Origin: Streptomyces sp. AC1-42W
Lineage (GTDB): Bacteria > Actinomycetota > Actinomycetes > Streptomycetales > Streptomycetaceae
Assembly: GCF_003248355.1 (NCBI RefSeq)
Contig: NZ_QKWY01000001.1
Location: 1,880,001-1,944,000 of the forward strand
DNA: 64,000 nt
Reading direction: 5' to 3'
A program made the translations under genes and the position numbers. Shown here in pieces: positions 1 through 64,000 of this stretch (the first letter of the stretch is position 1; each line of letters begins with the position of its first letter). Under the pieces are notes generated by a model. It ran no database searches. It worked only from the letters and a program-made list of their open reading frames with translations, and was not told the DNA's origin.

Positions 1-474
1 GGTGGGGGAGGCTCCTTCGGTCTGGTGGGGACGTGAACCGACTGGGCGCCAAAGATTAGGTAGACCTCACCAATACTTGCAAGTTCAACGTTCTGCCGAC
101 TGGCCAGAATTCGATGGCCAGTTGTGAGCCGATCGGCAGGTCGATACCGCCTCGAACTGGGCAGTCTTCCTTCCTCTGTTGGCCTGAACCAATGGCAACG
201 CAGTTTTCCGGCCATGGGGGTTGGTGGAGGGCGGTCGGTGCCCCGACCATGGCTGCCTCTGTTCTCACCTGAGTCCCGCTGGAGTCGTGGGCCCGATTCG
301 TCCCGATGGCGGCTCGCTGCGACCCGGCGCCGCCCCTGGAGGGGCTCGGTGGCTTGTCATGAACAGCAGTAGAAGGCCGAAAACGCATCGGTGGCCCCGC
401 CCGGCCGGCCCGTCGTGCGGGCGTCGGCCGGTGGGGCCACCGGGGGGTGGACGCGCGGTGTCGCGCGCCCCGGT
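1..474. other. non-coding leader region
   Basis: No convincing gene is seen. Possible reading frames lack the third-position G/C bias of the neighbouring genes, and none has a good ribosome binding site. The first 200 bases are clearly less GC-rich than the rest of the window. The stretch holds a nested inverted repeat: arms at 99-106 and 115-122, with outer complementary arms near 93-99 and 134-140. This may be a hairpin or an operator. Confidence 0.4.
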
Positions 475-1119
475 TCAGCAGCCGCTGAGCGCGGACTGAA
501 GGGCCGACTTCTCGGCCGTGTCCACGGTCAGGTTGTAGTAGTGCTTCACATGTACCCAGGCGCGCACATATGTGCACTTGTACGCGGCGCGCGGCGGCAG
601 CCAGGAGGCGGGGTCCTTGTCGCCCTTGGACTGGTTGACGTTGTCCGTGACCGCGATCAGCTGCGGCCGGGTCAGGTCGTTGGCGTACGCCTGCCGTCGC
701 GCGGTCGTCCAGCTGGCGGCGCCCGATCGCCAGGCCTCGGCGAGCGGGACCATGTGGTCGATGTCCAGGTCGGACGCGGCGGTCCAGGTGGCGCCGTCGT
801 ACGGCGAGTACCAGGTGCCGCTCGTCGCCGCGCAGCTGGAGCTCTGGGTGACGTTCGTGCCGTCCCGCTTCAGCACGACCTCGCGGGTGTTGCAGGTCCC
901 CGACTGGGTGATCCAGTGCGGGAACTTGTCCCGGCTGTACCCGCTGGACGAGCCCTCCGCCTTGACGGTCAGCTGGCTCAGATAGGTACGGGCGGTGGCC
1001 GCGGAGACCGGAGTGGGCATGGCCGCCTGGGCGCTCGGGGCGGCGAGCAGGCCGGTGGCGGCGGCCAGGGCGGCGGATGCGGCGAGGACGCCTATGCGAC
1101 GCGCGTAGACACCTGACAT
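475..1119 (-). CDS. secreted HNH-family endonuclease (DUF1524-like)
   Basis: The 214-residue protein has an N-terminal signal peptide: MSGVYARR, a hydrophobic Ala/Leu-rich stretch, and a likely cleavage after AQA near residue 33. The mature part carries DLDIDHMVPLAEAW around residue 120, the His-containing motif of the DUF1524/GmrSD-C HNH nuclease fold. A downstream DNVNQSKGDKDP segment supplies the Asn and Lys residues typical of the beta-beta-alpha-metal site. Four cysteines probably form disulfides outside the cell. Streptomyces commonly carry several such exported HNH proteins, probably non-specific extracellular nucleases. The role here is inferred from family only. It is transcribed alone. 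Confidence 0.85.
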   Translation of the reverse strand: MSGVYARRIGVLAASAALAAATGLLAAPSAQAAMPTPVSAATARTYLSQLTVKAEGSSSGYSRDKFPHWITQSGTCNTREVVLKRDGTNVTQSSSCAATSGTWYSPYDGATWTAASDLDIDHMVPLAEAWRSGAASWTTARRQAYANDLTRPQLIAVTDNVNQSKGDKDPASWLPPRAAYKCTYVRAWVHVKHYYNLTVDTAEKSALQSALSGC

Positions 1120-1373
1120 GCGAACTCCCTTGATGTGGGGGGATGCGGACGGGCCGTCAGCGACGACCCGGCCATCGTGGCGGCGCCGGGTTGCCGTGGG
1201 GTGGGCGCCAGGTAACAGAGTGGCGACATGGGCACGTCACATCAAGGGATCTGACGGAGACGTTTGTGGTGCGGGGGGAGCGCGGGCTCGCGCACGCGGG
1301 CGCGCCGAGCCGGTGCGGCGCGGCGGGCGGCGGGAGGCCGACGCCCCTGACCAGGACGGGAGCGCATGCGTAA

Positions 1374-1402
1374 CGGCCCCCGCCGGATGGAGGCGGGGGC
1401 CG
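1374..1402. terminator. hairpin, terminator-like
   Basis: A perfect 11-bp GC stem (1374-1384 with 1392-1402) has a 7-nt loop. It lies between the start of the HNH nuclease gene and the end of the HAD gene, in a 441-bp interval (1120-1560) where no gene is seen. There is no T-run, which is usual for Streptomyces. Confidence 0.5.
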
Positions 1403-1521
1403 TACGAAGGTTCGTGGCGCTGGTGTCTGAGGGGGCGTGAGGAGCCGCGTCGGGCGTATGGGGTGCGGGTGGTCGCGGGTGCGGCCGTGCCTGGCGGGGG
1501 TGGCGCCCGCGGCTCAGGTCA

Positions 1522-1550
1522 CCGGCCCCACCCGGATGCGGGCGGGCCGG
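1522..1550 (-). terminator. hairpin just past the HAD phosphatase gene
   Basis: A GC-rich near-perfect inverted repeat (about 1522-1534 with 1539-1550) begins 11 nt beyond the stop codon of the HAD gene. Its position fits an intrinsic terminator for that gene. Confidence 0.5.
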
Positions 1551-1560
1551 TCTCTTCGGC

Positions 1561-2223
1561 TCAGGCCGTCGCGATGTGCAGGGTGATCGTGCCGTCCGGT
1601 GCCGGCTCCACGCGCAGGTGGGCCAGGTCCGGCACGTGGACGTCCGGGGCGTGGGCTCCCGCGCGCGGGCCCACGCCCACCACGCGCATGCCGGCCGCCC
1701 GGCCCGCCGCGATGCCCGCCTCGGAGTCCTCGAAGACCACGCAGTCCGCCGGATCGAAGCCCAGCGCCGCCGCGCCCTTGAGGAAGCCCTCCGGGTCCGG
1801 CTTGCTGGCCCCGACGCTCTCGGCGGTGACGCGGAGGTCCGGCATCCGCAGTCCGGCCGCGCCCATCCGGGCCGTCGCCAGCGGCAGGTCGGCCGAGGTG
1901 ACCAGGGCGTGCGGCAGGGCGGCGATGGCGTCCATGAAGGCGGGGGCGCCGCCGATCGGAACCACCCCGTCCGTGTCGGCGGTCTCCTCGGCGAGCATCA
2001 CCCGGTTGTCCGCGTGGTTCTCCGCCATCGGGCGGTCCGGGAGCAGCACCGCCATCGTGGCGTACCCCTGCCGGCCGTGGACGACCTTCAGCACCTCTTC
2101 CGGGTCCAGCCCCTGCCGCAGCGCCCAGCGGCGCCAGCAGCGCTCCACGACGGCGTCGGAGTTCACCAGGGTGCCGTCCATGTCCAGAAGGAGGGCTTTG
2201 GCGGTGAGGGCGGTGGCCGGCAT
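1561..2223 (-). CDS. HAD-superfamily sugar-phosphatase-like hydrolase
   Basis: The 220-residue enzyme belongs to the HAD-IA group (beta-phosphoglucomutase/DOG phosphatase-like). HAD motif I is LLLDMDGTLVNSD at residues 10-22, with the two catalytic aspartates in DMD. Motif II is the Thr/Ser in LVTSADLP, motif III the Lys in ASKPDPEGF, and motif IV the acidic VVFEDSEAGI. The helical cap between motifs I and II is about 65 residues, as expected. It should dephosphorylate a small phosphosugar in the cytosol; the substrate cannot be read. The open frame extends upstream into the next gene. MPATALTAKALLL was chosen because it places motif I at the usual distance from the N terminus. Confidence 0.85.
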   Translation of the reverse strand: MPATALTAKALLLDMDGTLVNSDAVVERCWRRWALRQGLDPEEVLKVVHGRQGYATMAVLLPDRPMAENHADNRVMLAEETADTDGVVPIGGAPAFMDAIAALPHALVTSADLPLATARMGAAGLRMPDLRVTAESVGASKPDPEGFLKGAAALGFDPADCVVFEDSEAGIAAGRAAGMRVVGVGPRAGAHAPDVHVPDLAHLRVEPAPDGTITLHIATA

Positions 2224-2426
2224 GGGCGGGCTCCAGAACGGGGGAGGGCGCCGCGGGGGTGAGCGGCGCGAGAGATCAAGCGGCCCCCGCCCGCCGGTCA
2301 GGGTGTGCGCGCGGAGGCCACTTTGTTCCTCCACGATACAAAAACATGCCGGTGTTGGCGAATCCCTCCGGCCGGCGGTCCCGCGTCCGGCCGTGCGGAC
2401 AGCGGGGAACAGGCAGCGGGCAGCGG

Positions 2427-3500
2427 TCAGCGGCGGCCGCGTCCCGTCGTCACCGCCTCCAGGCGGGTCCGGGTGTGCGGGCCGTAGACGCCCTTCGGGT
2501 CCCCCGTGATGTTCCACCAGTTCTGGAGATCGCCCACGGCCTGCTCGGTGCGGTCCCCGTAGGAGGAGTCCACGGGGCCGTTGTAGACCCAGACCTCGCG
2601 CAGCCGGTTCTGCAACTCCGCCACCGCCGGTCCGTAATCGCCCCGCCGCAGCGTCTCCCCCTCGTCCGGGGTCGTGGGCGGCGGGGCCACGCCCTCCACC
2701 GGGGCGCTGCTCCCCGCCGTGGCCGAGGGGGACGAGGAGGCGTGGCCCGCCCCGGACGCCGAAGCGGACGCGGACGCGGAGCGGGAGGGGGATACGGAGG
2801 ACGACGCGGACGCGGACGCCGATGCCGAGGCGGTCGCGGACGCCGAGGGGGAGGCCGAGCGCGACGGGGACGGCGATGCGGAGGCCGATGCGGACGGCGA
2901 GGGCTCGACGCTCTCGTCGGGGAGGCTGGCCACCGTGGAGGGCAGGGCCTGGTCGAGGTCGGCCTCCCCGCCGCCGTCCCCGTTGAACAGCCCGCCGATG
3001 AAGGCGGCCGTGCCGACGACGGTGACCACGGCCGCCCCGGCGACCACGGCGGCGAAGGGCTTGCGGCGGCGCGGCGCCACCGGGTCCGGGCGGGTGAGCA
3101 GCAGTGCGGTCGTGGGCTCGTCGGTCCCGTCGCCGGCGTGCGGCGCGGGGGCCATGGGCGGCAGATACAGCGGCATGGTCGTCGCGGCGTCGGCCTCGGG
3201 GGCGTAGACGTGCGGGGCGCCCGGCGGGGTCGTCGGGGACGGCGCGGCCGCGGTGTCGCCGCCCAGCGTCACGTACGGGCGGATGCGCAGCGGGTCGAAG
3301 TCCTCCGCCGCGGCCATCTCGGCGGACCGGCCGGCGTGGTGCTCCTCGGCGATGCGCCGCTGCTCGGCGGCCCGCTCCGGGTCGGTGAGGTGACCGGGCG
3401 CGCCCGTGGCGCCGTACACCGCGCGGCCCGCGCAGGCGCAGCCCGGGCCGGTGCCCGGTCTGCCTTCCGTACCGCACTCCGGGCATATATGTCCGGTCAT
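2427..3500 (-). CDS. membrane protein with zinc-ribbon N terminus, Ser/Ala linker and peptidoglycan-binding domain
   Basis: The 357-residue protein starts MTGHICPECGTEG behind a strong GGGGAGGGG ribosome binding site. A CPEC...CAC cluster at residues 6-23 suggests a small zinc ribbon. A single membrane helix follows (FAAVVAGAAVVTVVGTAAFIG, about 147-167). Next comes an outside linker of about 80 residues built almost only of Ser, Ala, Pro and Arg. The C-terminal 75 residues (LRRGDYGPAVAELQNRLREV...YGPHTRTRLEAVTT) are a PG_binding_1 domain. A cytosolic ribbon, membrane anchor, disordered spacer and wall-binding head suggest a cell-wall-tethered sensor or scaffold. Function is not known. Confidence 0.8.
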   Translation of the reverse strand: MTGHICPECGTEGRPGTGPGCACAGRAVYGATGAPGHLTDPERAAEQRRIAEEHHAGRSAEMAAAEDFDPLRIRPYVTLGGDTAAAPSPTTPPGAPHVYAPEADAATTMPLYLPPMAPAPHAGDGTDEPTTALLLTRPDPVAPRRRKPFAAVVAGAAVVTVVGTAAFIGGLFNGDGGGEADLDQALPSTVASLPDESVEPSPSASASASPSPSRSASPSASATASASASASASSSVSPSRSASASASASGAGHASSSPSATAGSSAPVEGVAPPPTTPDEGETLRRGDYGPAVAELQNRLREVWVYNGPVDSSYGDRTEQAVGDLQNWWNITGDPKGVYGPHTRTRLEAVTTGRGRR

Positions 3501-3651
3501 GGTGGGTCCCCTCCCCTTGAACTGCCTGCGATTATGCAGCCCGCCGCCGAGAACCCCAATCAGGTGGGTCTCCGGCAGGCCATAACGGGGTGGAACAGAC
3601 AGGATGGGTGTGTAGCGGATCATCCGAGGAGAGCCTCCGAGGAGATGTCTC

Positions 3652-5715
3652 ATGGCCCAGCAGCTGAGCCCCCCGGCCCAGGCCCCCGGCGCGGACCGCT
3701 CCACGCGGTCGGTCCTGGTGGCGATCGGCGCACTGCTTCTCGGCATGCTGCTCGCCGCACTCGACCAGACCATCGTCTCCACGGCACTTCCCACGATCGT
3801 CAGCGACCTCGGCGGGCTCGAACACCTGTCGTGGGTGGTCACGGCCTATCTGCTGGCCTCGACGGCCGCGACTCCGCTCTGGGGGAAGCTCGGCGACCAG
3901 TACGGGCGCAAGAAGCTGTTCCAGACCGCGATCGTCATCTTCCTGATCGGCTCCGCGCTCTGCGGTATCGCCCAGAACATGCCCCAGCTGATCGGATTCC
4001 GTGCCCTCCAGGGGCTCGGCGGCGGCGGGCTCATGGTGCTGTCGATGGCGATCGTCGGTGACATCGTCCCGCCCCGTGAGCGCGGCAAGTACCAGGGCCT
4101 CTTCGGCGCGGTGTTCGGGGCGACGAGCGTCCTGGGGCCGCTGCTGGGCGGTTTCTTCACCCAGCACCTCTCCTGGCGCTGGGTCTTCTACATCAACCTG
4201 CCCATCGGGGTGGTCGCCCTCGTGGTGATCGCCGCCGTGCTGCACATCCCGGTCGGCCGGACGAAGCACACCATCGACTACCTGGGCACCTTCCTCATCG
4301 CGGCGGTCGCCACCTGCCTGGTCCTCGTCGCCTCCCTCGGCGGCACCACCTGGCCCTGGGGCTCCTGGAAGATCATCGGCCTCGCGGTGCTGGCCGCCCT
4401 GCTGCTGATCGCGTTCGTGTTCGTGGAGCGGCGCGCCGCCGAGCCGGTGATCCCGCTGAAACTGTTCCGGATCAGGACGTTCAGCCTGGTCGCCGTGATC
4501 AGCTTCGTCATCGGGTTCGCGATGTTCGGCGCGATGACCTATCTGCCGACCTTCCTCCAGGTGGTGCACGGCATCACGCCGACGATGTCCGGTGTGCACA
4601 TGCTGCCGATGGTCTTCGGGCTGCTGATCACCTCCACGGTGTCCGGGCAGATCGTCAGCCGGACGGGCCGCTGGAAGGTCTTCCCGATCGCCGGGACCGG
4701 CATCACCGCGATCGGCCTGCTCCTGCTGCACCGGCTGACGGTCTCCAGCGGCACCTGGGAGATGAGCGCCTACTTCTTCGTGTTCGGCGCGGGGCTCGGC
4801 CTGGTGATGCAGGTCCTCGTCCTGGTCGTGCAGAACGCCGTCTCGTACCGGGACCTGGGCGTGGCGACCTCCGGCGCGACGTTCTTCCGGTCCATCGGGG
4901 CCTCGTTCGGTGTGGCGATCTTCGGCACGATCTTCACGAACCGGCTCACGGACAAACTCGGCGCCGCGCTCGCCGGCCGGTCGATGCCGCCAGGCGTCGA
5001 CGCCAAGGCCCTGGCCGCCGACCCGCGCGCCATCGGGCAGCTGCCGCCCGGCCTGCGCGGCCCGGTGCTCCAGGCCTACTCGACGTCGATCACCGATGTG
5101 TTCCTGTACGCCGCGCCCGTCGTCCTGGTCGCCTTCGTCTTCGCCTGGTTCCTCAAGGAGGACCCGCTGCGCGGCTCGGTGACGGCGCCCGACCCGACCG
5201 AGACGCTGGCCTCCAACCCGGTCGAGCGCTCCTCGTACGACGAGTGCGCGCGGGCCCTGTCCGTGCTCGCCACCCGGGAGGGCCGGCGCGAGGTCTATGT
5301 GAAGATCACCGAGCGGGCGGGCCTCGATCTGCTGCCGGCCGCCGGCTGGATGCTGCTGCGCATCAAGCGCCACGGCACCGTGGAGCCCGCCCGGCTCGCC
5401 GAGGTGGCGCCCGTACCGCTGCGCGTGATCAACGAGGCGGCCCGGCAGCTGGAGGGGCGCGGGCTCGTCCGGCGCGTCGGGGTGCAGATGGTGCTCACCG
5501 AGCCGGGCGCGGAGGCGGTGGTCAAGCTCGCCCAGGCCCGCGAGGACTCGCTGGCCGCGCTCCTGGGCGACTGGTGGGGGCCCGACCGGCCCACCGACCT
5601 GGTCGCCCTGGTCTCGGAGCTGACGGCCGAGACGAGCGGATCGAGCAAGGAGTGGCCGCACAGCCCCGAACCGAGGCGCGACCACGCGGCGGGCCACCCC
5701 CACCGGAGCGAGTGA
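3652..5715 (+). CDS. DHA2-family MFS drug exporter fused to a winged-helix domain
   Basis: The protein has 687 residues, about 150 more than a normal 14-helix DHA2 exporter. The transporter part (1 to about 530) begins with [18 protein letters not shown] in the first helix and has the GDQYGRKK loop after helix 2 (motif A) and a motif C-like GPLLGGFF. Residues from about 540 onward are hydrophilic and resemble a MarR/winged-helix fold ([27 protein letters not shown], then EGRGLVRR). It likely exports hydrophobic toxicants by proton antiport; the tail could sense ligand or bind nucleic acid. The start ATG follows a GAGGAGAT ribosome binding site. The fused architecture recurs in Streptomyces. 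Confidence 0.88.
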
Positions 5716-5752
5716 CCCGTACGCGTACGGGGAAGACCCCCGGCCCCCGCAC

Positions 5753-6244
5753 CTACTGCGCCGTCCCGCGCAGCTCCTTGGCGAACCAGCGTTCGGCGTA
5801 CGGGCCCTCGTTGAACGCCGGTACCTCCCGGTAGCCGTGCTTCGCGTACAGGCCGCGGGCCTCGACCAGGTCGTGCCGGGTGTCGAGCCGCAGCAGCGCC
5901 GCCCCCAGGGCCCGCGCGCGGGCCTCCACCGCCGCGAGCAGCAGCCCGCCGCCACCCGTGCCCCGGAACTCCGGGCGGACGAAGACGCGGGTCAGCTCGG
6001 CGGTGCCGCCGCCCACGAGGACCAGGCCCGCGCAGCCCGCCGGGCGGCCGCCGGAGCGGCCCACCAGGAAGTCCCCGGTGGGCGCCCGCAGCAGCGAAGC
6101 GCCGTCGTCGGTGAGCCCCTCGTCGATCTCCGCGGCCGTCGCCGGGCGCCCCCAGTAGCGGCCGGCGACCTCGCCGTAGTAGTCGCGCCGGAGCAGGGCC
6201 GCGTCGGCGGAGTCGAAGGGTTCGGGGGCCACGGTCCAGGTCAT
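5753..6244 (-). CDS. GNAT-family N-acetyltransferase
   Basis: The 163-residue single-domain protein shows the GNAT core: a beta-strand ELTRVFVRPEFRGTGGGGLLLAAVEARAR around residues 87-115 with the R/Q-x-x-G-x-G/A acetyl-CoA loop, then LRLDTRHDLVEARGLYAKHGYREV, the motif B alpha/beta end found in small-molecule acetyltransferases. It should transfer an acetyl group to an amine in the cytosol; the acceptor is unknown. The start MTWTVAPEPF was chosen over an upstream in-frame ATG because the family N terminus fits there. Confidence 0.83.
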   Translation of the reverse strand: MTWTVAPEPFDSADAALLRRDYYGEVAGRYWGRPATAAEIDEGLTDDGASLLRAPTGDFLVGRSGGRPAGCAGLVLVGGGTAELTRVFVRPEFRGTGGGGLLLAAVEARARALGAALLRLDTRHDLVEARGLYAKHGYREVPAFNEGPYAERWFAKELRGTAQ

Positions 6245-6344
6245 GGGGCCATTCTGGGCATCGCACACATGTATGGGCCACGTGATTTCGAGGGCGATGG
6301 CTGCCGGTGACACCTCACCCCTCGTACGCACATGCGGACCCGGC

Positions 6345-7511
6345 TCACCGCAGCGGCGGCGGCGTGAGGACCGGGGCCGGGGGCGTCACCGGGCGCCGGC
6401 GCCGGGCGCGTACCAGCAGCAGCACGGTCACGACCACCGCCGCCGCGCCGGCGAGCAGCGTCAGCAGCCAGGCCGGGATGCCGCCCCAGGTCAGCAGCGT
6501 CTCCCGGTGGATCACCGTCCGGTACGGGGTGTCCTCGGCGGTCGCCAGCAGTTCGTGGTCGCCGTTGATCCGCTCCGGCGTCGGGAAGTACTGGTGCATC
6601 GCCGTCAGGAAGACCGGCTTGTCGCCGGTGACCGCCGACAGCGCCTCGTACGGCTCCGCCGCCGGGTCCACCCGGCCGGCGTAGGAGACCTTCGCGGGCC
6701 GCCCGCCGATCGTGCCGCGCGGCTCCATGCGGTGGTCGGCCAGCACGTACAGGTCCAGGGACTGCGGGGTGGCGGCCAGCTTCGACAGACGCATCGGATA
6801 GACCAGCCGGTCGCTGGCGAACCGCAGCCGCAGCGGGTCGAGCGTGCCGCTCAGCGTGGCCCCCCGGTCCCGCGGCGCCAGCCGCACCGCCACGTACTCC
6901 CACTTCTGCTCCACGTACGGGGTCAGGGCGGTGGCGAGGCGGTCCGGCAGCTCGAAGCCGTTCTCCGTCAGCCAGCCCTCCAGCGCCTCCGGGTCCGTCG
7001 CCGCCAGCCGGGCCACGTCGAAGGGGCCCAGCCGCTCCCGGCCGACGACCTCGACCGGCGCGGGAGCCCGGGGCCCGGCGGCGCTGTCGCCCACCGCGTG
7101 GTCCGAGCCGCCGAACGGCCAGTCCTTCTCGCGCGGCCAGAAGTAGTGCCGCTCCTCGTGGACCGGCGCGGTGATCGCCTCCAGCTCCGTGAACAGCTCC
7201 GCGTCGCCCAGCTCGACCGTGGCGCGGTTCGGTACGGGCATGATCCAGGCCGCGTCGGGCGCGTCGCCCCGGACGCTCAGCCGCATCACGATCTGCTCGG
7301 TGCGGCCGTCCCAGCCCACCGCCGACGTCTCCCGGTCCACCGCGACCCGGCTGTCGCGGTCCACCACCATCGCCCCGCACCCGCAGGCGTACGCCGGCGC
7401 GATCAGCGATCCCAGCTGCAACGACACCAGGATCAGGGTCAGGGAGAGCGCACGGGCCGCCCAGCCGCGCGCCCCCTTGCCCGTCCCGCGTTCTCTCCGC
7501 GCGCGCCGCAT
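6345..7511 (-). CDS. DUF2330 domain membrane-anchored protein
   Basis: The 388-residue protein has an N-terminal signal segment (ALSLTLILVSLQLGSLIAPAYACGCGAMV, near 22-48) ending in a CGCGA motif. The extracytoplasmic part contains IMPVPNRATVELGD, and a C-terminal helix (LLTLLAGAAAVVVTVLLLV, about 347-365) is followed by basic residues. This matches actinobacterial DUF2330 proteins of unknown function that face the outside of the membrane. It has a good GGAGG ribosome binding site and is monocistronic. The only inference offered is an envelope role. Confidence 0.8.
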   Translation of the reverse strand: MRRARRERGTGKGARGWAARALSLTLILVSLQLGSLIAPAYACGCGAMVVDRDSRVAVDRETSAVGWDGRTEQIVMRLSVRGDAPDAAWIMPVPNRATVELGDAELFTELEAITAPVHEERHYFWPREKDWPFGGSDHAVGDSAAGPRAPAPVEVVGRERLGPFDVARLAATDPEALEGWLTENGFELPDRLATALTPYVEQKWEYVAVRLAPRDRGATLSGTLDPLRLRFASDRLVYPMRLSKLAATPQSLDLYVLADHRMEPRGTIGGRPAKVSYAGRVDPAAEPYEALSAVTGDKPVFLTAMHQYFPTPERINGDHELLATAEDTPYRTVIHRETLLTWGGIPAWLLTLLAGAAAVVVTVLLLVRARRRRPVTPPAPVLTPPPLR

Positions 7512-7726
7512 CTTCCGTCCTCCCCGTCGTTGCTGATCACGGGCTCAGACGTGCGCGGACGCACCCCGGTTCCGGCCGTTCCGCACACCTGACCGGGCAT
7601 CTTTTAGGACAAATGGGGGTGAATTTCGAAGAGCGGGTTGATTGTGCCTATCCCGTCACACAGTGCGAAGGTTCTACACATGCCGGACAGTCGGCCGGTG
7701 GCAGACCTCGGGAGGAACGGCACAGC

Positions 7727-9727
7727 GTGGCGAACGCGGAGCACGGCGGCAGCGGAAGCGCGACGGCGGGACCCGGGACCACCGCGGCACGGGCGGTGCT
7801 CTGGCTGATCGTGGCCGCGCTGGCCCTGCGGCAGATGGCGGCCGTCCTGAGCCGGCCGCCGGGCGAACGGCTCACCGACCTGGAGACCTGGATCGGCCCG
7901 CACGGCGTGCTCCACGTACCCGGCTCGCTCTACGACACCGACCACTTCACCGGCACCCCGTTCGCCGGGCTCGTCCTCAAGCCGCTCACCCGTACCGCCG
8001 AACAGAGCCTCGGCGTCGCCTGGACCTTCGGATCGCTGCTGCTGGTCGCCGCTCTCGGCGTCGTCGCGGCCCGCGCCCTGCCCGGCCCGGTCGGCCGGCG
8101 CACCGCCCTGCTCGCCGCACCCGTCGCGATCAGCCTGCTCATGCTCTCGCTGCCGGTGCGCGACGCCCTCCACCTCGGCCAGGTCAGCATCCTGCCCGTC
8201 CTCCTGGTCCTCGTCGGCCTCTTCGCCGTGCGCGGGGAACGCAGGGCCGGGGTCCTCATCGGCGTCGCCGCCGCCCTCCAGCCGACCGTGCTCCTCTTCG
8301 CGGTCCTGCTCCGGCTCACCGGCCGGCGCCGCGCCGCGCTCACCGCCATCGCCGCCTTCGCCGGCTGCACCGCCCTGGCCTGGGCCGTCATGCCGCACGA
8401 CTCATGGACGTACTGGGTGCACCACGTCGCCGGGGCCGGCCTCGGCGACCAGGCGGACAGCCTCGCCAACCAGTCCCTGCACGGGGCGCTGCTGCGATCC
8501 GGCCTGACCGGGCCGCCGGAGATCGCGCTGTTCCTGGCGCTCGGCGCCGCCGTCTGCGCCATCGGCCTGCGCCGCGCCGTGCGGTACGCGCACGACGGGC
8601 AGCTCCTGCTCGCCGTGGCCGTCACCGGCTGCGTCGTCGTCGCCGTGTCCCCGACCGCCTGGCAGCACCAGCTGCTGTGGGTGCTGCTCGCCGTGGTCGG
8701 CCGGGCGGGCCGGCGCGCCTCGGACCGGATGGTGTGGCCGGCCGTCGTGGTCCTGGTCACCACCCTGCCGGGCACCGTGCTGCTGCCGAACATCGGGGCG
8801 GCGTTCCCGGTACGCGACAACGTGCTGCTCATCGCCGCGCTCGGGGCCGCCTGCGCCGCCCCGTTCCTGCCGCGCACCTCCCCGTACTGGCGGCGGCCGC
8901 TGCCCACCGCGTACGCGGAACCCGCCGCCTCCCGCCGCACGCCGCTCCTGCCGCTGCGGCGGGCCCTCGGCCGGCCCAACCTGCTCCTCGAACTGCTGCT
9001 GCTGCGGGTCGTCTACTCCGCGTACGCGCACATCCGGCTGGCCGCCACGGCCGGACGGGAGACCGCCGAACGGCACGGCCGGCAGATCCACTCCGTCGAG
9101 CGCCGGCTGCACATCGACATCGAACACGCCCTCAACCACGCGGTCGCCCGCACCGGCGAGCTGCGGGCCTTCTTCGACTACTACTACGCGACCTTCCACT
9201 TCCTCGTGCCGCTGGCCATCCTCGCCGTGCTGTACGTACGCCGCCCCGCCGACTACCGCTGGGCGCGCACCGCCCTCGGCTTCGCCACCCTGCTGGCCCT
9301 CGTCGGCTTCTGGCTCTACCCGCTCGCCCCGCCGCGGCTGATGCCCGGCCTCGGCTTCATCGACACGGTCCACGGCGTCCAGGACTTCGCCCAGCCCGAC
9401 TACGGGGCGCTGACGGCCGTCACCAACCAGTACGCGGCGATGCCCTCGCTGCACTTCGGCTGGTCCCTGTGGTGCGGGGTGATCGTCGTACTGCTCGCCC
9501 CGAAACCGTGGATGAAGGCCCTCGGCGCGCTGCATCCGCTGTTCACCGTCTCCGCGATCATCGCGACCGCCAACCACTGGGTGCTGGACGCGGTGGGCGG
9601 GGCGACCGTCGTCGCGCTCGGCTTCCTGATCACGTACGTGCTCACCGGGCCGCGTCGGCCGCGCGCCGCCCCGCCGGCACCCGCGGCACCGGAGGACGCG
9701 GGCCGGGCGCTGGAGGCCCGGACCTGA
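7727..9727 (+). CDS. bifunctional GT87 glycosyltransferase / PAP2 phosphatase membrane protein
   Basis: The 666-residue polytopic protein joins two enzyme types. The first ~410 residues are a GT87-like polyprenol-phosphate-sugar-dependent glycosyltransferase with many membrane helices and an N-terminal acidic loop (RLTDLETWIG). The last ~230 residues form a PAP2 domain: AMPSLHFGWSLWCG (PSxH motif) and NHWVLDAVGG (His/Asp motif), plus a KxxxxxxRP-like region upstream. The fusion suggests mannosyl transfer to, and dephosphorylation of, an inositol- or polyprenol-type lipid carrier in the envelope. The GTG start (VANAEHGG) sits behind GGAGGAACGG; upstream in-frame codons lack such a site. Confidence 0.82.
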   Translation: MANAEHGGSGSATAGPGTTAARAVLWLIVAALALRQMAAVLSRPPGERLTDLETWIGPHGVLHVPGSLYDTDHFTGTPFAGLVLKPLTRTAEQSLGVAWTFGSLLLVAALGVVAARALPGPVGRRTALLAAPVAISLLMLSLPVRDALHLGQVSILPVLLVLVGLFAVRGERRAGVLIGVAAALQPTVLLFAVLLRLTGRRRAALTAIAAFAGCTALAWAVMPHDSWTYWVHHVAGAGLGDQADSLANQSLHGALLRSGLTGPPEIALFLALGAAVCAIGLRRAVRYAHDGQLLLAVAVTGCVVVAVSPTAWQHQLLWVLLAVVGRAGRRASDRMVWPAVVVLVTTLPGTVLLPNIGAAFPVRDNVLLIAALGAACAAPFLPRTSPYWRRPLPTAYAEPAASRRTPLLPLRRALGRPNLLLELLLLRVVYSAYAHIRLAATAGRETAERHGRQIHSVERRLHIDIEHALNHAVARTGELRAFFDYYYATFHFLVPLAILAVLYVRRPADYRWARTALGFATLLALVGFWLYPLAPPRLMPGLGFIDTVHGVQDFAQPDYGALTAVTNQYAAMPSLHFGWSLWCGVIVVLLAPKPWMKALGALHPLFTVSAIIATANHWVLDAVGGATVVALGFLITYVLTGPRRPRAAPPAPAAPEDAGRALEART

Positions 9728-9773
9728 CCGAAGGGGTGCGGGGAGACGTGAAACGTCCCCGCACCCCTTCGGT
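9727..9773. terminator. bidirectional terminator hairpin
   Basis: A 17-bp perfect stem (9727-9743 with 9757-9773) sits between the convergent GT87-PAP2 and AEC transporter genes. It can stop transcription from both sides. Confidence 0.8.
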
Positions 9774-9842
9774 ATGTGGATCGTCGCCCCTCAAGCATCG
9801 GCCCGCCCCCGACCACCCGCCACTCGAACGGCTCACGGCCGC

Positions 9843-10820
9843 TCACCGGCCCCCCAGCGCCCAGGCCGCCACCGACAGCGTGACCATCGACACCAGCGTG
9901 GACGCCACGATCGCGTCGCGGGCCGGCCCGGTGTCCAGGCCGTACTCACGGGCGTAGATGAACGAGTTCTGCGCCGAGGGCAGCGCCGCGCACAGCACCA
10001 CCGCCGGCAGCCGGTCGTCCGGCAGCCCCAGCAGCGGGCCCGCCACCAGCAGCGCGACCAGCGGCTGCCCCAGCGTCTTCACCGCGACGACGACCGCCGT
10101 CTCCGCCCGGCTTCCGCGCCCCCCGCGCCCCTCGCCCCCGCCCGGCCCCCGGTGCAGCGACAGGCCGAGCGTGATCAGGGCCGTGGGCACCGCCGCCGCG
10201 CCCAGCACCTCGCAGGGGTGCGTCAGCGCGGCCGGCAGCCGCAGCCCGGACGCCGAGACGGCCACCCCGAGCAGCGAGGCCAGGATGATCGGGTTGCGCA
10301 CGGGCATGGTGAGCATCCGGCGGACCCCGCCGCCCCGCCGTCCGCCCGGCTCCCCCTCCCCGCCGCCGCGCGTCCCGGAGTCCAGCAGCGTCAGGATCAC
10401 CGGCGAGAGCACCAGCACCTGGAAGAGGATGACCTGCGCCACGAACGAGGCGTCGCCCAGCACCTGCACCGCCACCGGAATGCCGAGATTGGCGGAGTTC
10501 ACCTGGCCCGAGGTCATCGCGCCGACCGCCGCCCCGGCCCGGTCCCGGCCGAAGACCCGCCGCGCCAGGACGAACCCAACACCGGCGGCCACCGCCGTAC
10601 TCGCGGCGAACGCCACCATCGACGGATGGCCGAAGACGTCCGGGCTCGCCGCCGACACCATGGTGAACAGGGCCGCGGGCATGGCCACGTGGAAGACGAA
10701 CCGGCCGAGCACCGCCTCCGCCTGCGCCCCGAGGAGTCCGCCGCGCCCGACCGCGTAGCCGATGCCGGTCAGGACCCAGATGGGGGCGAAGCCGGAGAGC
10801 AGGGCGGACATGCCCGCCAT
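9843..10820 (-). CDS. AEC-family (auxin efflux carrier-like) transporter
   Basis: The 325-residue membrane protein has about ten hydrophobic segments in the two-times-five pattern of AEC permeases. It opens with LLSGFAPIWVLTGIGYAVGRGGLLG and has the conserved small-residue region TSGQVNSANLGIPVAVQVLGD at about 108-128, matching the NxGNxG-type helix break of the family. Its end carries ALPSAQNSFIYAREYG, also typical. It likely moves a carboxylate or other small anion across the membrane; substrate unknown. ATG at 10820 was chosen, but a second ATG three codons later is possible. It converges on the GT87-PAP2 gene. Confidence 0.82.
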   Translation of the reverse strand: MAGMSALLSGFAPIWVLTGIGYAVGRGGLLGAQAEAVLGRFVFHVAMPAALFTMVSAASPDVFGHPSMVAFAASTAVAAGVGFVLARRVFGRDRAGAAVGAMTSGQVNSANLGIPVAVQVLGDASFVAQVILFQVLVLSPVILTLLDSGTRGGGEGEPGGRRGGGVRRMLTMPVRNPIILASLLGVAVSASGLRLPAALTHPCEVLGAAAVPTALITLGLSLHRGPGGGEGRGGRGSRAETAVVVAVKTLGQPLVALLVAGPLLGLPDDRLPAVVLCAALPSAQNSFIYAREYGLDTGPARDAIVASTLVSMVTLSVAAWALGGR

Positions 10821-10908
10821 GATTCCGTGCGCCCGTTCGACATCCGGACCGGGGTGCGAGTGGAGGCGCGGGCGGGCGTACGGGGATGCTCACCGGCACC
10901 CGGACAGG

Positions 10909-10945
10909 CCGAAGCCCCGGCCGCGCGAGGCGGTCGGGGCTTCGG
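10909..10945 (-). terminator. terminator hairpin of the transglycosylase gene
   Basis: A 16-bp stem (10909-10924 with 10930-10945, one internal mismatch) has a 5-nt loop and is flanked by shorter complementary arms. It starts 29 nt beyond the stop of the lytic transglycosylase gene. Confidence 0.75.
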
Positions 10946-10974
10946 TGATCACCGGCTGTCCGGGACGGGCCCGA

Positions 10975-11415
10975 TCAGTACCAGTTGTTGGCCTGCCAGA
11001 AGGACCAGGCGGCGCAGGGGCTGCCGTAGCGGGAGTTCATGTAGTCCAGACCCCACTTGATCTGCGTACCGGGGTTGGTCTTCCAGTCGGAACCGGCCGA
11101 CGCCATCTTCGACGCGGGCAGCGCCTGGACCAGGCCGTAGGCACCGGAGGAGGCGTTGGTCGCGGTCGGGTTCCAGCCGCTCTCGTGGCTGACGATGTTG
11201 CTGAAGCACTGGAACTGGGCGCCGTCACCGATCATCTGCCGCGCCGTGTCCTGGGCACTCCCGGCGGACGTCGGCACGGCGGACGGGGCCGCCATGGCCG
11301 TGGAGGAGACCCCCAGGCCGAGGCCGGTGGCGCCCAGCAGAACGGTGGCGCCGGCAGCGGCGGCCTTGCGACGGGAGATGCGGGGCGCGGAGACGAGGTT
11401 ACGGGCGAACGACAC
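10975..11415 (-). CDS. small secreted lytic transglycosylase-like protein
   Basis: The 146-residue protein begins with a basic RRKAAAAGATVLLG signal region (Ala-rich core to about 42, cleavage near AMA-APS). The mature domain has FSNIVSHESGWNPTATN, with the catalytic Glu of SLT/aggregation-promoting-factor-like muramidases, then SGAYGLVQALPASKMASAG and DWKTNPGTQIKWGLDYMNSRYGSPCAAWSFW up to the C-terminal WY. Two cysteines are placed to form a disulfide. It should cut peptidoglycan glycan strands outside the cell and looks like the stand-alone catalytic domain of Streptomyces resuscitation-type muralytic proteins. The start is GTG. Confidence 0.85.
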   Translation of the reverse strand: MSFARNLVSAPRISRRKAAAAGATVLLGATGLGLGVSSTAMAAPSAVPTSAGSAQDTARQMIGDGAQFQCFSNIVSHESGWNPTATNASSGAYGLVQALPASKMASAGSDWKTNPGTQIKWGLDYMNSRYGSPCAAWSFWQANNWY

Positions 11416-11748
11416 AGGGAACCTAACGGTTGGGAACGGGGGAGTCGCGGGCTCGGTCCGAATCCTGCGTGGACCGGCGCTCGTTGACCGTGATCCGGGT
11501 GAGGACCTGCGGTGCTCGGCGACGGGTTCCAGTCTTAGCGGCGCCGTTCGGCCGTGGCAACGACCCCCGATACGACCCCGCCTCGCACCCGGGGCCGAAG
11601 GTCCCGAACCCCCTCAAAACGCTTCATAGCAGGTCACAGTGGGTGTACCGGGGCCCTGTGGTCCGGCCCCGCGCCTCCTACCCCGCCTAGTACGGGACCA
11701 AAGTCCTGTGGGTGCCCTCACTCCGCACGGCCCCCGAATGTGACCCCA
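11416..11748 (-). promoter_or_regulatory. long untranslated upstream region of the transglycosylase gene
   Basis: No gene is seen in about 330 bases. The region lies upstream of a muralytic gene, where Streptomyces often carry a c-di-AMP (ydaO) riboswitch. I looked for that element's conserved blocks on the minus strand and could not find them. A promoter is presumably present, but I cannot place its -10 box with confidence. Confidence 0.3.
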
Positions 11749-11923
11749 GGGCCTGTTTTGAGTTCCCCGTCTGCGCCCCGACGCCCGGCACGCACGCTCG
11801 CCGCACGGCGGTCCAGGACAGGTGGCTCCGCCACATGACCAGGACCGCCGCACACCGATCGCACGCACCGACCGCCGCCGCGCCCGCCCTCCGGGCGGAC
11901 GACGGGGAACTCAAAACAGGCCC
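11749..11923. mobile_element. MITE-like element, copy 1
   Basis: A perfect inverted repeat of 26 nt is seen at 11746-11771 and 11901-11926. It begins GGGCCTGTTTTGAG on the plus strand and encloses about 129 bp. Inside are a CGCCCGGCAC block and a central short palindrome around TGGCTCCGCCA. The second element at 47849-48010 has the same layout and related ends. There is no transposase, and the ends resemble those of IS5-superfamily insertion sequences. I see no clear target duplication at this copy. The right arm overlaps the 3' end of the ECF S-component gene. Confidence 0.75.
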
Positions 11924-12723
11924 TGGGCCTCGAAGGAAGCCCGCCGGGTCGCCCTGCGCAGCGCCTTCAGCAGCGGCGCCCCGACCGTCAGCGTGAGGAC
12001 CACCGTGAGCACGGCCCGGCCCAGGTCCCAGCCCAGCGACGTCGTCGCGCAGTACGCCAGGAAGCGCACCAGGTTGTCGCCCAGCGGATCACCCGGCCGG
12101 AACGAGATGCCCGAGGCGAGCCCCGGCACGATCGTCCACCCGTACAGATTCATGACCGTGCCGTACGCGAACGACGCGACCGCTCCGTACCCGGCGAGCA
12201 TCAGCAGCTCACCGCGCCCGCGCAGCCGGTCCGGGCCCGGCAGCAGGCCCGCGCCCATCGCGAACCAGCTCATCGACAGCATCTGGAACGGCATCCACGG
12301 CCCCACCCCGCCGGTCAGCAGCGCGGACGCGAACATCGTCACCGACCCCAGCACGAAGCCGAACCCCGGCCCCAGCACCCGCCCGCTCAGCACCATCAGG
12401 AAGAACATCGGCTCCAGGCCCGCCGTGCCCGCCCCCAGCGGGCGCAGCGCCGCCCCCACCGCGGCCAGCACCCCCAGCATCGCCACCGCCTTCGCGTCCA
12501 GGCCCGCGTCCGCGATCATCGCGACCACCACCCCGACCAGCAGCGGCAGCAGCGCGGCGAACAGCCACGGCGCGTCCTGCGCGTGCGCCAGCCCCGAGTC
12601 CGCGTCCGCGAGCAGCGGCCAGCCGAAGGCGGCCACCCCGATGGCACTGATCAGCATTAGCGCCACGACCGCGCGCGGCCCCAGCCGGACCGGACCGCCG
12701 CCGCGCCGCTCCCCGCCGCTCAC
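11911..12723 (-). CDS. ECF transporter S component (substrate-binding membrane subunit, probably cobalamin)
   Basis: The 270-residue membrane protein has about six hydrophobic helices (VALMLISAIGVAAFGWPLL; LFAALLPLLVGVVVAMIADAGL; FFLMVLSGRVLGPGFGFVLGSVTMFASALL) of the ECF S-component type that carry substrate for EcfA/EcfT. The GTG start overlaps the stop of the ATPase gene (GTGA), so translation is coupled. It is the last gene of a riboswitch-led operon. Its final codons, encoding QGLF and the TGA stop, lie in the right arm of MITE copy 1, so its C terminus has been altered by the insertion. Specificity for B12 is inferred from the riboswitch and the operon's first gene. Confidence 0.83.
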   Translation of the reverse strand: MSGGERRGGGPVRLGPRAVVALMLISAIGVAAFGWPLLADADSGLAHAQDAPWLFAALLPLLVGVVVAMIADAGLDAKAVAMLGVLAAVGAALRPLGAGTAGLEPMFFLMVLSGRVLGPGFGFVLGSVTMFASALLTGGVGPWMPFQMLSMSWFAMGAGLLPGPDRLRGRGELLMLAGYGAVASFAYGTVMNLYGWTIVPGLASGISFRPGDPLGDNLVRFLAYCATTSLGWDLGRAVLTVVLTLTVGAPLLKALRRATRRASFEAQGLF

Positions 12724-14465
12724 GCGCCACCCCCGAGCGCCGCCCGCACCTGCGAGACCGTGAGCCACTCCTGCGGGGCGAGCACCTTGGCCGTCTGCGG
12801 GGCGAACGCCGGCGAGGACACCACCACCTCGGCGGTCGGCCCGTCCGCGACGACCTCCCCGTCGGCGAGGATCACCACCCGGTGCGCCAGCTCGGCGGCC
12901 AGCTCCACGTCATGGGTGGCCAGCACGATCGCGTGGCCCTCCGCCGCGAGCGCCCGCAGCACCCGCACCAGCCGGGCCTTCGCCGCGTAGTCCAGACCCC
13001 GCGTCGGCTCGTCCAGCAGGAGCAGCGGCGGCCGTGCGGTGAGCACCAGGGCGAGGGCCAGCGCGAGGCGCTGCCCCTCGGACAGATCACGGGGGTGCGT
13101 GCCGTCCGCCACACCCGGCAGCAGCTCGGAGACCAGGGCCCGGCAACGGCCCGGCTCCGCCCCCGCGTCGGCGTCCGCCGCCGCGCACTCGGCGGCGACC
13201 GTGTCCGCGTACAGCAGATCCCGGGGCTCCTGCGGTACGAGACCGATGCGGCGCACCATCTCGCGCGGCGGGGTGCGGTGCGGGGCCCGGCCCCCGGTCA
13301 GCACGGTGCCCGAGGTGGGCTCGACCATGCCGACGAGGGCGCCGAGCAGCGTGGACTTGCCGGCGCCGTTGCGGCCCATCAGGGCCACCGTCTCGCCCGC
13401 GTGCACGGTGAGCGAGACCCGGCGCAGCGCCTCGACCCGGCCGCGCCGCACGCCCAGCCGCTCGACGCGGGCGGCGGCGGTGTCGCCGGGCGCGGGCGCG
13501 GACTCCGGTACGGGCTCGGTACCGGGGGTGCGCCCGAACAGCCGGGCGAGGACGCCGAGGCGGGGCGCGGGGCGGAGCGGGGGGAGGGGCGCGGCCGGGT
13601 GCACGGCGCCGGACGCGTCCGGCGCTCCCCGGTGGGCGCCCGGCTCCGCGTCCGCCAGGCGGGCCCGCAGGTCCGCGGCGCGGCGGCGGGCGTCGCGGAC
13701 CGAGAGCGGCAGCGGCTCCCAGCCGGCGAGGCGCCCGAGCGCGACGACCGGCGGGTGCACCGGGGAGAGGGCCATCACCTCGGCTGGCGTCCCCATCACC
13801 GGGGCGGCGCCCGGCGAGGGCAGCAGGACGACCTGGTCCGCGTACTGCACCACGCGCTCCAGCCGGTGTTCCGCCATCAGGACCGTGGTGCCCAGGTCGT
13901 GGACGAGCCGCTGGAGGACCGCGAGGACCTCCTCCGCCGCCGCCGGGTCCAGCGCGGACGTCGGCTCGTCGAGGACCAGGACGCGCGGGTGCGGGGTGAG
14001 CACCGAGCCGATCGCGACCCGCTGCTGCTGCCCGCCGGACAGCGTGGCGATCGGGCGGTCGCGCAGCCCGGCCAGGCCCAGCAGGTCCAGGGTCTCCTCG
14101 ACCCGCCGCCGCATCACGTCCGGGGCCAGGCCCAGCGACTCCATGCCGTAGGCCAGCTCGTCCTCGACGGTGTCCGTGACGAAGTGCGACAACGGGTCCT
14201 GGCCCACCGTGCCCACCAGGTCCGCCAGCTCGCGGGGCTTGTGCGTACGGGTGTCGCGCCCGCCGACCGTGACCCGCCCGGTGAGCCGGCCGCCCGTGAA
14301 GTGCGGCACCAGCCCCGAGACGGCCCCGAGCAGGGTTGACTTGCCGACCCCGGAGGGTCCGACGAGCAGCACCAGCTCACCCTCCGGGACCGTGAGGTCG
14401 ATCCCCGACAGGGTGGGGCGCTCCACGCCCTCGTACCGCACCGAAACATCGTCGAACCGGATCAC
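12720..14465 (-). CDS. ECF transporter fused double ATPase (EcfA1-EcfA2)
   Basis: The 581-residue cytosolic protein contains two ABC ATPase domains in tandem. Domain 1 (about 1-230) has Walker A GPSGVGKSTL, signature LSGGQQQRVAI, Walker B VLVLDEPTSALDP and the switch His in MAEHRL. Domain 2 (about 340-560) has Walker A GRNGAGKSTL, a degenerate signature LSEGQRLALA, Walker B LLLLDEPTRGLDY and ATHD. The linker between them is charged and low in complexity. It powers substrate import with the T and S components. The GTG start (VIRFDDVSVRYEG) overlaps the stop of the ecfT gene by four bases. Confidence 0.92.
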   Translation of the reverse strand: MIRFDDVSVRYEGVERPTLSGIDLTVPEGELVLLVGPSGVGKSTLLGAVSGLVPHFTGGRLTGRVTVGGRDTRTHKPRELADLVGTVGQDPLSHFVTDTVEDELAYGMESLGLAPDVMRRRVEETLDLLGLAGLRDRPIATLSGGQQQRVAIGSVLTPHPRVLVLDEPTSALDPAAAEEVLAVLQRLVHDLGTTVLMAEHRLERVVQYADQVVLLPSPGAAPVMGTPAEVMALSPVHPPVVALGRLAGWEPLPLSVRDARRRAADLRARLADAEPGAHRGAPDASGAVHPAAPLPPLRPAPRLGVLARLFGRTPGTEPVPESAPAPGDTAAARVERLGVRRGRVEALRRVSLTVHAGETVALMGRNGAGKSTLLGALVGMVEPTSGTVLTGGRAPHRTPPREMVRRIGLVPQEPRDLLYADTVAAECAAADADAGAEPGRCRALVSELLPGVADGTHPRDLSEGQRLALALALVLTARPPLLLLDEPTRGLDYAAKARLVRVLRALAAEGHAIVLATHDVELAAELAHRVVILADGEVVADGPTAEVVVSSPAFAPQTAKVLAPQEWLTVSQVRAALGGGA

Positions 14466-15622
14466 AGCTGCTCCTCGAAGCCGGTGGGGGAGGGCGGGAC
14501 GGGCGCGACCAGCGCCGGCAGCAGCCCGAGCAGCACGGCCGCGGCCGGCCACAGCGGCAGCACCGGGGCGACCAGCGGCACGACGCCGGGGTGCAGCGCG
14601 GCCGGATCGGCGTGCCCGGCCCAGATCATCGCGGCCGCGACCGCCGCGCCGGACCCGGCGACCAGCCAGGCCCGTACCCCCCACCGGTCGGGCCGGTAGC
14701 GGGTCCGCACCGAACGCGCCCCGCCCAGCCGCAGCCCGGCCAGCGCGGCGGCCAGCCCGGCCACCAGCAGCGGCACGCCGTAGCCGGCGCCCTCGGCGGC
14801 CAGCAGCCCGTACGTACCGGCGCACACTCCGAGCAGCCCGCCGAGCGTGAGGACGTTCGTGGTGTGCCGGACGGCGGCCGGGACGCGGGCGGTGCGCCCG
14901 TAGCCGCGCGCGTCCATCGAGGCCGCCACGGCCACCGACCGTTCCAGGGCGCCTTCCAGGACCGGCAGCCCGATCTGGAGGACGGCCCGCACCCCGCCGG
15001 TCGGCCGGCCGCGCAGCCGGCGGGCGGTGCGCAGCCGCAGCACGTCGGCGACCATGTTCGGCGCGAACGTCATCGCCACGACGACGGCCACCCCGGCCTC
15101 GTACAGCGCGCCGGGCAGCGACTTCAGCAGCCGGGCCGGGTTGGCGAGCGAGTTCGCCGCGCCGACGCAGATCAGCAGCGCCGCCAGCTTCGCCCCGTCG
15201 TACAGCGCGAACAGCAGTTGTTCGGCGGTGACCCGGCCGCCGATCCGGACGCCCTTCGCCCAGTCGGGCAGCGGCACCTCGGGCAGGGTGAACAGGGTGT
15301 GCGTGCCGGGGATCGGGGAGCCGAGCACGATGGAGAACAGCAGCCGGACCGCGATCACGAAGAGCCCGATCCGGATGAACATCCCGTACGAGCGGGCCCA
15401 CGGCGCGTCCGTGCGGCGGGCGGCCACCACATAGCCGGCGACCCCCACCAGCAGCCCGAGCAGCAGCGGGTTCGTGGTCCGGGACGCGGCGGTCGCGAGG
15501 CCCAGCGCCCACAGCCACCACGCCCCGGCCGGCAGCGCGTTGCCGCGCGCGGCGGCGGGGGCGCGCCAGGCGGGGAGCCGGTGTGTCGCGGGGTCCGTGC
15601 GGCCGGCCGTGGTGCCGGTCAT
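14462..15622 (-). CDS. ECF transporter T component (EcfT-like transmembrane scaffold)
   Basis: The 386-residue membrane protein has the EcfT signature SMDARGYGRTAR near residue 240, the coupling-helix motif that docks into the ATPases, and a second basic patch at RLRTARRLRG. Helices occur on both sides (LLLGLLVGVAGYVV; FIRIGLFVIAVRLLFSIVLG; about eight in all), so it is somewhat longer than the usual 260 residues. It couples ATP hydrolysis to toppling of the S component. Its ATG overlaps the stop of the upstream gene (ATGA) and its own TGA overlaps the next GTG, showing tight operon coupling. Confidence 0.88.
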   Translation of the reverse strand: MTGTTAGRTDPATHRLPAWRAPAAARGNALPAGAWWLWALGLATAASRTTNPLLLGLLVGVAGYVVAARRTDAPWARSYGMFIRIGLFVIAVRLLFSIVLGSPIPGTHTLFTLPEVPLPDWAKGVRIGGRVTAEQLLFALYDGAKLAALLICVGAANSLANPARLLKSLPGALYEAGVAVVVAMTFAPNMVADVLRLRTARRLRGRPTGGVRAVLQIGLPVLEGALERSVAVAASMDARGYGRTARVPAAVRHTTNVLTLGGLLGVCAGTYGLLAAEGAGYGVPLLVAGLAAALAGLRLGGARSVRTRYRPDRWGVRAWLVAGSGAAVAAAMIWAGHADPAALHPGVVPLVAPVLPLWPAAAVLLGLLPALVAPVPPSPTGFEEQL

Positions 15623-16278
15623 CCGCGCCGGCGGCGGGCCTGTGCGACGGCGGCGATACCGAGGAGCAGTACGGCGCCGACGCCGACGAGCACACTCGCG
15701 GAGGGCCCGCCGTCGTCGTTGCCGCCGCCGTCGGATGCGGAGGCGGGTGCCTTGCCGCCGCCGTCACCGTTGCCGGAGACCTGTTCGCCGCAGCCCGTGG
15801 CCGGGTAGCCGGAGATCGCGCAGAGCATGGCGTTGGTGTCGTAGCGCAGCGGCTTCGCCACCGAGGCCAGAGCCTCCGCGCTGCTCGCGTCCTCCGCCAC
15901 CCGCGCGCACGCGGTCCGCATCGCGGGCGGGGTCTTCCCGTCCGGCGCGTCGGCGGCGACACCGGGGTCGATGACGAGCGCGACGCGCTTGCTGCCGTCC
16001 TTCGCCGGGGTGTCGGCGCAGATCTTCGCGAAGTCGGGGGCGCGGCGGGGCTGCGTGGCGTCCTGCGAGTTCGTGCTCACGGCGAACCGGAAGCCCTGCA
16101 CCGAACCGTCCTCGGGCCGGACCAGCGAGGGCCCCTGCGTCGCGTACGACCAGCCGCTCGCCGAACCCTCCCAGAACGACCAGTAGCGGTAGCCGGCCGC
16201 CTGCGCCGTGCCCGCGCCGAGCACGACCAGGACGGCACCGACGACCAGCAGCGCGGCCGCCCGCGCGAGGCGGCTCAC
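15619..16278 (-). CDS. secreted, C-terminally anchored protein of the ECF operon (SCO2322-like)
   Basis: The 219-residue protein has an N-terminal signal (LARAAALLVVGAVLVVLGAG...AQA). The extracellular domain opens with YRYWSFWEGS. A low-complexity Gly/Asp/Ser linker leads to a C-terminal membrane helix (SASVLVGVGAVLLLGIAAVA) and RRRRG. It keeps four cysteines (ICADT, TACARV, LCAISG, GCGEQ). The placement between the toroid protein and EcfT, with GTGA and ATGA overlaps on both sides, says it works in the same uptake system, perhaps as a surface partner. I recognise it as like S. coelicolor SCO2322; its biochemistry is unknown. Confidence 0.75.
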   Translation of the reverse strand: MSRLARAAALLVVGAVLVVLGAGTAQAAGYRYWSFWEGSASGWSYATQGPSLVRPEDGSVQGFRFAVSTNSQDATQPRRAPDFAKICADTPAKDGSKRVALVIDPGVAADAPDGKTPPAMRTACARVAEDASSAEALASVAKPLRYDTNAMLCAISGYPATGCGEQVSGNGDGGGKAPASASDGGGNDDGGPSASVLVGVGAVLLLGIAAVAQARRRRG

Positions 16279-17534
16279 AGCTGCTGGTTCTTGCGGCGGC
16301 CGCTGATGAGGAAGCCGGCGCCCGCGCCGACCGCGAGGCCGATGCCGACGAACCACCAGACGCCGCCGATGCCGTCGCCGTCGCCGCTGTCCTTCTTCTC
16401 CTCGTCCTCGGTGTCGGCCGGCTTCGGCTTCGCCACGGCGGCGGGCTCGGGGCCGGTCGCGTTCAGCTCGGCGACCAGGTTCGCGCCGCCGAAGTCGCGC
16501 ACGTCGGCGCCGGTCGCGCGGGCGGCGAGGATCAGCTGCGCGTACGCGGCGGGCCCGCTCTGCTCGGCCCAGGCGGCGGAGTTCTTCTTCAGCCAGGCGA
16601 CGGAGGCGGCGGCCTTGTCCTTGTGGCCGGCGGCGGACAGGGCGACGACCGCGTCGGCGGTGTTGCCGAAGTCGGGCTGCGGCTCGCTGTCCTCCGCGCC
16701 GGGCATCGGGGGCGTGTTCAGATGGCCGCCATTCGCGGCGAGCGTGGTGGCCAGGTAGGCGGCGCCGTTCTGCGCGGCCTGCTCCGGTTCGAGCGGGGAG
16801 CCGTCGTGGCAGGCGGGGGCCTTGACGGCCGCGTGGTCCGTGACGACCAGGCCCTTGCCGAGCGCGCCGAGCACACCGGCGGCGGTGGCGTCACCGTTGG
16901 CGGCGAGCTTGCCCGCCTTGTCGGGCTGGTAGGCGAACGCGCCGCCTTCCTTGCCGCCGCAGGGGATGGAGAACGTGAGCAGCGCCGCGTACGGGGTCCT
17001 GCCGCCGTCCGTCGTCACATCGCCCAGCTTCTGACCGGCCCGGGCGAGGGCGCCGATCACGATGGACGTGGAGTTGGCGTCGCTCGGGCTGCCGGCGGTG
17101 TAGCCCCAGCCGCCGTCCTCGTTCTGGACGGACTTGAGCCAGCCGACCGCGCTGTCGAGGGCGTCCTGCTGGCCGCCGATCGCGCGCAGCGCCTGGGCGG
17201 CGGCGGCCGTCGCGTTGGTGTCCACCACCGTCTTGTCGGTGCAGGGCGCGGAGGTGTCCGCGCGGTACGCGGGGAACGCGCCGTTGTCGCACTGCTGGCC
17301 GGTCAGCCAGTCGACCGCCTTCGTGGCGGGTGTCACACCCACGGCCTGCTGGGCGAGGAAGGCGAGTGACTGCCGCCACACCCCGTCGTACGTCGGGTCG
17401 TTCGTCCCGTACAGCCCGGAGGGCAGCGCGGCGGACGGGGAGGGGGAGGGTGCCGCGACGGCGGCCGGGGCTGCGGACGCGCAGAGCGCTGCGGCGGTGA
17501 CGGCGAGCGCGGCGGCGCTGCGGCGGACGGTCAT
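16275..17534 (-). CDS. surface alpha/alpha-toroid (prenyltransferase/squalene-oxidase repeat) protein, probable B12-binding component
   Basis: The 419-residue protein has a signal peptide (MTVRRSAAALAVTAAALCASAAPAAVAAP). Repeated QCDNGAFPAY, VQNEDGGWGY and similar QxxDGG(W/F) elements are diagnostic of the alpha/alpha barrel found in squalene cyclases, prenyltransferases and the cobalamin carriers intrinsic factor and transcobalamin. A C-terminal membrane helix (IGGVWWFVGIGLAVGAGAGFLIS) and basic tail anchor it. No DxDD-type cyclase motif is evident, so an enzymatic role is unlikely. As first gene of an ECF operon behind a cobalamin riboswitch, it is best read as an outer B12-capture protein. 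The ATG follows GGGAGAGG. Confidence 0.8.
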   Translation of the reverse strand: MTVRRSAAALAVTAAALCASAAPAAVAAPSPSPSAALPSGLYGTNDPTYDGVWRQSLAFLAQQAVGVTPATKAVDWLTGQQCDNGAFPAYRADTSAPCTDKTVVDTNATAAAAQALRAIGGQQDALDSAVGWLKSVQNEDGGWGYTAGSPSDANSTSIVIGALARAGQKLGDVTTDGGRTPYAALLTFSIPCGGKEGGAFAYQPDKAGKLAANGDATAAGVLGALGKGLVVTDHAAVKAPACHDGSPLEPEQAAQNGAAYLATTLAANGGHLNTPPMPGAEDSEPQPDFGNTADAVVALSAAGHKDKAAASVAWLKKNSAAWAEQSGPAAYAQLILAARATGADVRDFGGANLVAELNATGPEPAAVAKPKPADTEDEEKKDSGDGDGIGGVWWFVGIGLAVGAGAGFLISGRRKNQQL

Positions 17535-17645
17535 GGCGGCGGGTGCCTCTCCCTGGGGGGAACCGGGCACAGGCACACACAGGCACCAGGCTCCGGCTCC
17601 GTATACCTCGACGGTGCCGGCCGCCGGGGGTCCGGCGGCGCGAGC

Positions 17646-17790
17646 CGGTCACGACTCGGACAGGGCATTCCGACTTCCACCGCGGGGCGGCGGTCACGAA
17701 TGGGGTATCCCCTGCTTGAGCGAAGTCGAGAGCTTGGGGAAGGGTCAGTGCCGGATTTGCACCGGCTTCCCCCTGAACGAGCATGATGAC
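17646..17790 (-). ncRNA. cobalamin riboswitch
   Basis: On the minus strand the core reads GGGAAGCCGGTGCAAATCC and then GGCACTGACCC (17767 down to about 17736), which is the conserved P3-P4 block. The B12-box-like AAGTCGGAATGCCCTGTCC follows near 17676-17658. Both fit the cobalamin riboswitch consensus (GGGAA..GGTG..AA.CC; AGTC.GGA..CC..C). It sits about 110 nt upstream of the toroid gene and should repress the ECF operon when adenosyl- or methylcobalamin is plentiful. The peripheral region between the blocks holds a hairpin with CCCCAAGCTCTCGACTTCGC, a short repeat common in Streptomyces genomes. Confidence 0.85.
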
Positions 17791-17827
17791 GACTCGCACA
17801 CTCTACCGGGCGGGCCCGGTCGCACGG

Positions 17828-18043
17828 TCAGGCCGGGCTCAGGCCGACCCCGCCCCGCTTGGCCCCGGCCACGAAGGCCGCGTACGCGTCGGCGGGCAGG
17901 GCGAGGGTGGGCCCGTCCGGGTTCTTGGAGTCCCGGACGGGCACGGTGCCGGTGGTGGCCACGAGGTTGGTGGCGACTTGGACGCAGGCGCCGCCGTTGT
18001 TGCTGTACGAGGAGGTGTACCAGCGGGGCGTTTCGGTGGCCAC
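17828..18043 (-). CDS. DUF397 small protein
   Basis: The 71-residue protein has the DUF397 pattern: WYTSSYSNNGGACVQVA at 8-24, then VPVRDSKNPDGPTLALPADAYAAFVAG. These small proteins occur next to XRE/DUF5753 regulators in Streptomyces and are thought to act with or against them in development or antibiotic control (WhiJ-like systems). It is the second of two tandem copies, 25 nt after the first. Its role is inferred from context. Confidence 0.85.
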   Translation of the reverse strand: MATETPRWYTSSYSNNGGACVQVATNLVATTGTVPVRDSKNPDGPTLALPADAYAAFVAGAKRGGVGLSPA

Positions 18044-18068
18044 GGGGCTTCCCTTCGTAGGGGGTGGC

Positions 18069-18281
18069 TCAGACGGTGGTGTCGAACCCGCCGTCCTTGA
18101 TACCCGTCACGAAGGCGGTGTACGCGTCGGCACGGAGGCCGAGGGCGGGGCCGCTCGGGACCTTGGAGTCCCGGACGGGGACGGTGCCGGTGGCGGGGGC
18201 GAGGTTGGTGGCGACCTGAACGCACTGGCCGCCGTTCTCGCTGTACGAGGATGTGTACCAAATAGGGGGTTCGGTCGTCAC
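18069..18281 (-). CDS. DUF397 small protein
   Basis: The 70-residue protein is a close paralogue of the next gene downstream (WYTSSYSENGGQCVQVA; VPVRDSKVPSGPALGL). Its GTG start overlaps the TGA of the XRE/DUF5753 regulator by four bases, so the two are translated together. The two DUF397 copies look like a local duplication that has diverged. Confidence 0.85.
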   Translation of the reverse strand: MTTEPPIWYTSSYSENGGQCVQVATNLAPATGTVPVRDSKVPSGPALGLRADAYTAFVTGIKDGGFDTTV

Positions 18282-19108
18282 TGGGTGCCCTTTCGTAACT
18301 TGCTGATCATGGCCACGGATGCGGCGCGCGGCAACGCTTCGGCCTGGAGTTGATGGTAGTCCGTCAGGATGGGTACGACGGAGTCGTTGTCTCGCTCAAG
18401 ATGCCCTCGATTGGCCGACTCTGCATACGAGACGAGCGACCGGTCCGGCATTGTGAGCACCGTCACCGGCAGCGTCATCGGACGGTGGACGCCGATACTG
18501 AACGGGGCGACCTGGAGAACGGTGTTCGGCAGTTCGGAGAACTCGATCAGGCGCTCGAACTGTGCGTCCATCAGTGCGCTGTTCCCGACTGGCCGGAGCA
18601 AGCAGCTCTCATCGAGCACCACGAAGATCAACGGTGCTGGCGCGCGCTCAAGGGTTGCCTGCCGCTGAGTGATCAGGGCGACTCGTTCGTCTGCGTGCTC
18701 GCGAGTGGCGATCCCTCGTTTCACGGTGCTGTCGCCCAGAGCGGACGCGTAGTCGTGGGTCTGCAACAGCCCTGGTATGACGCCGACCTCGTAGAGGCGG
18801 ATCTCCACTGCGCGTGCCTCGTGGTCGACGTACTCCGGGAACCCTTCGAGCAGCGATCGGTGCTGCGCTGAACGGCTCTTGCGGCGGAGGCGGTCACCAG
18901 TTCCCAACGCCCTGTCAGCACTTGCCGCAAAGCGTTGAGTTGGTGCCCGTCTACCAGTTTCCACGGCGGAAATGTGCGCACCTGAGCAGCCCATCCGAGC
19001 GGCGAGCTCCTCCTGCGTCCAACCGCGTTCCTCTCGCAACCTGCGAAGCAGTGCGCCGAAGGCTGCGCGCGGCGACTGCTCGGGGTCAAGTTCCTTCCGG
19101 TTCACCAT
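18278..19108 (-). CDS. XRE-family regulator with DUF5753 domain
   Basis: The 276-residue protein starts with a helix-turn-helix (FGALLRRLREERGWTQEELAARMGCSGAHISAVETGRR, residues 16-54). The DUF5753 domain then runs from about 100 to the end (RAVEIRLYEVGVIPGLLQTHDYASAL; DESCLLRPVG; TVLQVAPFSIG; VSYAESANRG). It is of the WhiJ/AbaA-OrfA type that pairs with DUF397 proteins. A missense start is unlikely because MVNRKELDPEQSP puts the HTH at the usual distance. It is divergent from two small genes at 19213-19646 that belong to the same conserved neighbourhood. Confidence 0.9.
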   Translation of the reverse strand: MVNRKELDPEQSPRAAFGALLRRLREERGWTQEELAARMGCSGAHISAVETGRRAPTQRFAASADRALGTGDRLRRKSRSAQHRSLLEGFPEYVDHEARAVEIRLYEVGVIPGLLQTHDYASALGDSTVKRGIATREHADERVALITQRQATLERAPAPLIFVVLDESCLLRPVGNSALMDAQFERLIEFSELPNTVLQVAPFSIGVHRPMTLPVTVLTMPDRSLVSYAESANRGHLERDNDSVVPILTDYHQLQAEALPRAASVAMISKLRKGTQ

Positions 19109-19212
19109 CGGTCGTCCAACTTGTCTGTCAGTTTCCGTAAGTTGATGACATGGCGACTCTAGGCCACGCTGAACCCGCTTGGTAGTGGAATGGCTACGGA
19201 GAGGGACATCTC

Positions 19213-19482
19213 GTGTGCGCTGGTACCGAACAGACCGGGCAGAACGCCCCGAATCCCCCAACTCCCGTTGTGGGGGCGATCGTCGTGGATGTCGCCCGCT
19301 GGGAGCAGCCCTTGGTCGGTGAGTTCCGGGGGGTCGTGGGCCCCTACTGGATGCTCCGGGCTCCCCGGGGTGGTACGGAGTGGGAGGTGCGCCCCGAGCA
19401 CACGCGGGAGGCCACGCCGGCCGAGCGTCTGGCGGCGCGGACCGCGCGGGAGAACGCCCGGAGCCGGGGTGAGGTCGCATGA
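19213..19482 (+). CDS. small hydrophilic protein, DUF5753/DUF397 neighbourhood
   Basis: The 89-residue protein starts at GTG behind GGAGAGG. The N-terminal half is a small beta-rich stretch (GAIVVDVARWEQPLVGEFRGVVGPYWMLRAPRGGTEWEV); the C-terminal half is helical and charged (TPAERLAARTARENARSRGEV). Proteins of this kind recur beside XRE/DUF5753 regulators in Streptomyces; the function is unknown. Its TGA overlaps the ATG of the next gene. Confidence 0.7.
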   Translation: MCAGTEQTGQNAPNPPTPVVGAIVVDVARWEQPLVGEFRGVVGPYWMLRAPRGGTEWEVRPEHTREATPAERLAARTARENARSRGEVA

Positions 19483-19646
19483 GCGCCGCCCAGCCGGACC
19501 GGGAGGCGGCCGAGGGCTGCCGTACGTGCGAACAGTTCGACCTGGAGGAGGCCGTGGCCCGCGCGGAGGGAGACGGCAGCCGCGAAACGGACTGCCGCGT
19601 ACTGCGCCGCCGCCACCTCGCCGCAGACCACGAGGGGCCCCGCTGA
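19479..19646 (+). CDS. 55-residue Cys-containing small protein
   Basis: This is a short frame of 55 codons from ATG 19479 to TGA 19646. The start overlaps the previous stop (ATGA). The sequence includes GCRTCEQFDLEEAVARAEGD and a later TDCRVLRRRHL, so three cysteines are present, two as CxxC-like. Codon bias is that of a real gene. It forms a two-gene unit with the 89-residue protein and is probably another member of the regulator neighbourhood. Confidence 0.65.
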   Translation: MSAAQPDREAAEGCRTCEQFDLEEAVARAEGDGSRETDCRVLRRRHLAADHEGPR

Positions 19647-19924
19647 CCCACCCGCCCGCGCACTTCACCGCCCGTTGGGGGTCCCGTTGCGGGCGCAGGG
19701 GGGCTGGACAGATTGATGCCGGAAGGGTGGACAAGCACGCGAAAGCCTTCTGGCAGGCTGGTGATCTTGGTCGTGAACCCGTTCACCAGGGGCATTCTTC
19801 ATGCCCGCCGCCGGGGCTGCCGGTCCAACCACCCGTCAGGTTGGAAGAGGTTCAGTGTGCGGCGGGTGCGTTGGTGGTCTGTCTGTTCGGGCTTTGTAAC
19901 GCAGGGGCGGCTGGTAGCAAGGCT

Positions 19925-21114
19925 TCAGCCGACGGCTCGGAGCCGTTCGAGGAGTTCGCCGACACTAGCTGTGTGTGCGTATCGCGACAGTTCCGGTTCG
20001 AGGTCGCGCACCATCGTCACGCACCTGGGCGCATCGATCCGGCTGGCCAGATCGAGGGAACGGGTAGCGGTCGCCGCGGCGATCTCCGGTTCGCCGTCTC
20101 GGAGGTAGGTCTCGGCCTGGTAGGTCAGGAACACGGATTTGGTCTTGGAGCGGGTGGCGGTCAGCAGAGTGATGCCCTCGTCCATTAGCTGGTGGGCCTG
20201 GCGCCGCTGGCCGAGATCTGCGAGACAACGGCCACTGTCGGCTGCGAGGTCTGCGGTGGACATCCACGAGCACCAGGCGGGTGCTGGGTGCGGGGGATGG
20301 CGTGTTCGAGGATGTCGGCCGCAGCGCGGGCGTCCCCCAGCCACAGCAGTTGGTACGCGAGGTCGGAGAGGACGCCCGCGCCGAGGTCACGCTGGTGACT
20401 GACGTGGGCGTTGTGGAGGGCGGCATGCCAGAAGCGGCCGGCGGAGGCGTGACGGCGTTCGTCGAAGTGCTGCCAGGCGATGGCCTGGGAGAGCGAGGCG
20501 GCCAGGGTATGCGGCCGCTGTCCGGCGGCGGCGGTGTAGCGGGACTCGCCGATGAACTCGGTGACGGTGGTGAGGTGCGCGCCCAGCAGATGGCGGGTGC
20601 GGCGTCTGCGTTCGGTGGCGAGGCGGATCAGCGCCGTCCCGGTGACCTCCAGCCAGTCGAGCATCTCGGCGTCGACTTCGCCGGGTGCGGTGATCCGTGC
20701 GAACCGGCCGGGCTCGGTGACGGCCCACTGGTGGGCGAGAACGGCCAGCGAGCCGCTGGTGTAGGCGATGAACGACCGGCGGTCCAGGGAGGACATCAGG
20801 GCCTCTCGGAGTGAGGGGACGGCGTTGAGCGGGCCAAGCGGCAGCGGGCTGTCCTGGCCCGGGAGCCAGTGGGGCCAGCCGAGATGGGCGACGGCCGCGT
20901 AGTCGATGCCGAGGACCTCGGCGATGAGCGGCTGGGACTCGTCCTCGTCGGGGTCGGCGCGGCCGGTCTCCCACTTGGAGACTCGTGACCCCCGGGTGCC
21001 CGAGCGCAGGCCACGACGCGCTGCGGCCTGCCGGATACGACGGGCCAGTTCCTCCTGCGACCACCCGCGCTCGTTCCTGGCGTGCGCGAGGGGGTGGCGG
21101 ATCTCGTCGTCCAC
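19925..21114 (-). pseudogene. XRE/TPR regulator of the pentapeptide cluster, frameshifted
   Basis: The N-terminal part (GTG at 21114) encodes an HTH (HARNERGWSQEELARRIRQ... GSRVSKWETGRADPDEDE) and then a DRRSFIAYTSGSLAVLAHQW region and helical repeats down to about DILEHAIPRTQHP near 20285. The C-terminal half (STADLAADSGRCLADLGQRRQAHQLMDEG... YLRDGEPEIAAATATRSLDLA... PELSRYAHTASVGELLERLRAVG) continues in a different frame to 19925. Together they make a normal-length (~395 residue) XRE regulator with TPR-like repeats. The break at about 20270-20290 is either a real inactivation or a sequence error. It is divergent from the MSYDH cluster. Confidence 0.7.
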
Positions 21115-21165
21115 CCGCCCATTGCACCACCCGCTCCCCGGCCGGGGGAGCTGTTCAAGGAGACC

Positions 21166-21186
21166 GGGGATAGGGCGGGGATAGGG
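21166..21186. promoter_or_regulatory. tandem direct repeat, possible operator
   Basis: Two exact copies of GGGGATAGGG (21166-21175 and 21177-21186) lie 11 bp apart, one helical turn. They sit in the divergent interval between the XRE regulator (52 bp upstream of its GTG) and the pentapeptide gene. The placement suggests a binding site for that regulator. The rest of 21187-21381 shows no gene, and I cannot name a promoter box with confidence. Confidence 0.45.
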
Positions 21187-21395
21187 AATTCCTCTGTGCA
21201 CCGCGACCGGCGGCCGCTGTACTGGTCGTGTTCCGCCCGGCACCCCGTGTGACCGGGCGGAGTGCGGCGACGACTGTTCCCTGTGGCCTTGTCCGCCCGC
21301 CGGGCTGTGTCTGTCCCGTCCGCCGGGCGAGGGCCGGCCCGGGGATTCACCGTTGCCGTACGCCCGCCGTCACCGACGCACAGGGAGGGACTGCC

Positions 21396-21413
21396 ATGTC
21401 GTACGACCACTGA
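21396..21413 (+). CDS. pentapeptide minigene MSYDH, probable RiPP precursor (biarylitide-like)
   Basis: This 18-bp gene reads ATG TCG TAC GAC CAC TGA and gives Met-Ser-Tyr-Asp-His. A strong ribosome binding site (AGGGAGGGA, 21382-21390) ends 5 nt before the ATG. It lies 75 nt upstream of a cytochrome P450 gene on the same strand. Known biarylitide precursors are equally short (for example MRYYH, MRYLH), follow an M-x-Y-x-H pattern, and are crosslinked between Tyr and His or Tyr by the adjacent P450, after which the two N-terminal residues are removed. By analogy the product core would be Tyr-Asp-His. A longer in-frame reading back to about 21228 exists but lacks its own ribosome binding site. 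Confidence 0.7.
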   Translation: MSYDH

Positions 21414-21427
21414 GCCCGAGAAATCCG

Positions 21428-21459
21428 GGGCGGGCCCGCCCGATGAGGCGGGCCCGCCC
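21428..21459. terminator. strong hairpin between precursor minigene and P450
   Basis: A perfect 13-bp GC stem (21428-21440 with 21447-21459) closes a CGATGA loop, starting 15 nt after the minigene stop. Such a hairpin can partly terminate or stabilise the precursor message so that more peptide than P450 is made. Confidence 0.65.
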
Positions 21460-21488
21460 TTCCCGCCCCCGGAAGGTATGGACCCGTG

Positions 21489-22658
21489 ATGCCGTCTGTG
21501 ACCGACCGCTACGACCCCTTGGACGCGGAGATCCTGCACGACCCCTACCCGGTACTGGCCGAACTGCGTGAGCACGCACCGGTGTTCTGGCACGCGGGCA
21601 TGGATTCGTGGGCTCTGGCCAGGTACGCGGACAGCGTGCGGGTGCTGCGCGACCACGAGACGTTCGCCCGCGACCCGCGGCGTACCGGGGGCGAGGTGCC
21701 GGAGCCGTCCTTGAGCGTGCAGACGCTCGACCCGCCGCAGCAGAACGCGGTGCGCTCCCTGTTCATGACCGCGCTGCGGGCCCAGGACCTGACCGGGGTC
21801 GAGGACCGTGCCCGCCTCCTGGTGGGCGAGCGGCTCGACCGGCTGGCCGGCGGGGGCCTGTTCGACGTGATGGCCGAGATCGCGGTGCCGCTGTCCGTGG
21901 CGGTCGTCGCGGATCTGCTGGGTGTCGAGCCTCCGCCGTACGGGGAGTTCGCCGCGGTGTCGGACGTGATCATGCGGAGCATGGACGGCGGCCTCAACCC
22001 CGCGCTCGTCGAACCGGGCCGTGTCGCCCGCCAGCAGCTGAGCGGCCTGGTCGACTCCTGGTTCGAAGCCTCGTCCCGCCCCGGCCTGCTGGCCCGGGTA
22101 CGGCAGGCCACGGCGCCCGGCTCCGACGCGCGGACCGGGCTGTATGTGAAGAACACGGCGCGGGTGATGTTCCAGGGCGGCTACAGCACGATGGCGGCTG
22201 CCATCGGCAACGCCGTCAACACCCTCCTCACTCACCCGGGAGCCCTGGACCGGATGCGGGACCGGGCACTGCTGGCCACGGGGGTGGATGAGCTGGTGCG
22301 CTTCGACGGCCCGGTGCAGGGCACCACCCGCACGGCGGTGCGCTCCTGCCGGATCGGCGGCGTCGACATCGCGCCGGGGCAGAAGGTCGTCCCGCTGTTC
22401 GCGGCGGCCAACCGAGACCCGGCCGCCTTCACGCGGCCGGACGAACTGGTGCTGAATCGCACCCCGAACCGCCACCTCGGCTACGGGTGGGGGCCGCACT
22501 CCTGCATCGGGACGACCGTCGCCCAAGCCGGGCTGCGCGCCCTGGTCGCGGCCCTGAACAACCACCCGGCCCGGCTGGCCGCTGCCGGCGACGGCGTACG
22601 GCGCCGGACGGCGACCATGCGGGCCTTCGACACGCTGCCCGCTGTCCTCCTCCTCTGA
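21489..22658 (+). CDS. cytochrome P450, probable peptide crosslinking enzyme
   Basis: The 389-residue class I-type bacterial P450 has the K-helix ExxR at E268-R271 (DELVRF) and the heme loop GYGWGPHSCIG with ligand Cys339. The I-helix reads VMFQGGYSTMAAAIG, so the usual acid before Thr is replaced by Ser, as often occurs in enzymes acting on tethered or aromatic crosslinking substrates. It follows the MSYDH minigene directly, the arrangement of biarylitide loci, so it is proposed to join the Tyr and His side chains (C-C, C-N or C-O) of the pentapeptide. A GTG codon immediately before the ATG is an equal start choice; GGAAGG lies upstream. No ferredoxin gene is nearby. Confidence 0.9.
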   Translation: MPSVTDRYDPLDAEILHDPYPVLAELREHAPVFWHAGMDSWALARYADSVRVLRDHETFARDPRRTGGEVPEPSLSVQTLDPPQQNAVRSLFMTALRAQDLTGVEDRARLLVGERLDRLAGGGLFDVMAEIAVPLSVAVVADLLGVEPPPYGEFAAVSDVIMRSMDGGLNPALVEPGRVARQQLSGLVDSWFEASSRPGLLARVRQATAPGSDARTGLYVKNTARVMFQGGYSTMAAAIGNAVNTLLTHPGALDRMRDRALLATGVDELVRFDGPVQGTTRTAVRSCRIGGVDIAPGQKVVPLFAAANRDPAAFTRPDELVLNRTPNRHLGYGWGPHSCIGTTVAQAGLRALVAALNNHPARLAAAGDGVRRRTATMRAFDTLPAVLLL

Positions 22659-22723
22659 GCACGCCCCCGCACCACGGCGATCGGCGCGCGCTGCCCGTCC
22701 GTCCACGTCTTCAGGAGTCCGCC

Positions 22724-24130
22724 ATGCGCATCCTCATCGGCAACCACATTGATCCGTCCATCCGCGAGCGCGGCGACATGCGGGCCTGGACGCAGCGCCT
22801 GCTGTGGTTCGGCCGCCCCGGTGACCTGCTCATCCTGTGCTGCGAGCCGGACACGGCGTTCGTCGACCACGCCCTGGCCCATACCGGCGTGAAGCGCGAG
22901 GAGCTGACCGTGCTGACCGCACCGGCCGGAGCGTGGGGCGAGAGGCTGCTCGATCTCGCCTCCCTGACGGTGCCCGCGTTCGTGGAGCAGGTGCGGGCCG
23001 CGCTCGGTCCGGCCGGGGCCGGCCCGGTTAGCGAGGTGTTCGCGCTGTGGCCGTCGGCCGCCGTGGCACGGCTCGCCGAGGCCCTGGGCGTGGCCGACCG
23101 CTTCCCGGGCGCGGCCTTCTTCGGGCAGGGCGGCGGGGAGATCGGCAACAGCAAGGCGAACTTCCGGGCCCTGGCGGCGGCGGCCGGGGTGCCGATCCTG
23201 CCGGGCCGGGTCTGCCGCAGCCGCGCCGAAGCGACCGAAGCGACCGGCGCGCTGTTGGAGTGCTCCGCATCGGGGGCCGTCGTGGTCAAGCAGGCCCACA
23301 ACGGGGCCGGGGTCGGCAACCAGCTGCTCGTACGCGACCCGGGGATGGCGGTGGACCATGTCGGGGCCCGGCACCTGCACCATCTGGCCCCAGGCCCGGA
23401 CGGCGTCGCCGCGTACTGGGGCGAGCGGTGGCCGTGGGCGAGCGGGAACGACCGGTGGCCGGTCGTCATCGAGGAGTTCGCGCCCGGCGCCGACGCCGTG
23501 TACTCCGAGCACTACGCCGCGGACGGGGGCACCCGGGCCACCGAGACGGGCCGCCTGCTGTATGTCGGGCGGCGTCTGAGCCACCAGGTTGTGCCGCTGG
23601 ACGGGGTCACCGAGCCGGTGCGGGCGGCGCTGCTGGACGGCGGGGCCCGCCTTGCCGAGGCGTACCGGGCGTTCGGCTACCGCGGGCACCTGAGCGCGGA
23701 CGCCCTGGTCCTGCCCGATGGGTCTGTGGTGTTCACCGAGGTCAACGCGCAGGTCTCCGGGTCGTTGCACATCTACCAGTCGATCGCCCACGGCATCGTC
23801 GACGTCGCCGCCGCCCCGGCCCGGCAGGTGGTCGAATACCACGTCCCGCCCACCTGGGCGGTGCCCTCGTTCTCCGAGTTCCTCGCCGCGCTCGACGAGC
23901 TGGGCCTGGCGTACGACCCGGCCACCCGGACCGGGGTGATCGTGTCGATGCCCGCCATCCCCCTCGCCCCCGGGGAGCCGGTGCAGTTCGTGTTCTGCCT
24001 CGCCTACGACCCCGCCGAAGGCCACACAGCCGCGTTCGACCGGCTCGACGCACGGTTCGCGGCCGTGCCCGCCGGCACCTACGACGCCAGCCAGCACATC
24101 GGCACCGGCGCCGTGTCCTTCTCCTCCTGA
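22724..24130 (+). CDS. ATP-grasp ligase, resembling PGM1-type peptide ligases
   Basis: The 468-residue protein has an N-terminal preATP-grasp-like region (1 to about 130), then an ATP-grasp core: GNSKANFRALAAAAGVPILPG, ASGAVVVKQAHNGAGVGN (lysine and Gly loop binding ATP), VVIEEFAPGADAVYSE, and the metal site VVFTEVNAQVSGS (E-x-N). A further C-terminal domain follows (GVIVSMPAIPL). This layout resembles PGM1, the pheganomycin ligase that joins a guanidino amino acid to ribosomal peptides. It is therefore the best candidate to condense a building block with the crosslinked tripeptide. The PGM1 likeness is by eye only. The ATG follows CAGGAG. Confidence 0.75.
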   Translation: MRILIGNHIDPSIRERGDMRAWTQRLLWFGRPGDLLILCCEPDTAFVDHALAHTGVKREELTVLTAPAGAWGERLLDLASLTVPAFVEQVRAALGPAGAGPVSEVFALWPSAAVARLAEALGVADRFPGAAFFGQGGGEIGNSKANFRALAAAAGVPILPGRVCRSRAEATEATGALLECSASGAVVVKQAHNGAGVGNQLLVRDPGMAVDHVGARHLHHLAPGPDGVAAYWGERWPWASGNDRWPVVIEEFAPGADAVYSEHYAADGGTRATETGRLLYVGRRLSHQVVPLDGVTEPVRAALLDGGARLAEAYRAFGYRGHLSADALVLPDGSVVFTEVNAQVSGSLHIYQSIAHGIVDVAAAPARQVVEYHVPPTWAVPSFSEFLAALDELGLAYDPATRTGVIVSMPAIPLAPGEPVQFVFCLAYDPAEGHTAAFDRLDARFAAVPAGTYDASQHIGTGAVSFSS

Positions 24131-24145
24131 CCGGGAGCCTCGCCC

Positions 24146-25117
24146 ATGACCACCACCTCGCTCACCGCGGCCACCGAGGCCGCCCAGCTCTCCCCCGTCT
24201 TCGACTCCGACCGACTGGCCGCCGAACTCAAGGCCGTCACCACCCACACCTGGAACGTGCAGCGCACCCACACCCACGGCGGGCAGGTCGGCCTGCCCGC
24301 CGCGATCGACTGGCGGGTCCTGCCCCTGCGCAGCCTCGGCGGCGACCCGGAACGCTCCGACCCGGGCGGCCCCGGGCCCCAGCCGTTCGCGCCGACGCAC
24401 TGGCTCGACCAACTGCCCTACCTCGGCGAGATCCTGAACTCGGTCCCCTCCCCGCTCAACGCGGTACGGCTGATGGCGCTGGGGCCCGGCGCCGCCTCGG
24501 ACCCGCACCGCGACCCCAAGTACCGGCTGGACCGGGGCATCGTGCGCCTGCACATCCCCGTCGTCACCGACCCGGGCGCCGTGCTCGTCCTGGACGGCGT
24601 CGAACACTGCTGGCAGCCGGGCACCTGCTGGTACGGCGACTTCTCCCGCGAGCACCTGGTACGCAACACCAGCCAGACGGTGACCCGCGTCCACGCCGTG
24701 ATCGACGCCCTGCTCACCGCCGATCTCGCGGCCTGGTTCCCGGACGCCTGGCAGCACCTCCTCGCCCACGGCGAGGTCCTGTTCAACCGCACCGGCTCGG
24801 CCGAGGCTCCCGCCTGGCCCGGCGAGCTGCCGTACGAGGCGCTGCTGCCGTCCGGGTTCGCGGACTTCGACTCACCCGCCCCGCTGGACGGCTCCCTCAT
24901 CCCCGCCCGCATCGACCATGCCGATGGTGTCCTCGCCCTGACGGTCGCCGGGCGCACCTTCGCGCTCGTCCCGGCCGGCGGCACCGGGGAGTTCCGGTTC
25001 TCCGGCTGGAGCGAGCAGCGCACCCTCCAGCCCGACAGCAACGGTCTGACCCTGCGGGTCCGCCGCGGCCGCTCCCTCGCCGACCGGCACGTGGCCGCCG
25101 CGCCCCGCGCCTCCTGA
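24146..25117 (+). CDS. aspartyl/asparaginyl beta-hydroxylase-like Fe(II)/2-oxoglutarate oxygenase
   Basis: The 323-residue protein carries the cupin-type iron site: DPHRDPKYRLDRGIVRLHIPV gives His121 and Asp123, and the later HLVRNTSQTVTRVHAVID gives the distal His170 and the 2-oxoglutarate-binding Arg181. This arrangement fits the aspartyl/asparaginyl beta-hydroxylase family. The last ~120 residues are an extra domain. Because the predicted core peptide contains one Asp, between Tyr and His, beta-hydroxylation of that residue is the simplest role. It could instead hydroxylate a free amino acid used by the ligases. It starts 15 nt after the ATP-grasp stop. Confidence 0.8.
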   Translation: MTTTSLTAATEAAQLSPVFDSDRLAAELKAVTTHTWNVQRTHTHGGQVGLPAAIDWRVLPLRSLGGDPERSDPGGPGPQPFAPTHWLDQLPYLGEILNSVPSPLNAVRLMALGPGAASDPHRDPKYRLDRGIVRLHIPVVTDPGAVLVLDGVEHCWQPGTCWYGDFSREHLVRNTSQTVTRVHAVIDALLTADLAAWFPDAWQHLLAHGEVLFNRTGSAEAPAWPGELPYEALLPSGFADFDSPAPLDGSLIPARIDHADGVLALTVAGRTFALVPAGGTGEFRFSGWSEQRTLQPDSNGLTLRVRRGRSLADRHVAAAPRAS

Positions 25118-25152
25118 CCCCGCCCGCACACCCCGAGAGAAGAGGAACGCCC

Positions 25153-26304
25153 ATGGCCCGCCTGAACAGTCACGACGACTTCACCCCGCTCAAGGAGGTC
25201 ATCGTCGGGTCCGCCGCCAACTACGTGGGACACGACCGCGACGTCAGCTTCGAGCTGTTCCACCACGAGAACCTGAAAGGCTTCCGGTCGGACTGGGCCT
25301 ATCCGCGCCTGACCCGGACGTCGGCCGGCCACCGGGAGAGCTGGGCCATCAAGGAGCGGTACGCCGAGGAGCTGCACGAGGACGTGGAGGCCCTGGCCGC
25401 CGTCCTCGCCGGGCTCGGGGTCGCCGTGCACCGTCCGCTGCCGCTGCCTCCCGACGCGAAGGTCATCGCGGGCCTGGGCTGGGAGGCCGCCCCGACCCCG
25501 GCGCTGAACATCCGCGACAACACGCTGATCCTCGGCGACGAGATCATCGAGACGCCGCCCGCGATCCGCTCCCGCTACCTGGAGACCCGCCTGCTCGCCC
25601 CCGTCTTCACCCGCTACTGGGAGGCCGGCGCGCGGTGGACCACGATGCCCCGCCCCACCCTCACCGACACGTCGTTCGACCTGTCCTACGCGCGGGACAC
25701 CGCGACCACCCTGGGCGGGCCGACCGAGGCCATCGACGACCCGCAGCCCAGCCCGTACGACGTCGGCGTGGAGATCATGCTGGACGGCGCGCAGGTGCTG
25801 AGGCTGGGCCGGGACCTGGTCGTCAACGTCGCCCAGGAGAACCACGCCCGTGGCGCCGAGTGGCTTCAGAGGCACCTCGGCCACGAGTACCGCGTCCACC
25901 GGGTGTGGCGGATGGCGGACAACCACATCGACAGCATGGTCCTCGCCCTGAAGCCTGGGGTGTTCCTGGCCCGGCACGACGGCATCCGGGACCTGATGCC
26001 CGAACCGCTGCGCTCGTGGCGCTACATCGTGCCGCCGGAGCCGGATGAGGGCGCGTTCCCGGTCTACGACGACTACGAGGACTTGGTCCTCACCAGCCCC
26101 TACATCGACCTCAACGTGCTCTCGGTTGACGAGCGCACGGTTCTGGTCAACCAGGAGTGCACCGGCCTGGCCAAGCTGCTGGAGGCCGAGGGCTTCGGCG
26201 TGGTGCCCGTCCGGCACCGGCATCGGCGCCTGTTCGGGGGCGGGTTCCACTGCTTCACTCTGGACACCCACCGCACCGGCGGCTTCGAGGACTACCTGTC
26301 GTGA
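25153..26304 (+). CDS. amidinotransferase (arginine:glycine/inosamine amidinotransferase family)
   Basis: The 383-residue enzyme shows the family's full catalytic triad: Asp211 (EIMLDGAQVLRLG), His258 (DNHIDSMVLALKPG) and the nucleophile Cys367 (GGGFHCFTLDTHR), with spacings close to those of human AGAT (254/303/407). It begins SHDDFTPLKEVIVGSA as in AGAT and StrB1. It should move the amidino group of arginine onto an amine through a thiouronium intermediate. In this locus it could make a guanidino acid for the ATP-grasp ligase or cap the peptide N terminus. Its stop overlaps the GTG of the second ATP-grasp gene. Ribosome binding site AGAGGAA. Confidence 0.9.
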   Translation: MARLNSHDDFTPLKEVIVGSAANYVGHDRDVSFELFHHENLKGFRSDWAYPRLTRTSAGHRESWAIKERYAEELHEDVEALAAVLAGLGVAVHRPLPLPPDAKVIAGLGWEAAPTPALNIRDNTLILGDEIIETPPAIRSRYLETRLLAPVFTRYWEAGARWTTMPRPTLTDTSFDLSYARDTATTLGGPTEAIDDPQPSPYDVGVEIMLDGAQVLRLGRDLVVNVAQENHARGAEWLQRHLGHEYRVHRVWRMADNHIDSMVLALKPGVFLARHDGIRDLMPEPLRSWRYIVPPEPDEGAFPVYDDYEDLVLTSPYIDLNVLSVDERTVLVNQECTGLAKLLEAEGFGVVPVRHRHRRLFGGGFHCFTLDTHRTGGFEDYLS

Positions 26305-27590
26305 CCCTCCCGGGTGTGCTGCTACTGGACGCGGCCGGCCCCGAGGCAGGTTTCCTCGCCACGGCAGCCGCCGCCCGCGGGCACCAGGTCCACGCCGCGA
26401 CCACCGCCGCGGCGTACACGGGCTACGGTCCGGAGCTGAGGGGCCTTCTGGCCGGGCGGGTCGTCACCGACTTCGACCGGCCCGGCCGGGCCCTCGACGA
26501 GATCGCCGCGTACGCCCGCCGCCACGGTGTCGGCGCCGTGCTCACCGTCAACGAATACCTGACCGGCCTCACCGCGCATCTCTGCGCCGAACTGGGGCTG
26601 CCCGGCAACGACCCCGCCTCCGCGCGGGCGGCCCGGGACAAGGCCGCCATGGCCGAGACGTTCACCATGGCCGGGGTGCGCACCCCGTACACGGTCCTCG
26701 TCCGCGACGAGGCCGGGCTGCGGGCCGCGCTGGCAGACCCACGGGTCGGCTTCCCGTGTGTCGTCAAGCCGCCGTCCGCGGCGGGTTCCGCCGGCGTCAC
26801 GGTGGTGACCGGCCCGGCCGGTGCGGCCGAGGCCGCCGACACCGCCCGCGCGGCGGTCGGCATGTACGAAAGCGGCGGTGACCCGCGCATCCTGGTCCAG
26901 GCATACGCCGCAGGGACGGAGTACAGCATCGAGTCCCTTACACAAGACGGCACCACGACGCACCTCGCCGTGACCCGGAAGCAGGTGACCGGCGGCCCGA
27001 AGAGAGTCGAGACCGGTCACAGCCTCCCCGTCTGCCTGCCACCGGCCGTCGAGGCGGCCGTCTACCGGGAGACGGAGGCGGCCATCCGGGCGGCCGGAAT
27101 CCGGCATGGTGCCTCGCACACCGAGGTCATCGTCGGCGAGGACGGGCGGTGCACGGTCATCGAACTCGGCGCCCGCCTCGCCGCCGGGCAGATCGGCGTC
27201 CTGATCCAGCACGCCCTGGGCATCGACGTGTGGGCGGCTCTGCTCGACATCGCCCTCGGCCGCCCGGCCGCACTCGCCCCCACCACCCGCAGGTATGCGA
27301 CCGTACGATTCGTGACCAGCCCGCGCGCCGGACGGCTGACCTCGCTCTCCGGATTCCCGGCGACGGGGCCGGGCGTGCCGTTCGTCCGTCGGCGGGCAGC
27401 GATCGGGAGCACCGTCCACGAACCGGGAGCCAACGGCCACCGGCTCGGATCGTTCGTGGTCACCGGTCTGGACGCTGCCGAGGTCGAGGAGCGGGCCGAC
27501 GCGCAACTACGGAGGATCCGCATCGAAGTCGAACCACACCACGGCGAACCGGGACCGGTCCCCGGCCGCTCGGCCAGGACCGGCCGATGA
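26301..27590 (+). CDS. second ATP-grasp ligase (carbamoyl-phosphate-synthase/BacD-like)
   Basis: The 429-residue protein has a Rossmann-like N-terminal domain (VLLLDAAGPEAGFLATAAAARGHQVHAAT) and an ATP-grasp core: NEYLTGLTAHLCAELGLPGND, ARDKAAMAETFTMAGVRTPYT, FPCVVKPPSAAGSAGVTVV (ATP loop), LVQAYAAGTEYSIESL and CTVIELGARLAAGQIG (metal site E-x-G/N). This type activates a carboxylate as acyl phosphate and couples it to an amine, as in dipeptide ligases. Two different ATP-grasp enzymes in one short operon suggest two amide bonds are made. The GTG start overlaps the amidinotransferase stop (GTGA). Confidence 0.83.
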   Translation: MTLPGVLLLDAAGPEAGFLATAAAARGHQVHAATTAAAYTGYGPELRGLLAGRVVTDFDRPGRALDEIAAYARRHGVGAVLTVNEYLTGLTAHLCAELGLPGNDPASARAARDKAAMAETFTMAGVRTPYTVLVRDEAGLRAALADPRVGFPCVVKPPSAAGSAGVTVVTGPAGAAEAADTARAAVGMYESGGDPRILVQAYAAGTEYSIESLTQDGTTTHLAVTRKQVTGGPKRVETGHSLPVCLPPAVEAAVYRETEAAIRAAGIRHGASHTEVIVGEDGRCTVIELGARLAAGQIGVLIQHALGIDVWAALLDIALGRPAALAPTTRRYATVRFVTSPRAGRLTSLSGFPATGPGVPFVRRRAAIGSTVHEPGANGHRLGSFVVTGLDAAEVEERADAQLRRIRIEVEPHHGEPGPVPGRSARTGR

Positions 27591-27597
27591 GCGGCCG

Positions 27598-28602
27598 ATG
27601 AGCGGGCCCGCCACACGGGAGGCGCACGAATCCGGGGCCGGTCCGGCGATCACAGCGGCCTGCTTCCCCGCCCCTGCCCTCCTCCTGCGCACCAACGACC
27701 CGGTCGCCCAGCAGACGGTCCGGGCCTTCGCCGGCCAGCAAGCCGGGGCGGCGCGCTTCCTGGCCCGGTCCCTGGCCGCCGCTCTCCGCCCGGCCCCCGA
27801 CACGCGGGCCCGGGTCGCGGCCTTCATCGCCGCGTTCGAGGCGACGGAGGACTGGCGGTACAGGGCAGCGGCCTCCAGCCCGCACAACACCGGCCGGTAC
27901 AGCCCCACGTGGGCAGACCGGTTCCGGACTCCCATCACCGACGACAGCCCCAACCTCTTTCGCGTCGGTGACCACGCCCGCTTCCGGGACGGCGCGACGT
28001 GGGATCCAGCGACCCGCACCTACCAGGGGGGCACCGACACCCCGGCCAGCCGGACGATGCGACGGTTCGAGGCGCTCGCCGCCGTGAGATTTCCCCCGTC
28101 GCCGGGCGTTGACGTCGTATGCAACAGCGTCTCCCTGCCCGACGGCCGCACCGTGGACGGGACGCGGCTCCTGCGCGGTGCCGCCGCCCACCGGGCCGCG
28201 GCCGAAATGGCCGGCCGGATCTCAGCACGAGGCGGGGACACGTCCCGTATCGCCACCAGCGGACATCTGATCTATACCGCCAGCGCACCGGAAACAGAAC
28301 GCCACGCGGTCTTCCACCACGCCATGACCCTGCTCGCCCGCGACCACACCACCCCGGCCGACACGCTGACCGCATGGCTCCAGGCCGCCTACCTCCTCTA
28401 CCAGGCCCCCCGCAGAAAGCGAGGCGCCGACGCGACGATCCGCACCTTCCTCGTCGCAGCGGGCACCCTCCTGCTGTCCAGCCCACCCGCGCTGCCACAC
28501 GACATCGACCTGCGCGCCTATACCCGGACACACGATCTGTTCGTCACCGAACTACGGGCCGCCCAGAGCATCGGTACAACCTCCGCCGGACGGCGGATCT
28601 GA
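27598..28602 (+). CDS. protein of unknown function in the pentapeptide cluster
   Basis: I do not recognise this 334-residue protein. It is hydrophilic and mainly helical in its second half (HAVFHHAMTLLARDHTTPADTLTAWLQAAYLLYQAPRRKRG), with a middle part reading VDVVCNSVSLPDGRTVDGTRLLRGAAAHRAAAE. No signal peptide or membrane helix is seen, and no metal or nucleotide motif is clear. It follows the second ATP-grasp gene by 7 nt on the same strand, so it is probably part of the pathway. An 11-bp tandem duplication (CGGCCGATGAG) at 27580-27601 covers the stop/start junction. Confidence 0.7.
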   Translation: MSGPATREAHESGAGPAITAACFPAPALLLRTNDPVAQQTVRAFAGQQAGAARFLARSLAAALRPAPDTRARVAAFIAAFEATEDWRYRAAASSPHNTGRYSPTWADRFRTPITDDSPNLFRVGDHARFRDGATWDPATRTYQGGTDTPASRTMRRFEALAAVRFPPSPGVDVVCNSVSLPDGRTVDGTRLLRGAAAHRAAAEMAGRISARGGDTSRIATSGHLIYTASAPETERHAVFHHAMTLLARDHTTPADTLTAWLQAAYLLYQAPRRKRGADATIRTFLVAAGTLLLSSPPALPHDIDLRAYTRTHDLFVTELRAAQSIGTTSAGRRI

Positions 28603-28619
28603 ATCTGCACACCAACCGG

Positions 28620-29606
28620 TCAGGCCAGAGCGGCAAGCACTCCGGCCAGCGTGTCGTAACTCTCGCGGACCGCGTCCGCCTTGCCCAGCCGGTGCCGCTC
28701 AAGCCGGATCGCGGCCAGGTGCCGGGCCTCGTAGATCCCCGCGCGCCACACAGCGGCGGGCGAGCGGTCCACAGCGCCGTAGGTCTCCCAGAACGCGGTC
28801 CGCTCGTCCTGCTTGGCTGTCGCCATGCGAATGGTCCAGTCGGCCGCCGGGTCACCGAACCACGCACGGTCGAAATCCAGCACTCCGGTGATCACCGGTT
28901 CGGGAGCCTTCGGGTCCAACAGGGCGTTGACGGTCCACAGATCGCCGGTCAGCAGCCTCGGCTCGGTGACCTCGTCGAGCGCGGCCCGCCCGTGCGCGGC
29001 CACCGCGGCGACCTTCCGTACGTCACCCGCGTCCAGACCGGCACCGTCCAGGTCTGCGGCGATCTCCTCCAGCGACGCGATCACTGCCTCGCTCCACGTC
29101 CCGTGTCCCGGACCGCCGACGGGCCCGAAGTGCGGACCGCGCACGTGATGCACGGAACGGGCGATGGCACCCATCTGCCCGAAGAACGCCGACCACTGCG
29201 TACGCGGATACGCCCCCAACCGCTCCGGCGCCGGAACGCCGTCCAGGCACGTCTGGATCATCCAGTCCCGGCCGATCACCTCGTGCGACCAGTCCGCGGC
29301 CAGGACCCGCGGCATCAGCGGCGCGATCACCGCCAGCCAGGGCTGGGCCGCGTACTCGTTCCGCATCAGGTGGCGCTCGCTGCGGAACTGGCGGCCCTCC
29401 TCCGGCGCGACCCGCAGGATCACCGGCTCCGCCCGCCCGGCCAGGGCCACGCAGTAGACGTTGTTGTACATCCCCGTGCCCAGCTCGACCGCGGAGACAG
29501 GCACAGCCTCGGGGCCGAAGGCCCGGCGGCAGATCTCCGCAATCTCCTGGGCGGTCACTGACTGTTGGAACGCCTCCGAGGCGCGCTCAACCGGCTGAAA
29601 ATCCAT
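28620..29606 (-). CDS. APH-family phosphotransferase
   Basis: The 328-residue kinase-like protein has the APH fold: a nucleotide-binding N lobe (VELGTGMYNNVYCVAL; VILRVAP with the likely ATP Lys replaced by Arg), a catalytic loop LLTGDLWTVNALLDP where the catalytic Asp and Asn are kept but the usual leading His is Thr, and the metal-binding GVLDFDRAWFGDPAAD. It ends 17 nt from the convergent cluster gene. It might phosphorylate the cluster product or a related metabolite (self-protection), or be unrelated. The substrate is unknown. Confidence 0.82.
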   Translation of the reverse strand: MDFQPVERASEAFQQSVTAQEIAEICRRAFGPEAVPVSAVELGTGMYNNVYCVALAGRAEPVILRVAPEEGRQFRSERHLMRNEYAAQPWLAVIAPLMPRVLAADWSHEVIGRDWMIQTCLDGVPAPERLGAYPRTQWSAFFGQMGAIARSVHHVRGPHFGPVGGPGHGTWSEAVIASLEEIAADLDGAGLDAGDVRKVAAVAAHGRAALDEVTEPRLLTGDLWTVNALLDPKAPEPVITGVLDFDRAWFGDPAADWTIRMATAKQDERTAFWETYGAVDRSPAAVWRAGIYEARHLAAIRLERHRLGKADAVRESYDTLAGVLAALA

Positions 29607-30149
29607 ACCGCTCAGGATGCCCCGCCCGACAGCCGCTCGTCACATCCACCGCGTGCGGCGACACGGCGGAAACACCCGCCCTGACATAGCCTCGGCTGCT
29701 GCCGCGCTTCCACTGGGCCAGTCCACCGCGCCGGAGTACTTCACCCTGAACAGTGACGAGACGGGCTGGTTAAGGACATCTGGTCCGCGCTGCATCGGGC
29801 CGACGAGCGGGCCGTCGCCGAGGTCGCCGCCCGGCTCGCCCGGGCGAAGGACCGCACGCGGCGGCTGGACGTGCTGGTCTTCACCGACCCGACCAGCTAC
29901 GACATCACGCGAGACGACAGCACGGCCCGCCCGCGCATCGCGTCGAGCGCGCCCACCTGCGCCCGCACAACCCCGCGGCTCGTCGCGAGGATCCAGAACA
30001 CCGAGTGCCCGCTGAGCCCAGCGATCAGAGGGGCCCCGCTGCCGCCTTCTTGCGGCCCCAGTGCCGTGCGTCGGCAAGTACGAGAAGCTGTGGCGCCGGA
30101 CCGGCAGCACACCCATCAACCGGACGATCCAGACCAGAGCGGGTGAAAG
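29607..30149. other. gene-poor interval with a possible gene remnant
   Basis: About 540 bases without a supportable gene. From roughly 29767 to 29930 the plus strand has a coding-like stretch (VKDIWSALHRADERAVAEVAARL, then RRLDVLVFTDPTSYDI) that lacks a start and fades into poor codon bias, so it may be the leftover of a broken gene. No tRNA or other RNA gene was recognised. Confidence 0.35.
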
Positions 30150-30773
30150 TCACCGGCATCCCACGTCGGGGGCCGGCGGGCCGATCAGCCGGCAGGCCGT
30201 CTCGATGTCGGCGCGCACCTGCGCGGCGGAGGCCCGGCCGGACAGCCAGGCGATCAGCGCCGAGTGCCAGGTGTGCTCGATCACCCGCACGGCGCAGAGC
30301 TGCCGCGGCGTCGGGTGGCCGGTGTCCATGGCGTCCAGGATGATCGCGGTGGTGAGCCGCGAAACGGCGTCCACCTCGGGGCGCACGCCCCGGTCCGCGA
30401 ACGTCAGCGCGCGCACCATCGCGTCCGCGAGCTGCGGTTCGCGCCGCAGCGCGCCGAAGGCCCGCAGCAGGGTGCCCGCCACCCGCGCCGCCGGGTCGTC
30501 CCCGGCCGGCGGGTGGTCGCGCAGATCGGTGCGCAGCCGCTGCAGCCGGTCCCGCAGCGTGGCGACGAGGAGGTGCACCTTGGACGGGAAGTACCGGTAC
30601 AGGGTGCCGAGGGCGACCTCGGCGGCCACCGCGACCTCGCGCATCTGGACGGCCTCGAAGCCGCCCTCGCCGGCCAGGGCGGCGGTGGCCCGGAGGATGC
30701 GGCGGCGCCGGGCCTCCTGGCGTTCCGTCAGGGGCGGCGATACCGGCCGGGCTTCCGCTGTCATGTGTCCCAT
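30150..30773 (-). CDS. TetR-family repressor, KstR-like
   Basis: The 207-residue regulator has an N-terminal HTH (RRRRILRATAALAGEGGFEAVQMREVAVAAEVALGTLYRYFPSKVHLLVATLRDRL, about 19-73) very like that of actinobacterial KstR, the cholesterol/lipid degradation repressor. The C-terminal ligand domain has FADRGVRPEVDAV and HTWHSALIAWLSGR. A matching operator lies in its own promoter region (30872-30885), so it likely regulates itself and the divergent glycosyltransferase operon. KstR ligands are CoA thioesters of sterol side-chain intermediates; here the ligand is unproven. The start could also be the ATG three codons in. Confidence 0.85.
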   Translation of the reverse strand: MGHMTAEARPVSPPLTERQEARRRRILRATAALAGEGGFEAVQMREVAVAAEVALGTLYRYFPSKVHLLVATLRDRLQRLRTDLRDHPPAGDDPAARVAGTLLRAFGALRREPQLADAMVRALTFADRGVRPEVDAVSRLTTAIILDAMDTGHPTPRQLCAVRVIEHTWHSALIAWLSGRASAAQVRADIETACRLIGPPAPDVGCR

Positions 30774-30871
30774 CCCGCAGCCGGGGCGTGTGCCGTGGCG
30801 TGAATCACCTGATCCGGCCGTTGCACCGACGCTACCGACCGGTAGATTCGTAGTCCATTGAACCATCCAGT

Positions 30872-30885
30872 CTGAAACTTGTTCT
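30872..30885. promoter_or_regulatory. KstR-type operator
   Basis: TGAAACTTGTTCTA fits the KstR consensus TnnAACnnGTTnnA on both strands. It lies in the 168-bp interval between the divergent KstR-like gene and the GT4 gene, about 57 bp before the latter's start codon. Confidence 0.7.
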
Positions 30886-30941
30886 AGATTAGCCACGGCG
30901 GTTACGCTCCGGCGAACAGAGCAGTGAGAAGGGGGCCGAGT

Positions 30942-32273
30942 GTGACCGCTGAGGCCGTGGAGTCGGGTCCCCGTACGGGCGTCGCCGCGTCGGGCACGGA
31001 CCCCGGCGACCGGCCGCTGCGCATCGCGCTCCTCACCTACAAGGGCAACCCCTTCTGCGGCGGCCAGGGCGTCTACGTACGCCACCTCGCCCGGGAACTC
31101 GCCCGCCTCGGCCACAGCGTCGAGGTCATCGGCGCCCAGCCCTACCCGGTGCTCGACGAGGGCGTCCCGCTCACCGAACTCCCCAGCCTCGACCTCTACC
31201 GGCAGCCCGACCCGTTCCGCACCCCCGGGCGCGACGAGTACCGGGACTGGATCGACGCCGCCGAGGTCGCCACGATGTGGACCGGCGGCTTCCCCGAACC
31301 GCTCACCTTCAGCCTGCGGGCCCGGCGCCACCTCGCCGCCCGGCGCGGCGAGTTCGATGTCGTCCACGACAACCAGACCCTGGGCTACGGGCTCCTCGCC
31401 GACCTCGGCGCCCCCCTCGTCACCACGATCCACCACCCCATCACCGTCGACCGGCAGCTCGACCTGGCCGCCGCCACGACCCGGCGCCGCCGCGCCTCCG
31501 TACGTCGCTGGTACGCGTTCACCCGCATGCAGAAGCGGGTCGCCCGGCGGCTGCCCTCCGTGCTCACCGTCTCCGGCTCCTCCAAGCAGGAGATCGTGGA
31601 GCACCTCGGCGTGGACCCGCGCCGCATCCGGGTCGTCCACATCGGCGCCGACACCGATCTGTGGTCGCCCGACCCCGCGGTCGCCGAGGTCCCCGGCCGG
31701 ATCGTCACCACCTCCAGCGCCGACGTTCCGCTCAAGGGCCTTGTCCACCTCGTGGAGGCCCTCGCCAAGCTGCGGACCGGTAACCCCGCCGCCCACCTCG
31801 TCGTCGTCGGCAAGCGCGCCGAGGACGGGCCCGTCGCCCGCGCCATCGAACGGCACGGCCTCGCGGACGCCGTCGAGTTCGTCAAGGGCATCAGCGACAC
31901 CGAGCTGGTCGACCTGGTGCGCGGCGCCCAGATCGCCTGCGTCCCCTCCCTGTACGAGGGCTTCTCGCTGCCCGCCGCCGAGGCCATGGCCACCGGCACC
32001 CCGCTCGTCGCCACCACCGGCGGCGCCATCCCGGAGGTCACCGGCCCCGACGGCGAAACCTGCCTCGCGGTCCCGCCCGGCGACGCCGGCGCCCTCGCCG
32101 ACGCGCTGGGCCGGCTGCTCGGCGACGCGGAGCTGCGCGCCCGGCTCGGGGCCGCCGGACGCGCCCGGGTGCTCGCCCGGTTCACCTGGAAGCAGGCCGC
32201 GATCGGCACCGTCGACCTCTACCGGCAGGCCATCGCCGCCCGCGCCGCCACCGGCCCCGGCGGCCGGCGATGA
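30942..32273 (+). CDS. GT4-family glycosyltransferase
   Basis: The 443-residue cytosolic GT-B enzyme starts IALLTYKGNPFCGGQGVYVRHLARELARLGH, with the Gly-rich donor/acceptor loop. The C-terminal half has the GT4 hallmark ACVPSLYEGFSLPAAEAMATGTPLVATTGGAIPE (E-x7-E). A GTG start with GAAGGGGG upstream was chosen over an earlier GTG. It leads a three-gene unit with a methyltransferase and a prenyltransferase-like barrel protein, downstream of a KstR-type operator. It probably glycosylates a lipid or polyol; the acceptor is unknown. Confidence 0.87.
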   Translation: MTAEAVESGPRTGVAASGTDPGDRPLRIALLTYKGNPFCGGQGVYVRHLARELARLGHSVEVIGAQPYPVLDEGVPLTELPSLDLYRQPDPFRTPGRDEYRDWIDAAEVATMWTGGFPEPLTFSLRARRHLAARRGEFDVVHDNQTLGYGLLADLGAPLVTTIHHPITVDRQLDLAAATTRRRRASVRRWYAFTRMQKRVARRLPSVLTVSGSSKQEIVEHLGVDPRRIRVVHIGADTDLWSPDPAVAEVPGRIVTTSSADVPLKGLVHLVEALAKLRTGNPAAHLVVVGKRAEDGPVARAIERHGLADAVEFVKGISDTELVDLVRGAQIACVPSLYEGFSLPAAEAMATGTPLVATTGGAIPEVTGPDGETCLAVPPGDAGALADALGRLLGDAELRARLGAAGRARVLARFTWKQAAIGTVDLYRQAIAARAATGPGGRR

Positions 32274-32342
32274 CCCCGACCCGCCCCTGACCCCGCCCCC
32301 GACCGCTCCCGCCTCCACCCCCGACCGCGAAAGCAGGCATTC

Positions 32343-33101
32343 GTGCTGACCGTGGACTTCACCCGCTTCCCGCTCGCCGCCGGCGACCGCGTGCTCGACC
32401 TGGGGTGCGGCGCCGGACGCCACGCCTTCGAGTGCTACCGGCGCGGCGCCCGGGTGGTGGCCCTCGACCGCAACGGTGAGGAGATCCGCGAGGTCGCGAA
32501 GTGGTTCGCCGCGATGAAGGAGGCCGGGGAGGCCCCCGAGGGCGCCACCGCCACCGCGATGGAGGGCGACGCGCTGAACCTGCCCTTCCCCGACGAGTCC
32601 TTCGACGTCGTCATCATCTCCGAGGTCATGGAGCACATCCCCGACGACAAGGGCGTGCTCGCCGAGATGGTCCGCGTCCTGCGGCCCGGCGGCCGGATCG
32701 CCGTCACCGTCCCGCGCTACGGCCCCGAGAGGGTCTGCTGGGCGCTCTCCGACGCGTACCACGAGGTCGAGGGCGGGCACATCCGCATCTACAAGGCCGA
32801 CGAACTGCTCGGCAAGATGCGCGGAGCCGGACTCAAGCCGTACGGCACCCACCACGCGCACGCCCTGCACGCCCCTTACTGGTGGCTCAAGTGCGCGTTC
32901 GGCGTCGACAACGACAAGGCGCTGCCGGTGAAGGCGTACCACAAGCTCCTGGTCTGGGACATCATGAAGAAGCCGGCCCTGACCCGGGTCGCCGAGCAGC
33001 TGCTCAACCCGGTCGTCGGCAAGAGCTTCGTGGCCTACGCGACCAAGCCGCACCTCCCCGTCAGCGCGGCGGAGGCCGCAGTCGCCGGGGCCGAGGCGTG
33101 A
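32343..33101 (+). CDS. class I SAM-dependent methyltransferase
   Basis: The 252-residue enzyme has motif I VLDLGCGAGRHAFE at about 17-30, motif II acidic residue in VVALDRNGEEI, motif III EGDALNLPFPDESFDVVIISEVMEHI, and RVLRPGGRIAVTVPR. This is the Methyltransf_11 group, typical of small-molecule, quinone and glycan O- or C-methylation. The C-terminal part (HAHALHAPYWWLKCAFGVDN) may bind the acceptor. It starts at GTG, 69 nt after the GT4 gene, and its stop overlaps the next start. Confidence 0.88.
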   Translation: MLTVDFTRFPLAAGDRVLDLGCGAGRHAFECYRRGARVVALDRNGEEIREVAKWFAAMKEAGEAPEGATATAMEGDALNLPFPDESFDVVIISEVMEHIPDDKGVLAEMVRVLRPGGRIAVTVPRYGPERVCWALSDAYHEVEGGHIRIYKADELLGKMRGAGLKPYGTHHAHALHAPYWWLKCAFGVDNDKALPVKAYHKLLVWDIMKKPALTRVAEQLLNPVVGKSFVAYATKPHLPVSAAEAAVAGAEA

Positions 33102-34171
33102 GCCTTCCCGAACGGACCGAACACCTCGTCCTGCCCGGCGTCCTCACCGCCGAGCAGGCCGCCGAGACCGTCGCCGCACTGCGCGCCCTCCAGCGCCCGG
33201 ACGGCGCCATCCCCTGGTTCCGCGGCCACCACCTCGACCCGTGGGACCACACCGAGGCCGCCATGGCCCTGGACGCGGCCGGCGAGCACACCGCCGCGGC
33301 CCGCGCCTACGAGTGGCTGGCCCGCCACCAGAACGGCGACGGCTCCTGGTACGCCGCCTACCACGACGGCGACCCCGGGCAGCCGACCGACCGGGGCCGC
33401 GAGACCAACTTCTGCGCCTACGTGGCCGTCGGCGTCTGGCACCACTACCTCGCCACCGGCGACGACGCCTTCGCGGACCGCATGTGGCCCACGGTCTACG
33501 CCGCCGTCGAGTTCGTGCTGCGCCTCCAGCAGCCCGGCGGCCAGATCGGCTGGAAGCGCGAGGCGGACGGCACGGCCGTGACGGACGCGCTGCTCACCGG
33601 CTCCTCCTCCATCCACCAGGCCCTGCGCTGCGCCCTCGCCCTCGCCGAACGCCGCGAGGAGCCCCAGCCCGACTGGGAGCTGGCGACCGGGGCCCTGGGC
33701 CACGCCATCCGCAGCCACCCCGAACGCTTCCTCGACAAGAGCCGCTACTCGATGGACTGGTACTACCCGGTCCTCGGCGGCGCCGTCACCGGGGCCGCGG
33801 CCAAGGAGCGCATCGAGGAGGGCTGGGACGACTTCGTCGTGCCGGACCTCGGGGTGCGCTGCGTACTGCCCAACCCGTGGGTCACCGGCGGCGAGAGCTG
33901 CGAACTCGCCCTGGCCCTGTGGGTGATGGGCGAGTCCGACCGGGCGCTGGAGATCCTCCAGTCCATCCAGCACCTGCGGGCCGAAGGCGGCCTGTACTGG
34001 ACGGGTTACGTCTTCGAGGGCGACAAGGCGTTCTGGCCCGAGGAGCACACCTCCTGGACGGCCGGTTCCCTGCTCCTCGCGGTGGCGGCGCTCGGCGGCG
34101 ACGAGGCCACGACCGCCGTCTTCGGCGGCGACCGGCTGCCGAGCGGCCTGGAACCGGACTGCTGCGCCTGA
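33098..34171 (+). CDS. prenyltransferase-like alpha/alpha-barrel protein
   Basis: The 357-residue cytosolic protein has repeated elements of the six-hairpin barrel: LQRPDGAIPWFRGHHLDPWDHTEAAMALDAAG, LARHQNGDGSWYAAYHDG, LRLQQPGGQIGWKR. Acidic and Trp-rich active-site loops resemble glycoside hydrolase or terpene-cyclase barrels (WDHTEAAMAL; ETNFCAYVAVGVWHHYLATGDDAFADRMWP). This makes a glycosidase-type role as possible as a prenyl-related one. GTGA overlap with the methyltransferase gene ties it to that operon. Function inferred from fold only. Confidence 0.75.
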   Translation: MSLPERTEHLVLPGVLTAEQAAETVAALRALQRPDGAIPWFRGHHLDPWDHTEAAMALDAAGEHTAAARAYEWLARHQNGDGSWYAAYHDGDPGQPTDRGRETNFCAYVAVGVWHHYLATGDDAFADRMWPTVYAAVEFVLRLQQPGGQIGWKREADGTAVTDALLTGSSSIHQALRCALALAERREEPQPDWELATGALGHAIRSHPERFLDKSRYSMDWYYPVLGGAVTGAAAKERIEEGWDDFVVPDLGVRCVLPNPWVTGGESCELALALWVMGESDRALEILQSIQHLRAEGGLYWTGYVFEGDKAFWPEEHTSWTAGSLLLAVAALGGDEATTAVFGGDRLPSGLEPDCCA

Positions 34172-34233
34172 ACGGCGCACGGCGGCCGGATATCCGCATG
34201 TGGAGCCGGGTGCGGTCGCACTAGGGTGCGGGC

Positions 34234-35010
34234 ATGGGTCTTCTGACGCACGAGCGTTACTGCGATGAAATCGTCCGGCTGACCGAGGAGTTGAGAGCGG
34301 CACTGCGGGGCGCCGACCTCACCGCGACCGTACCGACCTGCCCCGACTGGACCCTGCGCGAACTCGCCGAGCACGTGGGCCGCGCCCACCGCTGGGCCGG
34401 TGAGATCGTCCGCACCCGCTCCGCCGAGGCGGTGCCGGAGGACAAGGTGCCGGACAGCAGCCCCGCCGACGACGACCCCGCCACCCTCGACGCCTGGCTG
34501 GCCGCCGGGGCGGCCGGGACAGCCGCCGCGCTGCGCGAGGCCGGGCCGGACACCGAGGTGTGGACCTGGGCCTGGGAGCGGAGGGCCGGCTTCTGGGCGC
34601 GCCGCATGACCCTCGAAACCGTCGTCCACCTCGCCGACGCGGCCCTCACCGCGAACGTCCCCTACACGATGACGCCCGAGCTGGCCGCCGACACGATCGA
34701 CGAGTGGCTGCAGATCGTGGTCTTCGCGCAGGCCGACGGCGACCGCGATGTCGCCGAGCTGCGCGGGGCCGCGCGCTCCCTGCACCTGCACGCCACCGAC
34801 GTACCCGACGCCGAGTGGCTGATCGAGATCGGCGAGGACGGGGTGACCTGGCGGCGGGCGCACGCGAAGGCGGACGTGGCACTGCGCGGGCCGCTCACCG
34901 ACCTGATGCTGGTCTTCAACCGCCGCCTCGCCCCCGACAGCGACCGGGTGGAGGTCCTGGGCGACGCCGCGCTGCTGGACTTCTGGCTGGCCCGCACCAC
35001 CTTCGGCTGA
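34234..35010 (+). CDS. maleylpyruvate isomerase family mycothiol-dependent enzyme
   Basis: The 258-residue protein has the DinB-like four-helix N-terminal domain of actinobacterial mycothiol-dependent enzymes: VPTCPDWTLRELAEHVGRAHRWAGEIVR at about 30-57 with the conserved PDW and a metal-binding His, and FWARRMTLETVVHLADAAL with the second His. The C-terminal domain (TDLMLVFNRRLAP...VEVLGDAALLDFWLARTTFG) matches MDMPI_C. It probably isomerises or detoxifies an electrophile with mycothiol in the cytosol. Confidence 0.88.
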   Translation: MGLLTHERYCDEIVRLTEELRAALRGADLTATVPTCPDWTLRELAEHVGRAHRWAGEIVRTRSAEAVPEDKVPDSSPADDDPATLDAWLAAGAAGTAAALREAGPDTEVWTWAWERRAGFWARRMTLETVVHLADAALTANVPYTMTPELAADTIDEWLQIVVFAQADGDRDVAELRGAARSLHLHATDVPDAEWLIEIGEDGVTWRRAHAKADVALRGPLTDLMLVFNRRLAPDSDRVEVLGDAALLDFWLARTTFG

Positions 35011-35105
35011 GCCGCGCGGCCCGGCCCCCGGTGTGCGGGCCGGGCCGGTCCGGGCCAAGCTGGACGGGCGGCCGACCAACCGTTCCGGCCGCCCCGGAGG
35101 TGCCG

Positions 35106-36146
35106 ATGGACCCGGTCACGGCCCTGGAACGGATCGCCTTCCTGCTGGAACGCGGCAGGGCGGTCACCTACCGCGTCCAGGCGTTCCGCACCGCCGCACG
35201 CACCGTCGCCGCGATGGACGACGGCGAGCCGGCCCGCCGTGTCGCGGACGGCTCGCTGGAACGGGTCAAGGGCATCGGCCCCCGCACCGCCCAGGTCGTC
35301 CGGGAGGCGCTGGCCGGGCAGACCCCCGGCTACCTGGACCGGCTGGAGTCCGAGGCGGCGAGCGCCGGGCCCCTCGCGCAGGGCGGCGAGCACCTGCTGT
35401 CGCTGCTGCGCGGCGACTGCCACACGCACTCCGACTGGTCGGACGGCGGCAGCCCCATCGAGGAGATGGGCCGCGCGGCGGCGGAACTGGGCCACGACTG
35501 GACGGTCCTCACCGACCACTCGCCCCGCCTCACCGTCGCCGACGGCCTCTCGCCCGAGCGGCTGCGCCGGCAACTCGACGAGGTCGCCGCACTCAACGAG
35601 CGCTGGGCGCCGTTCAGGCTGCTCACCGGCATCGAGTGCGACATCCACCGGGACGGTTCCCTCGACCAGGAAATGGACCTCCTGGAACAGGTGGACCTCG
35701 TCGTCGTGTCCGTCCACTCCGAACTCCGCATGGACGCCGCCCCGATGACCCGCCGGATGGTCGCCGCCGTACGCCATCCGCAGGCGAACGTCCTCGGCCA
35801 CTGCACCGGACGCCTCGTCACCGGAAAGGGCCGCCCCGAATCCGCGTTCGACGCCGACGAGGTCTTCGCCGCCTGCGCCGACGCGGGCACCGCCGTCGAG
35901 ATCAACAGCAGGCCCGAACGGCTCGACCCGCCCCGCCGGCTGCTGCGCCGGGCCGTGGCGGCGGGCACCCTGTTCGCCGTGGACACCGACGCGCACGCGC
36001 CGGGCCAGCTCGACTGGCAGGCGTACGGCTGTGCCCGCGCCGAGGAGTGCGGCGTACCGCCGGAGCGCGTGGTCACCACCTGGTCCGCCGGTGAACTGCT
36101 GCGCTGGACCCGGACGGGCCAGATCCCGGAACGGGCGGCCGGCTGA
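35106..36146 (+). CDS. PHP-domain phosphoesterase with helix-hairpin-helix N terminus
   Basis: The 346-residue protein pairs a DNA polymerase X-like N-terminal HhH region (LERIAFLLERGRAVTYRVQAFRTAARTV; KGIGPRTAQVVREAL, about 55-69) with a C-terminal PHP domain: LRGDCHTHSDWSDGGSPIEEM (HxH), LTDHS, GIECDIH, VVSVHSELRM, NVLGHCTGRL and DTDAHAP. All metal-binding motifs of PHP are present. No nucleotidyl-transferase palm is seen, so it is the polX-like protein without polymerase activity found in actinobacteria. It probably acts as a nuclease or phosphoesterase in DNA repair. Confidence 0.87.
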   Translation: MDPVTALERIAFLLERGRAVTYRVQAFRTAARTVAAMDDGEPARRVADGSLERVKGIGPRTAQVVREALAGQTPGYLDRLESEAASAGPLAQGGEHLLSLLRGDCHTHSDWSDGGSPIEEMGRAAAELGHDWTVLTDHSPRLTVADGLSPERLRRQLDEVAALNERWAPFRLLTGIECDIHRDGSLDQEMDLLEQVDLVVVSVHSELRMDAAPMTRRMVAAVRHPQANVLGHCTGRLVTGKGRPESAFDADEVFAACADAGTAVEINSRPERLDPPRRLLRRAVAAGTLFAVDTDAHAPGQLDWQAYGCARAEECGVPPERVVTTWSAGELLRWTRTGQIPERAAG

Positions 36147-36147
36147 A

Positions 36148-36202
36148 CCGCTAACGGCAGCGGCCCCCGCCCGGAAAGGGCGGGGGCCACTGCCGTTAGC
36201 GG
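36148..36202. terminator. bidirectional terminator hairpin
   Basis: A 25-bp stem with one mismatch (36148-36172 with 36178-36202) and a 5-nt loop lies between the convergent PHP gene and membrane-protein gene. It is the strongest hairpin in the window. Confidence 0.88.
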
Positions 36203-36212
36203 ACGGGGGGTG

Positions 36213-37022
36213 TCAGCCGCGCTGGATGCCCGAGGTGTCCTGGAGGACGCCGCGACGGCCGTCCTGCGTCTGGGCGATCAGCGCCGAACCGCGCTGCTCG
36301 ACCGCGAGGTACCAGGTGCCCGGCGCCAGTTCGGCGATCGGGGCCTGCGAACCGTCCTCGTTGTACAGCGGACGGGCCACCGGCACCGCGAACCAGAACG
36401 CGGTGAACTCACCGGACTGCCCGCCGGCCGCCGGGGCCTGCGGCGCCGGAGCCTTCTGCGCGTCGGGCTGACCCGGCTGCTGCGCACCGTACGGCTGCGG
36501 CTGGCCCTGCCGGCCGCCGAACGCCGGCTGCGGACCACCGGGGTAGCCGTAGCCCTGGCCGGGCTGCGCGCCGTACGGCGGCTGCACGGCCTGCGGGTTC
36601 GGGGCGCCCGCGAGCGGGGCCTTGAGCGCCGGAACCAGCGGCGACGCGACCGCGCCCGCGGCCAGCGCCAGCGAGGCGATGAAGCCGAGGATCAGGCCGG
36701 CGCCCGCGTCGATCTGGCCGAGGTCGATGATCGTCCAGAACATGTTCCACGCGGTGAAGACCGTGGCGGCGACGCCGAACTGGGCGAGGTCGAGACCCAC
36801 GATCTTGCGCGGCTGGGGCTGCGAGCGGGAGAGCACGATCAGTGCTGCGCCGATCACCCCGACCATGTAGACGCCGATGCCGTTGCCCAGGGAGTCCCAG
36901 GAGTTGGGGGCGTCGACGTTGCTGCTTCCGTAGTCGAAGTAGTCGAGGAACGAGGCGATGAACAGCACGACCGCTGCTCCGATCACCACGCCATCGCCTC
37001 GAGTGAGGGAGCGGATATTCAC
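36213..37022 (-). CDS. four-helix membrane protein with Pro/Gln/Gly-rich tail (DUF5336-like)
   Basis: The 269-residue protein has four membrane helices in the first ~140 residues (GVVIGAAVVLFIASFLDYF; GIGVYMVGVIGAALIVLS; FGVAATVFTAWNMFWTIIDL; GLILGFIASLALAAGAVA). A flexible region of PYGAQPGQGYGYPGG-type repeats follows, then a short C-terminal beta-like segment (FTAFWFAVPVARPLYNEDG; PGTWYLAVEQRGSALIAQTQDG). The arrangement resembles Streptomyces and mycobacterial DUF5336 proteins; function unknown. It starts at GTG. The upstream 37023-37213 stretch holds no gene. Confidence 0.75.
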   Translation of the reverse strand: MNIRSLTRGDGVVIGAAVVLFIASFLDYFDYGSSNVDAPNSWDSLGNGIGVYMVGVIGAALIVLSRSQPQPRKIVGLDLAQFGVAATVFTAWNMFWTIIDLGQIDAGAGLILGFIASLALAAGAVASPLVPALKAPLAGAPNPQAVQPPYGAQPGQGYGYPGGPQPAFGGRQGQPQPYGAQQPGQPDAQKAPAPQAPAAGGQSGEFTAFWFAVPVARPLYNEDGSQAPIAELAPGTWYLAVEQRGSALIAQTQDGRRGVLQDTSGIQRG

Positions 37023-37213
37023 GTGAAGGTCCTTAGTCGGTCGTCTCGTCGGGGGCGGTCGTCGTCGCCGCCGGATACGCGGCTGGCACGGCTCGAAGCT
37101 CGGGAACGGCTCCCCATCGTACGGGTGAATGTATCGTCTGCTCGTGCGGGTCGCGTTGCTGCCCGCCGGGTGCGCGGACATCCTCCCGAATTCATCGCAG
37201 AATCACCCCTTGC

Positions 37214-38164
37214 CTACCCCTTGAGGTAGCTGCTGATCCCGTCCGCGATGCCCCAGGCGGCCTTCTGGCGCCAACCCGCGTCGGTGAGCAGGGCGGCATC
37301 CTTGGGATCACGCATATTGCCGCATTCGATGAACACTTTGGGCACGGTCGACAAATTAAGTCCGCCGAGATCCTTGCGAACGTCCAAACCGGTTTTGCCG
37401 CCGACATAATTGGAAGGAGAACTTCCGGTACTGCGTACGAACAGACCCGCGATTCGGGTCCCGAGGTCGCGCGAGGGCTCGACGATCTTCGACGTGTCCG
37501 CGCCCCCGCCGCGCACCGCCGCCGGGAGGATCACATGGAAGCCCCGGTTGCCCGCGGCCGACCCGTCCGCGTGGATCGAGACCACCGCGTCCGCGTGCTC
37601 CCGGTTGCCGATCCGCGCCCGCTCGTCCACACAGGGCCCGAACGCCCGGTCGCGGTCGTACGTCAGGACCACCTCGGCGCCCTCGGCGCGCAGCAGCTTC
37701 CGCAGCCGGTGCGCCACGTCCAGCGTGAACTCCGCCTCGGCGTAACCCCCGTTGGTGGCGGTCCCGGTGGTGTCGCACGCCTTGTGCCCGGTGCCGATGT
37801 CCACCTGGCGGTTGATCTCGGCGGTGTGCAGGTGGTTCGTCGGGTTGTGGCCGGGGTCGATGACCACCGTCTTCCCGGACAGCGGCCCGGTGGGGGCGGC
37901 CGGGGTCCTCGACGCGGACGCCGAGGGGGATGCGGTCCTCGACGGCGACTTCACCGGCGTCGGCACGGCCGACGACGGGGCCGACGACGGGGCCGGGGCG
38001 GAGGGCGCGGGCGTGGCGGCCCCGGTGGCAGTCGGCCCGGCCTGCCCCCGCACGGGGCCGTCCCCGTCGCCGCAGCCGGCCAGGCCCAGGCACAGCAGGG
38101 CAGCGGCGGCGGCGAGCCGGAGCGGCCGGCGCGGGGTGGCGGGAAGGCTCTCGTCGTGACGCAC
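37214..38164 (-). CDS. N-acetylmuramoyl-L-alanine amidase lipoprotein (Amidase_3)
   Basis: The 316-residue protein is a likely lipoprotein: LRLAAAAALLCLGLAGCGDGD gives a lipobox with Cys31. A Ser/Pro/Thr-rich spacer follows (about 40-90), then an Amidase_3 catalytic domain: VVIDPGHNPTNH (first zinc His), YAEAEFTLDVAHRLRKLLRAEGAEVVLTYDRD (Glu ligand), VSIHADGSAAGN (second His), and the catalytic Glu in PKVFIECGNMRDPKDA. It cleaves the bond between MurNAc and L-Ala in peptidoglycan outside the membrane. The start codon is GTG. Confidence 0.9.
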   Translation of the reverse strand: MRHDESLPATPRRPLRLAAAAALLCLGLAGCGDGDGPVRGQAGPTATGAATPAPSAPAPSSAPSSAVPTPVKSPSRTASPSASASRTPAAPTGPLSGKTVVIDPGHNPTNHLHTAEINRQVDIGTGHKACDTTGTATNGGYAEAEFTLDVAHRLRKLLRAEGAEVVLTYDRDRAFGPCVDERARIGNREHADAVVSIHADGSAAGNRGFHVILPAAVRGGGADTSKIVEPSRDLGTRIAGLFVRSTGSSPSNYVGGKTGLDVRKDLGGLNLSTVPKVFIECGNMRDPKDAALLTDAGWRQKAAWGIADGISSYLKG

Positions 38165-38238
38165 CCGGCGATGCTACCGGCCGGGCCCGCCGCTGTCCGG
38201 GCCGTCCGCGGACCGGCCGCCGCGCCCGGCGGCGGCCC

Positions 38239-38883
38239 TCAGACGCCGGGACCGGTACGGCGCAGCACCCGCAGCGAGTCCGTGACGGAGACCTCCGTGA
38301 ACGCCCCCGACTCCAACGCCCGCAGATACACCCGGTACGGGGCCTGGCCGCCGTGCGCCGGGTCCGGGAACACGTCGTGGATCACCAGCAGCCCGCCCTC
38401 CACGACGTGCGGCGCCCAGCCCTCGTAGTCGCCGGCCGCGTGCTCGTCGGTGTGGCCGCCGTCGATGAAGACGAAGCCGAGCGGGCCCGCCCACACCGCC
38501 GCCACCTGCGGTGACCGTCCCACCAGCGCCACCACGTGGTCCTCCAGGCCCGCCGCGTGCAGCGTCCTGCGGAAGGTGGGCAGGGTGTCCATCCGGCCCA
38601 CCTCCGGGTCCACCACGGTCGGGTCGTGGTACTCCCAGCCGGGCTGCTGCTCCTCGCTGCCCCGGTGGTGGTCCACGGTGAGCGCGGTCACCCCGGCCGC
38701 CCGCGCCGCGTCGGCGATCAGGATCGTGGAGCGCCCGCAGTAGGTGCCGACCTCCAGCAGCGGCAGGCCGAGCGCGGCGGCCGCGGTCGCGGCCTCGTAC
38801 AGGGCGAGCCCCTCGACCACCGGCATGAAGCCCTTGGCGGCCTGGAAGGCGGCGAGAATCTCCGGCTCGGGCTCGGCGGCCAC
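38239..38883 (-). CDS. class I SAM-dependent methyltransferase (MDMPI/CmcI-like)
   Basis: The 214-residue protein has motif I LLEVGTYCGRSTILIADAAR at about 42-61, TALTVDHHRGSEEQQPG, then GFVFIDGGHTDEHAAGDYEGWAPHVVEGGLLVIHDVFPDPAHGG. The DGGH and HDV motifs are those of metal-linked O-methyltransferases of the Methyltransf_24 group. It is transcribed alone from a GTG behind GGAGG. The acceptor cannot be read. Confidence 0.82.
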   Translation of the reverse strand: MAAEPEPEILAAFQAAKGFMPVVEGLALYEAATAAAALGLPLLEVGTYCGRSTILIADAARAAGVTALTVDHHRGSEEQQPGWEYHDPTVVDPEVGRMDTLPTFRRTLHAAGLEDHVVALVGRSPQVAAVWAGPLGFVFIDGGHTDEHAAGDYEGWAPHVVEGGLLVIHDVFPDPAHGGQAPYRVYLRALESGAFTEVSVTDSLRVLRRTGPGV

Positions 38884-39000
38884 GGTGTTCCTCCTGGTGG
38901 GCGGTGCTGCGACGACGTGCGGGACGGCGCCATCGTGCCGTACGCCCCGGCCGGACGCACCGGCGGGGCGGACGAGCCGGGGCCCGCCGCCCGATGGGGT

Positions 39001-40494
39001 CTACGTCGGCCCCGGTGACCGGCGCCCCGCCGCGTCCGGCACCCGGTCGCGCGAGCCGGTGTGCCGGGCGGCCGCGTCGCCCTCGGCGCTCGCGAGCAGG
39101 ACCGGCGCGGTGGCCGTGCGCCGGGACGGCAGGAACGAGGCGAGGACGAGACCGGCGACCACCGCACAGGTCGCGATGAGGAACGAGATGCGGAAGCCCT
39201 TCATGGTGGGCACCTCGACCGCGCCCATCCGGGTCGAGGTGTGGGCCAGGACCATGCCGATGACCGCGCTGGACACCGAGGTGCCGATGGAGCGCATCAG
39301 GGTGTTCAGACCGTTGGCGGCGCCGGTCTCGGAGACGTCCACGGCGCCGATGATCAGGGCGGGCAGCGAGGAGTAGGCGAGCCCGATGCCGGCGCCGAGC
39401 AGGACGGAGATCAGCACGGTCTGCCAGGTGGCGCTCATCAGCCCGAGCCCGGCCCCGTAACCGATCGCGATCACCAGCAGGCCGAGCATCAGCGACACCT
39501 TGGGGCCCCGGCGGGCGGAGATCCGCGCGTACAACGGGGCGACGAGCATCATCGTCAGGCCCAGCGGGGCCACGCACAGCCCGGCGACCACCATCGACCG
39601 GCCGAGGCCGTAGCCGGTGGAGGCCGGCAGCTGGAGCAGCTGGGGCAGGACGAGGGAGACGGCGTAGAAGGCGACGCCGATCATGATCGACGCCAGGTTG
39701 GTCAGCAGCACCTCGCGGCGGGCCGTGGTCCGCAGATCGACCAGCGGCGCCTCGGTGCGCAGCTCGAACAGCCCCCACAGCACCAGCACGACCAGCGAGG
39801 CGGCGAGCAGCCCGAGCGTGAGGGGGGAGCCCCAGCCCCAGTCGCCGCCCTTGGTGACGGGCAGCAGCAGGAGCACCAGACCCAGCGAGAGGCCGAGTGC
39901 GCCGACGAGATCGAAGCGGCCGGGTGCGCGCAGCGTGCTCTCCGGGACCGCGTACAGGGTCAGCGCCATGGCCAGCGCGCCGAGCCCGGCGGAGGTGAGG
40001 AACAGAGCGTGCCAGTCGGTGTGCTGGGCGATGAGCGCGGCGCCCGGCAGCGCGAGCCCGCCACCGACCCCGATGGACGAACTCATCAGCGCCATCGCCG
40101 AGCCCAGCCTCTCGCGCGGCAGCTCGTCGCGCATGATGCCGATGCCCAGCGGGATCGCGCCCATGGCGAAACCCTGGAGCGAGCGGCCCACGATCATGAT
40201 CACGAGGTCGTCGGTGAAGGCGCATATGAGGGAGCCGACGACCATGACGCCGAGGCTCGCCAGCAGCATCCCGCGCTTGCCGTACAGGTCCCCGAGCCGC
40301 CCCATGATCGGGGTGGCGACGGCCCCGGCGAGCAGCGTGGCGGTCATCACCCAGGTCGCGTCGGACGGGGAGGTGTCCAGCAGGGCGGGCAGGTCCTTGA
40401 AGACGGGGACGAGCAGGGTCTGCATCACGGCGACGGTGATCCCCGCGAAGGCGAGCACGGGGACGATCCCCCGGCCGTGCGGCGTCGGTAACAT
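39001..40494 (-). CDS. MFS transporter (DHA2-like, 14-helix)
   Basis: The 497-residue exporter has the motif A loop GRLGDLYGKRGML after helix 2, RSLQGFAMGAIPLGIGIMRDELP for motif B, and GVGGGLALPGAALIAQHTDW around motif C. The tail after the last helix is short and hydrophilic. It should expel drugs or a metabolite by proton antiport. It is divergent from a second MFS gene; the shared 261-bp interval carries a large inverted repeat. The ATG start (MLPTPHGRG) was chosen at the first helix boundary. Confidence 0.88.
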   Translation of the reverse strand: MLPTPHGRGIVPVLAFAGITVAVMQTLLVPVFKDLPALLDTSPSDATWVMTATLLAGAVATPIMGRLGDLYGKRGMLLASLGVMVVGSLICAFTDDLVIMIVGRSLQGFAMGAIPLGIGIMRDELPRERLGSAMALMSSSIGVGGGLALPGAALIAQHTDWHALFLTSAGLGALAMALTLYAVPESTLRAPGRFDLVGALGLSLGLVLLLLPVTKGGDWGWGSPLTLGLLAASLVVLVLWGLFELRTEAPLVDLRTTARREVLLTNLASIMIGVAFYAVSLVLPQLLQLPASTGYGLGRSMVVAGLCVAPLGLTMMLVAPLYARISARRGPKVSLMLGLLVIAIGYGAGLGLMSATWQTVLISVLLGAGIGLAYSSLPALIIGAVDVSETGAANGLNTLMRSIGTSVSSAVIGMVLAHTSTRMGAVEVPTMKGFRISFLIATCAVVAGLVLASFLPSRRTATAPVLLASAEGDAAARHTGSRDRVPDAAGRRSPGPT

Positions 40495-40630
40495 GCGGGC
40501 GGCCTCCGGGCGGCGGTGAGGGGTGGTGCGGGCGGTGGCGCGGCCGGGCCGGGCGGCGCCGACCGCCAAGTCTGTGCAGGGTGAACCTTGTTCGGCTACG
40601 GCGTATTCCGGTGCACGGGGTGCGAACCGG

Positions 40631-40677
40631 CCGCACGCACACGCGGGCGCACACACCGCACCCGCGTGTGCGTGCGG
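40631..40677. promoter_or_regulatory. 17-bp perfect inverted repeat between divergent MFS genes
   Basis: Arms at 40631-40647 and 40661-40677 are perfectly complementary around a 13-nt spacer. Shorter related CACGGGGTG-like pieces flank it on both sides (near 40613 and 40723). It could be a regulator site or an RNA hairpin in the 5' leader of one of the genes. No nearby regulator gene is seen. Confidence 0.5.
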
Positions 40678-40755
40678 GTCCTACGCCGCCGGACCGAGCG
40701 GGACCGGACCCGAAACCGATGTACGGGGTGCACGGCGGCTGCGAGTATGACACCC

Positions 40756-42192
40756 ATGGTTGACGTCACCACCCCCGCACCGCCCACCGAACGCTCCGGG
40801 ACCCGCACCTGGGCGGTGGTCCTCGCCGCATGCGTCGGGCAGTTCCTCGTGGTGCTCGACGTGTCCGTCGTCAACGTCGCCCTCCCGTCCATGCGCGCCG
40901 ACCTCGGGCTGAGCACCACCGGCCTGCAATGGGTCCTCAACGCGTACTCCATCGCCTTCGCCGGGTTCATGCTGCTGGGCGGGCGGGCCGCCGACCTCTA
41001 CGGCCGCAAGCTGATGTTCCTCGTCGGCCTCGGCCTGTTCACCGCCGCCTCGCTGGCCGGCGGGCTCGCCCAGGAGGGCTGGCAGCTGCTGGCCGCCCGC
41101 GCCGCGCAGGGCCTCGGCGCCGCCGTCCTCGCCCCGGCCACCCTCACCCTGCTCACCGCCGCCGTCCCCGAGGGCCCCGCCCGCGCCCGGGCCATCGGCA
41201 CCTGGATGGCGGTCGGCGCGGGCGGCGGCGCGGCCGGCGGACTGGTCGGCGGGGTGCTCACCGACGCGCTGTCCTGGCGCTGGGTGCTGCTGATCAACGT
41301 GCCCATCGGGGTGCTGGTGCTGATCGGTGCCGCGCTGTGGCTCGCCGAGGGCCGCGCGGCGGGCCGCAGCCGCGTCGACCTGCTGGGCGCCGTCCTCGTC
41401 ACGGCGGGCCTCGCCGCAACGGCGTACGGCATCGTGCAGACCGAGGCGGTGGGGTGGACGGCCGCCGCGACCCTGGTCCCGCTGGTCGGCGGGCCCGTGC
41501 TGCTCGCCCTGTTCACCCTCGTGGAGGCCCGCACCGCGAGCCCCCTGATGCCGCTGCGGGTGCTCGGGGCACGGGCGGTGGCCTCGGCGAACGTCGCCAT
41601 GCTCGTCATGGGCTCCGCCACGTTCGCCATGTGGTACTTCATGACGGTGTACGCGCAGAACGTCCTGGGCTACAGCGCGCTGGCGGCCGGGCTCGCCCTG
41701 ATGCCGTCCTCGCTGGCCGTCGTCGCCGGCTCCAAGGCCGCGCCCCGGCTGATGGCCCGCGTCGGCGCGAAGAACCTCGCGCTCCTGGGCACCGCCGTCG
41801 CCGCCGCGGGCTTCGGCTGGCAGTCCACGATGACCGCGCACGGCTCCTTCCTCACCGCGGTCTGCCTGCCCGGTGTGCTGATGATGGCCGGGGCCGGGCT
41901 CGCCTCCACCCCGCTCGCCTCGCTGGCCACGTCGGGCGCCGCGCCGGGGGAGGCCGGCCTCGTCTCGGGCCTGGTCAACACCTCGCGGACGATGGGCGGG
42001 GCGCTGGGCCTGGCGGTGCTCTCCACGGTCGCCGCGGCCCGCACCGGCGACGCGACGGACCCGGCCGCGCTGACCGCCGGCTACGCGCTGGCCTTCCGCA
42101 CGGCGGGCTGCGTCCTGCTGGCCGGGCTGCTGCTGATGCTGCTCTGGCTCCCGCGCCACCGCCCGGCCCGGGAACGGACGGTACGGGGCTGA
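40756..42192 (+). CDS. DHA2-family MFS drug exporter
   Basis: The 478-residue 14-helix exporter has VVLDVSVVNVALPSMRADLGLS in helix 1 (motif D1), GGRAADLYGRKLMFLVG for motif A, RAAQGLGAAVLAPATLTLLT for motif B and AGGLVGGVLTDALSWRWV for motif C. It should pump out toxic small molecules. The ATG three codons upstream is an equal start. No strong ribosome binding site is visible for either, and a structured leader lies upstream. Confidence 0.88.
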   Translation: MVDVTTPAPPTERSGTRTWAVVLAACVGQFLVVLDVSVVNVALPSMRADLGLSTTGLQWVLNAYSIAFAGFMLLGGRAADLYGRKLMFLVGLGLFTAASLAGGLAQEGWQLLAARAAQGLGAAVLAPATLTLLTAAVPEGPARARAIGTWMAVGAGGGAAGGLVGGVLTDALSWRWVLLINVPIGVLVLIGAALWLAEGRAAGRSRVDLLGAVLVTAGLAATAYGIVQTEAVGWTAAATLVPLVGGPVLLALFTLVEARTASPLMPLRVLGARAVASANVAMLVMGSATFAMWYFMTVYAQNVLGYSALAAGLALMPSSLAVVAGSKAAPRLMARVGAKNLALLGTAVAAAGFGWQSTMTAHGSFLTAVCLPGVLMMAGAGLASTPLASLATSGAAPGEAGLVSGLVNTSRTMGGALGLAVLSTVAAARTGDATDPAALTAGYALAFRTAGCVLLAGLLLMLLWLPRHRPARERTVRG

Positions 42193-42246
42193 GCGGCGGG
42201 GCCGGGACGGGCCGGGCGGTACGCCGCACCCCGGCGCCGGCCCCGT

Positions 42247-43689
42247 TCACTTCCGTTCGTACAGCGTTACCCTGCGCCCCCGTACCCGCTCGTCCGCGAC
42301 GATGCCGAAGTACTCCCTCAGCACCGCGGCCTTCACCCGCTCGCGCCGCGCGTGCTCGGTGCGGGCCGCCTCCGGCGCGTCGGTCACCAGCAGTATCCGC
42401 CGCTCCGCCAGCATCGCCTCCCGTATCCGGTCCGGAGCGGCCTCCACCCCGCTCAGCGTCCCGGACGCGAGCGGGCCCCGCACCAGCGCTATGTCCCGCA
42501 GACCGGTGAACGCCTCCGGCGACACCTGACTGGCGTCGCGCCGGGCGCTCGGCAGGAACACCACCGCCGTCCCCGGCTCCTTCAGCCGCCGCACGTCCGC
42601 CGCCATGGCCAGCACGTCGTCCACCCGGCTCGACGGCGACCGCTTGGCCAGCGACTGCGGCAGCAGCGCCGCCACCACGCACACCAGCAGCGCCGGCACG
42701 AGCCACCGCGACGCCGACGGGAACCGGGGCGCCGCCACCCGCACCGCCGCGGCGCACACACCTCCCGCCAGCAGCGCCAGGCCCAGCATGCTGAACAGCA
42801 CATAGCGGTCCAGGAACAGCGGCTTGCCCAGCGAGACGGCGACCAGGCCGAGTTGCGGAACCGCCAGCAGCGGCAGCCCCACCGAGGCCACCGAGAGCCG
42901 CCCCGCACCCGGCCGGTCGGCCAGGGCCGCGAGAGCGCCGAGCGTCAGCAGCACACCGGGACCGATCAGCATGTGCCAGGTCAGCGGCGGTATCCAGGAC
43001 ACCTGCCCGGCCTGGCCCGCCGTGAACAGGACCAGCGGCAGCGCACCCGCCACCGCGCCCGCCGACGCCACCGCCCAGCGCCCCGCCACCCGCCGCCCCG
43101 CCCCGCTCCACACCAGCGTCGCCAGATGCGCGGGCAGGACGAGCAGCGAGAACCAGTTCAGCAGCGCGCCGAACAGGACCGCGCCCGCGTACGCCGCCCA
43201 GCGCCCCCAGCCGCCGTTCCCCTGGACCAACGTCACCAGGAGCAGCGTCGCGACCCCGGTTGCCGCCGCGACCAGCGCGTACGGGCGGCCCTCCTGGAGG
43301 TAGAACTGCACGGCCGGCAGCAGCCCGAGGACCATGCCGCCGCCCAGCCCCGCCCAGCGCCCGGCCAGCCGCTCGCCGACGGCCGCCACACACGCCGCCG
43401 CCACCGCCATGGCCAGCACGGACGGCAGCCGCAGCGTCGTGGTCGTCGGCCCGAACCAGTCGAACAGGCCGTGCATCAGCAGGTAGTACAGCCCGTGCAC
43501 CGCGTCCACCTGGCCCAGCAGGGCCCGTAGGTCGGCGGTGGACCGCAGCGCCACCTGCCAGGTCGCGGCCTCGTCCCGCCATAAGCTGCCCTGCCGCGAA
43601 AGCCCCCAGAGCCCGAGGGCCAGCGTCCAGAGCGCCGGTATGAGCCAGAGCGGAGCAGCGCGCCGGGGCGCGGAGCCGGAAGAAGACAT
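42247..43689 (-). CDS. GT39-like membrane glycosyltransferase (PMT_2 / mannosyltransferase type)
   Basis: The 480-residue polytopic protein has the acidic first loop of GT-C enzymes: LSRQGSLWRDEAATWQVALRST (the Asp-Glu pair at about 37-38). Around ten further helices follow, and a LPPSxK-like loop is replaced by LGKPLFLDRYVLF. It should transfer a sugar from a polyprenyl phosphate donor on the outer face of the membrane. Its C-terminal ~100 residues are soluble. It starts 62 nt past the LuxR-type regulator gene, in the same direction, and may be co-transcribed with the ABC/two-component set. Confidence 0.82.
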   Translation of the reverse strand: MSSSGSAPRRAAPLWLIPALWTLALGLWGLSRQGSLWRDEAATWQVALRSTADLRALLGQVDAVHGLYYLLMHGLFDWFGPTTTTLRLPSVLAMAVAAACVAAVGERLAGRWAGLGGGMVLGLLPAVQFYLQEGRPYALVAAATGVATLLLVTLVQGNGGWGRWAAYAGAVLFGALLNWFSLLVLPAHLATLVWSGAGRRVAGRWAVASAGAVAGALPLVLFTAGQAGQVSWIPPLTWHMLIGPGVLLTLGALAALADRPGAGRLSVASVGLPLLAVPQLGLVAVSLGKPLFLDRYVLFSMLGLALLAGGVCAAAVRVAAPRFPSASRWLVPALLVCVVAALLPQSLAKRSPSSRVDDVLAMAADVRRLKEPGTAVVFLPSARRDASQVSPEAFTGLRDIALVRGPLASGTLSGVEAAPDRIREAMLAERRILLVTDAPEAARTEHARRERVKAAVLREYFGIVADERVRGRRVTLYERK

Positions 43690-43750
43690 GACGTACCAAG
43701 CCCCCGAGATATCACGGTACGGACGGACTGAATGTGGGTCGTACGGGCGG

Positions 43751-44395
43751 TCAGAGCCAGCCCTGCTGCCGGGCCGCGCGGACCGCCTCCATGCGGTTGC
43801 GGGTGCCCGTCTTGCCGATCGCCGACGACAGATAGTTGCGCACCGTCGACTCCGACAGATGCAGTCCGGCCGCGATGTCGGCGACCGTCGCCCCGTCCAC
43901 CGAGGCGACCAGCACGTCCCGCTCACGCGCCGTCAGCGGGCTGGGCCCGGAACTGAGCGCGGCGGCGGCCAGCGCCGGATCGACGACCGTCTCCCCGGCC
44001 AGCACCCGGCGGATCGCCGCCGCCAGCTCCTCGACCGGACCGTCCTTCACCAGGAAGCCCGCGGCCCCCGCCTCCATCGCCCGGCGCAGATAGCCCGGCC
44101 GGCCGAACGTGGTCAGGATCAGCACCCGGCAGTCCGGGACCTCCTCGCGCAGGTCGGCCGCCGCGTCCAGGCCGCTGCGGCCCGGCAACTCGATGTCCAG
44201 CAGCGCCACATCGGGACGGGACGCCAGCGCCGCCGCCACGATCTCGTCACCCGCGCCGACCTGCGCCACCACCTCGATGTCCGGCTCCAGACCGAGCAGC
44301 AGGGCGAGCGCGCCGCGCATCATCCCCTGGTCCTCGGCGAGCAGGACGCGGATGGACGGGGCCGGGGGGCGCCCTTCATCAGGCATTTCGTTCAC
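43751..44395 (-). CDS. NarL/LuxR-family response regulator
   Basis: The 214-residue regulator has a receiver domain (VLLAEDQGMMRGALALLLGLEPDIEVVAQVG; phospho-acceptor Asp in VALLDIELPGRSG; Thr and Lys in LILTTFGR and FLVKDG). Its C-terminal LuxR HTH is LTARERDVLVASVDGATVADIAAGLHLSESTVRNYLSSAIGKTGTRNRMEAV. The GTG start overlaps the kinase stop. It should switch on the ABC transporter or envelope-response genes. Confidence 0.92.
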   Translation of the reverse strand: MNEMPDEGRPPAPSIRVLLAEDQGMMRGALALLLGLEPDIEVVAQVGAGDEIVAAALASRPDVALLDIELPGRSGLDAAADLREEVPDCRVLILTTFGRPGYLRRAMEAGAAGFLVKDGPVEELAAAIRRVLAGETVVDPALAAAALSSGPSPLTARERDVLVASVDGATVADIAAGLHLSESTVRNYLSSAIGKTGTRNRMEAVRAARQQGWL

Positions 44396-45639
44396 CGGCC
44401 CAGGGTAGGCGAGCCGTCCGCCCCGGCCCCGGTGCCGGGTGGACCCGCCGCGTCGCCGCCCTCCTCGGCGCCCGCGTCCGCCGGGAGTTCCGCGGTGACC
44501 ACGAAGCCGCCGTCCGGGCCCGGCCCCGCCACCAGGGAGCCGCCGGCCGCGGCCAGCCGTTCGGTCAGCCCCTTCAGCCCGGTGCCGCCGATGCCCGGCG
44601 CGGGCGCGGGCCCGGCCGGGCGGCCCCGGCCGTCGTCGGTCACCGTCAGCCGCACCCGCTCGGCGGACCCGCCGACCGCGAACACACAGCGCGTCGCCGT
44701 CGAGTGGCGCACGACATTGGTGACGGCCTCCCGTACCACCCAGCCCAGCAGCGCCTCCGTCTGCGGGGCGAGCGGCGGCCCGGAGCGCCGGACGACCGGC
44801 TCGACACCGGCGGCGGTCAGCGCGGACCTGGCCCGGTCCAGCTCGGTGGCGAGGCTGCCCTCGCGGTAGCCGGTGACGGCCTCGCGGATCTCGGTGAGCG
44901 CCTGACGGCCCACCGACTCGATGTCGGCGACCTGGGAGAGCGCCGCGTCCAGGTCGCGCGGGGCGAGCCTGCGGGCCGCCTCCGACTTCACCACGACGAC
45001 CGACAGCGTGTGGCCCAGCAGATCGTGCAGGTCCCGCGAGAAGCGCAGCCGCTCCCGCTCCACGGCGGCGCGCGCCAACTCCTGCCGGGTGGCGCGCAGT
45101 TCCGTCACGGTCTCCGCCAGCCGCAGGATCGCCGACGTCACGGCCCCGGAGATGAACGTCCCGTACCCCAGCGTCCACGGCGGGGACACACTGTCCCCGC
45201 GCCACACCGCGATCGCACAGGCCGCCGCCGCGAGCCCCAGCAGCGCGGCCATGAGCCAGCGGTTGCGCAGGACCGTGCCGGCGGCCAGCGACAGCAGCGG
45301 GAAGAACAGCAGCCAGCTGTCGCCGTAGCCGATCGCCAGCGCGAAGGTGACCACCGCCAGCGACCCGAGCAGCACATACGTCACCGGGCTCTCGCGCTTC
45401 TCCTTGACGAAGCCCCGGAACACCACCGAGATGTACAGCGCGTTGAAGGCCAGCAGACCCAGGCCGCCGATCCACGGGCTGGGGGTCTCGCCCTGGAACA
45501 GGTTGGAGAACGAGCCCAGCCCCATCAGCAGCCAGGGCAGCAGCGTGTACGGCGTCGGCGGTCCCGGCCTGCGGCACTCCCTCCGCGACCGCCGGCGCTC
45601 CCGGCGTTCCCGGCGCGAGGGCTGTCCGTTCCGTGGCAT
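44392..45639 (-). CDS. DesK-family sensor histidine kinase
   Basis: The 415-residue kinase has five to six N-terminal membrane helices (WLLMGLGSFSNLF; GLGLLAFNALYISVVF; VLLGSLAVVTFALAIGYG; WLLFFPLLSLAAGTV). A HisKA_3 domain follows with the phosphate-accepting His in FSRDLHDLLGHTLSVVVVKSEAARRL, then HATPase (EAVTNVVRHSTATRC, DDGRG, GGTGLKGLTERLAAAGG). It pairs with the response regulator downstream and sits behind ABC permease and ATPase genes, the usual drug- or cell-wall-stress detection set. The ATG with GGAG was preferred; a GTG five codons upstream overlaps the permease stop. Confidence 0.9.
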   Translation of the reverse strand: MPRNGQPSRRERRERRRSRRECRRPGPPTPYTLLPWLLMGLGSFSNLFQGETPSPWIGGLGLLAFNALYISVVFRGFVKEKRESPVTYVLLGSLAVVTFALAIGYGDSWLLFFPLLSLAAGTVLRNRWLMAALLGLAAAACAIAVWRGDSVSPPWTLGYGTFISGAVTSAILRLAETVTELRATRQELARAAVERERLRFSRDLHDLLGHTLSVVVVKSEAARRLAPRDLDAALSQVADIESVGRQALTEIREAVTGYREGSLATELDRARSALTAAGVEPVVRRSGPPLAPQTEALLGWVVREAVTNVVRHSTATRCVFAVGGSAERVRLTVTDDGRGRPAGPAPAPGIGGTGLKGLTERLAAAGGSLVAGPGPDGGFVVTAELPADAGAEEGGDAAGPPGTGAGADGSPTLGR

Positions 45640-45650
45640 CTTCGCTCCCG

Positions 45651-46373
45651 TCACACGGTCCTGGCGGACCGACGGTACGAGATCACCGCGTACGCCCCGA
45701 ACAGCAGGAGCCACCCGGCGAGCACGCCCAGCGTCGTCGCGCCCGGCGCGTGCCCGTCCGTCGTCGCCCAGCCCAGGTCGGCGAACCGGTTGGCCGGGGT
45801 GAGTCGGCCGACCTCGCGCAGCCAGCCGGGCAGCATCTCCAGCGGGAACCACAGCCCGCCCACGACCCCGAAGCCCATCAGGCAGGCCACGTTGGCGACT
45901 CCGGTGCCCTGCGGGGTCAGCCGGTAGCCGTTGCCCAGCCCGAGCAGCGTGAACGGCAGCGCGCCGATCCACAGCAGCAGCACCAGCACCACCCACTGCC
46001 AGGCCGCCATCCGCACCTCGTTGACCAGGGCCCCGGCCAGCAGCACGGTCAGGATCACCGGCAGCACCGTCACCGATCCGCTGACCGCCCGGCCCACCAC
46101 CGCGTGCGACGGCGCGAGCGGGGTCACCCTCAACTGCCGGAGCCAGCCCAGGGACTTGTCGGACGCGACACCCGTACCGGTCGACATGGCCGAGCCGAGC
46201 GCCCCGTACGCGGCCATGCCGACCATCGACGCGGTCCGCCAGCCGCCGTCGCTCCCCTCGGCGCCGATGTTGGTGAAGATCAGGTACATCATCACCGGCA
46301 TGCCCGTGCCGAAGATCAGGAATCCGGCGTCGCGCAGGGTCCGGCGTGTTTCCAAAAGGACATAACGGAACAT
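45651..46373 (-). CDS. ABC-2 type transporter permease
   Basis: The 240-residue permease has six helices in the ABC-2 pattern (FLIFGTGMPVMMYLIFTNIG; MVGMAAYGALGSAMSTGTGV; VVLVLLLWIGALPFTLLGLGNG; VACLMGFGVVGGLWFPLEMLPGWL) with the conserved FP.EMLP-like motif before the last helix. It works with the ATPase encoded just upstream (TGATG overlap) to export a lipid, peptide or drug. Confidence 0.88.
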   Translation of the reverse strand: MFRYVLLETRRTLRDAGFLIFGTGMPVMMYLIFTNIGAEGSDGGWRTASMVGMAAYGALGSAMSTGTGVASDKSLGWLRQLRVTPLAPSHAVVGRAVSGSVTVLPVILTVLLAGALVNEVRMAAWQWVVLVLLLWIGALPFTLLGLGNGYRLTPQGTGVANVACLMGFGVVGGLWFPLEMLPGWLREVGRLTPANRFADLGWATTDGHAPGATTLGVLAGWLLLFGAYAVISYRRSARTV

Positions 46374-47362
46374 CAGACGGTCTCCTTCGCCGCTCCGGGC
46401 AGGCCGGGCGTGGGCACGGTGCCGGCGGGTGCGATGCCGATGGGTGCGGTGCCGGTGGGTGCGGTGAGCGCGAGGAAGGCGGTCTCCAGCGTGGCCGGGG
46501 AGACCTGGAGCCCGCGCACCAGACCGCGCCGGGCCAGCTCCACCACCGTCGCGTCCGAGTCGTCGGTGCGCAGCAGCGCCCGGTCCCCGGTCACCTCGAC
46601 GGCCACCACACCGGGCAGCCGGTCCAGGCCCTCCGTGGGCCCGCCCGCCAGGTCGAACGACACCCGGCTGTGCCCGGCCGAGCCCCTGACCTCCTCACCG
46701 CTGCCGTCCGCGACGATCCGGCCCCGGTCGATGACGACGATCCGGTCGGCGTTCTCGTCGGCCTCCTCCAGGTAGTGCGTGCAGAACAGGACGGTGTTGC
46801 CGCGCCGGGCATAGGCCCGCATCGACTCCCAGAACGCGCGCCGCCCCGCCACGTCGAGCGCGGCCGTCGGCTCGTCCAGCACGATCAGCTCGGGGTTCCC
46901 GGCCAGCGCGACGGCGAACCGGACGCGCTGGGTCTGGCCGCCCGAGAGCTTGTCGATGCGCCGGTCCGCGTACTCCGTCACCCCGGCCAGGGCCAGCGCC
47001 TCCGCGAGCGGCATGGGGTGCGGATACGTAGAGGCGACGAAGGAGACCAGTTCGCGCACGGTCACCCTCGGGATGGGCCGGCCCTCCTGGAGCATGGCGC
47101 CCACCAGGCCCGCCCGCACCGCCTGTTCCGGGGAGCGGCCCAGCACCCGTACCGTGCCCTCGTCCGGCTCGTTCAGGCCGAGCAGCAGCGAGATGGCCGA
47201 GGACTTCCCGGCCCCGTTGCGGCCGAGCAGCGCCACGGTTTCGCCGCGCCCGATCCGCAGCCCGATGCCGTCCACGGCCCGTACGCTCCGCCCGGCCCGG
47301 CCGAACGTCTTCACCGCCCCGGTGAACACCACCGCGGCCCCGTCGTCCCTTGTCCGCCTCAT
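46373..47362 (-). CDS. ABC transporter ATP-binding protein (DrrA-like)
   Basis: The 329-residue ATPase has Walker A LLGRNGAGKSSAISLLLG, signature LSGGQTQRVRFAVAL, Walker B LIVLDEPTAALDV and the switch His in CTHYLEEADENADRIVVID. A C-terminal extension with beta strands (VAVEVTGDRALLRTDDSDATVVELARRGLV) is typical of DrrA-type exporters. It leads the ABC/two-component operon, with promoter presumably in the 47363-47470 interval. Confidence 0.92.
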   Translation of the reverse strand: MRRTRDDGAAVVFTGAVKTFGRAGRSVRAVDGIGLRIGRGETVALLGRNGAGKSSAISLLLGLNEPDEGTVRVLGRSPEQAVRAGLVGAMLQEGRPIPRVTVRELVSFVASTYPHPMPLAEALALAGVTEYADRRIDKLSGGQTQRVRFAVALAGNPELIVLDEPTAALDVAGRRAFWESMRAYARRGNTVLFCTHYLEEADENADRIVVIDRGRIVADGSGEEVRGSAGHSRVSFDLAGGPTEGLDRLPGVVAVEVTGDRALLRTDDSDATVVELARRGLVRGLQVSPATLETAFLALTAPTGTAPIGIAPAGTVPTPGLPGAAKETV

Positions 47363-47471
47363 GCCTACGACGTTACGGAGCGTGATCGTGTGGCGGCAGA
47401 TCCATGCGTACCCGGTCCGCGATGACATTTGTCACCGGCCGTACGGGAGGTGGCGGGGACGCGGGAACAGA

Positions 47472-47518
47472 GCGGTGCCCCTGCCGGCCGTGGGCGTCAC
47501 GGGCGGCAGGGGCACCGC
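47472..47518 (-). terminator. hairpin, terminator-like
   Basis: A 15-bp perfect stem (47472-47486 with 47504-47518) surrounds a 17-nt loop. On the minus strand it begins 28 nt after the stop of the small gene at 47547. Confidence 0.7.
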
Positions 47519-47546
47519 GTTCCCCTCCTCGATTACCGCGCGGCGG

Positions 47547-47723
47547 TCAGGCCGCCGCCGCGCCGCCTTCCTCCGCAGGGCGGCGGTGGCGTCCGGCCGG
47601 CCGATCCGCCGATTCCTCCGTCGCCACACCCCCTCGGTGCTTTCCGGAGCCGCCGGCGTCGGCCCTCGGCGCGTCCGCCACCGGCGGGTGCGTCAGGGTC
47701 GTGTCGGTGTGGGCTTCAGACAT
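47547..47723 (-). CDS. 58-residue hydrophilic protein
   Basis: The frame from ATG 47723 encodes MSEAHTDTTLTHPPVADAPR, a Gly/Lys/Arg middle, and RPAGRHRRPAEEGGAAAA. It is basic, disordered-looking and soluble. Codon bias supports it being real, and a terminator hairpin follows. Peptides of this kind occur in many Streptomyces, but I know no function. Confidence 0.5.
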   Translation of the reverse strand: MSEAHTDTTLTHPPVADAPRADAGGSGKHRGGVATEESADRPAGRHRRPAEEGGAAAA

Positions 47724-47823
47724 GTGGGAAGTCACCCCGTTGTGATCGCTTACGTGTGTGTCAACCGGAGCGTCACGCCACCGCCATCCGGGAAAGGCCA
47801 CGGTCGGTGACCGCGATGCACGG

Positions 47824-49446
47824 TTACGTGAGCCCGGGCCCAAGCTTAGAGCCTGTGTGCGAACCCGCGCCCGGGTCCGGGGCGCCCGGCACCTCCGCCT
47901 CCCGCGTTGTCGTCAGTCGCGATGGCTCCGCCATCGTTCCCTCCTCCGCCTTGGATTCGAAGGCACCGAACGCCCCGGCCTGATCCGGACGGGGGTTCCC
48001 ACACAGGCTCTTAGAGCCCGTGCACCCCACGAGGGGCGCCTGCCCCAAGGGAACCGGGGTACACGCGGGAAGAGGAACCGGCGCGCCGGAAGGTTGCCTA
48101 CGACTTCCTCCGGGCAGCCGTTCCGTGTCCTCCGGCATCTCCAGGAGCGCCACCGCGCAGGCCGTCTCCCCGTCCGCGTACGGCAGCTTCAGCACCCCGT
48201 CGCGCGACCACACCCCGCTGCCGCCCAGCCAGCCGGCGGGCGCCGAGACCTGGTGCAACCGGCGGCCGGACGGACGCCACAGGCCGATCCAGGCCCCCTC
48301 CGCGCCGTCGATCCGCAGCGCCACCGCGCAGCTCTCCGGCATCAGCGGCTGCCCCGGCTGCACGGCGAACGGCGTCACCGTGCGGCCCGGCAGCCGCAGG
48401 CACTCCGGGAAGCGCACCGGCAGGCTGCTGCCGAGCACCCCCCAGCCGAGCCGGGCGTGTCCGGGCGCGTCCGAGCGGATCAGCAGCAGACCGCTGTCCG
48501 GGTCGGCGAGCAGCAGTCGGTCGTCGCTCTCCGGCGCGATCTGGAGCAGCGGCGTCATTTCGGCGTCCCGATCCAGGTCCACGGCGACCGTCTTCACCGG
48601 GCCGCCGCCCGCCGGTTCCCGGTCCAGGGCGAGCAGCCGGCCGTCCCGGTCCAGCCAGACCCCGCCGGAGCAGCGGCCCGGCAGATCCGCGAGGTGCTCG
48701 GGCCCGCCCGGCCCGCCCGCCACCCGCCACAGGCCCGTGGAGTACGCACCGGCCGACAGCGCGTAGGCGCTCACCCCGTCCGGGGACGGCGGCAGCAGGG
48801 TCAGCGCCTCGCGCTCGACGGACCCGAGCAGCACCTCGCCCGTGCCGGGCCCGGTCGGATAGAGCAGCGAGAAGGTGTGCCGCTCCGCGACCCGGCGCCG
48901 GATCAGCACCCGCCCGTCGGCCAGCGGCAGCACCTGCGCCTCCGCCTCCTCCGGCTGGTCGGTGGGCAGCGGCACGGCGTACGGCTCGGGCCCGTCCAGC
49001 GTCCACCGCTCGACGAACCGGGCACCCTCGCCCCCGGCGACGGGGGCGACGGCGAGCCGCGCCCCGTACGCCCCGTCCCCGGCGAGCACGAACCGCGGCA
49101 GGACCGTTTCGGCCGGGCGCTCGAAGGCGGGGGCCCGGCCGACCGGCGCGGCGGGTACGGCCTCCGTGCCGGGGCGCTCCACCCGGCCGGGCGCCGCGAG
49201 CGTCCACTTCCCCGGCCCGGCCGGGGCGAGCGCCCACTCGGTGGCGCGGCCCGGCACCGGGACCGCGACGGGCGAGAGGGCGGGCGCGGGGGAGACGGGG
49301 GAGACCGGGACGACTCCGGCCACCGGGGAGGCGGCCCGCGCGCGGGCACCGGCCGCCGGCTTCGTCTCCACGCGGACCCACTTGGGCCCGTCGGCCCCCG
49401 CACCGGCCCCCGTCGCGGACCCCTCTTTGATGGCACAGGCAGTCAT
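47824..49446 (-). CDS. conserved beta-propeller-like protein with MITE-encoded insert
   Basis: The 540-residue protein has no signal. A Pro/Ala-rich N terminus precedes a middle of short beta-strand repeats resembling propeller blades (GRVLIRRRVAERHTFSLLY; GLWRVAGGPGGPEHLADLPGRCSGGVWLDRDGRLLALDRE; LLLADPDSGLLLIRSD; IGLWRPSGRRLHQVSA; GVWSRDGVLKLPYADG). The function is unknown. About 55 residues near the C terminus (SLCGNPRPDQAGAFGAFESK onward) are read through a 165-bp MITE insertion that keeps the frame, ending at TAA 47824. The ATG at 49446 has GGAGG 9 nt upstream. Confidence 0.7.
   Translation of the reverse strand: MTACAIKEGSATGAGAGADGPKWVRVETKPAAGARARAASPVAGVVPVSPVSPAPALSPVAVPVPGRATEWALAPAGPGKWTLAAPGRVERPGTEAVPAAPVGRAPAFERPAETVLPRFVLAGDGAYGARLAVAPVAGGEGARFVERWTLDGPEPYAVPLPTDQPEEAEAQVLPLADGRVLIRRRVAERHTFSLLYPTGPGTGEVLLGSVEREALTLLPPSPDGVSAYALSAGAYSTGLWRVAGGPGGPEHLADLPGRCSGGVWLDRDGRLLALDREPAGGGPVKTVAVDLDRDAEMTPLLQIAPESDDRLLLADPDSGLLLIRSDAPGHARLGWGVLGSSLPVRFPECLRLPGRTVTPFAVQPGQPLMPESCAVALRIDGAEGAWIGLWRPSGRRLHQVSAPAGWLGGSGVWSRDGVLKLPYADGETACAVALLEMPEDTERLPGGSRRQPSGAPVPLPACTPVPLGQAPLVGCTGSKSLCGNPRPDQAGAFGAFESKAEEGTMAEPSRLTTTREAEVPGAPDPGAGSHTGSKLGPGLT
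47849..48010. mobile_element. MITE-like element, copy 2, with TTA target duplication
   Basis: Inverted ends AGAGCCTGTGTGCGAACCC (47848-47866) and its complement at 47992-48011 have one mismatch and enclose a 162-bp element flanked by TTA on both sides (47846-47848, 48011-48013). The interior has a CGCCCGGCAC block and a central GATGGCTCCGCCATC palindrome, as in copy 1. The TTA duplication and GAGCCTG ends suggest non-autonomous mobilisation by an IS5-superfamily transposase. Insert plus duplication is 165 bp, exactly 55 codons, and the host gene's frame stays open. Confidence 0.8.
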
Positions 49447-49646
49447 CGACTCATTACCTCCGGCCACCGAAGCTAGTTTTCGCACTTCCAGCCGAACAAC
49501 ACGAGACCCCCCACTTCACACATAAGGGTGGTGATGGTCGGATTCCGCTGTGCCCACGAGCGCGGGTGTGCTGCGCGGACGGGTGCCTTCGGGCGGCCCG
49601 TTCCCTGGGGCTTCCGGGGGTGCGCCGGGCAGGTAGCCTTTGCTCC

Positions 49647-50483
49647 GTGCCCCGTCTGTCTGATGTCATCTCCGAGCTCGACGCCCTCTGGCCGCCCGAG
49701 CGGGCCGAAGGATGGGACGCGGTCGGCACCGTCTGCGGTGATCCGGACGCCGAGGTCCACCGTGTGCTGTTCGCCGTGGACCCCGTGCGGGAGATCGCCG
49801 AGGAAGCGGTCCGGCTGGGCGCCCAGCTGATCGTCACCCACCACCCGCTCTATCTGCGCGGGACGACGACGGTCGCGGCCGACACGTTCAAGGGCCGGGT
49901 CGTGCACACCCTCATCCGGCAGGGCATCGCGCTGCACGTCGCCCACACCAACGCCGACACCGCCGACCCCGGTGTCTCCGACGCCCTCGCCGCGGCCCTC
50001 GACCTGCGCGTCGAACGCCCCCTCGTCCCGGACCCGGGCGACCCGGCGGGGCGCCGCGGCCTCGGCCGTATCTGCGTGCTCGACCACCCCGAGACGCTGG
50101 GCGCGTTCGCCGCCCGCGCCGCGGCCCGGCTGCCCGCCACCGCGCAGGGCATCCGCCTCGCGGGCGACCCGGCGGCGACCGTGCGCACCGTCGCCGTCAG
50201 CGGCGGATCGGGCGACAGCCTCTTCGACGCGGTGCGCGCCGCCGGTGTGGACGCCTTCCTCACCGCCGACCTGCGCCACCACCCGGCCTCCGAGGCCACC
50301 CAGCACTCACCGCTCGGCCTCGTCGACGCCGCGCACTGGGCCACCGAGTGGCCGTGGTGCGCACAGGCCGCCGCACAGCTCGAAGCGATTTCCGACCGCC
50401 TCGGATGGGACCTCCGGGTCCACGTCTCGAAGCAGGTCACCGACCCCTGGACCGCCCACCACTCTTCTGGAGCCCCCAACTGA
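49647..50483 (+). CDS. Nif3-like dinuclear metal center protein
   Basis: The 278-residue protein begins LSDVISELDALWPPERAEGWDAVGTVCGDPDAEVHRVLFAVD. It has the metal-binding HHPLYLRGTTTV and VAHTNADTADPGVSDALA, plus VAVSGGSGDSLFDAVRAAGVDAFLTADLRHH at the C-terminal site, all characteristic of the NIF3 (DUF34) family. These form hexamers with two metals per subunit; the reaction is not established (GTP cyclohydrolase-I type 2 is an unproven name). Its TGA overlaps the CTG start of the next gene. Confidence 0.9.
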   Translation: MPRLSDVISELDALWPPERAEGWDAVGTVCGDPDAEVHRVLFAVDPVREIAEEAVRLGAQLIVTHHPLYLRGTTTVAADTFKGRVVHTLIRQGIALHVAHTNADTADPGVSDALAAALDLRVERPLVPDPGDPAGRRGLGRICVLDHPETLGAFAARAAARLPATAQGIRLAGDPAATVRTVAVSGGSGDSLFDAVRAAGVDAFLTADLRHHPASEATQHSPLGLVDAAHWATEWPWCAQAAAQLEAISDRLGWDLRVHVSKQVTDPWTAHHSSGAPN

Positions 50484-51223
50484 ACGCCGCGCCCGCCGAT
50501 CAGATCCGACTTCTCGACGTCCAGGCGCTCGACCAGCGCCTCTCCCAGCTCGCGCACCGCCGCAAGTCCCTGCCCGAGCACGCCGAGATCGAGTCGCTGA
50601 CGGCCGACCTCGCCCAGCACCGCGCCCTGCTGGTCGCCGCGACCACCGAGGAGAGCGACACCGCCCGCGAGCAGACCAAGGCGGAGCAGGACGTCGACCA
50701 GGTCCGCCAGCGCGCCGCCCGCGACCAGCAGCGCCTGGACTCCGGCGCGGTCACCTCGCCGAAGGACCTGGAGAGCCTCCAGCGCGAGATCACCTCGCTC
50801 GCCAAGCGCCAGGGCGACCTGGAGGACATCGTCCTGGAGGTCATGGAGCGCCGCGAGTCCGCCCAGGAGCGGGTCTCCGAGCTGACGGACCGGGTCGCCG
50901 CCGTGCAGGCCAAGGTCGACGACGCCACCGCCCGCCGCGACGCCGCCACCCAGGAGCTGGACGCGGAGGCCGCCACGGTCACCAAGGAGCGCGAGGTCGT
51001 CGCCGGTTCGGTCCCCGCCGACCTGCTCAAGCTGTACGACAAGCTCCGCGCCCAGCAGGGCGGGGTGGGCGCCGCCCGCCTCTACCAGCGCCGCTGCGAG
51101 GGCTGCCGCCTGGAGCTCAACATCACCGAGATCAACGACGTGAAGGCGGCCGCCCCGGACGCGGTGCTGCGCTGCGAGAACTGCCGCCGCATCCTCGTCC
51201 GCACCGCCGACTCGGGCCTGTAG
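50480..51223 (+). CDS. coiled-coil zinc ribbon protein (C4-type), CTG start
   Basis: The 247-residue protein starts LNAAPADQIRLLDVQALDQRL. The usual Met is encoded by CTG, with GGAG 7 nt upstream and no ATG or GTG for a long stretch in frame. A long helical coiled coil (LESLQREITSLAKRQGDLEDIVLEVMERRE...) is followed by a C-terminal C4 zinc ribbon: CEGCRLELNITEIN...CENCRRIL. It matches the actinobacterial proteins encoded between Nif3 and RNase H/phosphatase genes. The two stops and starts interlock, so the three are coupled. Confidence 0.85.
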   Translation: MNAAPADQIRLLDVQALDQRLSQLAHRRKSLPEHAEIESLTADLAQHRALLVAATTEESDTAREQTKAEQDVDQVRQRAARDQQRLDSGAVTSPKDLESLQREITSLAKRQGDLEDIVLEVMERRESAQERVSELTDRVAAVQAKVDDATARRDAATQELDAEAATVTKEREVVAGSVPADLLKLYDKLRAQQGGVGAARLYQRRCEGCRLELNITEINDVKAAAPDAVLRCENCRRILVRTADSGL

Positions 51224-52428
51224 TGGTGGAGCGGCCGCGCCGGTTCGTCGTCGAGGCCGACGGCGGCTCACGGGGCAATCCGGGCCCCGCCGGCTACGGC
51301 GCGGTCGTCATCGACCCGGACACCGGCGAGACGCTGGCCGAGGCCGCCGAGTACCTCGGCGTCGTGACCAACAACGTCGCCGAGTACCGGGGCCTGGTCG
51401 CGGGCCTCCGCGCCGTGCGGTCCCTGCTCCCGGACGGCACCGGGACGTCCGACGCCGCGGTGCATGTCCGGATGGACTCCAAGCTGGTCGTGGAGCAGAT
51501 GTCCGGCCGCTGGAAGATCAAACACCCGGACCTGAAACCCCTGGCGGCCGAGGCCGCGGGCGTACTGCCGGGCGCGGCCGTCACCTACGAGTGGATTCCG
51601 CGCGAGCGCAACCGGTACGCCGACCGGCTGGCCAACGAGGCGATGGACGCGGGCCGGCGCGGCCTCCCGTGGGACCCGGCCGCCTCCACGGCCGCCCCGG
51701 ACGCCCCGCACACCCCCGTGGCCGTGCCTCCGCTCCCCGGCGCGCCGACCCCGTCCGACCCCGTCACCCCCCAGGTGGGCTGGGGCTCCGCCCCGGACCT
51801 GGGCGCCCCCGCCACCCTCGTCCTGCTGCGGCACGGCGAGACGGCCCTCACCCCGCAGAAGCGGTTCTCCGGCAGCGGCGGCACCGATCCCGTCCTCTCC
51901 GCCGCCGGCCGCGAACAGGCCGCGCACGCGGCGGCCGCCTTCGCCGCGCGCGGCACCGTCCAGGACATCGTCAGCTCCCCGCTGCGCCGCTGCCGCGAGA
52001 CGGCCGGCGCGGTCGCGGACCGGCTGGGCCTGGAGGTGCGGATCGAGGACGGGCTGCGCGAGACGGACTTCGGGGCCTGGGAAGGGCTCACCTTCGGTGA
52101 GGTGAAGGAGCGGTACGGCCCCGAGCTGGACGCCTGGCTCGCCTCCCCGGACGCGGCCCCCTCCGGCGGCGGCGAGAGCTTCGCCGAGGTCGCCCGGCGG
52201 GTGGCGGACGCCCGCGACCGCCTCGTCACGCGTTACGCGGGGCGCACGGTCCTCGTCGTCACGCACGTCACGCCGATCAAGACGCTGGTCCGGCTGGCCC
52301 TGGGCGCGCCCCCGGAGGCGCTGTTCCGGATGGAGCTGTCGGCGGCGTCCGTCTCGACGGTGGCGTACTACGCGGACGGCAACGCCTCCGTGCGCCTCCT
52401 GAACGACACGTCCCACCTGGCGGGCTGA
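51223..52428 (+). CDS. bifunctional RNase HI / acid phosphatase (CobC-like)
   Basis: The 401-residue protein fuses an N-terminal RNase H type I domain (VVEADGGSRGNPGPAGYGAVV with active Asp, Glu of NVAEYRGLVAGLRAV, Asp in VRMDSKLVVEQ, and an RERNRYADRLANEAM end) to a C-terminal histidine phosphatase (LVLLRHGETALTPQKRFSG, with RHG; ETDFGAWEGL; VLVVTHVTPIKTLVRLAL). It should remove RNA from hybrids and dephosphorylate a metabolite, perhaps alpha-ribazole-phosphate. GTG 51223 overlaps the previous TAG; the second GTG is equally possible. Confidence 0.92.
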   Translation: MVERPRRFVVEADGGSRGNPGPAGYGAVVIDPDTGETLAEAAEYLGVVTNNVAEYRGLVAGLRAVRSLLPDGTGTSDAAVHVRMDSKLVVEQMSGRWKIKHPDLKPLAAEAAGVLPGAAVTYEWIPRERNRYADRLANEAMDAGRRGLPWDPAASTAAPDAPHTPVAVPPLPGAPTPSDPVTPQVGWGSAPDLGAPATLVLLRHGETALTPQKRFSGSGGTDPVLSAAGREQAAHAAAAFAARGTVQDIVSSPLRRCRETAGAVADRLGLEVRIEDGLRETDFGAWEGLTFGEVKERYGPELDAWLASPDAAPSGGGESFAEVARRVADARDRLVTRYAGRTVLVVTHVTPIKTLVRLALGAPPEALFRMELSAASVSTVAYYADGNASVRLLNDTSHLAG

Positions 52429-52444
52429 CCGCGCCCGGACGGCA

Positions 52445-52484
52445 CTCGGCCCCACCGGCCGGGGGGAGGGCCGGTGGGGCCGAG
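52445..52484. terminator. terminator hairpin between convergent genes
   Basis: A perfect 16-bp stem (52445-52460 with 52469-52484) has an 8-nt loop. It is placed 17 nt after the RNase H/phosphatase stop and ahead of the convergent KDPG aldolase gene. Confidence 0.8.
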
Positions 52485-52641
52485 GCGGTTCCGGCCGGTC
52501 GGGGGATTACCTGTCGGAACCCGGGTGACCCGGCGTGCGGGTGACGTCCCCTACAGAGGTCGTGCCCCGAATACCGGCGAGCATGCATGTGCTGTACGGG
52601 GATTCGACCGGTGTACGAGATTCCGGCCGGCGCGGAAGCGC

Positions 52642-53262
52642 TCAGGCTCCCAGTGCCGCCGCCTCGGCGGCGAGACGCTCCACCCGGTCCCAGTCGCCGG
52701 CCGCGATCGCGTCCGCGGGGACCATCCAGCTGCCGCCCACGCAGCCGACGTTGGGCAGCGCCAGGTACGCGGGCGCGGAGGCGGGCGAGATGCCGCCGGT
52801 CGGGCAGAACCGGGCCCGGGGGAGCGGGGCGGAGAGGGCCTTGAGATAGGCGGTGCCGCCCGCCGCCTCGGCCGGGAAGAACTTCATCTCGGTGACCCCG
52901 CGCTCCAGCAGCGCGACCACCTCGGAGGTCGTCGAGACACCCGGCAGGAACGGCAGCCCGGACCCCTTCATCGCCTCCAGCAGCGATTCCGTCCAGCCCG
53001 GACTGACCAGGAACCGGGCCCCCGCCGCCACCGTGTCCGCGACATCGCCCGCCGAGATGACCGTGCCGGCGCCGACGATCGCGTCCGGGACCTCCGCCGC
53101 GATCGCCCGGATCGCGTCCGGGGCGGCGGCGGTGCGCAGGGTCACCTCGATCGCCGGGAGCCCGCCCGCGACCAGGGCCCTGGCCAGCGGGACCGCGTCG
53201 GCCGCGTCCTCCAGGACGACGACGGGCACGACGGGGGCGAGGTCCAGCACGGAGGAGGTCAT
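52642..53262 (-). CDS. eda: 2-dehydro-3-deoxy-phosphogluconate (KDPG/KHG) aldolase
   Basis: The 206-residue TIM-barrel enzyme has VVPVVVLEDAADAVPLARALVAGG, IEVTLRT (the catalytic Glu), GAGTVISAGD, FLVSPGWTESLLEA and, at the Schiff-base site, EVVALLERGVTEMKFFPAEAAGGTAYLKAL with the Lys in MKFFPAE. The phosphate site is FCPTGGISPA. It splits KDPG to pyruvate and glyceraldehyde-3-phosphate in the cytosol. It is transcribed alone with GGAGGAGG upstream. Confidence 0.9.
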   Translation of the reverse strand: MTSSVLDLAPVVPVVVLEDAADAVPLARALVAGGLPAIEVTLRTAAAPDAIRAIAAEVPDAIVGAGTVISAGDVADTVAAGARFLVSPGWTESLLEAMKGSGLPFLPGVSTTSEVVALLERGVTEMKFFPAEAAGGTAYLKALSAPLPRARFCPTGGISPASAPAYLALPNVGCVGGSWMVPADAIAAGDWDRVERLAAEAAALGA

Positions 53263-53336
53263 GTGCCCATCCTGCCCGCGCGCGGCGCAGCACGCAATGA
53301 CCGTTGCGGCATGCGCAACGCCGGTGCGGCGTCCGC

Positions 53337-54137
53337 TCAGTGGATCTCCGTGACCACCACGTCGAGCTGCCACGGCCGCCCCGGCCGGGCGGGCTCCGCC
53401 GCCTCGACGACGTAACCCAGGTCCCGCAGGACCGTCACCAGCTCCGCCGGACCGGCCGGCCGCGCCCCCGCGAGCAGCAGGTCCCGCACGATGCGGCCCT
53501 TGGTGGCCTTGTTGAAGTGGCTGACCACTGACCGCTTCTCCACCCCGTCCACCAGCTGCGCGTGCAGCACCCGGACGCTTGCCGTCCGCTCCGCGACCGC
53601 GCCCTTGGGCTTCCACGCCGCCGCGTACGCGGACGAACGCAGATCCAGCACGAGCCCGTCGCCCGCCGCCTCCGGCATCACCTCCGCCATCGGCGTACGC
53701 CAGAACGCCCCGAGCGCGCCGAGGCCCGGCAGCTTCACGCCCATCGAGCAGCGGTACGGCGGAATCCGGTCGCCCACCCGGACCGCGCCCCACAGCCCGG
53801 AGAACACCAGCAGCGACTTCCCGGCGAGGCGCCGGGCGGCCGGGTCGAGGGTGGCCAGGCCGAGCGCGTCGTACAGCACACCGGTGTACAGCTCCCCGGC
53901 CGGCCGTGTCCCCGCCGTCCGCAGCGCGGCGTTCTTCGCGACCTCGCCCCGCAGCCCCTCGCTGAGCCCCAGTACCTCGCGGGCCTTGTCCTCGTCCCCC
54001 ACGCACAGCTCCACCAGGGCGTCCAGCACGGCGCTCCGGGCCCCGCCCAGCCCGCCCAGCGAAAGGGACTCGGGCTTGAGGGGAGCCCCCCGCCCCGAGG
54101 CGGCCTTGCCTTCGGAGGGCGGCAACAACACGAGCAC
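53337..54137 (-). CDS. yaaA: peroxide stress protein YaaA (DUF328)
   Basis: The 266-residue protein starts LVLLPPSEGKA, the YaaA family signature, then LYTGVLYDALGLATL, LVFSGLWGAVRVGDRIPPYRCSMGVKLPGLG and SHFNKATKGRIVRDLL. Escherichia coli YaaA limits free iron damage under peroxide stress and has a DNA-binding HhH fold. Length is normal for the actinobacterial form. It stands alone. Confidence 0.9.
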   Translation of the reverse strand: MLVLLPPSEGKAASGRGAPLKPESLSLGGLGGARSAVLDALVELCVGDEDKAREVLGLSEGLRGEVAKNAALRTAGTRPAGELYTGVLYDALGLATLDPAARRLAGKSLLVFSGLWGAVRVGDRIPPYRCSMGVKLPGLGALGAFWRTPMAEVMPEAAGDGLVLDLRSSAYAAAWKPKGAVAERTASVRVLHAQLVDGVEKRSVVSHFNKATKGRIVRDLLLAGARPAGPAELVTVLRDLGYVVEAAEPARPGRPWQLDVVVTEIH

Positions 54138-54267
54138 GACGGTTCTCCTTCTGACGCACGGGGAAGGGCCCCGCCCGGCGTGCGGTCGGCACGGAGGCCC
54201 CTGGCCAGCGTACGGGGGCCGGGGCTTCCGGAATGCCGTGGTCCGTGTGGCGGCCTACGCTCGGGGC

Positions 54268-55707
54268 ATGCCCCGCCGTCACCTTCGTATGACCGGCGCA
54301 GCCGGGACCCCGCTGCGGGAGGCCCTGCGCGGGCTGCGCACCGAACTGTCGCTGCCCGGCGACTTCCCGGCCGACGTCCTTGCCGAGGCGCACGACGCGG
54401 TACGCGCGCCGGAACTCGGCGCACACCGCGACGCGACGGACATCCCGTTCCTCACGATCGACCCGCCCGGCGCCATGGACCTCGACCAGGCGATGCACCT
54501 GGAGCGCCGCGCCCACGGCTACCGGGTGCGGTACGCCATCGCGGACGTGGCCGCGTTCGTGCGCCCCGGCGGCGCGCTGGACGCCGAGGCCCACCGCAGG
54601 GTGACCACGCTCTACTTCCCGGACGGCCGGATTCCACTGCACCCGGAGGTCCTGTCGGAGGACGCCGCGAGCCTGCTGCCCGGCCGGGTCCGCCCCGCCG
54701 CCCTGTGGGAGATCGACCTGGACCCGGAGGGCCGCGCGGTGGCGACCCGGCTGGGCCGGGCCCTCGTACGCAGCCGCGCCCGGCTCGACTACGCGGACGC
54801 GCAGCGGCAGATCGACGCGGGCACCGCCGAGGAGCCGCTGGCGCTCCTCCGGGACATCGGCACCCTCCGCGAGGAGCGGGAGGTGGCACGGGGCGGCATC
54901 TCCCTCAACGTGCCCGAGCAGGAGATCACCGAGCACGACGGCGGCTACGGCCTGGAGTACCGCGCCCCGCTCCCGGCGGACGGCTGGAACGCGCAGATCT
55001 CCCTGCTCACCGGCATGGCGGCGGCCCGCGTCATGGCGGACAGCGGCACCGGCATCCTGCGTACGCTGCCGGTCGCGCCGGACGGCGCGGTGGCCCGGCT
55101 GCGCCGCAGCGCCGAGGCCCTGCGCATCGACTGGCCGCACCATGTCCCGTACGCCGAGGTCGTCCGCTCGCTCGACCCGAGGCGCACGGACCACGCGGCG
55201 TTCCTCCAGGACTGCACGACGCTGCTGCGCGGCGCCGGCTACACCGCCTTCGAAGGCGGCGACCTGCCGGTCCCCGCCGTGCACGCGGCCGTCGCCGACC
55301 TCTACACCCACTGCACGGCGCCACTGCGCCGCCTGGTCGACCGGTACGCCGCCGAACTGTGCCTGGCGGCCTGCGAGGACCGCGACCCGCCCGAGTGGGT
55401 GCTCGCCGCGCTGCCGGCCCTGCCCAAGGAGATGGCGGAGGGCACACGGCGCGCCAACACGGTGGAGCGGGAGTCCGTGGACCTGGTGGAGGCGGCGCTG
55501 CTCCAGGACCGGGTGGGCGCGGTCTTCGACGGGTACGTGGTGGACGTGAAGGACAACGAACCGGCCATCGGCACCGTCCACATCGACGACCCGGCGATCG
55601 TCGCCCGCATCGAGGGCGACGCGCCCCTGCCGCTGGGCGAGCGGCTGCGGGTCCGGCTCGCCGAGGCGGCGCCGGGCACGGCGAAGGCCCTGTTCAACCC
55701 GGCCTGA
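54268..55707 (+). CDS. RNB-domain ribonuclease
   Basis: The 479-residue enzyme has the RNase II catalytic site in FLTIDPPGAMDLDQAMHLERR (four Asp positions of RNB), followed by YRVRYAIADVAAFVRPGGALDAEAHRR, TLYFPDGRIPLHPEVLSEDAASLLPG and the C-terminal YTHCTAPLRRLVDRY (the YTHxTSPLRR motif). A shortened N terminus lacks the cold-shock domains of long RNase R, and only a partial S1-like end is seen. It should degrade RNA 3' to 5' in the cytosol. Confidence 0.9.
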   Translation: MPRRHLRMTGAAGTPLREALRGLRTELSLPGDFPADVLAEAHDAVRAPELGAHRDATDIPFLTIDPPGAMDLDQAMHLERRAHGYRVRYAIADVAAFVRPGGALDAEAHRRVTTLYFPDGRIPLHPEVLSEDAASLLPGRVRPAALWEIDLDPEGRAVATRLGRALVRSRARLDYADAQRQIDAGTAEEPLALLRDIGTLREEREVARGGISLNVPEQEITEHDGGYGLEYRAPLPADGWNAQISLLTGMAAARVMADSGTGILRTLPVAPDGAVARLRRSAEALRIDWPHHVPYAEVVRSLDPRRTDHAAFLQDCTTLLRGAGYTAFEGGDLPVPAVHAAVADLYTHCTAPLRRLVDRYAAELCLAACEDRDPPEWVLAALPALPKEMAEGTRRANTVERESVDLVEAALLQDRVGAVFDGYVVDVKDNEPAIGTVHIDDPAIVARIEGDAPLPLGERLRVRLAEAAPGTAKALFNPA

Positions 55708-55771
55708 CGGCGTCTCGTACGATCGCGAGTTCGGCCCCCGCGCCCCGCGCCCGTACGAAGGAAGGACCGGC

Positions 55772-56281
55772 GTGACCGACCGCGCCCGCCAGCACCAGAT
55801 CCTGGCCGCCGCCCGTGTGCTCCTGGAGCAGGAGGGCCCGGACGCGCTGACCATGCGCCGGCTCGCCGGGCGGCTCGGCATCACGGCCCCCTCCCTGTAC
55901 AAGCACTTCCCGGACAAGTCGTCCGTGGTGAACGCGCTGGCCGACGCGATGCTGGCGGAGACCGCCGAGGCCCTCGAAGCGGCGGAGACGGCGGCGCCGG
56001 GCTCGTTCCCGGCCCTGGCCGCCGCGTACCGCGCCCACGCCCTGGCCCACCCGCACCTCTACCGCCTCACGACGTCCCGCGCACACCCCCAGCACCTCGA
56101 AGACCGCGCCGCCGCCCCCCTCTTCCGAGCCCTCTCCCACGACGAGGCCACGGCCCGCGCGGCCTGGGCCTTCGCCCACGGCATGGTCATGATGGAACTG
56201 AACAACCGCTTCCCCACCCCCGAATCCATCACCGCGGCCTGGACAGCCGGCATCACCGCGCTGACGCCGAGCCGCCGCTGA
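55772..56281 (+). CDS. TetR/AcrR-family regulator
   Basis: The 169-residue protein is a compact TetR regulator. The HTH is RQHQILAAARVLLEQEGPDALTMRRLAGRLGITAPSLYKHFPDKSSVVNALADAM at about 6-60. The ligand domain includes TTSRAHPQHLEDRAAAP and FAHGMVMMELNNRFP (WHG-type). It starts at GTG and is encoded 64 nt after the RNB nuclease gene, perhaps co-transcribed. Target genes unknown. Confidence 0.88.
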   Translation: MTDRARQHQILAAARVLLEQEGPDALTMRRLAGRLGITAPSLYKHFPDKSSVVNALADAMLAETAEALEAAETAAPGSFPALAAAYRAHALAHPHLYRLTTSRAHPQHLEDRAAAPLFRALSHDEATARAAWAFAHGMVMMELNNRFPTPESITAAWTAGITALTPSRR

Positions 56282-56387
56282 ACTCCTGGACCCATCCTGT
56301 GCCACGATCGGGGGAAAGACTCCCATCTCACGGACGGCTGGTTCCGCGATGGCCCACTCTGACGAGCGACCGAGGAAGGGGCGTGAC

Positions 56388-56966
56388 ATGTCTGCCATGC
56401 CGCACGAACCGCTTTCGCAGGCGGACGTCCTGCTTGAGGGCTTCCTGGCGCTGGATACGCCGGAGGGCTTCCGAGCGGAGCTGATCGAGGGGGAGATCGT
56501 CGTGACACCGCCGCCGGACGGGGATCATGAGGACTACATCGGACTGATCCTTGAGCAGGTGATGGCTTACTCCTGCACAAAGATGCAGTTCTCCGGGAAC
56601 AAGGGCCTGAAGCTGAGAAGCGGCGGCGGCTGTCCGAAGAACCACGTCATCCCCGACGGCACTTTCGCTCCGAGGGCGCTGCGGTTGTACCGGGGTGCCG
56701 AGTCGTGGATGCCGTGCGAGGGGGTGGCGCTCGTGGTGGAGGTCACGTCGTCGAAGGCGGCCGCCGACCGCGAGGCCAAGCGGCACTGTTACGCGAGGGG
56801 CCCGATCCCCCTGTACCTGCTGGTCGACCGGGAGGAGTCCTCGGTGACGCTGTTCCGCGACCCGGAGGGGGACGACTACCGCCAGCACTGCACGGTGCCG
56901 TTCGGCAAGCCCGTGCGGCTCCCGGCTCCCTTCGATCTCGAACTGCGCACGGAGGACTTCCTCTGA
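56388..56966 (+). CDS. Uma2-family (DUF820) endonuclease-like protein
   Basis: The 192-residue PD-(D/E)XK-like protein has EGFLALDTPEGFRAELIEGEIVVTPPPDGDHEDYIG, then NHVIPDGTFAP (catalytic Asp) and VALVVEVTSSKAAADREAKRHCYA (E-x-x(S/T)xx(S/T/K) core) and IPLYLLVDREESSVTLF. The family is very abundant in Streptomyces and cyanobacteria; its cellular role is not known. GAGGAAGGGG lies 7 nt before the chosen ATG. Confidence 0.85.
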   Translation: MSAMPHEPLSQADVLLEGFLALDTPEGFRAELIEGEIVVTPPPDGDHEDYIGLILEQVMAYSCTKMQFSGNKGLKLRSGGGCPKNHVIPDGTFAPRALRLYRGAESWMPCEGVALVVEVTSSKAAADREAKRHCYARGPIPLYLLVDREESSVTLFRDPEGDDYRQHCTVPFGKPVRLPAPFDLELRTEDFL

Positions 56967-57004
56967 GCGGACCGGTCCGTCGGGCCGGGTAGCATGGGCG
57001 GTAC

Positions 57005-57414
57005 GGCAGACGAGCCGGGCGGACGGCCGCGTGGGGATCTTCGGGTCCTCCCGAGGAACGTCCGGGCTCCACAGGGCAGGGTGATGGCTAACGGCCACCC
57101 GGGGTGACCCGCGGGACAGTGCCACAGAGAACAGACCGCCCGGGACTCCGGTCCCGGGTAAGGGTGAAACGGTGGTGTAAGAGACCACCAGCGCCTGGGG
57201 CGACCCAGACGGCTAGGTAAACCCCACCCGGAGCAAGGTCAAGAGGGGCCGCCGCGAGGCGGCCCTGCGCGAACGTTCGAGGGCTGCCCGCCCGAGTTCG
57301 CGGGTAGACCGCACGAGGCCGGCAGCAATGCCGGTCCTAGATGGATGGCCGTCTCCCCGGCCGCCGCGAGGCGACCGGGCGACAGAACCCGGCGTACAGC
57401 CCGACTCGTCTGCC
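57005..57414 (+). ncRNA. rnpB: RNase P RNA (class A, actinobacterial)
   Basis: The sequence carries the conserved RNase P RNA blocks: GAGGAACGTCCGGGCTCC, CAGGGTGATGGCTAACGGCC, ACAGTGCCACAGAGAACAGA, GTAAGGGTGAAACGGTGGTG, GTAAACCCCACCCGGAGCAA, and GACAGAACCCGGCGTACAG near the end. The terminal P1 helix pairs 57005-57014 with 57405-57414. It forms RNase P with RnpA to mature tRNA 5' ends. Frames overlapping it are not genes. Confidence 0.95.
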
Positions 57415-57664
57415 GCCTCCAACGGCTTCGCCCGCGAAAGGGCCTCCGACCGAACGTTTGCCACCGCCCTCCTTGTCGCGATGTCCTTCCCGCCGACACC
57501 AGCCCGATCATATTGAGAGGCCGGATTCGCTTTGTTCCCTTCGTGTCACGTCCCGAACTGTGGCGCAGCCGGCCAGACTTCGATGCCCCCGTCTTCACGA
57601 CCGGGGGACTGGAGGCTTTCGGACTCGTCCGCATCGGGGCCCGAGCTCACGGGCTCCCGGTTGT

Positions 57665-58678
57665 CTACTCGGATCTTCCCCGCGTGGGGGAAGACTCCTG
57701 TCGCGCGGGCAGCAGGACTACGCGGCGACCGTGCAGTTCGCCGTCCTCGATCCGCCGGTGGCTGCGGGCCGCGTCCGCGAGGGGGGCCTTCTCCAGGAAG
57801 CGTGGTCGCAGCATCCCGGCAGCCAGGAGGCGATTGATCGTACGAGCGGCGTCGGCGAGTTCCGCGGTGGACGCATGCGAGATGACGAAGCCGACGACCG
57901 AGCCGCCCTTCATGTACAGCGGGCCCGCCGGCAGCACCGGCCGGGACCGGGCGCCGGCCAGGAGCACGATGCGGCCGTGCTCGCCGAGTACGGCCACGGC
58001 GCCGGCCAGGTCGTTGGTGCCGGAGGTGTCCACGTACACATCCACTCCGGCGGGGCACAGCCGCGCTGTCTTCTCGCGCAGTCGCGGGTCGCGGTAGTCC
58101 AGTACCGCTTCGGCCCCCAGCGACGCGCAGTAGTCGGCGTCGGCGGGCCGGGCGGTGGCGATGACGCGGGCTCCCGCCTCGACCGCCATGACGATCAGGG
58201 CGCTGCCGACGTTGCCTGCGGCGCCCGCGACGACCACGGTCTCGCCCGCGCGCAGCCGCCCGTGCCGGAAAAGGGCGAGGTAGGCGGTGCCTGCGGGGTG
58301 CACGGCGGCGACCGCCTGGGCGGGGTCCACCCCGCTGGGCAGGTGGTAGAGCCGGTCGGCCGCCACGACGGCCTGTTCGGCGGCGGCGCCCTGCCGTCCG
58401 GCGTGGCCCAGGCTGTTGCACCACACCTTGTTGCCCGGGGCGAAGCCGATCGCTCCGGGGCCCGCGGACACGACGGTGCCGACGAGGTCCCGGCCGATGA
58501 CGAAGGGGAACCGCAAGGGGGTGCGGAAGGCACCGGACCGTACGAAGGTGTCCACCGGATTGACCGAGACCGCCTCGACATCGACGAGGACGTCGACCGG
58601 GCCGGGCCGGGGTGCGGCGATCTCGCCGTACACGATGGCGTCCGCGGGGCCGAGTTCTTCGATGAAAGCTGCGCGCAT
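57665..58678 (-). CDS. zinc-independent MDR quinone oxidoreductase
   Basis: The 337-residue enzyme of the medium-chain reductase family has a GroES-like N-terminal domain (MRAAFIEELGPADAIVYGEIAAPRPGPVDVLV; VSVNPVDTFVRSG; FPFVIGRDLVGTVVSAG) and a nucleotide site VVVAGAAGNVGSALIVMAVEAGARVIATARP. It lacks the cysteine cluster for structural zinc. It probably reduces quinones or enones with NADPH. Next to a TetR gene transcribed in the same direction, it may be one of its targets. The 57415-57664 stretch shows no clear gene. Confidence 0.88.
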   Translation of the reverse strand: MRAAFIEELGPADAIVYGEIAAPRPGPVDVLVDVEAVSVNPVDTFVRSGAFRTPLRFPFVIGRDLVGTVVSAGPGAIGFAPGNKVWCNSLGHAGRQGAAAEQAVVAADRLYHLPSGVDPAQAVAAVHPAGTAYLALFRHGRLRAGETVVVAGAAGNVGSALIVMAVEAGARVIATARPADADYCASLGAEAVLDYRDPRLREKTARLCPAGVDVYVDTSGTNDLAGAVAVLGEHGRIVLLAGARSRPVLPAGPLYMKGGSVVGFVISHASTAELADAARTINRLLAAGMLRPRFLEKAPLADAARSHRRIEDGELHGRRVVLLPARQESSPTRGRSE

Positions 58679-58732
58679 GAGGTGATCGTCACAGGCGGGC
58701 GAGGCGGAGGGCAGTCCGCTGTGCATGATTCG

Positions 58733-59425
58733 TCAACTCCTGCGGACCCGGCCGGACAGCCGCCCGTAGTGCCCGAGGAATACGTCCACACCACCCTCGA
58801 GGATGCGCTCGACGAGGGCCGGGGGCAGTTCGGTCCCGTACGAGCGGTAGACCAGGTGCGGTGACAGGACGAGACCGGACAGCTGAAGGACCGCCAGTTC
58901 CATGTCCGCGATCCGCAGCAGGCCCCGCTCGTCGAGGCGGCCCAGGGCTTCGGCCAGGGCGGCGTGCTGGCGCTCGGGGCCGTGCTCCTGCCAGGTCCGG
59001 CCGAGTTCGGGGAAGCGGTGGCGCTCGCCCGTGATCAGGTCGCGCAGAGCCAGTACGTTCGGTGCGCTGAGCCCCTCGACCCAGGTACGGCAAGCCGCCA
59101 GGAGGTCGGTGCGCACATCGCCGGACTCGGGAAGCTGTGCCTGGATCAACGACTTGGTACCGGCGAGCGCTTCGTCGAGGGTCTGCTCGATGACAGCGTT
59201 CAGGAGATTCTCCTTGCTGCCGAAGTGGTTGTAGACGGTGACCTTGGATACGCCGGCCTCCGCCGCGATCAGATCCATACCGACCGTGAACCCCTCCTGC
59301 GGGAAGACCCGGCGGGCCGCGTCCAGGATCGCCTCGCGCTTGCGGGCCGCCCGCGGTCCCGACGGTACGGAGCGCGTCTGCGGCCTGTGGGCCGCCCCGG
59401 CCTCCGGGTTCCTGCTGTCGGACAT
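58733..59425 (-). CDS. TetR/AcrR-family regulator
   Basis: The 230-residue protein has the HTH ARKREAILDAARRVFPQEGFTVGMDLIAAEAGVSKVTVYNHFGSKENLLNAVIEQTL at about 26-82. The C-terminal domain (TGERHRFPELGRTWQEHGPER; LQLSGLVLSPHLVYRSYG) resembles AefR/TetR_C_7 regulators. It is divergent from the SRPBCC-led operon, with a palindrome in the gap, so it most likely represses it. The quinone oxidoreductase gene follows 54 nt downstream. Confidence 0.9.
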   Translation of the reverse strand: MSDSRNPEAGAAHRPQTRSVPSGPRAARKREAILDAARRVFPQEGFTVGMDLIAAEAGVSKVTVYNHFGSKENLLNAVIEQTLDEALAGTKSLIQAQLPESGDVRTDLLAACRTWVEGLSAPNVLALRDLITGERHRFPELGRTWQEHGPERQHAALAEALGRLDERGLLRIADMELAVLQLSGLVLSPHLVYRSYGTELPPALVERILEGGVDVFLGHYGRLSGRVRRS

Positions 59426-59492
59426 GCGTGTCCTCGTCTCCCTCGGCGCTGCAGGTTCAAGAGATTCAACTGTACCGTTGCGTTCAACTGAA

Positions 59493-59510
59493 CTGAACCG
59501 TATGGTTCAG
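59493..59510. promoter_or_regulatory. palindrome, likely TetR operator
   Basis: CTGAACCGTATGGTTCAG is a dyad of 7-bp arms around GTAT, in the 152-bp gap between the TetR and SRPBCC genes. Weaker half-site-like pieces (TTCAACTGTACCG, GTTCAACTGAAC) precede it. This fits a TetR-family site controlling both directions. Confidence 0.6.
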
Positions 59511-59577
59511 CTCGTTCGGCGGGATCGACGACCGCGACGGACGACCAGTAGCAGCAGCATGAAAGAGAGCGATTCCC

Positions 59578-60117
59578 ATGAGTGAGCAGAACGGCACGCC
59601 GCTTCTCGCGTCCCGGGCCGAGGTCCGGATCGAGGCCGCGCCGGCCGAGGTCTACGCGACGGTGAGCGACCTGTCCCGCAGCGGCGAATGGAGCCCGGAG
59701 TGCCGCGGTGGTTCATGGATCCAAGGCGAACCGGGTGCCGTCGGCGCGGTGTTCCGGGGCGAGAACGTCCGCAGCGAAGAGGTCGTCTCCTGGGCGCCGG
59801 TGGTACGTGGCGCCTGGACGACGTACGCCGAAGTGGTCGACGCCCAGCCGGGCCGCACCTTCCTCTGGGCCATGCGGGACAGCGCGGGCCGTAAGCAGCA
59901 GAGCGTCTGGGGCTTCGACATCGAAGCCGACGGCGAGGGCAGCGTCCTCGTCCACCACTTCCGTATGGACGCGCCCACCGAAGGCATCCTCGGCATCACT
60001 GCGGAGATGGACGAGGAGCGCAAGCGGCGCTTCTTCACCGAGTGGGGCGAGAAGGTGGCCGGTGATCTCGCCGAGACACTGCGGCGCATCAAGCCCTTGT
60101 TCGAGAAGGCGGGCTGA
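59578..60117 (+). CDS. SRPBCC-family polyketide-cyclase-like protein
   Basis: The 179-residue protein has the START/Bet v 1-like pattern: RAEVRIEAAPAEVYATVSDLSRSGEWSPECRGGSWI, then GAVFRGENVRSEEVVSWAPVVRGAWTTYAEVVDAQPGRTFLWAM and SVLVHHFRMD. Members bind or cyclise hydrophobic ligands. As first gene of an operon with an AMP-ligase and a flavin monooxygenase, it may hold the operon's aromatic intermediate. Confidence 0.85.
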   Translation: MSEQNGTPLLASRAEVRIEAAPAEVYATVSDLSRSGEWSPECRGGSWIQGEPGAVGAVFRGENVRSEEVVSWAPVVRGAWTTYAEVVDAQPGRTFLWAMRDSAGRKQQSVWGFDIEADGEGSVLVHHFRMDAPTEGILGITAEMDEERKRRFFTEWGEKVAGDLAETLRRIKPLFEKAG

Positions 60118-60166
60118 CCGTACGACGGGCACGCTCCCCGACACACCTGAGCCAGGAAGGCACAGC

Positions 60167-61759
60167 ATGTTTCTACAGCGCGTCGCGAACAAGGGGATAC
60201 GTCTGGGCACGCTCTTCGAGCGGGCCGCACGCAGGCACCCCACCAATGTCGTGATCCTCGACCACGACCTGGACATCGCCCCGGAGCTCGGCCGCCGGGC
60301 GACAGTCACCGAAGTGGCCGACCTGATCGACGACTTAGCCTCACGTCTCTGGGCCGCGGGCGTCCGCCCCTCCAGCCGTGTCGTCGTCCACAAGTCCGAC
60401 GGTTTCGACATCACCCTGCTGGCCTGCGCGATCACCCGGATCGGCGGCGTGCCGGTCCTGCTCTCACCGAAGCTGGACGGGGACACGGTGGCCGAGCTGG
60501 TACGCCGTACCGAACGGCCGTTCCTGATCACCGATCAGAGAAAGCTGGAGGAGAGCCTGCCGGCCGAGGTCTTCGACCGGGCCGAGCGGGTACTGCTCAG
60601 CTCCGGCAGGCATCCGGCGGCCCTCGAACTGTCCTCGCTGGCCGGCGTCGAGCGGGTCTCCCCGGTCACCATGCCCGCGGACCACCCCGCGCTGGTCACC
60701 CATACCTCCGGCACCACCGGCACTCCGAAGCTCGCCGTGCACACCGGCGCGACGCTGCAAGCCCGCTACCGGCCACAGGCGGCGGTCACGAGGCCGCTCC
60801 TGCGCAAGAAGGAGACCATCGCCCTGCACGTCTCCTTCGTGCACTCCCGGCTGATGACCGCGCTCGCACTCTCCCTGCTGCGCGGCTACCCCGTCGTCGT
60901 GCTCGCCGACGCGGACCCCAGGCGCGCCGCCGACCTCTTCTCGCAGGTACGTCCCGGCATCCTCGAAGCGCATCCCAACTCCTTCATGGAATGGGAGGAA
61001 CTGGCCGACGACCCGCGCCGGCCGCTGGGGAACGTCAAGCTCTTCAGCTCGACCTTCGACGCCATCCACCCGCGCACCGTGCGGCGCATGCTCTCCGCCA
61101 CCGACCGCAAAGTACCGGTCTTCGGACAGCTCTACGGGCAGAGCGAGATCGGGCCCGCGGTGGTCCGCTCGTTCACACGGCATCGCAGGCCGGACGCCGA
61201 TGGCCGCTGCGTGGGCATGCCCTTCCCTGGGATGACCGAAGTCCGGGTGGTCCGCCGGGGCGGCAAGGAGCCGTCACGGGACGATCCCGGGTTCATCGAG
61301 GTGCGCAGTGACGGCCGGATCGTCACGTACCTCGGCGAACAGGAGCGTTACGACGCTCAGGTCAGCGACGGCTGGTGGCGCATGGGCGATGTCGGCTACC
61401 GCACCGGCTGGGGCTGTGTGCACCTGCTCGACCGGGAGGTCGACGTCATCGAGGGCTTCGGTTCCACGCTTGCCGCCGAGGACGCCCTCTTCTCCCGGCT
61501 CGACGAGCTCACCGAGGTGATCATCATCCCCGGCGAGCAGGGCAGGGCCGTCCCGGTCGTCTGCACCAGGGACGACCGGCCGATCGCCCCGGAGAGCTGG
61601 GGCAGGGCCGTCGCGGGACTGCCGGCCATGGCGGCCCCCGTCCACTGGCGTCAGTCCGAACTGCCGCAGACCGCCACCACCAAGATCAAACGTCTTGAAC
61701 TCGCCCGCATCCTCGCCTCGGGCAGCACTGTGGGCCAGGTCGTCACGGAGGAGGTGTGA
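60167..61759 (+). CDS. AMP-binding acyl-CoA synthetase / ligase family protein
   Basis: The 530-residue adenylate-forming enzyme has the P-loop HTSGTTGTPKLAVHTG (about 182-197), the A5 motif FGQLYGQSEIG, and WWRMGDVGYRTGWGCVHLLDREVDVIEGFGSTL (A7-A8). The final Lys is in TTTKIKRLELARIL. These indicate acyl-adenylate formation, probably of an aromatic or fatty acid, and transfer to CoA. Compared with typical family members the A3-A5 spacing is normal. It follows the SRPBCC gene by 49 nt with GGAAGG upstream, and its stop overlaps the flavoprotein start. Confidence 0.88.
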   Translation: MFLQRVANKGIRLGTLFERAARRHPTNVVILDHDLDIAPELGRRATVTEVADLIDDLASRLWAAGVRPSSRVVVHKSDGFDITLLACAITRIGGVPVLLSPKLDGDTVAELVRRTERPFLITDQRKLEESLPAEVFDRAERVLLSSGRHPAALELSSLAGVERVSPVTMPADHPALVTHTSGTTGTPKLAVHTGATLQARYRPQAAVTRPLLRKKETIALHVSFVHSRLMTALALSLLRGYPVVVLADADPRRAADLFSQVRPGILEAHPNSFMEWEELADDPRRPLGNVKLFSSTFDAIHPRTVRRMLSATDRKVPVFGQLYGQSEIGPAVVRSFTRHRRPDADGRCVGMPFPGMTEVRVVRRGGKEPSRDDPGFIEVRSDGRIVTYLGEQERYDAQVSDGWWRMGDVGYRTGWGCVHLLDREVDVIEGFGSTLAAEDALFSRLDELTEVIIIPGEQGRAVPVVCTRDDRPIAPESWGRAVAGLPAMAAPVHWRQSELPQTATTKIKRLELARILASGSTVGQVVTEEV

Positions 61760-62961
61760 TGTCGCGGATCATCGTCGTGGGCGGTGGGATCGGTGGCCTG
61801 GCCACGGCCCTTGCCGCAGCGGCGCAGGGCCATCGCGTCATCGTCCTGGAGCGGGCCGCACAGTTCGCCGAGATCGGTGCCGGCATTCAGCTGGCCCCCA
61901 ACGGACTCCATGCCCTCGACCGGCTCGGTCTCGGCGCCACCGTCCGGGCGACCGCAGTCCGCATGGAGGAGCTGCGCTTCATGGACGGGGTCACCGGCGA
62001 GCACGTGGTGAGCATGCCGCTCACCGAGGAGTACCGCGAGCGATTCGGCAACCCGTACGTCGTGGTGCACCGCGCCGAGCTGCACACCGCGCTCCTGGAA
62101 GCGTGCCGGGCCCGCGAGGCGATCGAACTGCGCGGCGGCTGCAGCACCGTCGGTTACGAGCAGGACGGCACCGGGGTCTCGGTTCTCCTCAGCGACGGCG
62201 AACACGTCACGGCGGATGCCATGGTCGGTGCCGACGGTATCCACTCGGCGGTCCGCCGGCAACTGGTCGGCGACGGGGACCCCCGGATCTCCGGGATCAC
62301 CGTCTACCGCGCGGTGATCCCGATGGAGCAGGTGCCCGGGGAACTGCGCCACGGCGGATCGGTCACCTGGTGGACCGGCCCGCACTGCCACTTCGTGCAC
62401 TACCCGATCGCCGGCGGCAAGTATCTCAACCTTGCGGCCAGCAGCGACAACGGGGCAGCCGAGGCGCTCGCCGGGGTGCCCGTGACCAAGGACGCGGTGC
62501 GCCGGGAGTTCGGCGCGCTGGGCCCGGACGCGCAGCGCCTGCTCGAACTGGGCGAGGGCTGGAGGTCCTGGGTGCTGGTGGACCGCGACCCGGTCGAGCG
62601 CTGGACCGACGAACGGGTGGTGCTCCTCGGCGACGCGGCACACCCGATGCTCCACTACGTCGCCCAGGGTGCCTGCCAGGGCCTGGAGGACGCGGTGGCC
62701 CTGGGGGACCTGCTCGACTGCGGCGCGGACGAACTGCCGCAGCGCTTCGAGAAGTACAACGCCGAGCGTGGCGAGCGCACCGCGCGCATCCAGCGCCTCG
62801 CCCGGGAGAGCATCAAGCTCTGGCACGCCGCCGGAGCCACTGCCACGGCCCGGAACGAACGGCTCGCCGCGCTCGCTCCGGCCGAACTCCACGACTACGT
62901 GGCATGGATGCACGGCGCGCGGACCTCCACACGGACGACAGCGTGGCGGCCGGGAGCCTGA
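61759..62961 (+). CDS. FAD-dependent monooxygenase (3-hydroxybenzoate 6-hydroxylase-like)
   Basis: The 400-residue group A flavoprotein has the Rossmann motif IIVVGGGIGGLATALAAAAQG, the second FAD/NADPH motif AMVGADGIHSAVRRQL (DG), and VVLLGDAAHPMLHYVAQGACQGLEDAVALGDLL (GD motif). The sequence is close in pattern to 3-hydroxybenzoate 6-hydroxylase/salicylate hydroxylase. It should hydroxylate an aromatic ring in the cytosol. GGAGGA precedes the start; a GTG one codon earlier is also possible. Confidence 0.88.
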   Translation: MSRIIVVGGGIGGLATALAAAAQGHRVIVLERAAQFAEIGAGIQLAPNGLHALDRLGLGATVRATAVRMEELRFMDGVTGEHVVSMPLTEEYRERFGNPYVVVHRAELHTALLEACRAREAIELRGGCSTVGYEQDGTGVSVLLSDGEHVTADAMVGADGIHSAVRRQLVGDGDPRISGITVYRAVIPMEQVPGELRHGGSVTWWTGPHCHFVHYPIAGGKYLNLAASSDNGAAEALAGVPVTKDAVRREFGALGPDAQRLLELGEGWRSWVLVDRDPVERWTDERVVLLGDAAHPMLHYVAQGACQGLEDAVALGDLLDCGADELPQRFEKYNAERGERTARIQRLARESIKLWHAAGATATARNERLAALAPAELHDYVAWMHGARTSTRTTAWRPGA

Positions 62962-62966
62962 TCGAG

Positions 62967-62997
62967 CACGGGCCCACCCGCAAAGGGTGGGCCCGTG
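62967..62997. terminator. terminator hairpin between convergent genes
   Basis: A perfect 13-bp stem (62967-62979 with 62985-62997) has a GCAAA loop. It ends the SRPBCC-led operon and the convergent MFS gene. Confidence 0.8.
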
Positions 62998-63043
62998 TCG
63001 ACCGGGTGCTGGGGCCCGCAGGCGCGGGAGCCCCAAGACAGTT

Positions 63044-64000
63044 CTAGGAGGCGGAACTCTCCGTGACCAACGGCTCGTCGGCGGCTGGCTCCGTGCCCGG
63101 CCCGCCCTGTCCGGACTCGCGCCGGCCGTCGCGGCGGAAGCGCAGCGCGATCGCCACGGACGCGGCGATGCAGGCCGCCGCAATCAGGACGGCGGTGTGC
63201 AGACCGTCGGCGGTGGCCGCCCGCGACGCCTCGCCGATCGCGCCCGTACCGGTGACGGAGTTGGCGACGGCGACGAGGAGCGCCAGGCCCACCGCGCCGC
63301 CCACTTGCTGACCGGTCGATACGAGGCCCGCCGCGATGCCCTGCTCCATGGGGTCCACGCCGGACGACGACGCGGCGAACATGCTGGTGTAGAGGGCGCC
63401 CTGGCCGAGGCTGAGCACGACGAGCCCCGGCACCAGGGCCGCGTACGATCCGGACGGGGTCATCTGGAGGGCGAGCAGCAAGGTGCCCAGCGCACCCACG
63501 ACCAGGCTGCCGAGGATTGTGTTACGGGTGCCGAACCGGGTGGCGAGGCGGCCGCCGAGTGTAGAGCCCACCAGACCGGTGACCATCGGGACCAGGAACG
63601 CCAGGCCGGTCGTCAGCGCGCTGTAGCCGAGCACGTTCTGGAAGTAGACGGTCTGGAAGTAGAGCAGCGAGCCGAAGGTCGCCATGAACATGAAGGTCGT
63701 CGCCACACCGGCGGACAGGTTGCGGTTACGGAACAGGCGCAGCGGCATGAGGGGTTCGGCGCTGCGCGACTCGATGAACAGGAACACCGCGACCAGCATG
63801 ATGCCGGTAGTGACCGAGGCCAGTACCGGTACGGAGGTCCAGCCAGACTCCGGGCCCTGGACCAGGGCGAATACGGTCAGAGTCGCGCCCGCGGTGCCGG
63901 TCAGGGCGCCCGGAAGGTCGAACGAGCGGCCCGAGGCGCGCGCGCCGTCGGCCGGCAGCAGCGGGAAGGCCAGGGCGATCGCCGCCAGGGCGAGCGGCAC
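63044..64000 (-). CDS. DHA2-family MFS exporter, partial
   Basis: The C-terminal 318 residues of a 14-helix exporter are present; the N terminus lies beyond the window. Visible helices include TLTVFALVQGPESGW, FMFMATFGSLLYFQTVYFQNVLGYSALTTGLAFLVPMVTGLVG and ALVPGLVVLSLGQGALYTSMFAASS. The LLYFQTVYFQ and AGLVSTGQQVGGAVGLALL segments are typical of actinobacterial DHA2 pumps. It likely exports a product or substrate linked to the neighbouring monooxygenase operon. Confidence 0.85.
   Translation of the reverse strand: MPLALAAIALAFPLLPADGARASGRSFDLPGALTGTAGATLTVFALVQGPESGWTSVPVLASVTTGIMLVAVFLFIESRSAEPLMPLRLFRNRNLSAGVATTFMFMATFGSLLYFQTVYFQNVLGYSALTTGLAFLVPMVTGLVGSTLGGRLATRFGTRNTILGSLVVGALGTLLLALQMTPSGSYAALVPGLVVLSLGQGALYTSMFAASSSGVDPMEQGIAAGLVSTGQQVGGAVGLALLVAVANSVTGTGAIGEASRAATADGLHTAVLIAAACIAASVAIALRFRRDGRRESGQGGPGTEPAADEPLVTESSAS

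What the first reader, a model, noticed from the sequence alone, without database searches (positions are those of the whole stretch)
21396..22658. A five-residue gene, MSYDH, next to a cytochrome P450: biarylitide-like minimal RiPP
ATG-TCG-TAC-GAC-CAC-TGA has its own ribosome binding site (AGGGAGGGA, 5-nt spacing) and lies just upstream of a P450. Seen: the codons, the spacing and the P450 motifs. Known: biarylitide precursors such as MRYYH and MRYLH are leaderless pentapeptides with an M-x-Y-x-H pattern, crosslinked by the neighbouring P450. Inferred: Tyr3 and His5 of MSYDH are crosslinked and the product is based on Tyr-Asp-His. Asp at position 4 and Ser at 2 differ from the precursors I know, so this would be a new subclass. 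Gene finders would miss it.
Basis: partly seen in the sequence, partly recalled or inferred. Interest (0 to 1): 0.95.

Follow-up and report, generated by a model that had tools for sequence, protein, structure and literature searches.

The report
Five-residue peptide gene beside crosslinking P450
An 18-letter gene for the five-residue peptide MSYDH sits just upstream of a P450 gene and is kept almost unchanged at 28 related loci; the P450 is predicted to tie its tyrosine to its histidine, and neighbouring enzymes would likely decorate the resulting ring, a cluster type already noted by genome mining but with no product that I found described.

Summary
ATG-TCG-TAC-GAC-CAC-TGA lies at 21396-21413 behind AGGGAGGGA, the only M-x-Y-x-[HYW]-stop frame in the window. 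At 29 loci (window plus 28) M-[S/T/F]-Y-D-H is kept with synonymous changes: gene 93% mean pairwise identity, flanks 32-43%.

The P450's nearest solved relatives include RufO and P450Blt, which bind biarylitide-type pentapeptides.

PGM1 and the amidinotransferase each accompany 31 of 32 Y-D-H precursors and 0 of 17 others.

"New subclass" does not hold: PMC13417212 (July 2026) reports 47 clusters pairing Asp-4 precursors with Pgm1 homologues. I found no product described.

Added here: a hairpin behind the pentapeptide gene in most loci, a Gln/Asn I-helix signature, precursor variants MRYDHCL and MRYND.

Best reading: a biarylitide whose Tyr-Asp-His ring is likely capped pheganomycin-style with a guanidino acyl group.

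The parts
21382..21390 (+). Shine-Dalgarno-like site of the pentapeptide gene (AGGGAGGGA, 5 nt before ATG)
   Evidence: sequences before the ATG in 29 loci are printed
21396..21413 (+). pentapeptide precursor gene MSYDH (bytA-type)
21430..21457 (+). GC-rich hairpin between pentapeptide gene and P450 (11-bp stem, 6-nt loop), no T-run by the scan used
21486..22658 (+). cytochrome P450 (starts GTG 21486 or ATG 21489), biarylitide lineage; predicted Tyr3-His5 crosslinker
22724..24130 (+). PGM1-type ATP-grasp peptide ligase (PreAtp-grasp, PGM1_C)
24146..25117 (+). aspartyl/asparaginyl hydroxylase-like Fe/2-oxoglutarate dioxygenase; H121, D123, H170 (candidate iron triad) invariant in 40 aligned sequences
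25153..26304 (+). amidinotransferase (StrB1/GATM type)
   Evidence: relatives named glycine amidinotransferase in NBC_01241 and NBC_00513
26301..27590 (+). second ATP-grasp ligase (L-amino acid ligase type, LAL_C2)
27598..28602 (+). protein without Pfam or NCBIfam match; five related loci examined have instead a frame read by eye as a SAM methyltransferase
28620..29606 (-). APH-family phosphotransferase, conserved neighbour (role not known; self-protection or tailoring are guesses)
20185..21114 (-). NsdA-family helix-turn-helix regulator, divergent, present beside many of the close loci

Best explanation
MSYDH is encoded by an 18-bp gene of the biarylitide type, and its neighbouring P450 is predicted to crosslink Tyr-3 to His-5, after which the Tyr-Asp-His ring would likely be capped with a guanidino-bearing acyl group by the amidinotransferase and the PGM1-type ligase. 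Steps in order: (1) the gene is translated from its own ribosome site; conservation is shown and a ribosome site is seen, translation was not measured. (2) A hairpin behind the stop codon likely trims or stabilises the transcript so that more precursor than enzyme is made (hairpin shown by folding statistics in most loci, role inferred). (3) The P450 removes two hydrogens and joins Tyr-3 to His-5 (inferred from lineage). (4) A host peptidase removes Met-Ser (inferred from myxarylin work, PMC12951456). (5) The amidinotransferase makes an alpha-guanidino acid, simplest case guanidinoacetate from glycine, and PGM1 joins its carboxylate to the amine of Tyr (inferred from pheganomycin logic). (6) The dioxygenase hydroxylates a residue and the second ATP-grasp enzyme adds another unit (inferred, targets unknown). 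The confidence given is for steps 1, 3 and 4; step 5 I hold at about 0.35.
For: M-[S/T/F]-Y-D-H at 29 loci with synonymous codon changes, gene 0.93 versus flanks 0.32-0.43 mean pairwise identity. Nearest solved P450s include RufO (268.6 bits) and P450Blt (243.6 bits); after the top ten sequences the next scores 139.2 bits (entry names from passages of PMC12186263). In the P450 tree 25 Y-D-H rows, the window among them, form one supported group, and the other 7 lie in an 11-row group with precursors MDYSH, MSYNH and MNYNH and one locus without a precursor found. At the I-helix site matched to His-234 of P450Blt (a specificity residue, PMC10929621 passages) all 32 Y-D-H P450s carry Gln (25) or Asn (7), while the MRYLH, MRYIH and MKYWH P450s carry His. 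PGM1 in 31 of 32 and amidinotransferase in 31 of 32 Y-D-H loci, 0 of 17 others for both. The ligase matches PGM1 (3wvq) at 258.5 bits over residues 1-407. The amidinotransferase aligns with StrB1 through GGGFHC and H-[IV]-D-S. PGM1 links a small peptide with a phenyl-guanidinoacetic acid (PMC8939145 passage). A biarylitide P450 accepts Asp at position 4 in vitro (PMC12951456, section 8).
Against: No crosslink, mass or transcript was measured. L040 has MSYDH and a P450 of this kind but neither PGM1 nor amidinotransferase in the 18 kb read. L088 has P450, PGM1, amidinotransferase and phosphotransferase, but I found no pentapeptide. PGM1 homologues of 30-40% identity also occur in seven genomes and four plasmids whose surroundings I did not open. 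Four dioxygenase homologues (38-45%) lie in loci with no hit to this P450. The published sav cluster carries amidinotransferase and hydroxylase with MRYVH and gave only unmodified crosslinked YVH (PMC13417212), so the amidinotransferase could act on the peptide amine instead. RufO, the best-scoring relative that I could name, nitrates tyrosine rather than crosslinking.
Confidence: 0.8

Rival explanations
1. The amidinotransferase amidinates the N-terminal amine of the crosslinked Tyr-Asp-His directly, as a cap like the methyl group of myxarylin, and PGM1 and the second ATP-grasp enzyme then join the ring's C-terminal or Asp carboxylate to an amine.
For: The sav cluster has amidinotransferase and hydroxylase, and its text names no ligase (PMC13417212). 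In pheganomycin PGM1 joins a guanidino acid to a peptide (PMC8939145; that the guanidino acid is the acyl part is recalled), and an amidinated ring would itself be a guanidino acid. PGM1 goes with Y-D-H as a unit (31 of 32) and is absent from the two MRYDY loci, so Asp next to His may be its target.
Against: Known PGM1 chemistry adds a separate guanidino acid to a peptide; sav gave no amidinated product.
Confidence: 0.3
2. The P450 nitrates or hydroxylates the peptide tyrosine instead of crosslinking it, as RufO does to supply nitrotyrosine.
For: RufO structures score above P450Blt in the PDB comparison.
Against: No NO synthase match (PF02898) in this genome, while the control search rang in 2 of 14 named genomes; RufO has Ala/His/Glu at the I-helix sites where this P450 has Val/Gln/Ser; the tree puts RufO apart from the Y-D-H rows (P450Blt was not in the tree).
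Confidence: 0.05
3. MSYDH is the C-terminal end of a longer precursor with a leader, as in cittilins or atropopeptides.
For: Two in-frame GTG codons lie 147 and 168 nt upstream in the window, and 25 of 29 loci have some upstream in-frame start.
Against: 4 of 29 loci have no upstream in-frame start; the upstream piece compared is only 35% identical between loci; the start is ATG in 29 of 29 and a purine-rich stretch precedes it.
Confidence: 0.02
4. The six codons are a regulatory mini-frame (attenuator with the hairpin behind it) rather than a precursor.
For: A strong hairpin follows in 25 of 29 loci with z below -1.64, which would suit attenuation.
Against: In L040, L084 and L086 the MSYDH gene lies downstream of the P450 gene, where it could not attenuate it; relatives with the same layout carry other aromatic pentapeptides (MRYAY, MRYIH).
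Confidence: 0.05

Closest known systems
Biarylitides (bytA/bytO), Asp-4 plus Pgm1 group of PMC13417212
   Same: Pentapeptide with Asp at position 4, BytO-lineage P450, Pgm1 ligase homologue; 47 such clusters reported there.
   Different: The letters MSYDH are not in that main text; supplements could not be opened, so this species may or may not be listed. The I-helix signature, the amidinotransferase and phosphotransferase counts and the hairpin statistics are from the calls here.
Pheganomycin (PGM1 ligase joining a guanidino amino acid to a ribosomal peptide)
   Same: PGM1-type ligase plus an amidinotransferase beside a ribosomal peptide.
   Different: The peptide here is a pentapeptide beside a P450; genes for the aryl-glycine part were not looked for.
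Sav cluster of Saccharothrix variisporea (MRYVH)
   Same: Pentapeptide, P450, amidinotransferase and Asp/Asn hydroxylase together (PMC13417212, section 12).
   Different: Position 4 is Val and the text mentions no Pgm1 for it.
Myxarylin (MNYLH, bytAOZ)
   Same: Pentapeptide followed by an intergenic region whose predicted structure is listed as a supplementary figure (PMC8708641, title of the figure only).
   Different: N-methylated, three-gene operon with a methyltransferase, Leu at position 4.
Rufomycin RufO
   Same: Related P450, binds MRYLH (PMC12186263 passages).
   Different: Nitrates tyrosine; this genome has no NO synthase match.

Membership tests
Biarylitides | Five-residue precursor M-x-Y-x-H/Y/W encoded by an 18-bp gene | tested here: met
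Biarylitides | Precursor gene next to a P450 of the BytO/P450Blt/RufO lineage | tested here: met
   72 or 75 nt from the pentapeptide stop to the P450 start; by PDB comparison; by tree with RufO (P450Blt and BytO sequences not in the tree)
Biarylitides | Precursor conserved with the P450 across species | tested here: met
   29 M-x-Y-D-H loci; against it L088, L094, L098 without an assigned precursor and L111 truncated
Biarylitides | P450-made biaryl crosslink between residues 3 and 5 | not testable with these tools
   needs expression and mass spectrometry or NMR
Pheganomycin-type peptides | PGM1-type ATP-grasp ligase in the cluster | tested here: met
Pheganomycin-type peptides | Genes for a guanidino amino acid | tested here: inconclusive
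   amidinotransferase present; genes for an aryl-glycine part not searched
Rufomycin-type nitrating P450 | NO synthase to feed the P450 | tested here: not met
   no match in the genome
Cittilins/atropopeptides | Precursor with a longer leader | tested here: not met
   4 of 29 loci allow no longer frame

The most novel reading that the evidence does not exclude
The operon makes a hybrid of two peptide logics: a P450-bridged Tyr-Asp-His ring from an 18-bp gene, capped by PGM1 with a guanidino acyl group (guanidinoacetyl in the simplest case, [M+H]+ 531.1946, or 547.1896 with one hydroxyl), with Y-D-H kept as the recognition unit of the ligase and read by a Gln/Asn I-helix residue of the P450.
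Probability: 0.35. Interest if true: 0.7.

Novelty: new member of a known kind. Interest (0 to 1): 0.48.

Why it matters
The biarylitides assayed in the two papers I consulted on this showed no antimicrobial or other activity (PMC13417212; PMC8708641), though the former mentions possible effects of related peptides on plants. The Y-D-H clusters carry an unusually full set of extra enzymes, kept together in Streptomyces, Kineosporia and other actinobacteria, on chromosomes and on plasmids (one typed conjugative), so they are good places to look for a finished compound and its use. The operon gives named masses and single-enzyme tests.

Tried and rejected
Rejected: tyrosine nitration (no NO synthase match); longer leader; chance frame (0 of 4000 shuffles); a T-tailed intrinsic terminator at 21100-21600 (0 found); an Rfam family at 20000-30000 at gathering threshold (0 matches). 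Asp-4 as the sure target of the dioxygenase: a homologue also occurs with MRYAY (L043) and MRYLH (L097) and, in print, with MRYVH, so I do not claim it. Fold search of the dioxygenase model (mean pLDDT 80.4) put proline hydroxylases first and AspH entries from rank 10, TM-scores 0.32-0.40 by query length, which does not name the substrate.

Mistakes mended: read minus-strand loci in the wrong direction (redone with strands); the amidinotransferase and regulator queries were out of frame (redone).

Rows dropped or not opened. Before the counts: duplicates L101, L103, L105, L108 of genomes already held, and L088, L094, L098, L111, where no pentapeptide was assigned (L111 is a truncated contig). 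L041, L042 and L090 are near-copies and count as three. Two of the 17 others (L048, L051) have only a distant MRYLH. L142 came from a later search and is not in that table. Of 30 non-own genomes with a match, long stretches were fetched for 22 (20, two); eight weaker ones (37-40% identity) were not taken further. MRYND was followed: no third genome among 70 and 394 searched (samples overlap earlier ones); one search lists P450s 76-98% identical to the L085 one in other organisms, whose surroundings I could not see.

Full report
WHAT IS THERE. At 21396-21413 the window reads ATG TCG TAC GAC CAC TGA, preceded by AGGGAGGGA and followed, 72 nt after the stop, by the GTG of a P450 (ATG three bases later). 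The P450 frame has GYGWGPHSCIG and ELVR, read as heme-ligand and E-x-x-R motifs from general knowledge. The pentapeptide frame is the only M-x-Y-x-[HYW]-stop on either strand of the window, and none of 4000 dinucleotide shuffles of the 374-nt stretch before the P450 gave one with a ribosome-site-like match.

IT IS UNDER SELECTION AS A PEPTIDE. After removing four duplicates, 29 loci including the window hold a frame M-x-Y-D-H-stop. Codon 2 is Ser in 26, Thr in 2, Phe in 1; Ser is written TCG, TCC or AGC, Tyr TAC or TAT, stop TGA or TAA; ATG, GAC and CAC do not vary in these 29. Mean pairwise identity is 0.93 for the gene and 0.32-0.43 for three flanking pieces of the same length. Four of the 29 loci (L079, L086, L089, L096) have no in-frame start upstream, and in L089 a stop codon begins 30 nt before the ATG, so the peptide is not the end of a longer precursor there. 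In L040, L084 and L086 the gene lies after the P450 gene instead of before it.

THE P450. Against solved structures the ten best sequences score 235-269 bits and the next 139. Those ten include RufO (8SPP, 9DUJ, 9EBY) and P450Blt (8U2M), as named in passages of PMC12186263; I did not identify the others. In a tree of 64 P450 rows, without P450Blt or BytO, the window sits in a supported group of 25 rows, all with Y-D-H; seven further Y-D-H rows sit in an 11-row group with MDYSH, MSYNH, MNYNH and one locus without a precursor found. PMC10929621 names A231, H234 and E238 of the P450Blt I-helix as specificity residues. I placed them on RufO by the pattern A-x2-H-x3-E, since P450Blt itself was not aligned. 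At the H234 place all 32 Y-D-H P450s have Gln (25) or Asn (7); the MRYLH, MRYIH, MRYIY and MKYWH enzymes and RufO have His; the first P450s of the MRYAY and MRYDY loci have Leu. The signature is not exclusive: the MRYND P450s and L098 also have Gln, and L088, MDYSH and MSYNH have Asn. A myxobacterial biarylitide P450 accepted Asp at position 4 in vitro (PMC12951456, section 8 read). Nitration is unlikely because the genome has no NO synthase match.

THE OPERON. Downstream lie a PGM1-type ligase (258.5 bits to PGM1 3wvq), an Asp/Asn hydroxylase-like dioxygenase (PF05118; H121, D123 and H170 invariant in 40 aligned sequences, taken as the iron triad from general knowledge of the fold), an amidinotransferase (171.3 bits to StrB1), a second ATP-grasp ligase and, on the other strand, an APH-family phosphotransferase. 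Over 49 loci with an assigned precursor, PGM1 occurs in 31 of 32 Y-D-H loci and 0 of 17 others; the amidinotransferase in 31 of 32 and 0 of 17; the phosphotransferase in 26 of 32 and 0 of 17; the dioxygenase in 25 of 32 and 2 of 17 (entered by hand; 32 = the 29 loci above plus three near-identical MRYDHCL loci; related loci are not independent, so the Fisher value printed there is not a true probability). The two MRYDY loci have Asp-4 but no PGM1 in the stretch read, so the partner of PGM1 looks like Y-D-H rather than Asp-4 alone. The amidinotransferase is 70-73% identical to the window's in L084, L086, L088 and L089, where the P450 is 46-50% identical, but only 28% in the MRYDHCL loci. After the second ligase the window has a protein of no matched family, also in L079; in the five other loci that I examined there (L033, L035, L081, L096, L099) a frame that I read by eye as a SAM methyltransferase takes its place, and the CdTB01 plasmid has an annotated one.

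EXCEPTIONS AND LIMITS. L040 carries MSYDH and the P450 with neither PGM1 nor amidinotransferase in the 18 kb read. L088 carries PGM1, amidinotransferase and phosphotransferase with a P450, but I found no pentapeptide. Seven genomes and four plasmids with PGM1 homologues of 30-40% identity were not opened, so the count says that Y-D-H loci have PGM1, not that PGM1 needs Y-D-H. Dioxygenase homologues of 38-45% identity lie in four loci with no hit to this P450.

HAIRPIN. The 65 nt behind the pentapeptide stop fold with z below -1.64 in 32 of 37 loci tested, including MRYAY, MRYIH, MRYIY and MRYDY loci with unlike stem sequences; the five below that mark are L086, L095, L102, L104 and L106. In a controlled run over the 29 M-x-Y-D-H loci it was 25 of 29 behind the gene, against 3 of 29 and 11 of 28 in two upstream pieces and 4 of 29 and 2 of 29 in pieces 400 and 700 nt downstream. 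The window's hairpin has no T-run by the scan used. A predicted structure of this region in the myxarylin cluster is listed among the supplement titles of PMC8708641, so the hairpin as such is not new; its spread over precursor lineages is what these calls add. The role, setting precursor above enzyme, is inferred.

HOW IT LIKELY WORKS. Crosslinking first, leader removal next and capping last is the order reported for myxarylin (passages of PMC12951456). PGM1 links a small peptide with a phenyl-guanidinoacetic acid (PMC8939145 passage). Put together: ring closure by the P450, removal of Met-Ser, then an alpha-guanidino acid made by the amidinotransferase and joined to the ring amine by PGM1. 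All of this is inference for this locus. The main rival puts the amidino group directly on the ring amine; the published sav cluster, with amidinotransferase and hydroxylase but giving only plain YVH (section 12 read), leaves that open.

WHAT IS IN PRINT. PMC13417212 (sections 5 and 12 and the first of three parts of section 6 read, other passages searched) reports 277 biarylitide clusters, 47 of them pairing Asp at position 4 with Pgm1 homologues, and draws the pheganomycin comparison. The string MSYDH gave 3 papers in the held library, none on this subject by their titles and abstracts; biarylitide together with amidinotransferase gave PMC13417212 only. The library lacks most subscription journals and supplements could not be opened, so earlier mention of MSYDH is possible. 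The finding is therefore a sound new member of a reported group, whose product I did not find described.

Noticed in passing
L085:6227-6244 (GTG start) and 6340-6357; L087 reverse strand, position 4856 of the reversed read: Pentapeptide MRYND, Asp instead of an aromatic residue at position 5: two copies in one genome and one in another, before a P450 about 49% identical to the window's and a frame that looks by eye like an MFS transporter. PMC13417212 searched only for aromatic residues at 3 and 5; PMC12951456 mentions a non-aryl residue 5 in Nocardia ninae without giving letters in the text. The string MRYND gave one unrelated paper.
   Followed up: partly
L041, L042, L090, 127 nt upstream of the matched start of the P450: Seven-residue frame MRYDHCL, Y-D-H with a two-residue tail, in three near-identical loci with a PGM1 homologue (39-40%) and a divergent amidinotransferase (28%).
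   Followed up: partly
21430-21457 and the same place in related loci: Hairpin directly behind the pentapeptide gene in most loci of several precursor lineages.
   Followed up: yes
NZ_CP108495.1, NZ_CP061283.1, NZ_CP107846.1, NZ_CP013744.1: The cluster lies on Streptomyces plasmids, one typed as conjugative; in the three regions opened (not NZ_CP061283.1) the listed annotation lacks the pentapeptide although M-[S/T]-Y-D-H is there (the plasmid gene table is incomplete by its own description).
   Followed up: yes
L142 (Bacillus arachidis plasmid), 1224 nt after the matched start of the P450: MNYNH downstream of a related P450 (42%) with two ATP-grasp genes nearby.
   Followed up: partly
L095, 303 and 184 nt upstream of the P450: Two copies of MSYNH before a P450 with Asn at the I-helix site; no PGM1 in the stretch read.
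   Followed up: no
27598-28602: Frame of 334 residues with no Pfam or NCBIfam match, found otherwise only in L079 among the loci compared.
   Followed up: no
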